Made by a program: the position numbers and the translations under genes
The notes under the pieces: generated by a model
What the model was told of the DNA's origin: nothing
The model's input: only the letters and a program-made list of their open reading frames with translations
Database searches by the model: none
Source of the DNA: Bacteroidaceae bacterium
GTDB lineage: Bacteria > Bacteroidota > Bacteroidia > Bacteroidales > Bacteroidaceae
DNA: 40,016 nucleotides
Direction of reading: 5' to 3'
Assembly: GCA_017548165.1 (NCBI GenBank)
Contig: JAFYMW010000107.1
Coordinates: 1-40,016 of the forward strand
Shown here: positions 1 to 40,016 of the stretch, piece after piece
How the letters are laid out: each line of letters starts with the position of its first letter
How positions within the stretch are numbered: position 1 is the first letter of the stretch

Positions 1-45
1 GCTTTTTATTGTTATAATCCCTTGCTTGTACCCTATTTATAATCC

Positions 46-111
46 GCAAAACGAAGCGTTGCGCAAATTTTGAACGAACCGCTCATTTTTTCAGAACGAA
101 ACGTACCTCTG
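46..111 (+). repeat. three tandem putative transposase-binding sites (phage end)
   Basis: Three copies of a motif with core AACGAA begin at 50, 73 and 95, a spacing of 22-23 bp. The best copy, CAAAACGAAGCGTT (47-60), is found inverted at 39871-39884, and the third copy, CAGAACGAAACGTA (92-105), matches an inverted site near 39962-39975. Mu has three 22-bp MuA sites at each end, so these are read as the R1-R3 equivalents at the end beyond the tail genes. The exact phage terminus within 1-46 could not be fixed. Confidence 0.55.
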
Positions 112-170
112 AGGGGTATCCCCCATTTTCAAAAATTTTTCGACTGGCTTGCGCCAGTATTATATAATTA

Positions 171-201
171 AACGGCGTTGGAACACCATTCCAACGCCGT
201 T
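171..201 (-). terminator. hairpin terminator after the tail-fibre gene
   Basis: A perfect 13-bp inverted repeat (171-183 and 189-201) encloses a 5-nt loop. On the minus strand it follows the stop codon of the 2292-residue gene by about 30 nt and is followed by an AU-rich tract, as expected for the end of the late operon. It also lies about 90 nt beyond the 3' edge of the DGR variable repeat, so it could double as the target-side cruciform known to aid retrohoming in the Bordetella phage DGR. That second role is inference. Confidence 0.7.
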
Positions 202-229
202 CGTTTTTCGCTTTGTCGCTTCGCTCCTT

Positions 230-3200
230 CTACGCTACTTCGGCTATCGCCTTGTACGCTTCGACGCTTTGCGCTTTCTCGATTTTTCCGCGGAAGGCCA
301 GGCGCGACCCGTTAATCGCGCTCGAGCCCGACGCATCGTTATTCGCATTCGCGTACGACACACCGCCAACCGAGTTCGCGTAGTAGTAGCCACGATAAAC
401 CACACGGCTAAGTGAGCCAGTATACCAGTATTTATCGCAATAGTAAGTGGTTTCACTGCCTATCAGCGTTCCGACTGGTATGATGTCCATATACTTGCCG
501 TGGGCTACAGCAGTGGTAAACTGGTCGGAACCAGTCTTGGCTTTCACCTTTCGGGTTGTGCCGTCAGGCATTACTATATACCACTTGGCGTCTACTGTTC
601 CCTCATTCACCGACACATTGTCCATCATATCAAACTTGTGGCCGTAGATGTCTTCGTAGCCCAGGCAGTTGACATTGTTTATCTGCACATAGGAGCCGTT
701 CTCCTCGTACCACGCGTATGTGGTCTTCTTGTCGGGGTTGACGGTGTCCTTCATACCCAAGAACGCTGTTCCTCCTGTCTTGCGGGAGTTGGTATCTTGA
801 CCGTGGCCACATTGCATCTGGCTGTTGCGTCTGCCATACTTGGCAAAGAACAAGTTGCCGATGTCGCGGTGCATATCATAGTCTATCTGCTGCATTCCTC
901 GCACCTGGCTATAATAGTGGAAGTCGTTCCAGTTCATATTTGCTACAGTAGAACCTCCTGTAATACAGCTACGGAGCTTAGTGCCGACCACAGAACTACC
1001 GAACACTGCGGTCAAACACTCCTCGTGCTCTACCCAATCAGGCTCCATATCTTCAATTCTGTCGCTGTTTGAAAGCACAACCTTGTCAAATTCGGCGGTC
1101 TTGAATATGGTAAAATGCAACTCTGTAGCATCCCTCGGCACATCGCAGATTAGATACATACCACTCTCAAACTTCACTGACAACGAAGGAACAACAATGT
1201 TCTCAAGGACATTGCCCGAGGCATCGGTAAAGATTGACCCCATCAAGTTAGTACCTACAACAGATGGGAAACGGACACGCTTAAAGCCCGACACTTCAAC
1301 TCGGCAAACAGCATAGTTGGTGTCGCTTGCATAGGAGTTGGCAAGCGTGCCTTTGCCTGTCATAATCTTAAATTTGTCTTTATAGTCTCCTGCATCCATT
1401 ATATCCTGGAGAGACACGACTGTTGCCTCTGGAACATCGGGCATCGCCTTGTTGGTACTGTAGCAGCTATAATTCTTGCCGTGGAGATAGTCATTGATAC
1501 CCTTGAACCAATAATGAGGCTCAAACATCATAACATCTCCCTCGCTACCATCAAGCAGTGCAGCACTACAGTTGGAGGTCTTTTCCCCGTCTGCATAATA
1601 GTTCGAGTTCTCATCGTGCAACGGGAAGATCGTCATAACTCCGTCCTTGTTGTTTGCCGTGGTTTCAACTCCCGCAATAGTTATATTTCGGGTTGTTGGC
1701 TTGGTAGTAACCTTGCCCAGACAACGATAACGCTGCTTCAGGATGGCCTTGATATGGCCACTTGGGACATAGTCGTTTCCATAAGCGCAACCCGTATGAT
1801 TGTCCGGGTTGGTCACATTATCATCCTCTGCGACATTCTCGTCAAACTCTATCATTGTGTACTGCGGTTGCATTATATTCAACTCAGGATAGCGAGCCTT
1901 GTACTCAGCGTAAACTTCGTCATCAAGGTAGGCTGTGAGCTGATAAGAACCGACAAGGGCACAAGTATCTACCGCATTACCGTTCGCATCGATACCGCCA
2001 AGGTGCTTGTATCGTGCAAGGAAAGTCTCGTCTCCCGTCATATTCACACCTGTTATACGGATACGCTTGACATTGGAACAACGGGCAAGGATATTCTCCC
2101 AGTCCAGGTTCGGACACTCGGCAAAACGGAAGGTCTCGACGGCATCATAGCCCTCCACAAGAAGACCGTTGTTGTCGAGCTTGGGCAGATACTCCAAGCG
2201 CAACGCTGTAAGCGTAGCAGGAAGGACTGCCTCACGCACTGGAGCTCCTTCAGCGAATACAACGCTCTGGGCTTCTGTGCCTCCTGCATTCAACACCTCA
2301 AGACGTGTCTGGTTGGAGAAGTTCAACTCCGAAGAGGACAGTGTTCCTGTCCTGGCATTCTTCTGACCGTTCAAATTCACCTCTCGCAGTTGTCGGCACT
2401 GGTCAAGAACTGCACACCATCCTGATGCGCCTCCGCCTGTTGTGCTCAAATCAAGATACTGAAGGTTGGTACACTTGTTCAGGTTCACGTCACCCGTCAA
2501 ATTGTTTCCCACACCTCGCATATCAAGTTTCTTGGCTCTACTTGCGCCATACACTCGTATCGGGTCATTGACAGTAAACGCATCGGTAAAGGTCAGCGTT
2601 ACCTCCTCTCCCTTTTCCGCTCTCTGCGACGGCTGTATCGATGGTGAGTTGTTGGTACCATAGCCGAAGTAATAAACCTCGTTGGCTGTAACTACAATAG
2701 TATTGGCAGCCTCTGTCGCCTTGCGGGCAAGGTACATATCAATGTTGTCCGAACGATAGCTACCTGTCTCATACTTTGCATCGAGCAAGGCGTATCGGTT
2801 GCGGATGGTATGGATACGATGGTATTTACGGCTACCGTGCAAAGCGTAAATGTGCGGATACTTGGTAAGCGTACCCTTAACATTGACACCCTCAAGCATC
2901 GGTATGATGTATTTCCATTCTCCCGACTTGTTGTACTGTCGGGCTGACCAGTTACCCATCTGTTCCTCATTGAGCACCTGAAGAACTCGGTCAGGGGTCA
3001 TCACCTCACGCAAAGCAGCTGCAGCAGATTTGAGTTCTGCATCAAAGTTGGCAAGGATTAGGCACCAGAAGACACTTGCGTAGCCCTCGAAAGCATACTT
3101 GCTCTTTTCTGCGTCCCAGGTCTCACGGTCAACATCATACTTATAGGCAAGGAAACAGTCGTTTCTTACGAGGTAGGCAGTATCACCGTCATAGAACAGA

Positions 3201-6200
3201 ATATACCACACCTCACCGTCAAAGGTTATCCAGATCATATTCTTCACGCGCTGGTCAAAGCAGGTATTGTAATCTGTGAACACATAGAATGTCTGCATCC
3301 AGCGCGTATTGAAATACATCGAAGCCTCATTCTTGAACTTCTCGCTCCTAAAGGACGATATATCCTTGTAGTTTATAGTATCAGCATCCGCTGGTACACA
3401 ATCACGCACCCAACGCCACAAGCGCATAATAGCCTCCTTCTGGTAACTGTTAGCTTCCTTCTCGTCCTTTGCTGTGTTGGGGTTGTTCCATACAGTGTCC
3501 TTCGGGAAATTGAACTCAAGGGCATTGCCAAACTCATTGGCAAACTGCCTCTCTATATCCGAATCAACCTGGAACAAGCCCAGCTTCTGCGAATTGTTCA
3601 GGAACTCAAGGCTAATGACCTTGCTCTCATCGATGCCGGCAACGCCTTCGAATCCAACGACAGGAGCCCAACCCGACTTGTCATTGTTAAAGTTGTACTG
3701 ACCGTGATATGTCGGTTTCTCATCAATGGACTCTGCCGAGAACATATCACAAGGCCAACCGTTGATGGCTGTGCGGATAGTGTTGTCAATCTCCTGCGCT
3801 GGGGTAAACAAGCCAACCTCCTTGAAACAATCATTGAACAACTTTGCAAGACCTGTGTTGTGGGTCATAGAGCTATCCGAGTAGTCACACTTTGGATTGG
3901 CAACCTTGACAGCCTTATCCCCTGGCATAACAGGCATCTTCAAAGAATCCTGCTTCACACCATTGATCCAAAGCTCAGGCTCAACACCTTTGGAGAAGTA
4001 TATTCTGTAGTTCTTACGGGCATACTTCGTTGAAGAAGTACCCTGAATACGGATATATACATTCTTCAGGATGATTTCACCACCCCAAGGCGGGTAGATA
4101 TATACATCAGCAAGGAAGTTGGTATCCTTGTTGTTCTCCGCATTCACCTCGTCAAGACCTCCCTTTCGGACAATAAGAATAACACCCTTGCCTTTCTTAC
4201 GGATCTTGTCAATATCGATACCGAGACCTTCATCATCGAGCACGTCGTTCTTATCTGCCAGGTCTGCCATTTCCTCTGCCGTCGGGCGATCCACGATGTG
4301 GTTGCCCAACTCATCATCATCCGATATGGCGGTGTTATAAACACGGAGTATGCGGAATTCGACATCGGCATAACTACTATCTATGGTGATACCCTGGGGC
4401 GTGTCCTGAAGGAAGTTGTCAGCTTCAGCATATATATCTGCCTTGCTTCGCTCTCCATCAATGAACAGCTCCATCAATCTGCCATCAGCACGCTTGCCAA
4501 CGACAAACGCCACCTTCAGCCATTCCTCTGAAGCAAACTCCATACCTACACCGACATTGGTCACCACTTCATTGCCGTCCTCATCGGTCACGGTCTTTGT
4601 TGAACCCGTGTACATCGAGGCTTTCTCGGCCGTAATCTGGAAGCCCTTAGGACCAGACATACAGGTAATGACATCAGCCTCTCGGTCAACCACATTGGAA
4701 ACCTTGAACTCCATTTCAATAGTAAAACCGGTTGAAGCCACATCGGAGGCAAAGGGTTTATAATCGATATGAGCCTTTGCGCCATTACGCAATCGGAGCG
4801 ACTCCCCAGTCCAACCACTGGACTTCCAATCCACATTTTCGAATGTCGTTTGAACACCGTTAGAAGACCATACGGCGGGGTTCTCCTCGTCATTGCTTCG
4901 ACCTGCAGCATTCAGCTTCAGCACCATCCCATAGGTTGTTTCCCCAATGTTGACATGGCTCTCCGTTACATTGATATGGAACTGATATTCGGTCTCTCCA
5001 CACTTGAACATCATATCGTTTGTTCCTTGTGCGGTAAAACGGTTCTTGTATATCTGGCTTGTACGGGCAACACTCACGGTATGGCTCTTCACATTGCCAT
5101 TATATACATCCATCTTGGCCGGTGTCGTATTGGGATCATAGGCGACATACTCAAAAGAAAGTTGCTCATATTGTCCCACCTCAAGTGTTGGGGTAAGATG
5201 CTCCTCCGTAAATATGCGACCATCAGCAAAGCGGAGTTTGGTACCGATAAGGGGAGCATCGGTACCACTCTTGAATATGTCGACATAGATACTCTCGCTT
5301 CGCAATACCAAGCCCGAAGATACCTCCATCTCCGCCACCATCTGGATCGTATGGCGACCGAAAGAAAGCCCCGTCATTGATATTCCGAAACTGCCATTGG
5401 TTGTACCGCTTCGTGTTACCGTAGCAGTATTATACTGCATGCCGTCAAGGTAAACGGTAACGACCTTCGTTCCTGAACCACTGACTGCATAAGGGATATT
5501 CACCGTATCATATACCCCGTAACCACCACCCACAATGGAGTTGGCAAGGTTATAGGTACTCGTCAAAGAGAGGGCCACAACCTTAACGGAAACATAACTC
5601 TGCTTGGTCTGTGTCTTTCCCGTTTCAGGGTCAACAGTAGTAGCACGGACATAGATGTCAGTAGTACCGACAGACAGATATTTTGACAGGTCAAGCGTAT
5701 ATGTTCCCTTGCTGACATCCTGAATGGTGTTGTTGTATATCGACAAGGAACCATACTTCATCTGTATCTCGATAGTGGCTTTCTGTCCTGTTGTCACACC
5801 TTTGTCGTCTCCACTGCTATATTGGTGGTCATAAGTGTACGAAAGCATCGACGAGCCACCTTGCTTGATGGTTGTATTATCAACCGATGCATTCAAGAGG
5901 ATCTTCGTAGTGCTGGCATCAGCACCGCCACCGCCACCACTGCCGGCTGGGATATCAACGGAAGCAATCTCAGCTCCGCTCTTGTTGGTAAGGGCAAGGC
6001 GGACACTGCTCTCATCGTCGCTAATCTCTGCACTCATACCGAACACGGTATTGGCATCGACCTCGTTGAACTTACCAGCCACGGCTGAGTTCTGCACTGG
6101 GTTGGTACTATTAGCGTCCAGCGTCTCATCAACCTCTACCTCATTGATGGTGATATTCACATTACCCATAGCGTCGGGAGTCTGCTCCTCACCATTGACA

Positions 6201-7108
6201 ATGATAGCCTTCACCGTTCCAGCTCCGCCGAAGTCTTCCCAGCTTGCCTCTGCCTCCCAACTGTCAATGTCGGTGCCGGCAAACTGCTTGGTTTCCCATT
6301 TGCCTTGAGAAACCTCGTAGGTTATTGTGCGGCCTTTGGCACGCAGTTTGTCCTCGATAGCAACAATGGCTGTGGCAAGAGTATAAAAACCATTCTGAAG
6401 GGGGTATGCTTCCGACACATTGATAGTGTTACCACCTCCGCTTCCGCTAATCTCGACAAGGGTATTCTCATCGACACTCCAGGCATACATTGTATCACCC
6501 ATAAGGTACGCCTTGTTTTTCAATGGGCGATACCCAGAGTCCATATACAAAGCCATCGGGCGACCTACCGCATCCGTCCAATCACGATAATACACGGTAT
6601 TATAGAGATAAAGGAAACTGTTTGTGGTCGCATTATATACAATTTCACCCCCCGGCTTATCACAAGTCTCCACACTAAAATTGCTCAAGTTGACAAAGTC
6701 GTCAAACCTTACAGTCGCGCCATCACGCGCCAACTCTGCCGTATTCTTGTGCAAGGCGACAACCTCTCGGGCTTCGTCCGCTGCCTCGTTCGCATTTGTG
6801 GCAGCATCTTCGGCGTGCCCACAAGCTGTGCTTGCATTGGCAGCAGCCGTTGATGCAGTCTCTGCAGCCTCCTCCGCGACACCTGCAGCAGATGTCGCAC
6901 TGGCAGCTGCTGCATTTGCCGATTTCGCAGCATCTTCTGCAGGCTTACGCAACAACGATATTGGCGCACTTACCACCTCGGTACCACGCATTGCGGGGAG
7001 ACTGTTAACCCCGTCCAGACTATTCACTACAGGTAGTTCATCAACACTTTGAGATTCCGCCTTTAAGGCGTTAATCAATTCCTGTTTTTCTGCATTCGTT
7101 AGTGCCAT
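230..7108 (-). CDS. giant tail-tip receptor-binding protein, DGR target
   Basis: Predicted tail-tip adhesin of 2292 residues, last gene of the late operon. Visible parts in order: an Ala-rich coiled coil at about 55-117; beta-rich Ig-like segments at about 400-700; a LamG/concanavalin-like region at about 770-970; a region at about 1010-1370 resembling CotH-type atypical kinases (IQGTSSTKYARKNYRI, then an acidic DYSDSS and a YDGD segment); leucine-rich repeats at about 1520-1690; and a C-terminal C-type-lectin/FGE-like domain ending in the RVVYRG...NGSRLAF pattern of DGR variable proteins. The variable repeat spans residues 2232-2273, followed by only 19 constant residues. The fold assignments for LamG and CotH are tentative; the DGR target assignment is strong because the repeat matches the template at 25836-25960 with adenine-only differences. 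Its role is presumably binding a host surface glycan or protein. Confidence 0.88.
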   Translation of the reverse strand: MALTNAEKQELINALKAESQSVDELPVVNSLDGVNSLPAMRGTEVVSAPISLLRKPAEDAAKSANAAAASATSAAGVAEEAAETASTAAANASTACGHAEDAATNANEAADEAREVVALHKNTAELARDGATVRFDDFVNLSNFSVETCDKPGGEIVYNATTNSFLYLYNTVYYRDWTDAVGRPMALYMDSGYRPLKNKAYLMGDTMYAWSVDENTLVEISGSGGGNTINVSEAYPLQNGFYTLATAIVAIEDKLRAKGRTITYEVSQGKWETKQFAGTDIDSWEAEASWEDFGGAGTVKAIIVNGEEQTPDAMGNVNITINEVEVDETLDANSTNPVQNSAVAGKFNEVDANTVFGMSAEISDDESSVRLALTNKSGAEIASVDIPAGSGGGGGADASTTKILLNASVDNTTIKQGGSSMLSYTYDHQYSSGDDKGVTTGQKATIEIQMKYGSLSIYNNTIQDVSKGTYTLDLSKYLSVGTTDIYVRATTVDPETGKTQTKQSYVSVKVVALSLTSTYNLANSIVGGGYGVYDTVNIPYAVSGSGTKVVTVYLDGMQYNTATVTRSGTTNGSFGISMTGLSFGRHTIQMVAEMEVSSGLVLRSESIYVDIFKSGTDAPLIGTKLRFADGRIFTEEHLTPTLEVGQYEQLSFEYVAYDPNTTPAKMDVYNGNVKSHTVSVARTSQIYKNRFTAQGTNDMMFKCGETEYQFHINVTESHVNIGETTYGMVLKLNAAGRSNDEENPAVWSSNGVQTTFENVDWKSSGWTGESLRLRNGAKAHIDYKPFASDVASTGFTIEMEFKVSNVVDREADVITCMSGPKGFQITAEKASMYTGSTKTVTDEDGNEVVTNVGVGMEFASEEWLKVAFVVGKRADGRLMELFIDGERSKADIYAEADNFLQDTPQGITIDSSYADVEFRILRVYNTAISDDDELGNHIVDRPTAEEMADLADKNDVLDDEGLGIDIDKIRKKGKGVILIVRKGGLDEVNAENNKDTNFLADVYIYPPWGGEIILKNVYIRIQGTSSTKYARKNYRIYFSKGVEPELWINGVKQDSLKMPVMPGDKAVKVANPKCDYSDSSMTHNTGLAKLFNDCFKEVGLFTPAQEIDNTIRTAINGWPCDMFSAESIDEKPTYHGQYNFNNDKSGWAPVVGFEGVAGIDESKVISLEFLNNSQKLGLFQVDSDIERQFANEFGNALEFNFPKDTVWNNPNTAKDEKEANSYQKEAIMRLWRWVRDCVPADADTINYKDISSFRSEKFKNEASMYFNTRWMQTFYVFTDYNTCFDQRVKNMIWITFDGEVWYILFYDGDTAYLVRNDCFLAYKYDVDRETWDAEKSKYAFEGYASVFWCLILANFDAELKSAAAALREVMTPDRVLQVLNEEQMGNWSARQYNKSGEWKYIIPMLEGVNVKGTLTKYPHIYALHGSRKYHRIHTIRNRYALLDAKYETGSYRSDNIDMYLARKATEAANTIVVTANEVYYFGYGTNNSPSIQPSQRAEKGEEVTLTFTDAFTVNDPIRVYGASRAKKLDMRGVGNNLTGDVNLNKCTNLQYLDLSTTGGGASGWCAVLDQCRQLREVNLNGQKNARTGTLSSSELNFSNQTRLEVLNAGGTEAQSVVFAEGAPVREAVLPATLTALRLEYLPKLDNNGLLVEGYDAVETFRFAECPNLDWENILARCSNVKRIRITGVNMTGDETFLARYKHLGGIDANGNAVDTCALVGSYQLTAYLDDEVYAEYKARYPELNIMQPQYTMIEFDENVAEDDNVTNPDNHTGCAYGNDYVPSGHIKAILKQRYRCLGKVTTKPTTRNITIAGVETTANNKDGVMTIFPLHDENSNYYADGEKTSNCSAALLDGSEGDVMMFEPHYWFKGINDYLHGKNYSCYSTNKAMPDVPEATVVSLQDIMDAGDYKDKFKIMTGKGTLANSYASDTNYAVCRVEVSGFKRVRFPSVVGTNLMGSIFTDASGNVLENIVVPSLSVKFESGMYLICDVPRDATELHFTIFKTAEFDKVVLSNSDRIEDMEPDWVEHEECLTAVFGSSVVGTKLRSCITGGSTVANMNWNDFHYYSQVRGMQQIDYDMHRDIGNLFFAKYGRRNSQMQCGHGQDTNSRKTGGTAFLGMKDTVNPDKKTTYAWYEENGSYVQINNVNCLGYEDIYGHKFDMMDNVSVNEGTVDAKWYIVMPDGTTRKVKAKTGSDQFTTAVAHGKYMDIIPVGTLIGSETTYYCDKYWYTGSLSRVVYRGYYYANSVGGVSYANANNDASGSSAINGSRLAFRGKIEKAQSVEAYKAIAEVA
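290..414 (-). repeat. DGR variable repeat (VR)
   Basis: This 125-bp segment aligns without gaps to the template at 25836-25960 (opposite strand in the window). All 16 differences fall on adenines of the template; there are no other mismatches inside the block. Changed codons include AAC to TAC three times, AAT to GTT, AAC to GGC, AAC to AGC, AAT to ATT, AAC to TTC, AAC to CGC and ATA to CTT. Homology stops abruptly at both edges. A GC-rich stretch common to both copies (297-311 here) may help initiate homing. Confidence 0.95.
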
Positions 7109-7110
7109 AG

Positions 7111-7392
7111 TTATTCTGTTTTAGATTGATTGTTCAACTGCTCATTCAAGCCATCTATGAAATATGGCAGACAAAACTTGTTTGCCACTTCTCGTATCAT
7201 CTTTACCTCCTCGGGGGTATACATTGTTTCACCCTCACTCTGATAGATTTTCATTGCCAATGCGTGGGCTCTAATACCGCTAACATTCAAATAAATCTGA
7301 TTGGCGAAACTCTCTCGGGCATCTCCAACTCGCCTGTCATGGCGTGTTATATCCGTAAAAATGCTGAACTCTTTGAAGTTTAATTTTATCAT
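7111..7392 (-). CDS. small conserved-looking protein between tail genes
   Basis: A 93-residue soluble protein with no signal peptide or membrane segment and no motif I recognise. Its start overlaps the end of the upstream 907-residue gene by 4 bp (ATGA type) and its stop is 2 bp before the giant fibre gene, so it is translationally embedded in the late tail operon. It could be a small structural linker or a chaperone for the neighbouring fibre, but nothing in the sequence decides this. Confidence 0.75.
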   Translation of the reverse strand: MIKLNFKEFSIFTDITRHDRRVGDARESFANQIYLNVSGIRAHALAMKIYQSEGETMYTPEEVKMIREVANKFCLPYFIDGLNEQLNNQSKTE

Positions 7393-10112
7393 AAATACAT
7401 CCAGTCGTTAAGATTAGTCAATATGAACATAAAAGAACCGTTATTCGCACTCGCATCATCAGACACGAACACTTCAAAATATGTCGAATAAGCGCCTAAC
7501 AGTGTCGCCTTTGTTGCTGCTTTGGTACTACCTTCAACGAACCCATATCCTGTCAGAACCGCCATATACTTATTGTCTTGCAAGTTCCACGCTGAAGGCA
7601 CATAAACCTTATATCTACCCGTAGCCACCCATTCCACGCTTAAAGAACTGCCGTCAAATGTCCTGGCTTGAATTGAGGTTGTTTCGGTGGATTTGCCTCC
7701 TGTTACTCTGCCAAAGGCAAGCACCTTCATTTCCTTTCCATAACAGGCATTAGTCATCAAGTCTATGCGATTGAGGACTATCCATCCGTAGAAGTCGTCT
7801 TCAGTACCGTAGCCCATCAACTCCACGCATTCACGGGACAACTGTATCTCACTTTTGGCAATACCATTCTCAAAGAAGTATTTGCCACTATCCTTGGGGG
7901 CAGAGTATGACATGCTTCCTTGTGTTACCGAATCCTTCCATTTGTAGTTTGCTATACACATTCTACGACCTGACTGCCCAGCATCCCACTCCAAAGTTCC
8001 AGATGTAATCCAACTTCCACCAGACGCAATCGGAACGACATTGTCGTGTGTAGATTTGTTTATACTGGTCGTCGTGCTGTCCCCGTCCATCCATTCAATG
8101 GTAAAATCAATAGAGTCAGTCTCACGGACGAAAGGTGAACGCATAGAACCATTTATCACCACATCGTTGAATGTTCCCTTGTTAGCAACTACGCTACCGT
8201 CTTGCAGGATCTGGAAATAGTTATTCGCAGTCACTACACCCTCAAGGGCTATATGTGAGGCTTTAATTTTCACACCCTCCTGGCTTGCGCCAACAAACGA
8301 TTTCAGATTGCCGTCTCCGTCAATGGCATACATTCCTGTAACCTTTGAAGTTGTGATGAGTCCAGTTTCCTCAAGCAAAGCCTCGTCCTTATCATAGACC
8401 GCTGCAGAAATCTTCACCAATCGTTCTGACTGCTCGAGCAGGGTCTTGTACTGATATGTGAAGGCTTCCACCTTATCCGTACTCAACACAAGCATATAGA
8501 GGTATATGTCACCTGTGAATGACAGCTTGAAATCACCTGTACCATTCCAAAGACCGCTACAAGTGTACTGCTTGTAATTATCACCTGTTGACTCCAATTG
8601 CTCCTCAATATTCAGCGAGTCAAACTCCACAAAGCCCGTCTTATCCACACCCTCGAATGTTACCTTGAGTGTGCCAGGATCTGCACATCGATAGAAGAAG
8701 GACAGATATACAGGAAGCGGGGTTTTTAGACCGCTTGATGTAGCACCCATTTCGGGGATCACACGAAGATTGGAATACTTCTGCAGTATATACTTGTTAC
8801 GGATACGAACCACAACTCGCCCGTTATCGGTGGTAACGCTTGCGCTGTTGCCTTTCTTTGAGAGGACATTGTTGTTCGCCCATACCCATTTATTGCCTAC
8901 AAGGAAGAAGACCGTTTCGTTGTCGGTGGTCCATTTATCCATACCATCAGCGAAGGCGGCATTGTTCAAGTAACCATTCTCCCCGAGGAAGTCCTGGCGT
9001 ATGCCAGTAACAGCTGCTTGGATCTTACCCTCGGTTATCTCGAACTTTGTCTTTACATCTTCACCTGTTTCAAGAAGGAAAGTACCCCTAAGAAAAGCGT
9101 TGTCACAATAGATACCATCCCCTTGGGGTTGCTTATCTGCAGGGAACCAGGTATCACTAATTCCGTTCAGGTTACCGAACCTTGCACGAAGGCAACCCGC
9201 AAAGCTCTTGGACTTGACCCCGTTCATCACATCAATACGAGGCTGACCGTCTTCAGTTGCTGATATGAGGATTAGGTTCTGGCGGGCTGTATTCTCAGTA
9301 TTACCCATCAGCACACACTCATCCCCAACTGATGGAGCAGTCCCGGCAAACTCTGCAACAGGTACCAGGATTGAGTTCTCGTCTACATCTGCCACCTCTA
9401 CCCAATAGCCCTTGATGGTCCCATTGGCAAAGACTTGGCAGCGTACAAGGTCGTGGGGCAAGAACTGGCTGTCTTGCTCAAAGGTTATGCGGTAATAACC
9501 CTCCAACACTTCAACCTCCTTAATCTTACCATTTGCAGCCGAGACTGCAATCTGACCACCAACACTACGGATGCGCTCGATAAGCAACTCAAGCACCACC
9601 ATCGTCTGGCGCACGGTGAGTTTGTCAATGGTCAGGTGCACGACTCCGTTTTCATCTGTCCACAAGCGATATCCGCAACCAAGCAGACCATCAACGAACT
9701 GCCCAGCTCCACGCAATGTGTCAGTGATGACTTCTTTGTATTGCACACTGTCAGACTTGCGGACTGGCTGATCGAGGAAGTCATCGAATTGTCGCTTGTC
9801 CCACTTATCAGCATTGTCCGCCTCTTTCGCATGAGCAGCCTCGTCAGCATAGCCCGCCTTTATCTTCTCGGTAACAGACTCCTCCGCATCATCGGTTCTG
9901 TGGCGCAAATACAGATAACCGTCATCGTCCATTGATTGTGCATCGAGCACAGCCTTGTTGCTATGCGTATGCCCGTCTCCATCAGAACCGCCCGATGATA
10001 CCACATTGATTGTTCCACCACCGCCCCCAGACTGGGTAGCACTACGACGGCGCTTGCTTCGTGGCAAAGCGTCACGCAAGGTGGTTATAACATTATATTC
10101 CTTCTTTGCCAT
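7389..10112 (-). CDS. large tail/baseplate fibre-like protein
   Basis: A 907-residue protein. The N-terminus is basic, followed by a Gly-rich linker (about residues 25-45) and a DGHTHSNKAVLDA segment typical of phage tail fibre or tail-endopeptidase connector regions. The middle part (about 100-380) has repeated beta-strand patterns of the kind seen in baseplate-attached fibres, including a WVEVADVDENS segment. The region at about 400-560 looks like a carbohydrate-binding jelly roll, and the C-terminus is again beta-rich. It starts 1 bp before the upstream baseplate-like gene ends and probably connects the tail tip to the giant adhesin. No enzymatic motif was seen. Confidence 0.72.
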   Translation of the reverse strand: MAKKEYNVITTLRDALPRSKRRRSATQSGGGGGTINVVSSGGSDGDGHTHSNKAVLDAQSMDDDGYLYLRHRTDDAEESVTEKIKAGYADEAAHAKEADNADKWDKRQFDDFLDQPVRKSDSVQYKEVITDTLRGAGQFVDGLLGCGYRLWTDENGVVHLTIDKLTVRQTMVVLELLIERIRSVGGQIAVSAANGKIKEVEVLEGYYRITFEQDSQFLPHDLVRCQVFANGTIKGYWVEVADVDENSILVPVAEFAGTAPSVGDECVLMGNTENTARQNLILISATEDGQPRIDVMNGVKSKSFAGCLRARFGNLNGISDTWFPADKQPQGDGIYCDNAFLRGTFLLETGEDVKTKFEITEGKIQAAVTGIRQDFLGENGYLNNAAFADGMDKWTTDNETVFFLVGNKWVWANNNVLSKKGNSASVTTDNGRVVVRIRNKYILQKYSNLRVIPEMGATSSGLKTPLPVYLSFFYRCADPGTLKVTFEGVDKTGFVEFDSLNIEEQLESTGDNYKQYTCSGLWNGTGDFKLSFTGDIYLYMLVLSTDKVEAFTYQYKTLLEQSERLVKISAAVYDKDEALLEETGLITTSKVTGMYAIDGDGNLKSFVGASQEGVKIKASHIALEGVVTANNYFQILQDGSVVANKGTFNDVVINGSMRSPFVRETDSIDFTIEWMDGDSTTTSINKSTHDNVVPIASGGSWITSGTLEWDAGQSGRRMCIANYKWKDSVTQGSMSYSAPKDSGKYFFENGIAKSEIQLSRECVELMGYGTEDDFYGWIVLNRIDLMTNACYGKEMKVLAFGRVTGGKSTETTSIQARTFDGSSLSVEWVATGRYKVYVPSAWNLQDNKYMAVLTGYGFVEGSTKAATKATLLGAYSTYFEVFVSDDASANNGSFMFILTNLNDWMYL

Positions 10113-10113
10113 A

Positions 10114-12234
10114 TCAACTGTACTCTATACCTTCGTAATTGTCTGCGGATAACTCCGCCATTGTTATCTCACTACTGTCCTGCATCAGATTCTGCACCTC
10201 TGACAAGAGAACATACTTTCCCGAGGAACTTGCATCGGTATGGATTTTCAAGTCAGGGAGAAGGCGAACCGTTCCTGATAGTGTATTGTGGCGGGAGCCA
10301 TATTGGCTATAGACACTACCGATAAGAAGTCGCTCAAGTCTATCTTCTACACCTGCACGGTAGAATGTCTGGTATGCCTTATATGTGGAATCCATAACGA
10401 GTCCCCGAGCTGAAGGCGACCAGGTTTTGCCAAGGGTACCAAGGATGGTGTCAATAGTCAGTTCCTCCTTGGCTGCCTTATTTATCCAGGCGACATCTTC
10501 TATATCATCAAGCGATATGTCTGTTCCGTTGCTGTTCACCAATGTAACCGTAGGGTTTTGATACATCAGCCAACGGGCACGGGAGTAGATATCCTTCTCC
10601 TCTCGTTTATAGTCAAACTGATAGATACCCCTGCCAATATGGAGTTCAAGGAACCCGCCATTGTATGGGGGCAGGTCTATAAACTCCCCATCTCCCATTG
10701 CCTTCCATTTCTTGGGAAGTCCATCACGGTAATATCCAATGATTGGCTTATTCTTGCTCCAGCCGCCAAAACCACTCTTACTCTTGCGGTTGTCCCAGTC
10801 GTAATAACACAGGTACATACAGCCCCATTTGCCAGCCCCAGAAACCCACTTGCAGTTCGAACCATCATGCTTATAGCTGTTCTGGTCTATCACTCCGCTG
10901 TTCTCGTAATGATATAGGATGTTGCCCTTGGCGTCCTTGAGGTAGAGCATTACAGGCACATATCCGAAGTTACACCAGTCGTTCAAGCGTTCCCAGTTAC
11001 CCTCCTCATTGGGTCGAGAAGCATCCTCGAATGGATTATAACGGACATCAAACAGCAAGTCAAGTGTTATCTTGAGCTTGAAAGAAGTTCGCTTATAACT
11101 CACATAACCCAAGAATGAAGGCTTCGTGGAAATGATAGGTACCGAAGTACAAACCCCGTTGTTCCGAGCTTTGGCAAAAGAGTTAAGCAATATCTGTGAG
11201 TAGTTTGAACTTGCCTGTCCCTTGTAACTCCAAATAACACCTGCCTCGTCATTACCGCTATAGTCACTATCAATACGATAAAACTTCGCACCATTGGCAA
11301 GAGTCATAGGCAGATTATCCTGGTCTCCCACAACAATACGGAAGCCGTCTGCAGCATTGTTCCAGTCATTATCCATCAGATACTTTCGCGTAGCCTCTTT
11401 GTCTGGAAGCACATTCTCATGCTCAAGCTCAGTATTTACCAATTTTGAATCAGCATAGGGAGAGAAAGTGACCTTCACATTATTATAGACAACATCGACC
11501 CCCAAATATGCATCGTCAGCTTTCCACCATACCTCCTCGGTCCCCATATCGTTATACACGGCATTCATATCAAACAGATATAAATAGCCTCCTTTCTGGA
11601 CCATACGGAGAGCAAATGGGCGAAGCACTTCATCAAGCACCTCACGCATCGTCATCGCTTCTCCGTCTTCATCATAGAAGTTGTCATTCAAGACATACAG
11701 GGAGGAGAGGTTGATTACACTGCCATACTGCGATGTCTTCGTACTGATAAACTTCTGCACTCCGTTATATTTGATGCCCATTTCAGCGATACAGGCATCA
11801 ATGACCTCCTGAATGGAACACACACCAGTCTTGCTCCATTTCACACGCTCCAGAACTGCAAAGTCCGAGAAGGAAAAGGTCACATCATAGTCACACCTCT
11901 CCGAATAAGGCTCTTCATACAGCTCTGTATCAAGCAAGCCGGACCAATAGAGCTTACCATTCCTGTACACATCCGCACGCATGGTACCGACCTCAATTGA
12001 ATAGAGGTCTATAAATTGGCGGTCCTGCAAGCTCTGCAAGGTAAGAGTAAGGCACGAGCCTTGAACTGGCTCCAGTTTATCTACCTCATTCCATTCTATC
12101 TCGACAGGGGTATCGTATGCGAACTTCACCTCTTGCGATGTAGCAAAGGAGGTATCGGTGGACGAAATGTCAACCCGATATAATACCCCGTCCACACTAC
12201 GGAAAGACCCTGTATATATAATCTGCATTGCCAT
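10114..12234 (-). CDS. distal tail / baseplate hub-like protein
   Basis: A 706-residue protein located directly after the tape-measure gene, the usual place of distal tail and tail-associated (hub) proteins. It is beta-rich and starts with an extended sheet-forming region (MQIIYTGSFRSVDGVLYRVD), as in Bacteroidales phage proteins that sit at this position. Its start codon overlaps the stop of the tape-measure gene by one base (TAATG), indicating coupled translation. Assignment rests mainly on position and composition; no lysozyme or peptidase motif was recognised. Confidence 0.7.
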   Translation of the reverse strand: MAMQIIYTGSFRSVDGVLYRVDISSTDTSFATSQEVKFAYDTPVEIEWNEVDKLEPVQGSCLTLTLQSLQDRQFIDLYSIEVGTMRADVYRNGKLYWSGLLDTELYEEPYSERCDYDVTFSFSDFAVLERVKWSKTGVCSIQEVIDACIAEMGIKYNGVQKFISTKTSQYGSVINLSSLYVLNDNFYDEDGEAMTMREVLDEVLRPFALRMVQKGGYLYLFDMNAVYNDMGTEEVWWKADDAYLGVDVVYNNVKVTFSPYADSKLVNTELEHENVLPDKEATRKYLMDNDWNNAADGFRIVVGDQDNLPMTLANGAKFYRIDSDYSGNDEAGVIWSYKGQASSNYSQILLNSFAKARNNGVCTSVPIISTKPSFLGYVSYKRTSFKLKITLDLLFDVRYNPFEDASRPNEEGNWERLNDWCNFGYVPVMLYLKDAKGNILYHYENSGVIDQNSYKHDGSNCKWVSGAGKWGCMYLCYYDWDNRKSKSGFGGWSKNKPIIGYYRDGLPKKWKAMGDGEFIDLPPYNGGFLELHIGRGIYQFDYKREEKDIYSRARWLMYQNPTVTLVNSNGTDISLDDIEDVAWINKAAKEELTIDTILGTLGKTWSPSARGLVMDSTYKAYQTFYRAGVEDRLERLLIGSVYSQYGSRHNTLSGTVRLLPDLKIHTDASSSGKYVLLSEVQNLMQDSSEITMAELSADNYEGIEYS

Positions 12235-15200
12235 TATTGTGTTCTCTTTTGGAATCGTTCTGTTTTGTTTAGAATACCCTTCAGCGTTCGTCCTTCAATG
12301 ACAAACTCGACCTTTCCACCTCCTGAACCTCCATCAAGCCCTATGATTGATTTCAGTTTATCGAGGGGAGCTACAACTTCCGGGTTATTGGAAGCACCTG
12401 AATACTCACCGAATATACCCAACGTCGGACCGTATGCAATACCACCATCTGCGAACTTTGGTATGGAGGCAACAGCAGCACCCACTGCTGCCATACTCGC
12501 AGCAAGGGCAACAAGGTTGAATGGGAACGGTACCGTCTGTGACTGTGCTGCTGCTCCCGAGAAGGCTTGTGCTATATTACCACCGATAACAGAAGCCAAC
12601 GCTGGCATCGCCTGGGCTACTGCCGTCAGGATATTGGCACCATAAGACAACCATCCTGCAGCACCTTCACCTACAACCCCCGACAAGGAGCCCATAAGTG
12701 AACTCAAGTTCCCCATGGCGCCCGTAAGCAAGTCTCCCTTGCTATAAGTGGAAGTAATTACCTTCTCATACTTCTTCCAGGAACCGAGCAACCCTTCAAC
12801 CTCCTTGCGTTGATCGTCACCAAGTGGATTCTTTGTATCGTCAAGCATACTCTGAAGCTGGCGTATGCGTGCCTTGACAGTTTCAAGACCTACCAACTCC
12901 AACTTCATCTGAAGACCATTGCCTGTCAGTGCATCCAACTCGGCAATCTCCTGTTGCATGGATGGGATATCCGTCAGGTTTTTCAACGCATCACGCTTTG
13001 CCTCCAATGCCTGGATAGTGCGCTGTATGTTCACAATCTCCAAAGCTGTGGCATTCTTCTGTTGGTTGCTATAGTACGAGATTGCGTTGTCAAGTTCGGT
13101 TATGGTGTCGAGAGTTGAGATGTCACCAGGGGCATTCATTGTTGCCAATGTAACATCCCACTCACCACGCAGACGCTTCAGGTCGTTTATCCACTTTTGT
13201 ATTTCCGCACGTTCAGTCGATGTTGCACGCTGTAACTTTGCCTCATAGTATGACAGTTCTGTGTTCAACTGCTCGTATGTCGTTATCTGATCAAGGCTGA
13301 CCTCTGTGTGCGCACTGTCTTCTAATGCCGTTTTAAGGGCATTCAGACGGGCTATCTCTGCATCAATTCCCGCTATATTCTCAGCGGTCGCTGTGGCGCG
13401 CAGGGATTGCTGATACTCTATCTCTGCATCGATAGCCTGGAGGGTATTCAATTCCTCGGGGCGATTGGCTGCAGCCCACTGTTGCTCAATAACTGTTTGA
13501 GCATCCTTGTATGCCTTGATCTTTTTGTGGAGTAAAGCAATGGTTTCCGTCTCTGTAGGTTTGGTTTCCTGTAGCTTCTTCTCATAGTAAGAGATAGCAT
13601 CACCCAATTCCTTGTAGGAGGTTGGGTTGGCTACAGGCTTCTCTGTGCCTTTCTTGCCATTCTTTCCTTTGCCCGAACCCGTCGCATCAAAGTCAATCTT
13701 TACCTCCTTGTTCTTTTTCTTTGCTTCGGTATTGGCATTGATGGATTCAGTCTGCTTATCCAATGTTGTAGCTGCTTCTTTTGCTGAAGCGTCATCCTTG
13801 ATACCGAAGAACTTCTTTACCCATTCCCACGCCTTTTTGATTACAGCACTTGCTTTCTCAAAAGCGGAGACAAGGAAGTCCCAAACTGCCGAGGCTACGG
13901 ATTTGACGGCTTCCCATACCTTGTCACAGATATTGCGGAATCCCTCAAAATTGTTATAGGCGTATATGACTCCAGCCACCAATGCACCAATAGCAGCGAT
14001 AACCAAGCCTATCGGATTGGCTGTCAGTACCAGGTTAAGCACCTTCTGAACGCCAGTCCATACCGCTGTAGCTGCTGAAGCTGCCTTGGTTGCGACATTC
14101 TGGAGGATTGTACTTCCTGTCAGCTTTACCACAACCTGGTTCAGCGTACTCATACCTGAATAGGCACTCTTCATCATCGTACCCATTAAGGCAATGGCAT
14201 CTGCGTTCTCCATTGCAAGAGCCGTATATGGGGCCATAGAGCCGAGCATCTCGGTAAAGCCAATCTTGATATTATCCACAGATGCACGGAGCTCCTGCAT
14301 ACGCTGGGCTGTTGTGGCAGTTCTTACCGCCGCCTGTTCCTCTGCCACAGCGGTACCCGTAAGCTGCGCTGTCATCTCATCTACGGCAGAAGCGTTCTGA
14401 ATAAGGAACTGTGCCGCCGCGATGTTCTCCATACCGAAGACCTTTGACAGATAGGTCGCATCTGACAGTTTCGGCTTCAAAGCTTCCAAGGCTGTACCAA
14501 GCGAGGTCTCGCCCAAGTCTATACCCAACTCCGTATTCAGCTTGAGAATGATATTGCGCAATGCAGTACCAGCTTCACTGCCTTTAAGGTTAGCCTGTGA
14601 AAGGATTTCCAATGCTCCGGCAGTGGATTCCACATCAAGCCCCATCGCAGAGGCTGCAGCACCCACAACCTTAAAAGACTGCGTAAGATCTTCAATCTCC
14701 GCAGCACCATATTTAGAACCGGCAGCAAGAACATTGATAACTCGGTCGGCAGCTTCTGCTCCCAAACCGAACTGGTTGATGGTTCCAGCCAAAGCATTTG
14801 CCGCACCATCAAGGCTCATACCAGAGGCGTGTGCCAATGTAATTGACTTCTCCTCCAGCTTGTTCAAGCCGTCGATACCAATTTTCGATATTTCAATTTG
14901 CGAGGCAAGCAATGAATAGGCACGGGCTGCAGCATCTGCACCCAAGCCCGACTCCTTACCAAAACGACGGCTGTTTGCCTCAAGCCCCTCAAGTTCCTCT
15001 CCAACGATACCAGTAATAGAACTCAAGTCCGCCATTGATTGGCCGAATCCCATTCCTGTTTCGGCGGCACTGGCGAACTGCGAACCGAGCCGTTCCGCTA
15101 CCTGCAGTATGGCGTTGAAGTTCGGCATGTCAAGTTTGCCAAGGGCAGACTGGAACTGTTGCATCTTCGTCTGCGTCTTGTCAACATCTGTCTGAAGGTC

Positions 15201-15278
15201 ATTGAAGGCACCAGTGATCTTCTTCACCATTGCCGACACCTTATCCTTCAACTCTATTACAAATGATACTGATTTCAT
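12234..15278 (-). CDS. tail tape measure protein
   Basis: A 1014-residue tape measure protein setting tail length and probably taking part in DNA entry. Residues about 60-330 form the conserved TP901-type core, rich in Ala and Gly with the SLLASQIE and [12 protein letters not shown] pattern. A hydrophobic membrane-active stretch follows at about 410-440 ([21 protein letters not shown]). Residues about 500-850 are long charged helices, and a second Ala/Gly hydrophobic region lies at about 890-960. It is placed after the frameshifted chaperone pair, the standard tail gene order. The length predicts a tail of roughly 150 nm if the usual 1.5 Å per residue applies. Confidence 0.93.
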
Positions 15279-15301
15279 ATCGATATGTTTTTTGTTTATG
15301 G

Positions 15302-15658
15302 CTATTGCAAGCCGAACTTGCGTTTAGCCCTTTCATATCTCGCGTTAACCTCCTCGCGTGTTTCCTCACGCTTATTGGCTTTTGTCTTTTGTTTCTCCCA
15401 TGGGAACTCCATAATGTCGGAAGCCTGCAGTTTTTTCTTGCTGTATGGCTGTAATGTGCACAAGCACGACATCCTAACGCGTTCCCATTCACTACGCTCA
15501 ATGCGTTCCTGACGACCATTCCAGGCATCGAAAGTCGCTTTGAACTCAGAAGGGGTGCATCGTTCAAAGTCTTGCATACTCATTCCGATACACCCCAACG
15601 CTATTCCCATAAGTGCTTCTATGCCTCCGGACTCTACTTCATCGGAGTGTTCACCGTT
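15302..15658 (-). CDS. tail assembly chaperone extension (gpT-like), made by -1 frameshift
   Basis: Open frame lying -1 to the upstream chaperone gene. A stand-alone ATG exists at 15610 (102 residues), but the frame is open back to the nine-A run (minus strand; plus-strand 15657-15665) inside the upstream gene. A -1 slip there gives a fusion of about 209 residues, continuing [11 protein letters not shown]. This arrangement, directly before a tape measure gene, is the classic gpG/gpGT design, where the longer form recruits the tape measure during tail assembly. The C-terminal half is highly charged ([19 protein letters not shown]). Confidence 0.72.
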
Positions 15659-15930
15659 TTTTTTTGAGTCTCACCCTGAACCTCACCGAAGAACTCCGTG
15701 AAGTCCTCAGGCTCAAGCATATCGACAAACCTGTCAAATGGCAGGTCGAAATCCACCCCGTCGGCATTACAAGCGCTTTTCACACAGCACCAGACAAACA
15801 AAAGCATCAGGTCAACATCCTGCTGGTCAACCTCGCGGATGTCCTTGCCACTCTCACGCTTGAAACGCACCATAGCACCCATTGTAACCCTACAAGGATA
15901 CTCTACGCCTTTAATCTTCATCTTCTTCAT
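15634..15930 (-). CDS. tail assembly chaperone (gpG-like)
   Basis: A 98-residue acidic protein between the tail tube gene and the tape measure gene. Residues 1-30 (MKKMKIKGVEYPCRVTMGAM) resemble the short beta N-terminus of Bacteroidales phage tail chaperones; the rest is helical and acidic. Its last codons contain CAA AAA AAA ACG, a slippery run followed by a stop about ten codons later, so it is the short, unshifted product of the chaperone pair. Confidence 0.75.
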   Translation of the reverse strand: MKKMKIKGVEYPCRVTMGAMVRFKRESGKDIREVDQQDVDLMLLFVWCCVKSACNADGVDFDLPFDRFVDMLEPEDFTEFFGEVQGETQKKTVNTPMK

Positions 15931-15941
15931 AGCCTAAAGAT

Positions 15942-16415
15942 TTATTCAGATTTTTCACTCAAGCCGTTGCTGTCCTGCACTTTCTTGACCTCGCCCGAAT
16001 TCTCGAGCTGGACACTATACTTGGCATCATCGCCAGCCTGACCGTCAAGATCCAAAGAGGTGATGATATACTTGCCGGCATAACCGCCAGTTGTTTTACC
16101 TGTACGCTTGTCCCCGTCGCGCAACGAGTAAGCCGCATCTACAGGGTCACCCTTCAGCATCAAGTCCTTCAGCTGGTCATAGGTAGGAGTCTCTGCATCG
16201 CCGTCAGTGAGTACGCAACCATCAGCAGAGATGCTCTCGCTGAAGCTCTTGACATACTTCTCCTTCCATTTGCCAGAGGAAGCCTCCTTGGTTACTCGCT
16301 CACCTGTCTCTACAGATGTGCTGACCTTACAACCTGTACTGAAGCCAAGAGCCTTGCCACCGACACTCAAGATAAGGTCGGTACCGTCCAATACACTTTT
16401 TGCTACTTCGCTCAT
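15942..16415 (-). CDS. major tail tube protein
   Basis: A 157-residue protein with the sequence style of TP901-1-like major tail proteins: an N-terminal beta segment (DLILSVGGKALGFSTGC), a loop asking for strand pairing (VETGERVTKEAS), a central SISADGC segment and a C-terminal GKYIITSLDLDGQAGDDAKYSVQLENSGE block. It would polymerise into the hollow tail tube. The position upstream of the chaperone/tape-measure block fits. No sheath gene accompanies it, which argues against a contractile tail. Its start overlaps the upstream lipoprotein gene by 4 bp. Confidence 0.85.
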   Translation of the reverse strand: MSEVAKSVLDGTDLILSVGGKALGFSTGCKVSTSVETGERVTKEASSGKWKEKYVKSFSESISADGCVLTDGDAETPTYDQLKDLMLKGDPVDAAYSLRDGDKRTGKTTGGYAGKYIITSLDLDGQAGDDAKYSVQLENSGEVKKVQDSNGLSEKSE

Positions 16416-16996
16416 ATCGTTTTGAATTTGAGTTTTACAATGATTGTTAGTAATATGCCGATGACAACACCGACAAGAAATGATATTAACGCTATTTTGA
16501 TAGGATTCGAACGCTGTTCTTTTTCTTCCTGAACAATGTTCTGCAGATCTTCGTATGCCTCCTTGTATGTGGCTGCTACATTCTCATAGTATTCACATTG
16601 CCGTTTCAGGCTATCGCAAATGGCATACACGATTATAGTATCCCGCTTGTACTGCACTACAGCATTAGCCTGCCCGTTCTTGGCTCGATATTCTGCCTTC
16701 TGGGGAAGTTTACGGAGGCTGTCTATCGGTATCTCCAGAATCACCTGTGATTGTGGTACCGTCACCGTCTCGATCTTCCTTACTTCGTATCGTAGGCTGT
16801 CCACGGATTCCTGGGCCGTGCTCGATACAGCCTGGGAGCTCACCTTTCGTGAGGTCGCGCAACCTGTAAAGAACAGGGCAATCATCAGAATGCTTGCAAC
16901 TGTTAGCGTCGGCAATTGCCTTGCGGAGCCTCGCCATTTCGCGTTTGGTCGCACCGAACTCCTTCTTGGTCTCACGCAACTCTTCTCGTGTCTCAT
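16412..16996 (-). CDS. spanin-like lipoprotein with C-terminal membrane anchor
   Basis: A 194-residue protein with a basic N-region, a hydrophobic stretch and a lipobox ending at Cys46 (IALFFTGC), then a periplasmic region with predicted coiled coil (about 110-160) and a hydrophobic C-terminal segment (about 167-188, ISFLVGVVIGILLTIIV). Lipobox plus C-terminal transmembrane helix is the topology of a unimolecular spanin, which fuses inner and outer membranes at lysis. The first 287 bp overlap the upstream coiled-coil gene in another frame, as in Rz/Rz1 pairs. The true start may be later (a TTG lies just before the hydrophobic core). The lysis role is inference from topology and from the nearby amidase. 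Confidence 0.68.
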   Translation of the reverse strand: MRHEKSCVRPRRSSVRPNAKWRGSARQLPTLTVASILMIALFFTGCATSRKVSSQAVSSTAQESVDSLRYEVRKIETVTVPQSQVILEIPIDSLRKLPQKAEYRAKNGQANAVVQYKRDTIIVYAICDSLKRQCEYYENVAATYKEAYEDLQNIVQEEKEQRSNPIKIALISFLVGVVIGILLTIIVKLKFKTI

Positions 16997-17213
16997 GCAA
17001 TTCCTTCCTTAGCGGTTCTACAATATTTTCTATCAAAATACGGGTGGCGTGTTCAGCGTTATCAATACGCACTGTCTCGGCTTCTGCGATAGCCTTCTCA
17101 GCATCTGCATTCGCTTTACGCAAGGTCGCTTTCAGGGTTACTATGCCGACAACAGCCGCCAACAGTCCACCGCCCAGTATGTAATTGAGTATTTCGCTGA
17201 ACTCCATATCCAC
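16710..17213 (-). CDS. membrane-anchored coiled-coil protein of the lysis cassette
   Basis: A 167-residue protein with an N-terminal transmembrane helix (about 8-27, ILNYILGGGLLAAVVGIVTL), a long charged coiled coil (about 30-105) and a C-terminal tail with a C-x5-C pair and a Gly/Asp/Thr-rich end. Topology is that of an i-spanin or holin-associated protein. It sits between the amidase gene and the overlapping lipoprotein gene. Many Bacteroidales phages have such a gene at this place; whether it is an i-spanin, a holin or a regulator cannot be settled from sequence alone. Confidence 0.65.
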   Translation of the reverse strand: MDMEFSEILNYILGGGLLAAVVGIVTLKATLRKANADAEKAIAEAETVRIDNAEHATRILIENIVEPLRKELHETREELRETKKEFGATKREMARLRKAIADANSCKHSDDCPVLYRLRDLTKGELPGCIEHGPGIRGQPTIRSKEDRDGDGTTITGDSGDTDRQPP

Positions 17214-17218
17214 TCGTT

Positions 17219-17683
17219 TTATTGGTTAATCCCTATGGTCTTCAACCAAGCCTGAACATCAAAGCTGGGGCAACCCTTTGCTGCTACCTCCCTATGTCCG
17301 ATGATACGGACCTTGGGGAATCGCCGATGGAACTCCTTTACATAGGTTTCCATAGCCAGCTTCTGCTCCTTGGTGCGAGTGTCCTTGGGTGTCTTGCCAT
17401 CTGAAGCCACACCTCCAACATACACGATGTGTCGGCTTACGGAGTTATACCCCTTGGCTCCATTAGTGATCTCCCACGGATCAACATTCGCATCCTCATT
17501 GTTCTCGACAAGGCGTTCAACCTCGCCGTCCAGATGTATCAGGTCGGTATATCCCACCTGCTTCCAGCCACGCCCACCCTTGCTTACCGGGTTAGTGTGC
17601 CATGCTCGTATCTCGCCAGAGGAGACTTCACGGCCTGATGGCGTGGCTGTGCAGTGGATTACTAAATACTTCAACTTCGCCAT
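17219..17683 (-). CDS. endolysin, N-acetylmuramoyl-L-alanine amidase
   Basis: A 154-residue amidase of the T7-lysozyme/Amidase_2 type that cleaves the bond between muramic acid and the peptide stem. Zinc ligands are visible: His10 (LVIHCTAT), His130 (IIGHREV) and Cys138 (KGCPSFD). The substrate-groove segment with WHTNP and YTDLIHLDGE is also present. No signal peptide is seen, so export would need a holin. Its stop overlaps nothing and the next gene follows after 5 bp. Full-length for this compact family. Confidence 0.93.
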   Translation of the reverse strand: MAKLKYLVIHCTATPSGREVSSGEIRAWHTNPVSKGGRGWKQVGYTDLIHLDGEVERLVENNEDANVDPWEITNGAKGYNSVSRHIVYVGGVASDGKTPKDTRTKEQKLAMETYVKEFHRRFPKVRIIGHREVAAKGCPSFDVQAWLKTIGINQ

Positions 17684-18741
17684 TAAGCAGTAGCCTTGTA
17701 GCCACTTCTCATTACGACACCAGCATCTGCCTTCTTGAACATACAGATGAAATAGTGGCGGAAGTTGACCTTGTTACGCTGATACTCGGGGTCGTTCTCT
17801 GCAGCACTCCAGTACATCTTGGTAGAACCGGTTGCCTTGAACACACGCTTGGTGTAGAACGCGAACGAACACTGGAACTCACCTGCTGATGCAGTTGCAC
17901 CGACCGCCTTCTTCTCACCGCCCGTAGTGTAGTATGGGTTGTTACCGAAAGTGTAGATGTCAAAGCCATACATTCGTGCCACAGTACCCTCGCCACGGTT
18001 GATGTTGTACTGCTCCTTGAAGTTCTGATCTGCCTCCAAAAGGTCATTCACGTGGTCAGGGCAAAGCACCAGACGGCGATTATCAACAGGCACCTTCAAG
18101 TTGTCAAGAGCTCGCTTCATCGCCACAAGGTCGGCTGGAGTAAGTTTCAATCGGCCTGTAGCCTCGTCGCGTGCACCGGATGTAGTCAACACAGGAGTCT
18201 TAGCTGTATGAGAGGTCGCACACAATGCGTGAGCCGCCTTGGCAAACTTGCTGTCATTGATAGCATTCGAATGGCTCTCCTTGACGCGCGAAATCTTGTC
18301 GTAGCTGATAGCGTACAACTCATCATCAGTGACAGGCGTAACTTTTGTCTGGAACTTGTCAAGACTGATTGTGATGTCCGCATCGTCCAAGTTCTGGAGA
18401 GGAATAGGATATGTGGTATTGTTCACCAATACATCAGGGTCAACACCTACATCCACCAGATGGATGACATCGTTATCTACTAATGAGGAGTTGTCAGGAA
18501 TGCCGTCAAGCCAAGAACCCACAAGGAACTCGCGGAGGGCTTTCACCATCTCACCAGTCCAAATCTCCTTCAGAACACCGGCACGCATAACACCCGAAGG
18601 CATTGCCGTGCCTACTACTGCGGAAATGGCATTCATACCAAGGGCACCTGCCACAGGGCTAACGCCGACAACCGCACCGAACGCTGCACCTGTAACTGCG
18701 TTGAACAGGAGAGCTGTTAGAAATGCAAACATTGTTTTCAT
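17683..18741 (-). CDS. major capsid protein
   Basis: Start chosen at the ATG at 18741 (MKTMFAFLTALL), giving 352 residues; a longer open frame reaches 18879 but would overlap the scaffold gene. The protein follows a protease-scaffold gene, the normal position of the shell protein. It contains the typical acidic/hydrophobic HK97-like pattern: LREFLVGSWLDGIPDNSSLVDND, a middle portion with TPADLVAMKRALDNLKVP and LVLCPDHVNDLLEADQNF, and a C-terminal GFDIYTFGNNPYY...RVFKATGSTKMYWSAAENDPEYQ block. The hydrophobic Ala/Gly-rich N-terminus (1-50) may be removed or may contact the scaffold. Confidence 0.85.
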   Translation of the reverse strand: MKTMFAFLTALLFNAVTGAAFGAVVGVSPVAGALGMNAISAVVGTAMPSGVMRAGVLKEIWTGEMVKALREFLVGSWLDGIPDNSSLVDNDVIHLVDVGVDPDVLVNNTTYPIPLQNLDDADITISLDKFQTKVTPVTDDELYAISYDKISRVKESHSNAINDSKFAKAAHALCATSHTAKTPVLTTSGARDEATGRLKLTPADLVAMKRALDNLKVPVDNRRLVLCPDHVNDLLEADQNFKEQYNINRGEGTVARMYGFDIYTFGNNPYYTTGGEKKAVGATASAGEFQCSFAFYTKRVFKATGSTKMYWSAAENDPEYQRNKVNFRHYFICMFKKADAGVVMRSGYKATA

Positions 18742-18772
18742 TGTCTTTCTGTTTTTATTGGTTTGTACTCTG

Positions 18773-19723
18773 TTAATCCTCAATCTCACAGTCAATGCCG
18801 TACTCAGCCTTGTAAAGGCGCTTGTACTCTGCAGTATTTTTCTCGCGAAGTTCAAGGATCTTGTCCGCAGGAACCTCACTCAACTTTGAGTAGGTTGCGG
18901 GCGCACCAGTAGGAGCACCGCCCTGATGGCCAAGTGTCTGGCTCAACTTCACTTGAGGAGTCATAGCAGCAAGAATGTTCTGCAACTCATCAATACCTAC
19001 CTTCTTGCCGAGCTCGACAAACTGGTCCTTCTTGTCTGCAGCCAATCGCTTCTCACCGATGGCCTTGTCTACCGCATTGGTAATACGCTCGAGGGTAAGC
19101 GTGTTGTTGTTCTTCTTGAGGTCAGCATTCTCCGCCTTGGCGGTCTTCAACTCCTCAATAGCTGCATTGATAGCAGCCTCGTCTGCCGTCTCCGGCAAGC
19201 CTAATGATAAGGCTAACTTTTTCTGATCCATTTGTTCTGGGTTTTGAAAGTTGTTGTTATTATTGAGTAAGGGCAAAGGACACTCTCCGTCCTTGCCAAG
19301 CGTGATACGCTTTCCGTCTTTCTGCAGTACGATGGCATCGTCATTGGCACCGATATCCACAAGCGAGACCTCAAAGAGTTTACTCTTGGTAATGGTCGGA
19401 CTTGTCTGGCCTTGCACCAGGTGCTCCTTGTCATCGCTGAGTTCAAGGATGTCGATACCGACACTGACCATTCGAAGGCTTCCGAACTCATACTGCTTCT
19501 TGCATCGCTTCGAGAGCTCCGACGCACAGTCGAACATAAGTTCTCCCGTCACTTCATCATTCTCTACCTTCAGGTCCTTCACATACCCGATGACTTGTCC
19601 GCGCTCGTGCTGATACAGCAGTACAGGGTTTCGGCAGTACTGCTCGACATTCATTCCTGATGTCAGCACGCGCGTTCCGTAACTGTTCAGGCTGTCGTTG
19701 GTGATTCGTACTCGTTTGCTCAT
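18773..19723 (-). CDS. prohead protease fused to scaffold
   Basis: A 316-residue protein, first gene of the leftward late operon. Residues about 1-150 match the caudoviral prohead serine protease fold: LLYQHERGQVIGYV provides the catalytic His region and RMVSVGIDI the Ser region, followed by SKLFEVSLVDIGANDDA. Residues about 165-316 are a helical scaffold-like region with a coiled coil (EELKTAKAENADLKKNNNTL). The combined protease-scaffold arrangement is like Mu gpI with its internal scaffold gpZ. A 20-residue Asn/Leu-rich linker joins the two parts. Confidence 0.87.
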   Translation of the reverse strand: MSKRVRITNDSLNSYGTRVLTSGMNVEQYCRNPVLLYQHERGQVIGYVKDLKVENDEVTGELMFDCASELSKRCKKQYEFGSLRMVSVGIDILELSDDKEHLVQGQTSPTITKSKLFEVSLVDIGANDDAIVLQKDGKRITLGKDGECPLPLLNNNNNFQNPEQMDQKKLALSLGLPETADEAAINAAIEELKTAKAENADLKKNNNTLTLERITNAVDKAIGEKRLAADKKDQFVELGKKVGIDELQNILAAMTPQVKLSQTLGHQGGAPTGAPATYSKLSEVPADKILELREKNTAEYKRLYKAEYGIDCEIED

Positions 19724-19770
19724 ATCTCTTTTTTTAGATAATCGGAGGGGGAATCCGCCCGATTGCGATG

Positions 19771-19803
19771 CAATATTAGCCCGACTTTTTCACCCGACCA
19801 AAA
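19771..19803 (-). promoter_or_regulatory. late leftward promoter
   Basis: On the minus strand TTTTG (19803-19799) is followed after exactly 20 nt by TAATATTG (19778-19771), a near-consensus Bacteroidota promoter (TTTG, TAnnTTTG). It lies about 50 nt upstream of the protease-scaffold start. The -33 element is inside CACGCTATTTTGG, which is repeated at the divergent promoter. Confidence 0.65.
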
Positions 19804-19810
19804 TAGCGTG

Positions 19811-19840
19811 AAACGGTTGCACACTTCTATGAAACCATTG
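19811..19840. promoter_or_regulatory. candidate shared late-activator site
   Basis: The 30 bp between the two divergent -33 motifs begin a pair of direct repeats: GAAACGGTTGCACACT at about 19810 and GAAACCATTGCACACT 21 bp later, 14 of 16 bases alike. Position between two promoters that share CACRCTATTTTGG suggests one regulator acting on both. The regulator is unknown; the small HTH proteins at 28156 and 31009 are candidates by analogy to Mu Mor/C. Confidence 0.45.
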
Positions 19841-19847
19841 CACACTA

Positions 19848-19880
19848 TTTTGGCGAACACGCTGAAACTCCGCAACTTTG
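19848..19880 (+). promoter_or_regulatory. late rightward promoter
   Basis: TTTTG (19848-19852), a 20-nt spacer, and CAACTTTG (19873-19880) resemble the Bacteroidota -33/-7 pair. The terminase small-subunit ATG follows 33 nt later. The -33 box lies in CACACTATTTTGG, nearly identical to the leftward copy. Confidence 0.62.
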
Positions 19881-19912
19881 CACCAGTTGTTCAACATTTT
19901 AACCTTTCATAT

Positions 19913-20386
19913 ATGACAAAGGCAGACTTAGAAAAGAAGAAATCGTTGGCACGCTCTCTATACCTTGCAGGAATGGAACAGACGGAGATTTCAGACAAGG
20001 TAGGAGTATCGCGTGTCACTGTATCAAAGTGGTGTACAGCCGAGGGCTGGAAGGAGGCACGAGCTGCCAAGCAGGTTTCACGCCCCGAGTTGGTTAACAA
20101 GCTACTGCTCACCATCGACACACTCATCGAGCAAGTACACCAATCAGAAGACCCTACAATGATTGCAGGGCTCGGCGACAAACTCGCCAAACTATCATCA
20201 GTCATTGAGAAGCTCGACAAGAAGGCAAATGTCGTGGACGCAATCGAGGTGTTTATGGCATTCTCAAGATGGTTGGAATACCGTTCGCAGACCGACCCAG
20301 AGATTACTCCCGAACTGCTCAAGGCTATCAACAAGTACCAGGACAAATATCTCATCGAGTCGATGAGCGCAAATTCATTGAAGTAG
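19913..20386 (+). CDS. terminase small subunit-like protein
   Basis: Start set at the ATG at 19913 (157 residues); the frame is open upstream to a TTG at 19763 but that would cover both late promoters. Residues about 5-45 contain a helix-turn-helix (GMEQTEISDKVGVSRVTVSKW) like the DUF1804 family of Mu-like phage small terminases. The rest is helical and probably forms the oligomer. It precedes the large terminase by 1 bp. Role: recognition of phage DNA for packaging. Confidence 0.8.
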   Translation: MTKADLEKKKSLARSLYLAGMEQTEISDKVGVSRVTVSKWCTAEGWKEARAAKQVSRPELVNKLLLTIDTLIEQVHQSEDPTMIAGLGDKLAKLSSVIEKLDKKANVVDAIEVFMAFSRWLEYRSQTDPEITPELLKAINKYQDKYLIESMSANSLK

Positions 20387-20387
20387 T

Positions 20388-21947
20388 ATGGCAGGATTAA
20401 GCGAACTGAAGAAGAGTTATGCCGAATGGCAGGAACACTGTAAACGCGTCCAGTCGCTCACTGACCTCACCGCCCTGGTAAACGAATCCCCTGTACAGAA
20501 GGATAAACGCATCAAGCGGTTACAGAAGGACTATGCCGCGTTCTGCGAATACTACTTCCCGCACTTCCTGACCTTGCGAGACAAAACCACAGGCGAGGTG
20601 ATCCGGACCGTACACAATGCTCCGTTCCACAATAGCGCTGCACTCAAGGTAAAGAACACCCCGAACCTGAAGGCCGTATTCAAATGGCCACGAGGTCATG
20701 CCAAGTCCACCCACTTTGACATATTCCTACCTCTGTGGCTGATGTTCCAGCCCAAGAGGCTCATCAATGTGATGGTGGTTGTGGGCAAGTCTGAGGAAAG
20801 TGCCATCGGCTTGTTGTCCGACATTCAGGCGGAACTGGAGTTCAACCAGCGCATCATTGCTGACTTCGGTGAGCAGAAGGCTGTAGGCAACTGGCAAGAA
20901 GGTCAGTTCGTAACACAGTCTGATGTGGCATTCTTCGCCCGTGGTCGCGGACAGTCTCCACGCGGTTTGAGATACAAGGAAGCACGACCTGACTACATCG
21001 TGATTGACGACTTGGACGACGACGAGCTTTGCCGTAATGAGAAGCGAGTAAACGACCTCACCGACTGGGTAAAGGAAGCCCTATTCGGTGCTCTTGATGT
21101 TGGTCGTGGTCGCTTCATTATGGTGGGTAACCTCATCTCCAAAAACTCCGTATTGGCAAACATCGCAGCCACCAAGGGTGTGTATGTGTCCGAGATTAAA
21201 GCGGTGGATAAGGACGGAGAGCCTGTATGGAAAGAGAAGTGGACCAAACAAGAAGCAGAAGAAGCTGCAGCATTTATGGGATATCGCTCCTGGCAGAAGG
21301 AGATGATGCACAACCCAATCAAGGACGGGACCATCTTCCGCCACGACTGGATACGCTACAAGAAGGTGCTGCCACTTCACAAGTACGAAATGCTCGTGTG
21401 CTATACCGACCCCTCTTTCAAGTCCACAACGGCAAACGACTACAAAGCTTCTCGTCTATGGGGCAAGATTGGCAACGAACTTCACCTGATAGACTGCTAT
21501 GTCCGGCAAGACACTGTGTCGGGAATGGTCCGCTGGTTATACAACCTCTACGAATCACTGCCCGAAAATGTGTCGGTACGCTTCTTTATGGAGGCCAACT
21601 TCATGCAGGACATCATCCTCGATGAGTTCACCACGGAGGGAAACCTGCGAGGATACCAGTTGCCCATTCTTCCTGACAAGCGCAAGAAGCCCGAGAAGAT
21701 ACAGCGTATCGAGGCGATATCACCTCTATGGGAACGCGGATTCGTATTCTACAACGAGGCGCTGAAAGACTCCTCAGATATGCAGGTCGGCATAGAACAG
21801 ACTCTGTCACTCGAGCGAGGAAGCCGTGTTCACGATGATGCGCCCGACGCTGATGAAGGTGCTATATGGTACCTACAGCGCAACACAAGACAAGAGAGTT
21901 TCAAACCGATGTTCGGGGCTCGCCCGACATCCAAAAATATATGGTAA
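20388..21947 (+). CDS. terminase large subunit
   Basis: A 519-residue packaging motor like Mu gp28. The ATPase has a Walker A variant at about 101-110 (WPRGHAKST) and Walker B (YIVIDDLDDDE) at about 203-213. The nuclease half shows LVCYTDPSFKSTTANDYKA (first acidic site) and a late DDAPDADEGAIWYLQ segment. Length is normal for the family. Located immediately after the small subunit and before the connector and portal genes. Confidence 0.95.
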   Translation: MAGLSELKKSYAEWQEHCKRVQSLTDLTALVNESPVQKDKRIKRLQKDYAAFCEYYFPHFLTLRDKTTGEVIRTVHNAPFHNSAALKVKNTPNLKAVFKWPRGHAKSTHFDIFLPLWLMFQPKRLINVMVVVGKSEESAIGLLSDIQAELEFNQRIIADFGEQKAVGNWQEGQFVTQSDVAFFARGRGQSPRGLRYKEARPDYIVIDDLDDDELCRNEKRVNDLTDWVKEALFGALDVGRGRFIMVGNLISKNSVLANIAATKGVYVSEIKAVDKDGEPVWKEKWTKQEAEEAAAFMGYRSWQKEMMHNPIKDGTIFRHDWIRYKKVLPLHKYEMLVCYTDPSFKSTTANDYKASRLWGKIGNELHLIDCYVRQDTVSGMVRWLYNLYESLPENVSVRFFMEANFMQDIILDEFTTEGNLRGYQLPILPDKRKKPEKIQRIEAISPLWERGFVFYNEALKDSSDMQVGIEQTLSLERGSRVHDDAPDADEGAIWYLQRNTRQESFKPMFGARPTSKNIW

Positions 21948-21948
21948 T

Positions 21949-22179
21949 ATGATTCAGTATATCAAGAGAATTATTTTCGCTTGGAAGTACAAGCGTGCAG
22001 TAAAGAAGGCAACCAAACTCGCAGAGCTCACAGGCTTGAAGTATTTTGTGGTGTATATGAACGGCACTTTGAAGGTCGCGCCTAAAAAGACCTTCAAACT
22101 ACTGATTGCACAGAAGCGATTCCGCAAAGGTACAACCATACAGGACATCGAGAGGTCAGCCCTGTTCATCACAAAGTAG
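21949..22179 (+). CDS. small basic protein after terminase
   Basis: A 76-residue, strongly basic protein starting at the ATG at 21949, which overlaps no gene and begins 1 bp after the terminase stop. It begins with an amphipathic/hydrophobic helix (MIQYIKRIIFAWKYKRAVKKA) and continues with beta-like segments (KYFVVYMNGTLKVAPKKTFK). I recognise no family. Operon position suggests a head or packaging accessory. Confidence 0.65.
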   Translation: MIQYIKRIIFAWKYKRAVKKATKLAELTGLKYFVVYMNGTLKVAPKKTFKLLIAQKRFRKGTTIQDIERSALFITK

Positions 22180-22191
22180 GAAGGAGGGGCT

Positions 22192-22611
22192 ATGTTTATC
22201 ACAGAAGAAGACTACAAGGTTGTAATCGGAAACGACGCTCTCAAGGTCATCACACAGACCGATGAAGCGAACCGAGCCAATGCCGAGGCAGAGGCCATAG
22301 AGGAGATTTCAGGATACTTGCGACCCAGGTATGACTGTGTGGCCACCTTTGCCGCCGAGGGAGAACAGCGCAACAGGCAGATAGTAATGTATACCTGTGA
22401 TGTTGCACTCTATCACATGGTGTCGGCTATGCCCCAGAAGATGGGCTATGAGATACGAAAGGAACGGTATGAGCGAGCCATCAAATGGCTGGAGGGCGTT
22501 CAAGCAGGGAAGATTATCCCCGACTTGCCGGCTCCCACCAACGAGGAAGGAGACACACCAGGTGGCACAACCATTTTCCGTTCAGAGTCTAAACTTCATC
22601 ACACCTGGTAA
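22192..22611 (+). CDS. head-tail connector, Mu gp36-like (DUF1320)
   Basis: A 139-residue protein with the DUF1320 style: ITEEDYKVVIGNDALKVIT at the N-terminus, AEAEAIEEISGYLRPRYD in the middle, and a helical half (VMYTCDVALYHMVSAMPQKMGYEIRKERYERAIKWLEGVQAG). Proteins of this family form the connector ring under the portal. A purine-rich GGAAGGAGGGG stretch just before the ATG would be a strong ribosome-binding site, unusual in this window. The Pro/Gly/Thr-rich tail is disordered-looking. Confidence 0.8.
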   Translation: MFITEEDYKVVIGNDALKVITQTDEANRANAEAEAIEEISGYLRPRYDCVATFAAEGEQRNRQIVMYTCDVALYHMVSAMPQKMGYEIRKERYERAIKWLEGVQAGKIIPDLPAPTNEEGDTPGGTTIFRSESKLHHTW

Positions 22612-22613
22612 CT

Positions 22614-23957
22614 ATGGGATTCAAGGATTCAATTATGGGCTTCTCCTCAAAGCCTGACAACATCATACACACCCCTCACGGGGATTTCTACCTTGCCAAG
22701 GGAGATAAAAGAGGGGTGCGAAAGGTCATCATAGACCTTCAAAAAACAACAGAGGCGCTCACCCGTCAGGATATGCAGGACTGGCGTCACGCCTGGCAGA
22801 TGGCTATCAATGTGGATAGCCCGAACAGGCAACGGCTCTATGACATCTACCGCGACGCTTTGGTTGACTTGCACCTATCGGGCTGTATAGAACAGCGCAA
22901 GGGCTTTGTGATGTCGCGTTCCTTCAAGTTGGTGGATGCCAAAGGTAAGGAGAACGAGGAAGCAAAGCATTACTTCGACCAGTCCTGGTTCAAGCAGCTG
23001 CTCAAGCACGCTCTCGACTCCATATATTGGGGCCACTCACTCATTGAGCTGGGCGATATAACTACAGACGGGGACGGTTGCATCTGCTATAACGGGGTAA
23101 CACTATTACCACGCAAGCACGTCATTCCTGAATATGGCCGTGTGGTACCACAGCTTGGTATGGACTGGACATCAGGAACGGAGTATCGCGAGCCCCCATT
23201 CAGCGACTGGCTCATCGAGGCGGGACAACCTGACGAGCTGGGGTTGCTTCTCAAGGCGGCAACACAGACCATCGCCAAGAAGAATATGCTTGGTTTCTGG
23301 GACACATTCGGTGAAATCTTCGGTATGCCTATGCGCATTGCCAGGACAACATCACGCGACCCTAAAGAGCACGCATCTCTGATGAGTATGCTCGATGCAT
23401 CAGGAACAAAGCTCTCGATGGTTACAACGACCGAAACAGAGATAGAGTTCAAGGAGTCAGCCAAGGGCGACGCATACAATGTGTACAACCAGCGCGTGGA
23501 TCGTGCGAACTCGGAACTCTCAAAGCTCATCATCGGGCAGACTATGACCATTGAGGACGGTAGCAGCCTCTCACAGTCACAAACCCACCTCCAAGTATTC
23601 GAGAACCTTGTGGAGAGTGACCGCAATATGCTGCGCGATATTGTCAACAACCAACTCATCCCACGAATGGTAAAACACGGGTTCCCCATCAAGGGACTGC
23701 GCTTTGAGTGGGACGATGCCGTTGACTATACCCCAGAGCAACAGGTGGCATACGAGACGATGATTGCCGATCGATACGAGGTGGACCCTACATACTTTGC
23801 AGAAAAGTATAGTATGCCTGTAGGTGAACGACGACAGGCAACACCTATCGCGCCAACTCCCGATGATGGCGATGAGCCTACTGAGGGGAATGAAGGTGAA
23901 GAGGGAAAGCAGAAGCCAAAAGGCAAGCAAAAGAACGCACGCCCTTTTTTCGATTAA
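22614..23957 (+). CDS. portal protein, Mu gp29-like (DUF935)
   Basis: A 447-residue portal. It shows the DUF935 flow: TRQDMQDWRHAWQMAINVDSPNR and LYDIYRDALVDLHLSGCIEQRK near residues 50-100, HALDSIYWGHSLIELGDI near 130-145, a NMLGFWDTFGEIFGMPMRIA stretch near 225-245, and the stem/crown with SKLIIGQTMTIEDGSSLSQSQTHLQVFENL near 300-330. The C-terminal tail is Glu/Lys/Gly-rich. It lies between the connector and the gpF-like gene, as in Mu. Confidence 0.93.
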   Translation: MGFKDSIMGFSSKPDNIIHTPHGDFYLAKGDKRGVRKVIIDLQKTTEALTRQDMQDWRHAWQMAINVDSPNRQRLYDIYRDALVDLHLSGCIEQRKGFVMSRSFKLVDAKGKENEEAKHYFDQSWFKQLLKHALDSIYWGHSLIELGDITTDGDGCICYNGVTLLPRKHVIPEYGRVVPQLGMDWTSGTEYREPPFSDWLIEAGQPDELGLLLKAATQTIAKKNMLGFWDTFGEIFGMPMRIARTTSRDPKEHASLMSMLDASGTKLSMVTTTETEIEFKESAKGDAYNVYNQRVDRANSELSKLIIGQTMTIEDGSSLSQSQTHLQVFENLVESDRNMLRDIVNNQLIPRMVKHGFPIKGLRFEWDDAVDYTPEQQVAYETMIADRYEVDPTYFAEKYSMPVGERRQATPIAPTPDDGDEPTEGNEGEEGKQKPKGKQKNARPFFD

Positions 23958-23971
23958 GCCCCACTGACTAT

Positions 23972-25453
23972 GTGGGGCTGCACCAAAGGTATGCAACACT
24001 GCTTGACGGTCAGCCTCTCCAGTTCATTGCCGGACGTAAAGAGCTGGAGGAAGAGATAAGGAAGGAAATGACAGAGCTCTTCACTGGGATGATGAAGGCA
24101 GTCTTTAGTCAGGAAGGGGCGCAGTTCACCGTTGAATTGCTGGAGACACCAAAGGTTCAGGAGTTCATAGGTACACACGCAAGGGTATTGGATACCTCGT
24201 TCGAGAAAGTAGAGATGTCCGACCTTATGCGCAAGCGACTCACCCGCTCAAACTACATCTTCTCCGGAATGAAGACCTTTCACGAGCTGAATGAGGCATT
24301 CCCTTCTCTGCTTGATGAGAACGGCAATAGAAAGTCATTCGAACAGTTTTTGAATGATGTTCGGAAGATAGACGAGAAGTACAACCGAAACTACCTCCGT
24401 GCCGAATACAACTTCGTGCAGTCCTCCGCTGAAATGGCTGCCAAATGGGAGCGCTTTATGGAGGACGGAGACAGATACAATCTCCAGTACAGAACTGCTG
24501 CAGATGGCAAGGTGCGCCCTGAACACGCATCAATGCACGGGATAACTCTGCCTCCTTCGGATTCGTTCTGGGAAGAGTTCTATCCACCCAATGGCTGGAA
24601 CTGCCGTTGTACCGTTGTACAGGTGCGCAAATCAAAGTACCCGACAACAGAGCACGATGAAGCGATAGCCCTCGGTGAACTCGCCACAGGTAAGGACACC
24701 AAAGGCATCTTCAGGTTCAACCCTGGCAAAGAGGGAAAGGCTATGCCCGACTATAACCCATACACAATACGCAAATGTAATGACTGCGATATTGCAAAGG
24801 ACATACTGAACACAGCAAAGCCTTACATTCCAGACAATGAAATGTGTGCTGCTTGTAAACTCATACGCGCTTGCTATGACGGCAAAACAAAAGAATCGGA
24901 ACGCCAACGCATCGAGGAGAACAGGAAGCTCTATGACAGACTTTCAAAGGACAAACGATACAAGGATGTCGAGTTCAATCCAACAACTGGGGCTTTGAAG
25001 GCGACTCACGTTGGGCATAATGAAGGTAGCGATGAGGGTTTCAGACTTGAGAAGAAATTGGTAAACCACCTGTATTCTTGTGGTCACAGTATCATACTCT
25101 CAGACGAGCAGAAGAAGGGACGTGACGGCAATGTTCTCACATCGCTTGATATGGTGTTGGACGGTGTTCGTATGGACATCAAATCAATTACCAAGAACAA
25201 AGCTCACTATGGTTCTGCTATCAGAGCAAAGAATAACCAGCTTGTCAAGTTTAATGCGAGAACTGATACACACGAATATGCGGACACGCTATGTATGTAT
25301 TTTGATGATCCTACTATGTTCTCTCCTGATAAGATTACTAAGGGATACGAATATATGAAATCAAAAACATCAAAGGAAATACAGGTTCACCGCATTATCT
25401 GCATCATCAATAGTGCCAAGGGGCTTGAGATAAAAACCTTTGAGTTTGAATAA
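23972..25453 (+). CDS. gpF-like minor head protein with C-terminal nuclease-like domain
   Basis: A 493-residue protein. The best start is GTG 23972 (VGLHQRYATLLDGQPLQF); the nearby ATG is out of frame. Residues 1-310 are the Mu gpF/SPP1 gp7 minor head fold, ending in the family signature FYPPNGWNCRCTVVQV. A CNDC...CAAC cysteine cluster follows near 270-300. Residues about 320-493 form an extra domain with E360 (RLEKKL), D393/D397 (LDMVLDG), and D402-x-K404 (MDIKS), the pattern of PD-(D/E)XK nucleases such as tRNase tails of contact-dependent toxins. Such toxin-like tails on head proteins are known from phage 'polyvalent protein' studies. The nuclease role and target are inference. Confidence 0.82.
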   Translation: MGLHQRYATLLDGQPLQFIAGRKELEEEIRKEMTELFTGMMKAVFSQEGAQFTVELLETPKVQEFIGTHARVLDTSFEKVEMSDLMRKRLTRSNYIFSGMKTFHELNEAFPSLLDENGNRKSFEQFLNDVRKIDEKYNRNYLRAEYNFVQSSAEMAAKWERFMEDGDRYNLQYRTAADGKVRPEHASMHGITLPPSDSFWEEFYPPNGWNCRCTVVQVRKSKYPTTEHDEAIALGELATGKDTKGIFRFNPGKEGKAMPDYNPYTIRKCNDCDIAKDILNTAKPYIPDNEMCAACKLIRACYDGKTKESERQRIEENRKLYDRLSKDKRYKDVEFNPTTGALKATHVGHNEGSDEGFRLEKKLVNHLYSCGHSIILSDEQKKGRDGNVLTSLDMVLDGVRMDIKSITKNKAHYGSAIRAKNNQLVKFNARTDTHEYADTLCMYFDDPTMFSPDKITKGYEYMKSKTSKEIQVHRIICIINSAKGLEIKTFEFE

Positions 25454-25515
25454 AAAAAAGGCGGCATCGGACCCGAAGGCTCCCCGACACCACCAAATTG
25501 GATACCGCAAAGATA
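25454..25515 (-). ncRNA. putative short leftward RNA with own promoter and terminator
   Basis: On the minus strand TATCTTTG (25515-25508) fits the Bacteroidota -7 box, with CTTGG about 18 nt upstream. A hairpin (arms 25484-25494 and 25460-25470) is followed by eight T on the minus strand. The three arm positions that mismatch on the plus strand all become G-U pairs on the minus strand, so the structure favours leftward RNA of about 50 nt. It is antisense to nothing but the very end of the gpF-like gene. Could also be simply a terminator. Confidence 0.5.
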
Positions 25516-25541
25516 TAAACTTTTTTTCAAATCCAAGCAAT

Positions 25542-25775
25542 ATGGAGAAAATTATTTCATTTCTGAAAGAAAGCAACCGCTACAAGCACCTCATTGGTGG
25601 TCTGCTTGTAGGCTTGTTTGCGCTGTCTTCCTGGACTGCCATCTATTCAGCCATTGTAGCTGCTTCCTGTCTTGAGCTCAAGGACAAGCTAAAAGGGTGC
25701 TACTGGGATTGGGTGGATTGGCTGATTACCATTCTTGGTGGTGCTATTGCCGCCATTCTTTGGCTGTTCTTATGA
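25542..25775 (+). CDS. small membrane protein, holin candidate
   Basis: Start taken at ATG 25542 (77 residues); the frame continues upstream but crosses the hairpin region. Two hydrophobic segments are seen at about 17-40 (HLIGGLLVGLFALSSWTAIYSA) and 57-77 (WVDWLITILGGAIAAILWLFL), separated by a polar loop. The topology fits a class II holin, but the gene is far from the amidase on the opposite strand, so this is only one reading. Similar small two-helix proteins are common in Bacteroidales phages without assigned role. Confidence 0.6.
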   Translation: MEKIISFLKESNRYKHLIGGLLVGLFALSSWTAIYSAIVAASCLELKDKLKGCYWDWVDWLITILGGAIAAILWLFL

Positions 25776-25805
25776 CCGACAGATTCGGAGTTCGCGTTAA
25801 TTCAG

Positions 25806-25820
25806 TAACTTTGCACCCGA
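25806..25820 (+). promoter_or_regulatory. candidate promoter of the DGR template RNA
   Basis: TAACTTTG at 25806-25813 matches the TAnnTTTG -7 box; a weak TTCG lies about 18 nt upstream. Transcription would begin near 25818-25820, about 16-18 nt before the template repeat, and run into the reverse transcriptase gene. Confidence 0.5.
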
Positions 25821-25835
25821 ATTGGTGGAGTTCCC

Positions 25836-25960
25836 CAATAAGCCGTGTGGTTTATCGTGGCAACAACAACGCGAACTCGAATGGCGGTGTGTCGTACGCG
25901 AATGCGAATAACGATGCGTCGAACTCGAACGCGAATAACGGGTCGCGCCTGGCAAACAAC
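25836..25960 (+). repeat. DGR template repeat (TR)
   Basis: The 125-bp donor copy for the variable repeat at 290-414 (inverted in the window). It is dense in AAC/AAT codons at the positions that vary. It is followed after 173 nt by the reverse transcriptase start, the usual TR-RT order. An open frame (25697-26059) runs through it only because the template mirrors a coding frame; it is not considered a gene. The downstream spacer contains small inverted repeats (near 25990) that may structure the template RNA. Confidence 0.95.
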
Positions 25961-26133
25961 CAAAGAACAAATATCGGCGTACAACACCGAGGACGTGTCC
26001 TCACCGTCGTGCCGAGGGGAACAAGCCACAGCAACAGCAGTCATCGACTGGAAAGCTGAAAAACTGAATGGACGGGTAGAGTTTGGTAGGTCCTGACGGA
26101 TTCGAAGAACTTAGGCCCAAGGAAGGAAGGCTA

Positions 26134-27453
26134 ATGCCTAAAACTAACAGTATGCGAAGAGAAGGTTACATCATCGAGGAGATTGTGGACTACTCCAATA
26201 TGGCGGAGTCGTTCAACCAGGTACTCCGTGGCAAAAAGCGGAAACGCTGTCGCCAGGGGCGTTATCTTCTTGCGCATCGGGAGGAGGTCATTCAGGAACT
26301 GACCAAACAGATTGCCGACGGATCATTCCGTGTCAGCGGTTATCGTGAGAGGGAGATAATGGAGGGAGGCAAGCTCCGCCGTATCCAAGTCCTCACAATG
26401 AAAGACCGAATCGCTGTACACGCTATAATGGCCGTGGTGGATAGACATCTGAAGAAGCGGTTCATACGAACAACCTCCGCAAGCATCGAGGGACGGGGAA
26501 TGCACGACCTTATGAAGTACATTCGCCAAGACCTCAAAGATGATCCTGAAGGAACACGGTACTGCTACAAGTTCGACATCTCAAAGTTCTATGAGAATGT
26601 GAAGCAGGACTTCGTTATGTACTGCGTCCGCAGGGTGTTCAAAGACAAGACGCTCATCAACCTGCTCGACGGGTTTGTCCGTATGATGCCCGAAGGTATC
26701 AGCATCGGGCTACGCTCATCACAAGGCTTGGGCAACCTCTTGTTGTCTGTGTATTTAGACCATTATCTGAAGGACAGGTACGGAGTCCGTCATTTCTACC
26801 GCTATTGTGATGACGGGGTCGTACTCGGTAATGCGAAATCGGAATTGTGGAAGATTCGTGATGTTGTCCACGAGCAGTTGGAGCAGATAGACCTCAAGGT
26901 GAAAGCCAACGAGCGTGTGTTCCCCGTGGACGAGGGCATTGACTTCTTGGGATATGTCATATATCCCGACCATGTGCGACTACGCAAGCGCATCAAGCAG
27001 AAGTTCGCCCGAAAGATGCACGAGGTAAAAAGTAGAAAAAGGCGGCGTGTTTTGATAGCAAGTTTCTACGGAATGGCAAAGCACGCCAACTGTATAATGT
27101 TGTTTAATAAATTAACAGGCAAAGAAATGAAATCATTTAAGGATTTGAATGTCGCTTACAAGCCAGAAGATGGCAAGAAGCGATTTGCGGGTGAGGTGGT
27201 AAGCATCCGCGAGTTGGTAAACCTTCCAATCGTGGTCAAGGACTTTGAGACTGGGGTAAAGACCAGCCAAGGGGAAGACCGATGCGTTGTCGCCATTGAA
27301 GTGGACGGCAAGCTCAAGAAGTTCTTTACCAACTCGGAGGAAATGAAGAATATCCTCCAACAAGTGAGTGAAATGCCAGACGGATTCCCCTTTGAAACCA
27401 CCATCAAGTCGGAAACCTTCGGCAAAGGTAGAACAAAGTACGTCTTCACTTAG
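26134..27453 (+). CDS. DGR reverse transcriptase with extra C-terminal domain
   Basis: Start chosen at ATG 26134 behind an AGGAAGG purine stretch (439 residues); the open frame begins further upstream with TTG. Group II-intron-like fingers and palm: RRIQVLTMKDRIAVHAIM (about 85-102), YKFDISKFYENV with the first catalytic Asp near 150, the DGR-specific IGLRSSQ at 191-197 in place of the usual PQG-type motif, and catalytic YCDD at 224-227. After the thumb, residues about 332-439 form an added beta-rich domain (FAGEVVSIRELVNLPIVVKDFE ... FPFETTIKSE), which from memory resembles small OB-like, nucleic-acid-binding phage proteins. An internal ATG at 27127 could also give it as a separate product. 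It makes mutagenised cDNA from the template with errors at adenines. Confidence 0.95.
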   Translation: MPKTNSMRREGYIIEEIVDYSNMAESFNQVLRGKKRKRCRQGRYLLAHREEVIQELTKQIADGSFRVSGYREREIMEGGKLRRIQVLTMKDRIAVHAIMAVVDRHLKKRFIRTTSASIEGRGMHDLMKYIRQDLKDDPEGTRYCYKFDISKFYENVKQDFVMYCVRRVFKDKTLINLLDGFVRMMPEGISIGLRSSQGLGNLLLSVYLDHYLKDRYGVRHFYRYCDDGVVLGNAKSELWKIRDVVHEQLEQIDLKVKANERVFPVDEGIDFLGYVIYPDHVRLRKRIKQKFARKMHEVKSRKRRRVLIASFYGMAKHANCIMLFNKLTGKEMKSFKDLNVAYKPEDGKKRFAGEVVSIRELVNLPIVVKDFETGVKTSQGEDRCVVAIEVDGKLKKFFTNSEEMKNILQQVSEMPDGFPFETTIKSETFGKGRTKYVFT

Positions 27454-27474
27454 ACGCACACAACATTTCAATGT

Positions 27475-27957
27475 ATGAGAAGAATTGAAGGCTCTGCAGG
27501 GGTCAAACTGATAGAGTGCACACACCCTGTAAAAAACAAATGGCGCATCCGTTGGGATGTGCAGGGAAAAGAGGACGGCTCGGCTACCTATATGGAAGAG
27601 GAGTTCAACCACAAGCCAACAGAGGAGGAAATAAAGCAGACCATCATCGGCTGGATCAACTCACAGACCGACCAGGCTATCCTCTCCGGGTTCGAGTGGA
27701 ACGGTATGCCTATATGGTTGTCAAGCGAGAACCAGTTCAACTATAAGGCAGCCCACGACCTCGCCGTACAAATGAACGGGGCAACACTGCCCGTGAAGTT
27801 CAAGTTCGGAACGGACGATGTGCCTTGCTATCACACATTCCAGACCGTAGAGGAACTGACGGACTTCTATGTGCAATCAATCAAATATATTCAGGAAAAA
27901 CTGGATATCGGTTGGGCTCAAAAAGATGCTTTCAACTTGGAACCATACCGAGTGTAG
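27475..27957 (+). CDS. DUF4376-like protein
   Basis: A 160-residue protein 22 bp after the reverse transcriptase. The central part (about 50-110: IIGWINSQTDQAILSGFEWNGMPIWLSSENQFNYKAAHDLA) matches my memory of DUF4376, a domain found next to tail fibre genes and in fibre assembly proteins. Its adjacency to the DGR rather than to the tail genes suggests a helper for the diversified adhesin, for example a fibre chaperone, or a DGR accessory. No Avd-like four-helix bundle is evident in it. Confidence 0.62.
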   Translation: MRRIEGSAGVKLIECTHPVKNKWRIRWDVQGKEDGSATYMEEEFNHKPTEEEIKQTIIGWINSQTDQAILSGFEWNGMPIWLSSENQFNYKAAHDLAVQMNGATLPVKFKFGTDDVPCYHTFQTVEELTDFYVQSIKYIQEKLDIGWAQKDAFNLEPYRV

Positions 27958-27980
27958 AACAACCCTTTGGGGGTGGGTAG

Positions 27981-28129
27981 AAAAAAAGCCCCCGGCCTGT
28001 TAAATAGTCGTCTCACTTACTATTAAACCAAAACACCTGCGTGGCGCACGACCGGGGGCAGAATACCCTCGTTCGCGCCACGCAGGCTTTTTTTATGGTG
28101 CACAGTTGAGTGCAATAATAAGTGAGACG
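27981..28129 (-). ncRNA. putative structured leftward RNA with interlocking helices
   Basis: Three long inverted repeats interlock: 28009-28024 with 28114-28129 (16 bp), 28036-28047 with 28075-28086 (12 bp, perfect), and 27988-27997 with 28050-28059 (10 bp). The first and third contain one C-A mismatch each on the plus strand; both become G-U pairs on the minus strand. Minus-strand TATCTTTG (28140-28133) would start the RNA at the outer helix, and the third helix is followed by seven T, a terminator. The order 5'-B' C' A' C B A-3' implies a pseudoknot or two exclusive folds. Expected length about 148 nt. Function unknown. Confidence 0.6.
28036..28094 (+). terminator. rightward terminator after the DGR/DUF4376 operon
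   Basis: A perfect 12-bp stem (28036-28047 and 28075-28086) followed on the plus strand by CTTTTTTT. It ends rightward transcripts from the reverse transcriptase and DUF4376-like genes. Its loop contains an arm of the overlapping leftward structure, so both strands use the same DNA. Confidence 0.65.
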
Positions 28130-28132
28130 GTG

Positions 28133-28140
28133 CAAAGATA
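28133..28140 (-). promoter_or_regulatory. -7 box for the leftward structured RNA
   Basis: TATCTTTG on the minus strand, identical to the box at 25515-25508. No clear -33 element is visible upstream, inside the start of the HTH gene. Predicted start of RNA near 28128. Confidence 0.45.
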
Positions 28141-28155
28141 GTAATTTTTAGACTA

Positions 28156-28398
28156 ATGAAAGTAATTGAGATACTAAATTTGAATAAGGAACTGCTGAAA
28201 AAGTTCCAAACTGCAGGCATAAGAATGGAAGATGTCGAATATATCGACCTGTTTAACGAGTACCTGGCACTGGTTACTCAAGGGGAAAAGGTGTCTTACA
28301 TTGTGGCCACGCTTGCCGACAAGTACACCATCAGCGAGCGCAAGGTGTACGACTTGATACGACGCTTCAAATCCGACTGCAATCTATCTGCAGTGTAA
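28156..28398 (+). CDS. small HTH protein, candidate Mor-like activator
   Basis: An 80-residue protein whose C-terminal half (VSYIVATLADKYTISERKVYDLIRRFK, about 46-72) is a helix-turn-helix of the kind seen in Mor/C-type middle and late activators of Mu-like phages. The N-terminal half is acidic and may dimerise. It lies at the border between the DGR block and the modification genes, oriented with the late genes. Candidate regulator of the divergent late promoters; not proven by anything in the sequence. Confidence 0.62.
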   Translation: MKVIEILNLNKELLKKFQTAGIRMEDVEYIDLFNEYLALVTQGEKVSYIVATLADKYTISERKVYDLIRRFKSDCNLSAV

Positions 28399-28405
28399 TG
28401 TCATC

Positions 28406-28446
28406 GGCAAAGGGATTCCCTTCGGAATTGCCGTACTACCTTTGCC
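28406..28446 (+). promoter_or_regulatory. promoter within inverted repeats
   Basis: TACCTTTG at 28437-28444 is a -7 box for the gene at 28468. The box lies inside an 8-bp inverted repeat (GGCAAAGG 28406-28413, CCTTTGCC 28439-28446) that encloses a perfect 13-nt palindrome (28410-28422). This could be an operator or the terminator stem of the HTH gene lacking a T run. Confidence 0.42.
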
Positions 28447-28467
28447 CATCATTTCAAAAGTACGGCT

Positions 28468-29106
28468 ATGAACAAGTATCATCAAATCCTGCACAAAGTG
28501 CTTGCCAATGGCAAGACACAGACGAACAAGAAGGGGAACATCCGCTACTTGCTCAATGAACAACTGTCACTAACCCCTGCCGACCTGCTCGACATCTTCG
28601 AGGGGCACGGCATAGCACGCAAGAAACTCCGCTCCGAGCTTCAGCTGTTTATGCAAGGTGAGCGCAATGTGGAGAAGTACCGCGATGCCGGTATCAACTG
28701 GTGGGACTATTGCGGTTCTATCCTGGTCAACTCTTACCCGACCTACTTTGAGAAACTGCCCCCACTATTAGAGAAAATCAATCGTGAAAAGCGGAACAGC
28801 AAGAACTATGTCCTGTTCCTTGGTGCCACCAATGCCGAGAGCAATCAGGCACCTTGCTTGAGCCTGGTACAGTTCCAGATCGACGAGGGCGAACTTGTCA
28901 TATCTGCATACCAGCGCAGTTCCGATGCAAACCTCGGGCTCCCTGCAGATATTTATCACCTCTACCTCATGTCTCGACAGATAGACCTGCCTTTGAAATC
29001 AATAACGCTGTTTCTTGGTAATGTTCACATCTACCAAAGCAATATAGAGAAAACCGAGTTGTTGCTGGGAGGCAACGAGAATGTAAAATTTGAATTAAAC
29101 ACTTAA
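28468..29106 (+). CDS. thymidylate-synthase-fold enzyme, dCMP hydroxymethylase-like
   Basis: A 212-residue protein clearly of the thymidylate synthase superfamily. Matches to E. coli ThyA motifs: HKVLANGKTQTNKKG (N-terminus), ELQLFMQGERN (equivalent of the Glu58 helix), NWWDYCG, the catalytic APC...QF, YQRSSD, LGLPADI and VHIYQSN (His207/Tyr209 pair). The position of ThyA Asn177 is Asp here (LGLPADI versus LGLPFNI), the change that marks dCMP hydroxymethylases such as T4 gp42. The Arg pair of the phosphate site (ThyA 126/127) is replaced (NSKNYVLF) and the protein is about 50 residues short. It probably acts on cytosine nucleotides for DNA modification, or on another substrate. It overlaps the methylase by 1 bp. 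Confidence 0.82.
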   Translation: MNKYHQILHKVLANGKTQTNKKGNIRYLLNEQLSLTPADLLDIFEGHGIARKKLRSELQLFMQGERNVEKYRDAGINWWDYCGSILVNSYPTYFEKLPPLLEKINREKRNSKNYVLFLGATNAESNQAPCLSLVQFQIDEGELVISAYQRSSDANLGLPADIYHLYLMSRQIDLPLKSITLFLGNVHIYQSNIEKTELLLGGNENVKFELNT

Positions 29107-29960
29107 TGAAAAAAAACTATCTGTCCGCCCCTCTGCCATTCGTGGGGCAAAAGCGTATGTTCGCACGCGAGTTCATCAAGGTGCTCGAGCAATATCCCGA
29201 GGATACCGTCTTCGTGGATCTGTTCGGTGGTTCTGGATTATTGTCGCACATTGCCAAGTGCCAAAAACCAAATGCCACTGTAGTATATAACGACTTCGAC
29301 AACTACCGTCATCGCTTGGAGAACATACCCCGAACCAATTTCCTACTCGCTGACCTACGCTCCATCGTGGGCGATATGCCGAAGCACAGCTGCATCAAAG
29401 GGGAAAAGCGAGACCTCATATTTGCCCGTCTGGAACAGGAAGAGCGAGAATATGGATACATTGACTTCATCACCATATCCTCAGCTCTGATGTTCTCGAT
29501 GAAGTACAAGTTGAGCATACCCGAAATGAAGAAGGAGGCTCTCTATAACAACATTCGCAAGGCTGACTATCCTCCATCAGCGGACTACCTCGAGGGTATC
29601 ACCATCGTTTCGGCTGACTACAAAGAGGTATTCAAGCAATACAAGGATACTCCGAATGTTGTGTTCCTGGTTGACCCTCCTTACTTGAGTACAGAGGTAG
29701 GCACATACAGCATGTACTGGAAGTTGGCAGACTACCTCGATGTGCTTACCATCTTGTCCGGGCATCAGTTCATATACTTCACATCGAACAAATCGTCTAT
29801 CGTTGAGCTTTGCGATTGGCTGGGCAAGAATCCCACCGTAGGTAACCCATTCAGGAACTGCCGAAAGGTTGAGTTCAACGCCACAATGAACTACAATGCC
29901 CACTATACAGACATGATGTTCTACACCCAAAAGGGGGAAGAACATCGCATTGCCGCCTAA
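29106..29960 (+). CDS. D12-class DNA adenine N6-methyltransferase
   Basis: A 284-residue methyltransferase. The order of motifs is Dam-like: motif X-like APLPFVGQKR at 8-17, SAM-binding FVDLFGGSGLLS at about 37-48, YNDFD at about 60, and the catalytic LVDPPYLS at about 195-202, with a late YFTSNKSS strand. The middle insertion (IDFITISSALMFSMKYKLS) takes the place of the usual target recognition domain. Coupled to the upstream thymidylate-synthase-like gene through a TAATG junction, so the two are probably co-translated for DNA modification that protects against host restriction. Target sequence unknown. Confidence 0.9.
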   Translation: MKKNYLSAPLPFVGQKRMFAREFIKVLEQYPEDTVFVDLFGGSGLLSHIAKCQKPNATVVYNDFDNYRHRLENIPRTNFLLADLRSIVGDMPKHSCIKGEKRDLIFARLEQEEREYGYIDFITISSALMFSMKYKLSIPEMKKEALYNNIRKADYPPSADYLEGITIVSADYKEVFKQYKDTPNVVFLVDPPYLSTEVGTYSMYWKLADYLDVLTILSGHQFIYFTSNKSSIVELCDWLGKNPTVGNPFRNCRKVEFNATMNYNAHYTDMMFYTQKGEEHRIAA

Positions 29961-29987
29961 CGGCATTTTAACGCCGTTCTAACGATA
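29955..29987 (+). repeat. 11-bp phased AAC repeat, three units
   Basis: Three abutting 11-bp units: GCCTAACGGCA, TTTTAACGCCG and TTCTAACGATA, with AAC in phase. The first overlaps the methylase stop codon. The same pattern occurs at 167-199, 35541-35595, 39401-39433 and 39650-39693. Confidence 0.6.
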
Positions 29988-29989
29988 TA

Positions 29990-30028
29990 AAAAGAGCGTC
30001 CCAAGCAAGTAGCCAAGGACGCTCTTTT
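29990..30028. terminator. bidirectional terminator
   Basis: A 12-bp perfect stem (29990-30001 and 30017-30028) with A-rich left and T-rich right flanks. It lies between the convergent methylase gene and the last gene of the early operon, and can stop transcription from both sides. Confidence 0.85.
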
Positions 30029-30042
30029 CGTTTGAATATGGG

Positions 30043-30474
30043 CTAAATGGTGCGCACACACCGCATTTTATAAACCTCAATGCTCTCTACAATTTCCTCG
30101 TGGTCGTGGTTGGTATAAGTTTCTGCCAAATGTAAGGCGTGGAACTTTTCTCCCGTAAGTCCATCAATCACACTTTGGATCTTCTGCGAGTAGTCAAACA
30201 CAGCCAACGATTCTTCCTGATAAGGACTGCCGTCTGCAGCCGAACCTTTCCAATCCGTCACGATGTGCAACTTCACAAGACCACTGCCTCGTTGTTGCTT
30301 ACCGCCAGACATCGGTTCCCAGGTTATCGGGCATATCTCAATGAATACTGCAGGGCGTTCCCATAGGGTATCCTGCTCGATGAACTCAACATTGCGGTTC
30401 CACAAATCAATGTGCTTTATCTCGCCAATGCTCTTCAGTCGTTCACATAAGGCTTTGTACAACTCTTTTCTCAT
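30043..30474 (-). CDS. virion protein, Mu gp37-like (DUF1834-like)
   Basis: A 143-residue protein with the pattern of Mu gp37 and HK97 tail-completion proteins: MRKELYKALCERLKSIGEIKHIDLWN at the start, PAVFIEICPITWEP in the middle, VKLHIVTDWKG, and a late DHEEIVESIEVYKMRCV. It is the last gene of the leftward early operon and overlaps the gpG-like gene by 4 bp. As a structural gene it is out of place among replication genes. Confidence 0.65.
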   Translation of the reverse strand: MRKELYKALCERLKSIGEIKHIDLWNRNVEFIEQDTLWERPAVFIEICPITWEPMSGGKQQRGSGLVKLHIVTDWKGSAADGSPYQEESLAVFDYSQKIQSVIDGLTGEKFHALHLAETYTNHDHEEIVESIEVYKMRCVRTI

Positions 30475-31022
30475 AACTTAAAATCGCTTTTGAAAAACTC
30501 CTCCAAATTTTCCTCTACAATCTCACAAACCATCTTTTCAACTTCTGGCGAGTAGCCCATAAACCGACGGCGTGGAATTGTGATTGTCTTGCCAACCTTC
30601 ATCAATGCCAGGTGCTTCCAGAACTCGGCTTCCTCGGTTAATTGAATAGTGCGCTTGTCCTTTCTTTTCTCCCCATTCTTCTTGCGCCCGAATGAGCCTG
30701 TAGCGGAATAATACTTCGCCCAGAAGAAACGCTTCATCTTCTCCGTCACGGTTATCTCCCCGCCGTCATTGTGTATCTCTGCATAAGGAACATCAGAGTA
30801 AAAAGTAATACTGGTGTCGCTGGATCTGCTGTGGATACTCTTACGGAGCGTACCCGTATCAATCAAAATGGAGCCGCCTGGACGAGTCGGGCTCTTGCGC
30901 CTTTGCCACGCTTCAGAGAAGAAGCCTTGCCGCTCAAAATTGCGGTCAAACTCGTCCGACAACTCCAATCTGATATCCTTGAGGATATTGCGGAATACCC
31001 GCTTCATATCATTTGTCGCCAT
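30471..31022 (-). CDS. virion morphogenesis protein, Mu gpG-like
   Basis: A 183-residue protein of the phage virion-morphogenesis / HK97 gp10 type. Diagnostic segments are SILIDTGTLRKSIHSRS and SDVPYAEIHNDGGEITVTEKMKRFFW, followed by a basic insertion (GRKKNGEKRKDKRT) and ITIPRRRFMGYSPEVE. In Mu, gpG acts in head-tail assembly. Here it sits at the distal end of the early operon with the gp37-like gene, apart from the portal and gpF genes. Confidence 0.85.
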   Translation of the reverse strand: MATNDMKRVFRNILKDIRLELSDEFDRNFERQGFFSEAWQRRKSPTRPGGSILIDTGTLRKSIHSRSSDTSITFYSDVPYAEIHNDGGEITVTEKMKRFFWAKYYSATGSFGRKKNGEKRKDKRTIQLTEEAEFWKHLALMKVGKTITIPRRRFMGYSPEVEKMVCEIVEENLEEFFKSDFKL

Positions 31023-31245
31023 AGTCGAAATCTAAAAACATCTGCACATCATCAGGTACTTCATTCTTTGGCTCACACGAGGCGTGAAGTATGTTGTAGA
31101 AAGTTCGTTCGGATATACCATAAACAGGATATATGTACCGACGCCAGATTTCCCTGTTCGGGAGCCCTTTCTTGGCGTGCTCGTCATATATCCTATTTAC
31201 ATCTGTCACTCTCTTTTGATAACTTACTCCACGCCTCTTGGCCAT
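31009..31245 (-). CDS. small HTH-like protein
   Basis: A 78-residue protein: basic N-terminus (MAKRRGVSYQKRVTDVNRIYDEH) and a helical segment GLPNREIWRRYIYPVYGISERTFYNIL that reads as a helix-turn-helix, with an acidic tail. It starts inside nothing and overlaps the gpG-like gene by 14 bp. Likely a phage regulator; it resembles in general form the Mor-like protein at 28156. Confidence 0.58.
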   Translation of the reverse strand: MAKRRGVSYQKRVTDVNRIYDEHAKKGLPNREIWRRYIYPVYGISERTFYNILHASCEPKNEVPDDVQMFLDFDYGDK

Positions 31246-31268
31246 TGGTTAGTACAGGTTAGAGATTA

Positions 31269-31508
31269 TTACTGTTTTACTGTTGTGGGTTTATAGGGGC
31301 GTATGTCGTAGGTTATCTTTGCGCTTACTGTTACACGCCCAGTACCTCCGCACTGGTCACATACCCACTCCTCACCGGTGTGAGGGTCTCGTTCAATGCC
31401 TGTGCCGCGACACTTGCGGCACAAGGCAACTTTAGGCTGTTTTTCTACTTCCTGGATCATATCATTACTGCTTAGGATTCTGTCATACCAAGTGGAATAG
31501 GTTTCCAC
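31269..31508 (-). CDS. DnaJ-type zinc finger protein
   Basis: A 79-residue protein with two CxxCxGxG motifs (CRKCRGTG and CDQCGGTG at about 30-57), the pattern of the DnaJ central zinc finger. There is no J domain. It overlaps the DUF3164-like gene by 37 bp. Probably a small nucleic-acid- or protein-binding early protein. Confidence 0.7.
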   Translation of the reverse strand: METYSTWYDRILSSNDMIQEVEKQPKVALCRKCRGTGIERDPHTGEEWVCDQCGGTGRVTVSAKITYDIRPYKPTTVKQ

Positions 31509-32140
31509 ATTCCGTTCTCGTTCTTGATTTCTGCTCGAATGAACTGCTTGCTTACCTCAGGCTGGTAACTCTCTTCAATGATGCGTACACCTTCAAGGAA
31601 GCGTTCATCACCCGTATCCTGTGCAACCTTGCGAAGCTGGACTATTCGGCTTGCCTTGAGTGTGCCCTTGGCATCACGGGCCAACAAACGGAATACCATA
31701 TTCACCAATGCCTCGGTCTTCTCATCATTGGCAAGGCTTGAGATATACTCCTTCACGATGGCGATACCATCTTCAACTGTATCACGGTACCCGTCTGTAA
31801 CATATACACCCAGCGTGATACGCTTGTTACCCTCGCTATTGGTGAAGGTATGGCTACGCTGGTCATCCTTAATCTTCGTCTTGAACAGTTCGCTCTTCAT
31901 CTCAAGTATGGTCTTGAAGTTATCCATTACCTGGGCTTTGCTGTTCTTGATGTCGCCACTTATCGCCAACAGGATAGGGATACAACGCTCTATCTCTTCA
32001 TCGACAAGTTCGCGGTACTGTTCACGTTCTGCTTGAGCCTTGGCTTCAGCAGCCTTTTTTTCTTGGTCTCTTTTGAAGGCAGCGAATTGCGCTTGCTCTT
32101 CAGCCGTCATTTCAACGGTGGTTGTCTTGTTCTCGTCCAT
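31472..32140 (-). CDS. DUF3164-like early protein
   Basis: Start placed at ATG 32140 (MDENKTTTVEM), 222 residues; the longer open frame adds 36 unlikely residues that run into the next gene. An N-terminal Ala/Glu/Lys coiled coil (about 10-45) precedes the conserved part with KTKIKDDQRSHTFTNSEGN and VFRLLARDAKGTLKASRIVQLRKVAQDTGDERFLEGVRII. This matches DUF3164, a family found in early operons of Mu-like phages. Function in the family is unknown. Confidence 0.72.
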   Translation of the reverse strand: MDENKTTTVEMTAEEQAQFAAFKRDQEKKAAEAKAQAEREQYRELVDEEIERCIPILLAISGDIKNSKAQVMDNFKTILEMKSELFKTKIKDDQRSHTFTNSEGNKRITLGVYVTDGYRDTVEDGIAIVKEYISSLANDEKTEALVNMVFRLLARDAKGTLKASRIVQLRKVAQDTGDERFLEGVRIIEESYQPEVSKQFIRAEIKNENGMWKPIPLGMTES

Positions 32141-32156
32141 AGTGGTAGTATTTTTA

Positions 32157-32351
32157 TTAGTCCAATTTCTTGAATACTGATTCCATTGTTTTACCGCAGT
32201 TCTCTCTGTCATTGAATACTGCATAGAAGACTGCAAGTGTAATCTCAAAGAGGGTGTCGGCTACAACCTTTGCCCAAAGAAGAGGTGCTACGATCACCAC
32301 CTTCGCTAATTTGGCGATATATACGCCTACGGTTTTCAAGTTCTCTTTCAT
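32157..32351 (-). CDS. small hydrophobic protein
   Basis: A 64-residue protein whose middle (about 8-48) is hydrophobic (VYIAKLAKVVIVAPLLWAKVVADTLFEITLAVFYAVF) and may form one or two membrane or amphipathic helices, with a polar C-terminus. No family recognised. It lies 16 bp upstream of the DUF3164-like gene in the same operon. Confidence 0.55.
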   Translation of the reverse strand: MKENLKTVGVYIAKLAKVVIVAPLLWAKVVADTLFEITLAVFYAVFNDRENCGKTMESVFKKLD

Positions 32352-32369
32352 TGTCGTTTGATTTATTGG

Positions 32370-32540
32370 TTAATCTTCGTCATAGTTTTGCATTTCACAA
32401 TAGTCATCGATTGACATTGCTTCGTGTTGGGCGTACGCCCAGTCTGCGAGTTCGCTGAAGAACTGTGCAGCTTCGTCCCGATCCATACCGAGGGACGCTT
32501 CGGTTGCCTGTTGTTTCAGAGCTTTCAATTTATTATCCAT
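32370..32540 (-). CDS. small acidic early protein
   Basis: Start taken at ATG 32540 (MDNKLKALKQ), 56 residues, 4 bp after the stop of the upstream gene. Helical and acidic (RDEAAQFFSELADWAYAQHEAM). No family recognised; position in the early operon is the only guide. Confidence 0.55.
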   Translation of the reverse strand: MDNKLKALKQQATEASLGMDRDEAAQFFSELADWAYAQHEAMSIDDYCEMQNYDED

Positions 32541-32544
32541 AGCC

Positions 32545-33012
32545 TTAACATTTGAGGGTGCTTCCACCTAACGAAATCAAGTAGGTAACCTCACCCGACG
32601 GTTTAACTTCTTTTCTCTGTTTCAGTCCCCCTTTGCGCTGAATGGCGCGGAGTTTCTCCGCAAGCGCATCAAGTTCTTCATTAGTCAGTCGGGCAAAGAG
32701 TTTGCCCGCTATTCGTTGATCCTGGCAGAAGCAGTTGATACGCGTCCAGTCGGTGGTATCAATACCCAACTTCTGCATCAGCTTCAGACATAGACTGCGT
32801 TTTGCCTTCTGCTCATCCTTGCGTCCAGTCAAACGCTCCATCGCTTCACAACAGGCGTTATATTCAGCCTTGGTCATCTCTCGGAGGCTGTCTGTCCTAT
32901 TCCAGGTCCATTGCCTCACAAGGTCACGCTTCATATCGTCTCTATCACCGCTACATGGCAACTGATTGAACGATGCGTAAAAGCGTGCGAAATTGGTTAC
33001 TTCCTGTGCCAT
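32545..33012 (-). CDS. GemA/gp16-like regulator
   Basis: Start taken at the second Met (33012), 155 residues. The protein has two helical parts: WTWNRTDSLREMTKAEYNACCEAMERLTG and KRSLCLKLMQKLGIDTTDWTRINCFCQDQRIAGKLFARLTNEELDALAEKLRAI. The second is typical for Bacteroidota versions of Mu GemA (gp16, DUF1018), an early protein affecting host gene expression and DNA topology in Mu. Position between MuB-side genes and DUF3164 is as in Mu-like early operons. Confidence 0.65.
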   Translation of the reverse strand: MAQEVTNFARFYASFNQLPCSGDRDDMKRDLVRQWTWNRTDSLREMTKAEYNACCEAMERLTGRKDEQKAKRSLCLKLMQKLGIDTTDWTRINCFCQDQRIAGKLFARLTNEELDALAEKLRAIQRKGGLKQRKEVKPSGEVTYLISLGGSTLKC

Positions 33013-33014
33013 AA

Positions 33015-33143
33015 TCAATTATTCTCAATTAAATAGTTATCATAACACTCATCACACATCGCGTATGGTGCATTCTCGTTGAACTCATTAATCACGAATT
33101 CCTTACCGCAATCCTCACAGACATTTGTATCAAAATTCTCCAT
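33015..33143 (-). CDS. mini zinc-ribbon protein
   Basis: A 42-residue protein starting at ATG 33143 (MENFDTNVCEDCG), 3 bp after the DUF4406-like stop. Two CxxC pairs (CEDCG and CDECY, about 9-12 and 31-34) would bind one zinc. It is too short for more to be said. Confidence 0.6.
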   Translation of the reverse strand: MENFDTNVCEDCGKEFVINEFNENAPYAMCDECYDNYLIENN

Positions 33144-33145
33144 AA

Positions 33146-33595
33146 TTATTCTCCTTTCGCTAATTGTGCTCTCATTGAAGCCACTTGTTTGTTGCACTCA
33201 GGGCAGCACTCGCCACCATGCTTCACTGGGTGTGGGTTGTGCCCGTAGCCTGAATGAATCTCGCCACAGATGCAGCACACATATTCACGGCTTGACTTCT
33301 GACCCTCAAACATCACCTTGATACCGCAACTGCTTGCCACATCAAACTCCAGTTTCGCACCCTTTGAGAGTTCCCAGCCATTGAGCATATAGATGTAATC
33401 ACACCCTACAAGCAAAGCAATGTCCGCCTTCATGTGCGCCATCCAATGGGCATCGTCAGGAACACCGTTTTCAAAGGGGTTCACAGGTTCAAAGCCCTGT
33501 TCTTTCAATCGGAGAGCAGCTGCTTCAAAAGTAGCTCGTCTCTCATCCATTCCGTAGTGGGCTATCGCACCACTGATGTAAACTTTCTTCTTCAT
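33146..33595 (-). CDS. DUF4406-like protein with zinc-ribbon tail
   Basis: A 149-residue protein. Residues 1-98 follow the DUF4406 / nucleoside 2-deoxyribosyltransferase-like fold: KVYISGAIAH at the N-terminus, FEPVNPFEN, MKADIALLVGCDYIYMLNGWELSKGAKLEFDVA and GIKVMFEG. Residues 105-140 add four cysteine pairs (CCIC, CCPEC) forming a zinc ribbon. The enzyme family acts on nucleosides or nucleotides, which might relate to the modification genes at 28468-29960; this link is inference. Confidence 0.8.
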   Translation of the reverse strand: MKKKVYISGAIAHYGMDERRATFEAAALRLKEQGFEPVNPFENGVPDDAHWMAHMKADIALLVGCDYIYMLNGWELSKGAKLEFDVASSCGIKVMFEGQKSSREYVCCICGEIHSGYGHNPHPVKHGGECCPECNKQVASMRAQLAKGE

Positions 33596-33596
33596 C

Positions 33597-33776
33597 TCAC
33601 TCTATTGTTAGTTGAACATTAAAATTGAATTCCTTACATAGTCGCCTTATCTGAATGACCTTCCAAGGGTCTTTGTCATAGGCGAAGTATATCTCTCTCG
33701 CTTTGGTGTCGCATCGTATGCCTTTCTTGCGCAACCTATACAGGAGGTTGGTCCTCCGCTTCAGTCTCTTGTCCAT
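33597..33776 (-). CDS. small basic protein
   Basis: Start chosen at ATG 33776 (MDKRLKRRTNLLYRLRKKG), 59 residues. It overlaps the end of the ATPase gene by 41 bp in another frame. Very basic N-terminus, then KAREIYFAYDKDPWKVIQIRRLCKEFNFNVQLTIE. No family recognised; nucleic-acid binding is plausible from charge. Confidence 0.58.
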   Translation of the reverse strand: MDKRLKRRTNLLYRLRKKGIRCDTKAREIYFAYDKDPWKVIQIRRLCKEFNFNVQLTIE

Positions 33777-34410
33777 TTGATGTGGTATTATACACTTCAA
33801 CTGCCTTCTCCTCCCAGATGGTATAGTACGCACCTACTTGACCAGCATATCTACCTTCGCAAAATGCTCGAAAGCCCAATGTGCGAACCTTAACCCCAGC
33901 CTTATATTTCAATCGGATTGCAGGTTTTCCGAGAGGCTTACCTTTGTCCTCTTGGCTGATGAAGATGAAGGTCTTCTTCGGGAAGCGGTCTATCAGTTCC
34001 GCTGTTAGTCTATATTCCCAGCCAGCTTCAAATGCGAACTGATAACTATCCACGATGATAAACTTGGCGCTCTTAGGCTTTGCAAGTCGTTTGCCCAGGT
34101 CTTCTATATCGCCATCAGTTATGATGCGGAATGAACCTTGAACCTCGTTCATCTTGAACTCATTCAATCGCTTTTGCATTGAAAGTCCAACACCTTCCTC
34201 AAGTGAGACATACAGCACGGGGCCGATACCACAAAGCATCTTGGCAAGCTGCATCACAAAGGAACTCTTACCGCTGGCACTGGGGCCAGAGATAAACCAG
34301 GTATCACCCTGTTCTGGTTCCCCGAACACCTCTTTCCACTTGCCTGTAAACGGCAGCACCTTGTGGTTAATGCTCGCAACATCCTTGGGGCTGTATGCTC
34401 TCTTTGTCAT
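33736..34410 (-). CDS. RecA-like P-loop ATPase
   Basis: A 224-residue ATPase with Walker A GPSASGKSS at about 42-50, an acidic residue after strand 2 (VSLEEG), Walker B KFIIVDSYQ at about 115-123, and IFISQEDKGKPLGKPAIRLKYKAGVKV, the RecA/DnaB-type end. It lies downstream of the MuB-like gene. Similar ATPases in phages act in recombination or replication. The C-terminal 25 residues are polar and probably disordered. Confidence 0.82.
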   Translation of the reverse strand: MTKRAYSPKDVASINHKVLPFTGKWKEVFGEPEQGDTWFISGPSASGKSSFVMQLAKMLCGIGPVLYVSLEEGVGLSMQKRLNEFKMNEVQGSFRIITDGDIEDLGKRLAKPKSAKFIIVDSYQFAFEAGWEYRLTAELIDRFPKKTFIFISQEDKGKPLGKPAIRLKYKAGVKVRTLGFRAFCEGRYAGQVGAYYTIWEEKAVEVYNTTSNGQETEAEDQPPV

Positions 34411-34652
34411 CCTAATCGTTTTCTATTTACCAATTCTTCAATAAGAGCATCTGCCACCTCCACAGCATAACCACACATCTTTTGTATCGTTATGTTCTTA
34501 TCATACTCATGGCATTGGCCCATTATTTCTGGCAGAACCTCTTTTGCTATTTCATAGCGTCTCTGCTCCCAGTTAATCGCCTTTGCAGCCTTTAGTTCAC
34601 GGTGGATACCTATGATTGATTCCATCGCTTGCATCTCAATCTTTGTCATCAT
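34407..34652 (-). CDS. small helical early protein
   Basis: An 81-residue all-helical protein (MTKIEMQAMESIIGIHRELKAA, NITIQKMCGYAVEVADALIEELVNRKR). Overlaps the ATPase start by 4 bp and follows the MuB-like stop by 2 bp. No family recognised; many Bacteroidales phages carry such a short protein next to replication genes. Confidence 0.65.
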   Translation of the reverse strand: MMTKIEMQAMESIIGIHRELKAAKAINWEQRRYEIAKEVLPEIMGQCHEYDKNITIQKMCGYAVEVADALIEELVNRKRLG

Positions 34653-34654
34653 AC

Positions 34655-35527
34655 CTACGCCATTTTAAGTTTCTCAATCTCCGTATATACACGGCGGAGT
34701 CCACCGTTAGTCTTACGCACAAGGGTAGCGATATCGGTACCTGCAGGGGCATTCACCTTTGCCACAGCACAAGCCTGGTCCTTCAGGAACTTCTCACGTT
34801 CCTTGCCGTCGTCGGGTGTCACCTTGCTATATCTGTCACCGTAACGGCTCAACATTTCAGTGTAGCCCACCTTCTGGTGCTCGATCGAGCGTTCAATCTT
34901 CGCCTTCAGACCATCAGCCCCCATCATATACCAGGCGCAACATCTCTCGGTAGCGTTCCACAAGGCTTTGAGCTCAAGGAACGCCTCATACTGAAGGTCG
35001 CCAGCTTCATCAAGAATGATAAGGGGAGTTTCGATAGAACGGAGATAGTACACAAGATCCTCGTAAACATCACTGTATCTGCCGTTGCTGTTCACGCCAA
35101 ACTCATTGGCTATCTTACGCACCAGCTTCAGCTTTGTCTTCACCTGTGAGCAGTCCACATAGATTGCATTGCGGTGGCCCTGCACATAGTAGCGTGCAGT
35201 GAATGTCTTGCCGATATTCGGTATATCGCAAAGGATAGCACTCAAGCCGCTCTGCTGGCAAGCCTCCAACTGTATAGTGATAAAGTCGAAGGTGGCAGTC
35301 TTGGCAACTTTCCACTCCATACCGCCTCGGAGGTTTACACCCAAACGGCGGGCAATGGTTATCCAGTTGGCATCGCTTAGTGCCTTGTCGGTCTGACCAT
35401 TCTTGATGGCACTGTAAACCGAGGTGGAGATACCCAACGAAGCAGCGTGCTTCGCATCGCTCGGGTAGTTTGCACGGTTGGCTGCTATCGCCTCCAATAT
35501 CCGTTTCTTGTTGTCTGCTGTAATCAT
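34655..35527 (-). CDS. MuB-like transposition ATPase
   Basis: A 290-residue AAA+ ATPase that would bind target DNA and activate the transposase. N-terminal HTH (about 15-55: ANYPSDAKHAASLGISTSVYSAIKNG), as in MuB; Walker A variant DIPNIGKTFTAR at about 99-110; Walker B PLIILDEAGDLQ at about 160-170; sensor region WYMMGADGLKAKIERSIE; and a C-terminal helical region. It follows the MuA-like gene by 37 bp, the order of Mu. Length close to MuB (312). Confidence 0.92.
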   Translation of the reverse strand: MITADNKKRILEAIAANRANYPSDAKHAASLGISTSVYSAIKNGQTDKALSDANWITIARRLGVNLRGGMEWKVAKTATFDFITIQLEACQQSGLSAILCDIPNIGKTFTARYYVQGHRNAIYVDCSQVKTKLKLVRKIANEFGVNSNGRYSDVYEDLVYYLRSIETPLIILDEAGDLQYEAFLELKALWNATERCCAWYMMGADGLKAKIERSIEHQKVGYTEMLSRYGDRYSKVTPDDGKEREKFLKDQACAVAKVNAPAGTDIATLVRKTNGGLRRVYTEIEKLKMA

Positions 35528-35540
35528 TGTCTCAAACTTA

Positions 35541-35595
35541 TTTTAATGTTATTCTAATGCTGTTCTAAAGGGATTCCAACGCACTTGGGACGTGG
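35541..35595 (+). repeat. 11-bp phased repeat between transposase and MuB-like genes
   Basis: Five consecutive 11-bp units: TTTTAATGTTA, TTCTAATGCTG, TTCTAAAGGGA, TTCCAACGCAC and TTGGGACGTGG. The first three lie mainly in the 37-bp gap; the last two are within the end of the transposase gene. Same phase and pattern as at four other intergenic loci. Confidence 0.6.
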
Positions 35596-37559
35596 TAAGT
35601 AACCGCCTCTTCTGGTTCACCCAGTGTCGGGAGTTCCAGAACTTCAACCGCCACCTCGATAGGCTGTTCCACCTTTGCCACCCCTACAGGGACAATGGCA
35701 TTGCGGTTCACATAGCCGTTGAAGTCCGCTATCTTCTTCTGCTGAGCAACGAATATCTCCCTGTCCTCATCCGTCTGTTCGGCATCGGCTGTGTTGAATG
35801 TTCCCAAGTCCTCGAGCTTGTCAATCAGGCGGTCGTTCTGGAAGATATACACATCGGTCACATCGCCCTCATCGTTGGTCAGGTAGTAGGCATCCACCTT
35901 CCAGTTGTTAGGCTCCAACTTCTCAATGACCTCAGTCTTGCTTAACCACCAGTCCTTGTAAACCACCTGGCAATAACTGTTACGGCGTATGGTTGTTGAT
36001 ACCTTTTCACCGATGAAGCGTGCCCATACAGACTTATCCATTGCCTGAAGGGTCGGGTTCATGTTCGCCTCAAGCACCTGCCAGCGTGTCATACCCGGGT
36101 ACTTCTTCTGGTTGGGATGCAACGAGTGGTTGAACTCCTGAATGTCGCGCATATCGTCAGCGATCAATTCGTCCCAAGTGTAATACTGCTTATCTTCGTA
36201 GGTGTCGTTTGCCGCATCAAACACCTTCTTCGACTCGGTACGGTAGGCACGTCCTTTGGCATAGAAGCGACCAATACCGAGGTGGTTCTTGTGCTCAATG
36301 CTACGCTTCTTCGCTCCGTTCAAAGGCTCGGCATACTTCTCCTGCGAGTTCATAGGAGCACAGAAGCGGACGAACGGGAACAACACTCCAGCCTTGAGGA
36401 AACTGTCACGCCATTGGCTCATAAGGTGGTTCTCAACCTCCACTTGCGCAGGACAACCCCAACCGTGGCGTTCTATCAATCGGAACATCGAGCGGAAGCA
36501 GTCCGTCACAAGGTCCACATTCTTGTAGCGGTTGTAGGCAAAGCCCACCACGCACTGGCTCGCCACATCGTAGGCGTAGTATGCTTTCGGGCGGATCTTT
36601 GTGTCTGCCAGCTTACGAGGAAGGTCGCGGTCATCGAATGACACCTTCGAGAATGAGAACTCTGGAGCGTGGCGGTGAACGTGTGGCATCTGCTCGTGCA
36701 TAAAGGTCGTGTACGACATCTGTTTCTGGTCTATCAGCACACGGTTCTTCGGCATATTCAGATAGTTCGTGATGGTGCTTTCGCTGAGTGACATTGGTTC
36801 GCCGTTCTTGTCGGTCCACTCTTCAGGGTTGAGAAGCTCGCCTGTCTCATAGTCCCACACCTCCAGCTCGCCGCATACGAAAGAGTTGTACATCTCCCAG
36901 ACGCTGGTGTTGAACGGCTTGTTGGGGAGTACCGCAATCGAAAGGATAAGACGCTCGGTCTTGTGGTCAACCTTACGACGGCTCTGGTTGCCGAACTTGC
37001 CACTGATAAGGCAAGCATAACCCTCTGCCTGGTACTCGTTCACCTTCTTGCGGAAACGGAGCATACTTGTGGGCAAGGTGTGGTTGGTCTTCATTCTGTA
37101 ACCCTCCACCGCCTGGGACATCATCGACCAGTCATACTTCAGCCCCATCGTCTTATGTATCGCCTTGGCGTTGTTGTATAAGCGAATGCAAGCATTCAGC
37201 ACACTGGCGTTGGCAACATACTCGGCTACATGGGCATCGGTGGCGTGGTCGTGTCCGCACTTGTTTCTCCAGTCAGCAAAATAGGCTACGGCTGCCTGGT
37301 CTATCTCATAGTTGGCATCCAACCAGGCAAGCAGCACCTCAAGAGACGGGTCGGGATACAAGGCTTTCACCTTATCCTTGTAAGTATCAGGGAGGCTGCT
37401 TACGGATACAAGGGCATAGTTGTTACTTGAGCCACCACCACGGCGTACCACATCAATGCGCCCACGAGCGGATAGCTGCTTGTAGTTGGGGATAGACATA
37501 ATGCCCCCATCTATAAGCTCACGCGCCGAAATGCAAAGTGTATTACCGTAGTATTCCAT
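35565..37559 (-). CDS. MuA-like DDE transposase
   Basis: A 664-residue transposase that carries out integration and replicative transposition. The N-terminal third has winged-helix/HTH DNA-binding regions (SARELIDGGIMSIPNYKQLSARG, and LSESTITNYLNMPKN near 270-285). The catalytic core has Asp331 (YYAYDVASQ), a second acidic position that is Glu here (VEVENHL, Glu374/376) and Glu411 in SQEKYAEPLNG. MuA itself uses Asp-Asp-Glu. The C-terminal region includes the beta barrel and a tail likely contacting MuB. Length matches MuA (663). Confidence 0.93.
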   Translation of the reverse strand: MEYYGNTLCISARELIDGGIMSIPNYKQLSARGRIDVVRRGGGSSNNYALVSVSSLPDTYKDKVKALYPDPSLEVLLAWLDANYEIDQAAVAYFADWRNKCGHDHATDAHVAEYVANASVLNACIRLYNNAKAIHKTMGLKYDWSMMSQAVEGYRMKTNHTLPTSMLRFRKKVNEYQAEGYACLISGKFGNQSRRKVDHKTERLILSIAVLPNKPFNTSVWEMYNSFVCGELEVWDYETGELLNPEEWTDKNGEPMSLSESTITNYLNMPKNRVLIDQKQMSYTTFMHEQMPHVHRHAPEFSFSKVSFDDRDLPRKLADTKIRPKAYYAYDVASQCVVGFAYNRYKNVDLVTDCFRSMFRLIERHGWGCPAQVEVENHLMSQWRDSFLKAGVLFPFVRFCAPMNSQEKYAEPLNGAKKRSIEHKNHLGIGRFYAKGRAYRTESKKVFDAANDTYEDKQYYTWDELIADDMRDIQEFNHSLHPNQKKYPGMTRWQVLEANMNPTLQAMDKSVWARFIGEKVSTTIRRNSYCQVVYKDWWLSKTEVIEKLEPNNWKVDAYYLTNDEGDVTDVYIFQNDRLIDKLEDLGTFNTADAEQTDEDREIFVAQQKKIADFNGYVNRNAIVPVGVAKVEQPIEVAVEVLELPTLGEPEEAVTYHVPSALESL

Positions 37560-37569
37560 AAAGCCCTCC

Positions 37570-37938
37570 TTATCTCAAAGTCATCGCCCAGTTCTGGATG
37601 CTCTCAAGTTCATCACACATCACTTCATCATAGCGCTTAACCTCCACGCCTTTGAAGAATACCGCACCACCTTTTGTTGCCTCGGTCTTCCCGATTTCCA
37701 ACATCGCACCATTTGGAAGATACTGGTGCATATATCCGTCATGGTCAAAAATAGTTTCCATAACAGGAACCTTAGCCATCAGAATACCATAGTTCTCATA
37801 GGCTGCCTTGCGGATCTTGCAAGCAAGTTCACTGTCGCTCTCAAAGGTCAATGCCTTCCATATCATTACAGAGGTGCAGTTGAACACCTTCATCAATTTT
37901 TGACGGGTTTCCTTAGTTACATGAATGTATCGTCCCAT
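37570..37938 (-). CDS. early protein upstream of transposase, possible Ner-like regulator
   Basis: A 122-residue protein whose first 50 residues (TKETRQKLMKVFNCTSVMIWKALTFESDSELACKIRKAAYEN) can form a helix-turn-helix, followed by a beta-rich portion (HQYLPNGAMLEIGKTEA, GAVFFKGVEVKRYDEVM). Its location just upstream of the transposase gene corresponds to Mu Ner, but the protein is longer. 10 bp separate it from the transposase start. Confidence 0.58.
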   Translation of the reverse strand: MGRYIHVTKETRQKLMKVFNCTSVMIWKALTFESDSELACKIRKAAYENYGILMAKVPVMETIFDHDGYMHQYLPNGAMLEIGKTEATKGGAVFFKGVEVKRYDEVMCDELESIQNWAMTLR

Positions 37939-37984
37939 ATCTCACTTATTTTTATTACTTTTACAGCGGTTTATAAATAAATTG

Positions 37985-38311
37985 TTATGAATGTGATATT
38001 GTCTGTTCAGGTCCTTGCTCAAAAGGAACTTCCGGATCAAGACTTCCGAAACGTATGTAATCCTCTCGTGTCAATGCTTGATGCTTTGAGTGAAACACTT
38101 TGCCACAAAACTGGCACTTCAAGGTTTTATCATCCAGCAGAACTAATTGATGCCCAGCACAGAGCCCTCCGTTGGCATGTTGTTCTCTCGCTGGGCAAGG
38201 AACGTCTTTCAACTCTACAAGAGTTTCTGAGTCTTTTCCTGTCATCTTCTGGTATTCAAGTACCTTTCTGCACTCTGCAATGGAAGATAGAATAAATAGT
38301 CCCATAGCCAT
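37985..38311 (-). CDS. small early protein with zinc-knuckle-like motif
   Basis: A 108-residue protein with Cys/His pairs (VPCPAREQHANGGLCAGH and LKCQFCGKVFHSKHQ at about 65-90) that could bind zinc; otherwise no recognised family. Second gene of the leftward early operon. Confidence 0.62.
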   Translation of the reverse strand: MAMGLFILSSIAECRKVLEYQKMTGKDSETLVELKDVPCPAREQHANGGLCAGHQLVLLDDKTLKCQFCGKVFHSKHQALTREDYIRFGSLDPEVPFEQGPEQTISHS

Positions 38312-38312
38312 A

Positions 38313-38717
38313 TTATTTTAGATTGTTCTTAATATACTCTCTGTCTTCTTTCCATAGAGGGTAACCCATCTTCACTTTGTGGAGAACGGCTGCTTTGCGA
38401 CCTACAATCCTGATGGCTTCATTATAGAAGTCTGTGTCATCATAGGCTGAAGCCTTACCAATGAGGAACCACGCAAGTTCCTCCATTCTGTTATGACAAT
38501 CCTCGAGTTCATTGTTTCTCTCCTCAAGCATTCCGCTGGCGATAGTAGCCTGTTTTGCCAACTCAATAGTCAAAGGGTTATTACCAGTCTGTAACCAACG
38601 CTTGCAGAACTCGTGCTTATCCATATTAGGAACTGCGTAATACATTTTCTCTATACCTTGGTACTCCTCTTCTGTTACCTTGCGACCGGTGAGGTCCTGA
38701 AATTCGATCTGTGTCAT
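38313..38717 (-). CDS. first gene of the early operon, hypothetical
   Basis: A 134-residue helical protein (TEEEYQGIEKMYYAVPNMDKHEFCKRWLQTG, ASGMLEERNNELEDCHNRMEELAWFLIGKA). It is the first gene behind the leftward early promoter, with a leader of about 80 nt. I recognise no family; such proteins recur upstream of transposases in Bacteroidales Mu-like phages as far as I recall. Confidence 0.68.
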   Translation of the reverse strand: MTQIEFQDLTGRKVTEEEYQGIEKMYYAVPNMDKHEFCKRWLQTGNNPLTIELAKQATIASGMLEERNNELEDCHNRMEELAWFLIGKASAYDDTDFYNEAIRIVGRKAAVLHKVKMGYPLWKEDREYIKNNLK

Positions 38718-38768
38718 TGTCTCGCTTATTTATTGGTTCTAAAATTCTTTCAAGTCGGCAAATTTTCG

Positions 38769-38776
38769 TATCTTTG
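38769..38776 (+). promoter_or_regulatory. candidate repressor promoter -7 box
   Basis: TATCTTTG on the plus strand, with only a weak TTCTTT about 20 nt upstream. It would give a leader of about 90 nt for the repressor and would face the early promoter. Confidence 0.4.
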
Positions 38777-38803
38777 ACCGCTCGTTAATTGATTAACACG
38801 ATG

Positions 38804-38835
38804 CAAATATAGTATGATATTTTCATACTGCAAAA
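38804..38835 (-). promoter_or_regulatory. leftward early promoter
   Basis: On the minus strand TTTTG (38835-38831), a spacer of exactly 19 nt and TATATTTG (38811-38804), a consensus Bacteroidota promoter. It reads into the early operon beginning at 38717. Its spacer contains the operator palindrome at 38811-38829. Confidence 0.78.
38811..38829. promoter_or_regulatory. operator palindrome for the repressor
   Basis: AGTATGA-5 nt-TCATACT, a perfect 7-bp-arm palindrome, lies in the spacer of the early promoter. A further TTTCATACT half-site occurs at 38851-38859, just before the repressor gene. A bound repressor would block the early promoter and could feed back on its own gene. Confidence 0.65.
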
Positions 38836-38870
38836 TATATTGATGGATTTTTTCATACTTTTGGTCAAAT

Positions 38871-39290
38871 ATGAGTGAAAATATCAGATTTATAGAGGTT
38901 ATAGAAGCCCTCAAACAAATGGGCGTGGTAAACGACTATGTTCAGGTAGCAGCAATACTGGAGACGAATAAAGCTGGTATTAGCGATATTAAGAGTGGGA
39001 GAAAGAAGTTATCCCTTGACATTCTGCGTCGTATGAAATTATCATACCCAAACATCAATATTGAATGGGTAATCATGGGGGAGGGGGAGATGTTTCACAC
39101 TAAGCTACAAACATCACAACCAACAGGATTTGAGGATAAGTTATTAAATATAATACAAGAAAAGGACTCTGTTATTAGAGAACAAGCTGAGGAGATAGGA
39201 CAACTGCGTGAGCGGATAGCCCAACTTCAACGCGAAAAGGGAAAAAATGCTTCGGATGCCCAGACTTCAGACATTGCAAATGTAGGGTAA
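38871..39290 (+). CDS. phage repressor (CI/Mu c-like)
   Basis: A 139-residue repressor candidate transcribed divergently from the early operon. Residues 10-60 hold an HTH (QVAAILETNKAGISDIKSGRKKLSLDILRRMKLSYPNINIEWVIMGEG), a form common in Bacteroidota phage repressors. The C-terminal half (about 85-125) is a coiled coil (IIQEKDSVIREQAEEIGQLRERIAQLQREK), suggesting oligomerisation instead of a cleavable peptidase domain, so induction by RecA-driven self-cleavage is unlikely. Operator candidates lie immediately upstream. Confidence 0.85.
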   Translation: MSENIRFIEVIEALKQMGVVNDYVQVAAILETNKAGISDIKSGRKKLSLDILRRMKLSYPNINIEWVIMGEGEMFHTKLQTSQPTGFEDKLLNIIQEKDSVIREQAEEIGQLRERIAQLQREKGKNASDAQTSDIANVG

Positions 39291-39332
39291 CACATCTTCG
39301 GATCATCTGGGGTGGTCGTAAGGACTCCCTGT

Positions 39333-39346
39333 AACGAAGCGTATAT
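39333..39346 (+). repeat. possible inner transposase-binding site
   Basis: AACGAAGCGTATAT begins with the same core as the sites at both phage ends. It is in opposite orientation to the two outer sites at this end and about 540 bp inward, so its role is uncertain. Confidence 0.3.
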
Positions 39347-39400
39347 CCCCCGTACCCCCCAAATGCCCCATATTAGGGTAGGGTACCCCCCTAAATAGAC

Positions 39401-39437
39401 CTAAAACCCCGTAGAAACCGCATTCTAACGGGGTTTT
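39401..39437. terminator. terminator after the repressor gene, with phased repeat
   Basis: A 10-bp stem (39403-39412 and 39428-39437) with a run of T on its right ends repressor transcription. The same stretch contains three 11-bp units with AAC in phase (CTAAAACCCCG, TAGAAACCGCA, TTCTAACGGGG). Confidence 0.7.
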
Positions 39438-39550
39438 TACATTATTTGAACGCAAAAACCCATATCGCAAATGGGCAGTTTCCCCCACCCTATCCCCTTA
39501 AAATGGTATGTTCGCCCCCCCAAGCTGATTGTATCAAAAATACCTAAATG

Positions 39551-39607
39551 TGTAACCCCACTTTTTGAAAAATGTAACCCCACTTTGTAACCCCAGCTGT
39601 AACCCCA
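39551..39607 (+). repeat. four direct repeats TGTAACCCCA
   Basis: Copies begin at 39551, 39573, 39586 and 39598 (spacings 22, 13 and 12 bp). They lie in the non-coding phage end, possibly as binding sites (enhancer or transposition). No function can be assigned from sequence. Confidence 0.5.
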
Positions 39608-39649
39608 CTGCCAAAATCGGGCATTTTTCACCCTCCTACCCTCCCCCAC

Positions 39650-39693
39650 TTCAACCGCCGTTCAAAGCCCATTAGAACACCATTCCAACACAT
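39650..39693 (+). repeat. 11-bp phased AAC repeat, four units
   Basis: TTCAACCGCCG, TTCAAAGCCCA, TTAGAACACCA and TTCCAACACAT abut one another. The 15-bp GAACACCATTCCAAC within them is also present at 181-195, at the opposite phage end. Confidence 0.62.
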
Positions 39694-39870
39694 CCCCCAG
39701 GAAGCCCATAAAAGCCCCTAAATCGCGCTCAAACCGCTCCACACAAGGGTTTTACCGTCTGCACACAAAAAAGGCCGCAGGTGCAAACCTACAGCCAACT
39801 CAATTAAACCAAACGCAAACCTGCGCCTCCGTTTATGCCTTCAAAATTAAACCGAAATTAAACCAATGTA

Positions 39871-39975
39871 AACGCTTCGTTTTGTGGCGCTCAACACACC
39901 AAACAAACCTAACTCACTGAACATCAAAGCAATTAACCCTCAAAAGGCTCTACCATACATTATACACTTCGTTCT
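39871..39975 (-). repeat. two inverted putative transposase-binding sites (repressor-side phage end)
   Basis: Inverted copies of the end motif lie at 39871-39884 (exact complement of 47-60) and 39962-39975, 92 bp apart. This wide spacing of outer and inner site resembles Mu L1 and L2. The remaining 41 bp of the window may include the phage terminus or host DNA; no target duplication was identified. The rest of 39291-40016 shows no gene: it is C-rich on this strand with short repeats only. Confidence 0.55.
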
Positions 39976-40016
39976 GTGCCCGGTAGAGGCCACTTATCTG
40001 GCTTGGGTGGACGAAC

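Follow-up and report, generated by a model that had tools for sequence, protein, structure and literature searches.

A diversity-generating retroelement with its template about 25 kb from its target, on the opposite strand, in a Mu-like prophage of Bacteroidales

The diversity-generating retroelement (DGR) of phage BPP-1 (NC_005357) transfers information from a template repeat (TR) to a variable repeat (VR) with changes specific to adenines (PMC3240598, PMC12875486). Like the element described here, it has a homologous reverse transcriptase (RT) and a structured RNA between TR and RT; it differs in having an adjacent avd gene and the Phage_DGR RNA (RF03022), whereas the present element has the RT-3 RNA, an extended RT, no recognised Avd and a remote target. 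Hankyphage p00 (BK010646) is closer, being likewise a Mu-like phage of Bacteroidales in which a very large ORF of the tail module carries the VR at its C-terminal end; a C-type lectin domain has been attributed to this target (PMC6199706). The hankyphage DGR is reported to be active in culture (PMC12135933). In p00, the VR (38049-38164) and TR (38419-38534) are adjacent and on the same strand, while in the phage analysed here TR and RT lie behind MuF, 25 kb from the VR and on the other strand. Remote VRs are known from Trichodesmium (PMC8867640) and were searched for in a further study (PMC12629997). The Trichodesmium remote targets are described as occurring beside proximal ones (PMC8867640), whereas here the only VR found is remote and resides in a phage, and such VRs are at the same relative place in 14 related elements. 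The mechanism of DGRs is known, and it is the split layout in hankyphage-like phages that appears to be new; no description of it was found in the parts of the literature searched.

The stretch of DNA analysed (the window, 40,016 nt) is one entire contig (G000:C132) of the host assembly. Homology with the prophage of its closest relative spans positions 32 to 39985 and stops there, so the contig amounts to roughly a single prophage, flanked by some 31 bases on either side (1-31 and 39986-40016). By eye, these terminal regions bear GAACGAA-like motifs, possibly transposase sites. The Mu-type genes comprise a portal (Portal_Mu, 2.3e-74) and MuF (Phage_Mu_F, 6.1e-16), which form the head genes at 22614..25453 (+) upstream of the DGR cassette, and Mu gp36 (1.8e-13). 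A Mu-like protease, capsid, tail tube, tape measure and terminase are also present, and a transposase was recognised from a PHROG match (3.4e-53), without a Pfam match. On this gene content the contig is classified as a prophage of Mu-like type from a Bacteroidales gut bacterium, related to hankyphage, and the earlier note, written from the letters alone, was right to call it Mu-like. Its further suggestion that the phage fits the hankyphage group stands for the cassette: the RT (77% amino acid identity), thymidylate synthase (84%), DUF4376-like protein, methyltransferase and the RT-3 RNA between TR and RT are shared with p00, and the VR end of the target is 60% identical. It does not stand for the rest of the genome, as portal and MuF are only about 30% identical, the cassette is in a different place, and whole-genome similarity is 15.6% by our own blastn-based estimate, which is not a VIRIDIC value. 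The criterion given for the hankyphage genus is an intergenomic similarity above 70% (PMC12135933), and by this estimate the window phage falls outside it and is not a hankyphage.

The DGR target gene (230..7108, minus strand) is the last gene before the prophage end and encodes a protein of 2292 aa, the length given earlier. It matches PHROG 14959 and 24896 (both of unknown function); no Pfam family was found in it, and PDB sequence searches yielded nothing credible for the fold of the VR domain. Exact alignment of the TR (25836-25960, plus strand) with the VR (290-414, minus strand) extends over 125 bp without gaps and contains 16 mismatches, all at TR adenines, the same count as in the earlier note. 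The pair was also recovered as inverted arms within the window, and a search of the host assembly with the TR yielded these two copies only and no third. The core bounded by perfect matches covers TR positions 6-118, or 113 bp, with the TR core at 25841..25953 (+) and the VR core at 297..409 (-), the latter near the C-terminus of the target and ending 64 coding bases from the stop codon. All nine core mismatches are at TR adenines and none of the 85 non-adenine positions is altered; with 28 adenines among 113 bases, the probability of nine of nine by chance is (28/113)^9 = 3.5e-6. The nine changes affect codon positions 1 or 2 only, and are located in seven of the 12 AAY codons that the TR core contains in the reading frame of the target.

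The remaining seven of the 16 mismatches are at the edges of the 125 bp alignment. Opposite TR positions 119-124, which account for five of them, the VR encodes LAFRG in all 26 sequences reaching this site (among 27 aligned rows that include the window, some near-identical). Because of this constancy the five are not attributed to mutagenesis: TR positions 119-124 lie outside the homology and hold fixed differences rather than products of mutagenesis or retrohoming, while the mismatches at TR positions 3 and 5 are edge positions and ambiguous. Reading all 16 differences as retrohoming was thus an overstatement at the 3′ edge, although the adenine-specific transfer itself is upheld by the core. 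With a TR and VR that differ at adenines, a DGR-type RT beside the TR, a structured RNA in the interval between these two and the VR in the 3′ end of the target gene, the element is a DGR.

The cassette follows the head operon on the plus strand, opposite to the strand of the VR and some 25 kb distant from it, and is arranged in the order small ORF, TR, RT-3 RNA, RT, DUF4376-like protein, 80-aa ORF, thymidylate synthase and methyltransferase. The RT (26152..27453, +; 433 aa) begins at an ATG matching the p00 start and carries the motif IGLRSSQ, as had been noted; GxxxSQ is described as the motif of most DGR RTs (PMC12386605). The best solved match of the RT family is the BPP-1 DGR RT (PDB 8ub7, identified as such by a search with the BPP-1 protein), which covers residues 2-321, and the window and BPP-1 enzymes are 29% identical over 330 aligned positions. 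Past the end of the BPP-1 match is a C-terminal extension of about 112 aa that is kept in relatives and has no counterpart in BPP-1. A second, distant RT-like frame (25%) is present on another contig of the host assembly (G000:C88:374-1252).

The small ORF upstream of the TR (25542..25775, +; PHROG 38535) has two hydrophobic stretches by eye and does not match the Avd model. Profile searches gave no match to this model anywhere in the window prophage, nor in any of 27 related records, p00 among them; the positive control, BPP-1 Avd, was run separately and scored 106.9 bits by hmmscan. Avd is not known to occur in all DGRs. A firm claim that window-type DGRs lack it is opposed by the hankyphage papers, since a figure legend of the 2025 paper marks an Avd (PMC12135933) and a small ORF resembling Avd in size and charge is named by Benler et al. 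(PMC6199706), and we write only of no recognised Avd. DGRs with no recognisable Avd bear on the role of the accessory protein. Elsewhere in the host assembly there is a sub-threshold Avd-like frame, on another contig (G000:C109:11437-11748).

Downstream of the RT, the DUF4376-like protein (27475..27957, +; PHROG 19239) scores 24.7 bits against Pfam, slightly below the cut-off of 25. Its place directly after the RT is kept in 56 of the 57 genome-contig loci that were labelled and also in two more distant RT-3 loci (L119, L120), making it a candidate accessory protein. The 80-aa ORF (28156..28398, +; PHROG 17790) is weakly HTH-like, with no Pfam match above the cut-off, and the thymidylate synthase and D12-class adenine methyltransferase genes (28468..29960, +) are frequent companions of the cassette.

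Relatives were collected by an RT scan, taking the best 80 of 99 loci in viral contigs and 59 loci in genome contigs, and two layouts were found. In the adjacent layout, as in p00, VR and TR are a few hundred bases apart on one strand; in the distal layout the cassette is placed after portal and MuF. Of the 59 genome-contig loci, 57 were labelled by their neighbouring genes, 35 as adjacent, 16 as distal and 6 as too short for a decision; the other two were left unlabelled. In 14 distal relatives (five viral contigs and nine genome contigs) a single contig carries both the VR gene and the TR, which are on opposite strands and separated by about 25-27 kb. Hosts of the distal layout include Mediterranea massiliensis, Parabacteroides massiliensis, Paraprevotella clara and Hoylesella shahii, and both layouts occur within each of the first three species. 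A simple inversion between TR and VR of a hankyphage was set aside by reasoning, as it predicts the wrong gene order and the head genes also differ. Exact matching with a segment beyond the VR turned up no near-identical phage. A perfect copy of a 42-bp segment of the TR is present in each of four contigs, which are of the adjacent type without exception, and only one of 50,697 phage records, a 4.4-kb fragment (72%), has a portal at least 60% identical. A large survey pipeline is described as seeking repeats up to 20 kb from the RT (PMC8144416), a limit that would miss the VR of the window. In one relative (L063, 9787-9850) the TR appears to have lost an internal segment, whereas the VR retains its full length.

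The closest relative, a Bacteroidaceae MAG from water deer (L126), has an RT 96% identical and a target of the same 2292 aa with an 88% identical end. Its TR differs from that of the window at core positions 83, 96 and 103, two of which are G in the window TR, and all three substitutions are carried by its VR, 25 kb away. The two VR cores differ at 21 positions, and the remaining 18 of these are at TR adenines. The same correspondence was seen across 14 distal pairs that include the window (L134, whose VR no longer aligns, and L181 being left out): at variable columns that are never A, VRs mismatch their own TR in 15 of 340 cells and other TRs in 1499 of 4292. The minimum over 10,000 shuffled TR-VR pairings was 49, against the observed 15, a figure to be taken as a guide because the TRs of L148 and L038 are alike at the tested columns and the pairs are related by descent.

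Adenine bias is seen in both layouts. The first six distal pairs have 67 mismatches at adenines and 10 elsewhere, eight of the latter from L058, and 36 distinct adjacent pairs have 381 at adenines and 27 elsewhere, 13 of them from L034. Where adjacent relatives share an identical TR core, eight pairs were informative: the VRs of seven differ at 6 to 15 sites, every one a TR adenine, and those of the eighth at 15 sites, 13 of them TR adenines. Some of these pairs are not independent of one another, and one further pair is identical throughout. At the level of genome comparison, these data demonstrate TR-to-VR flow across 25 kb together with its adenine bias. They also lend indirect support to the repeated mutagenic retrohoming proposed earlier, in that TR-specific substitutions of relatives recur in distant VRs. 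As judged from natural genomes, a phage DGR can thus keep a target on the opposite strand and 25 kb away matched to the template, and proximity is therefore not needed.

We consider it very probable that the window element is a DGR with donor and target split. The cassette (TR, RT-3 RNA, RT and DUF4376-like protein) is in line with the head-side genes and separate from the target; the RT would copy an RNA bearing TR plus RT-3, with errors opposite adenines, and the cDNA would take the place of the VR in the C-terminal end of the tail-module gene, at a distance of about 25 kb and on the opposite strand. New VRs would then give new receptor-binding variants. By analogy with BPP-1 and hankyphage, receptor binding is the probable function of the target, priming would occur within RT-3, and the DUF4376-like protein may act as an accessory.

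The present activity of the window DGR is something we infer, and a relic, in which the DGR worked formerly and is now silent with the VR a frozen variant, is unlikely but has parallels among relatives. Five of 15 distal elements, the window included, have VR/TR pairs that look decayed: non-adenine mismatches number 4 in L128, 10 in L176, 7 in L170 (over a 79-bp core) and 8 in L058, and the VR of L134 does not align to its TR over 70 bp. In the 14-pair comparison, L128 and L176 each have a VR that resembles the TR of another phage more than its own. Among adjacent-type elements, the DGR of L029 is probably dead, with no TR found between VR and RT upstream of 10001 and an internal stop in the RT, while its RT-3 still scores 96 bits. 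The window differs from these in that its RT is open, its RT-3 scores 131.7 bits, and no non-adenine position of the core has drifted, while the aligned target end and flank outside the core differ from L126 at 99 of 754 positions. It shares with nine of the 14 distal relatives a VR that shows zero or one non-adenine mismatch to its own TR. The distal-type pairs of Paraprevotella clara YIT 11840 and Hoylesella shahii DSM 15611 look intact.

The split-DGR reading includes RT-3 in the template RNA. This RNA (Rfam RF03068; 25972..26119, +) scores far above its gathering score of 40.5, starts 18 nt past the end of the TR core and ends before the RT start codon at 26152. It was above the cut-off in all 50 related records searched, out of 81 RT-bearing records. 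Of 393 genomes of the order, searched with stricter filters, four contained it, and at all four sites an RT is just downstream, a TR-like stretch just upstream, and a second copy of that stretch elsewhere in the genome. Mismatches between the two copies are biased to adenines in the window genome, G459 and G306 (2 of 12 being at T in G306), and in G364 the second copy is on another contig at 93% identity. Folding of 28 sequences from both layouts gave 33 predicted pairs, 21 of them with at least one compensatory change. In BPP-1, the same interval between TR and RT holds Rfam Phage_DGR RNA (RF03022, 104.7 bits), and RT-3 is read as its counterpart by position, a putative structured spacer of the TR RNA. 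RT-3 might instead serve the RT gene as a leader or regulator distinct from the template RNA, which would suit its ending just ahead of the RT start codon; this is rather improbable given how close to the TR core RT-3 begins, its presence in every related record searched, and the matching place of the BPP-1 RNA. RT-3 is reportedly described in Weinberg 2017. Among the papers covered by full-text searches, none was found that ties RT-3 or RF03068 to DGRs, although the link may be in print in that work. The family is named in the Rfam 15 paper and in PMC7657543, where the passages concern its base pairs and not DGRs. A role in DGRs gives this curated RNA family a testable job. In the distal-type relative L036 (9750-9860), an insertion of about 60-70 bp separates the TR from RT-3.

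DNA repeats longer than 100 bp at about 90% identity can undergo gene conversion, and the VR could in principle follow the TR by homologous recombination or conversion between the repeats, with no reverse transcription. Adenines would then be copied as faithfully as other bases, whereas adenines account for all nine mismatches of the window core and for 67 of the 77 counted over the first six distal pairs; with a DGR-type RT and the RT-3 RNA adjoining the TR as well, this explanation is very improbable. Least credible is that the distal opposite-strand layout arose by faulty assembly of an ordinary hankyphage, broken at its adjacent repeats: VR and TR are indeed near-identical repeats, and contigs L124 and L091 end in or at the VR, but the idea is rejected because 14 other contigs have the same layout, always with opposite strands and the same spacing, and they include the named isolates M. 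massiliensis, P. massiliensis, P. clara and H. shahii and a 181-kb contig with host flanks.

The history of the cassette was examined with a tree of 132 RT rows, 117 of which carry a layout label, and this tree requires 12 layout changes by parsimony, at least six of them forced by well supported branches; the tree was built by a quick method and has long branches, its labels come from neighbouring genes, and those of L028 and L059 are based on weak evidence. A window-like portal (68-83%) is found in all nine distal records tested. Among 21 adjacent records, the portal is 23-32% identical to that of the window in 13, 71% in L041, 65% in L013 and 49% in L071, and five have no match. That layout simply tracks phage lineage was rejected as a full account, given the window-like portals of the adjacent-type L041 and L013 and the six or more tree changes. 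Because of these portals (including that of L071) and the changes in the RT tree, cassette position and head lineage are linked without being locked together, and the block behaves as a module. L013 and L014 have identical TR cores, with portals 65% and 30% identical to the window, which reads as a head-module exchange around one cassette. It is conceivable, though we doubt it on balance, that the RT-3-type DGRs of Bacteroidales Mu-like phages form a distinct Avd-less class, in which a C-terminally extended RT and its DUF4376-like partner, with RT-3 serving as both guide and primer, would make up a self-contained, trans-acting module. Such a module would have settled repeatedly either beside its target or 25 kb off on the opposite strand, and would move between head lineages as one block.

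Directly past the target gene is a perfect 13-bp hairpin with a 5-nt loop (171..201), which may be a terminator or a DGR target hairpin. The target hairpin of BPP-1 is described with a 4-nt GRNA loop (PMC3240598). Perfect hairpins of at least 9 bp, all with 5-nt loops, occur about 90-115 bp past the VR in six of eight records of the first set (the window, L215, L085, L087, L090 and the adjacent-type L084, and not L089 or L086), and in none of 28 other adjacent-layout loci. Because of this patchy distribution, and with loops of 5 nt, the hairpin was dropped as evidence for a BPP-1-like DGR target. In the closest relative, L126 (VR locus L215), the stem is identical to that of the window and the loop is its reverse complement, as if flipped.
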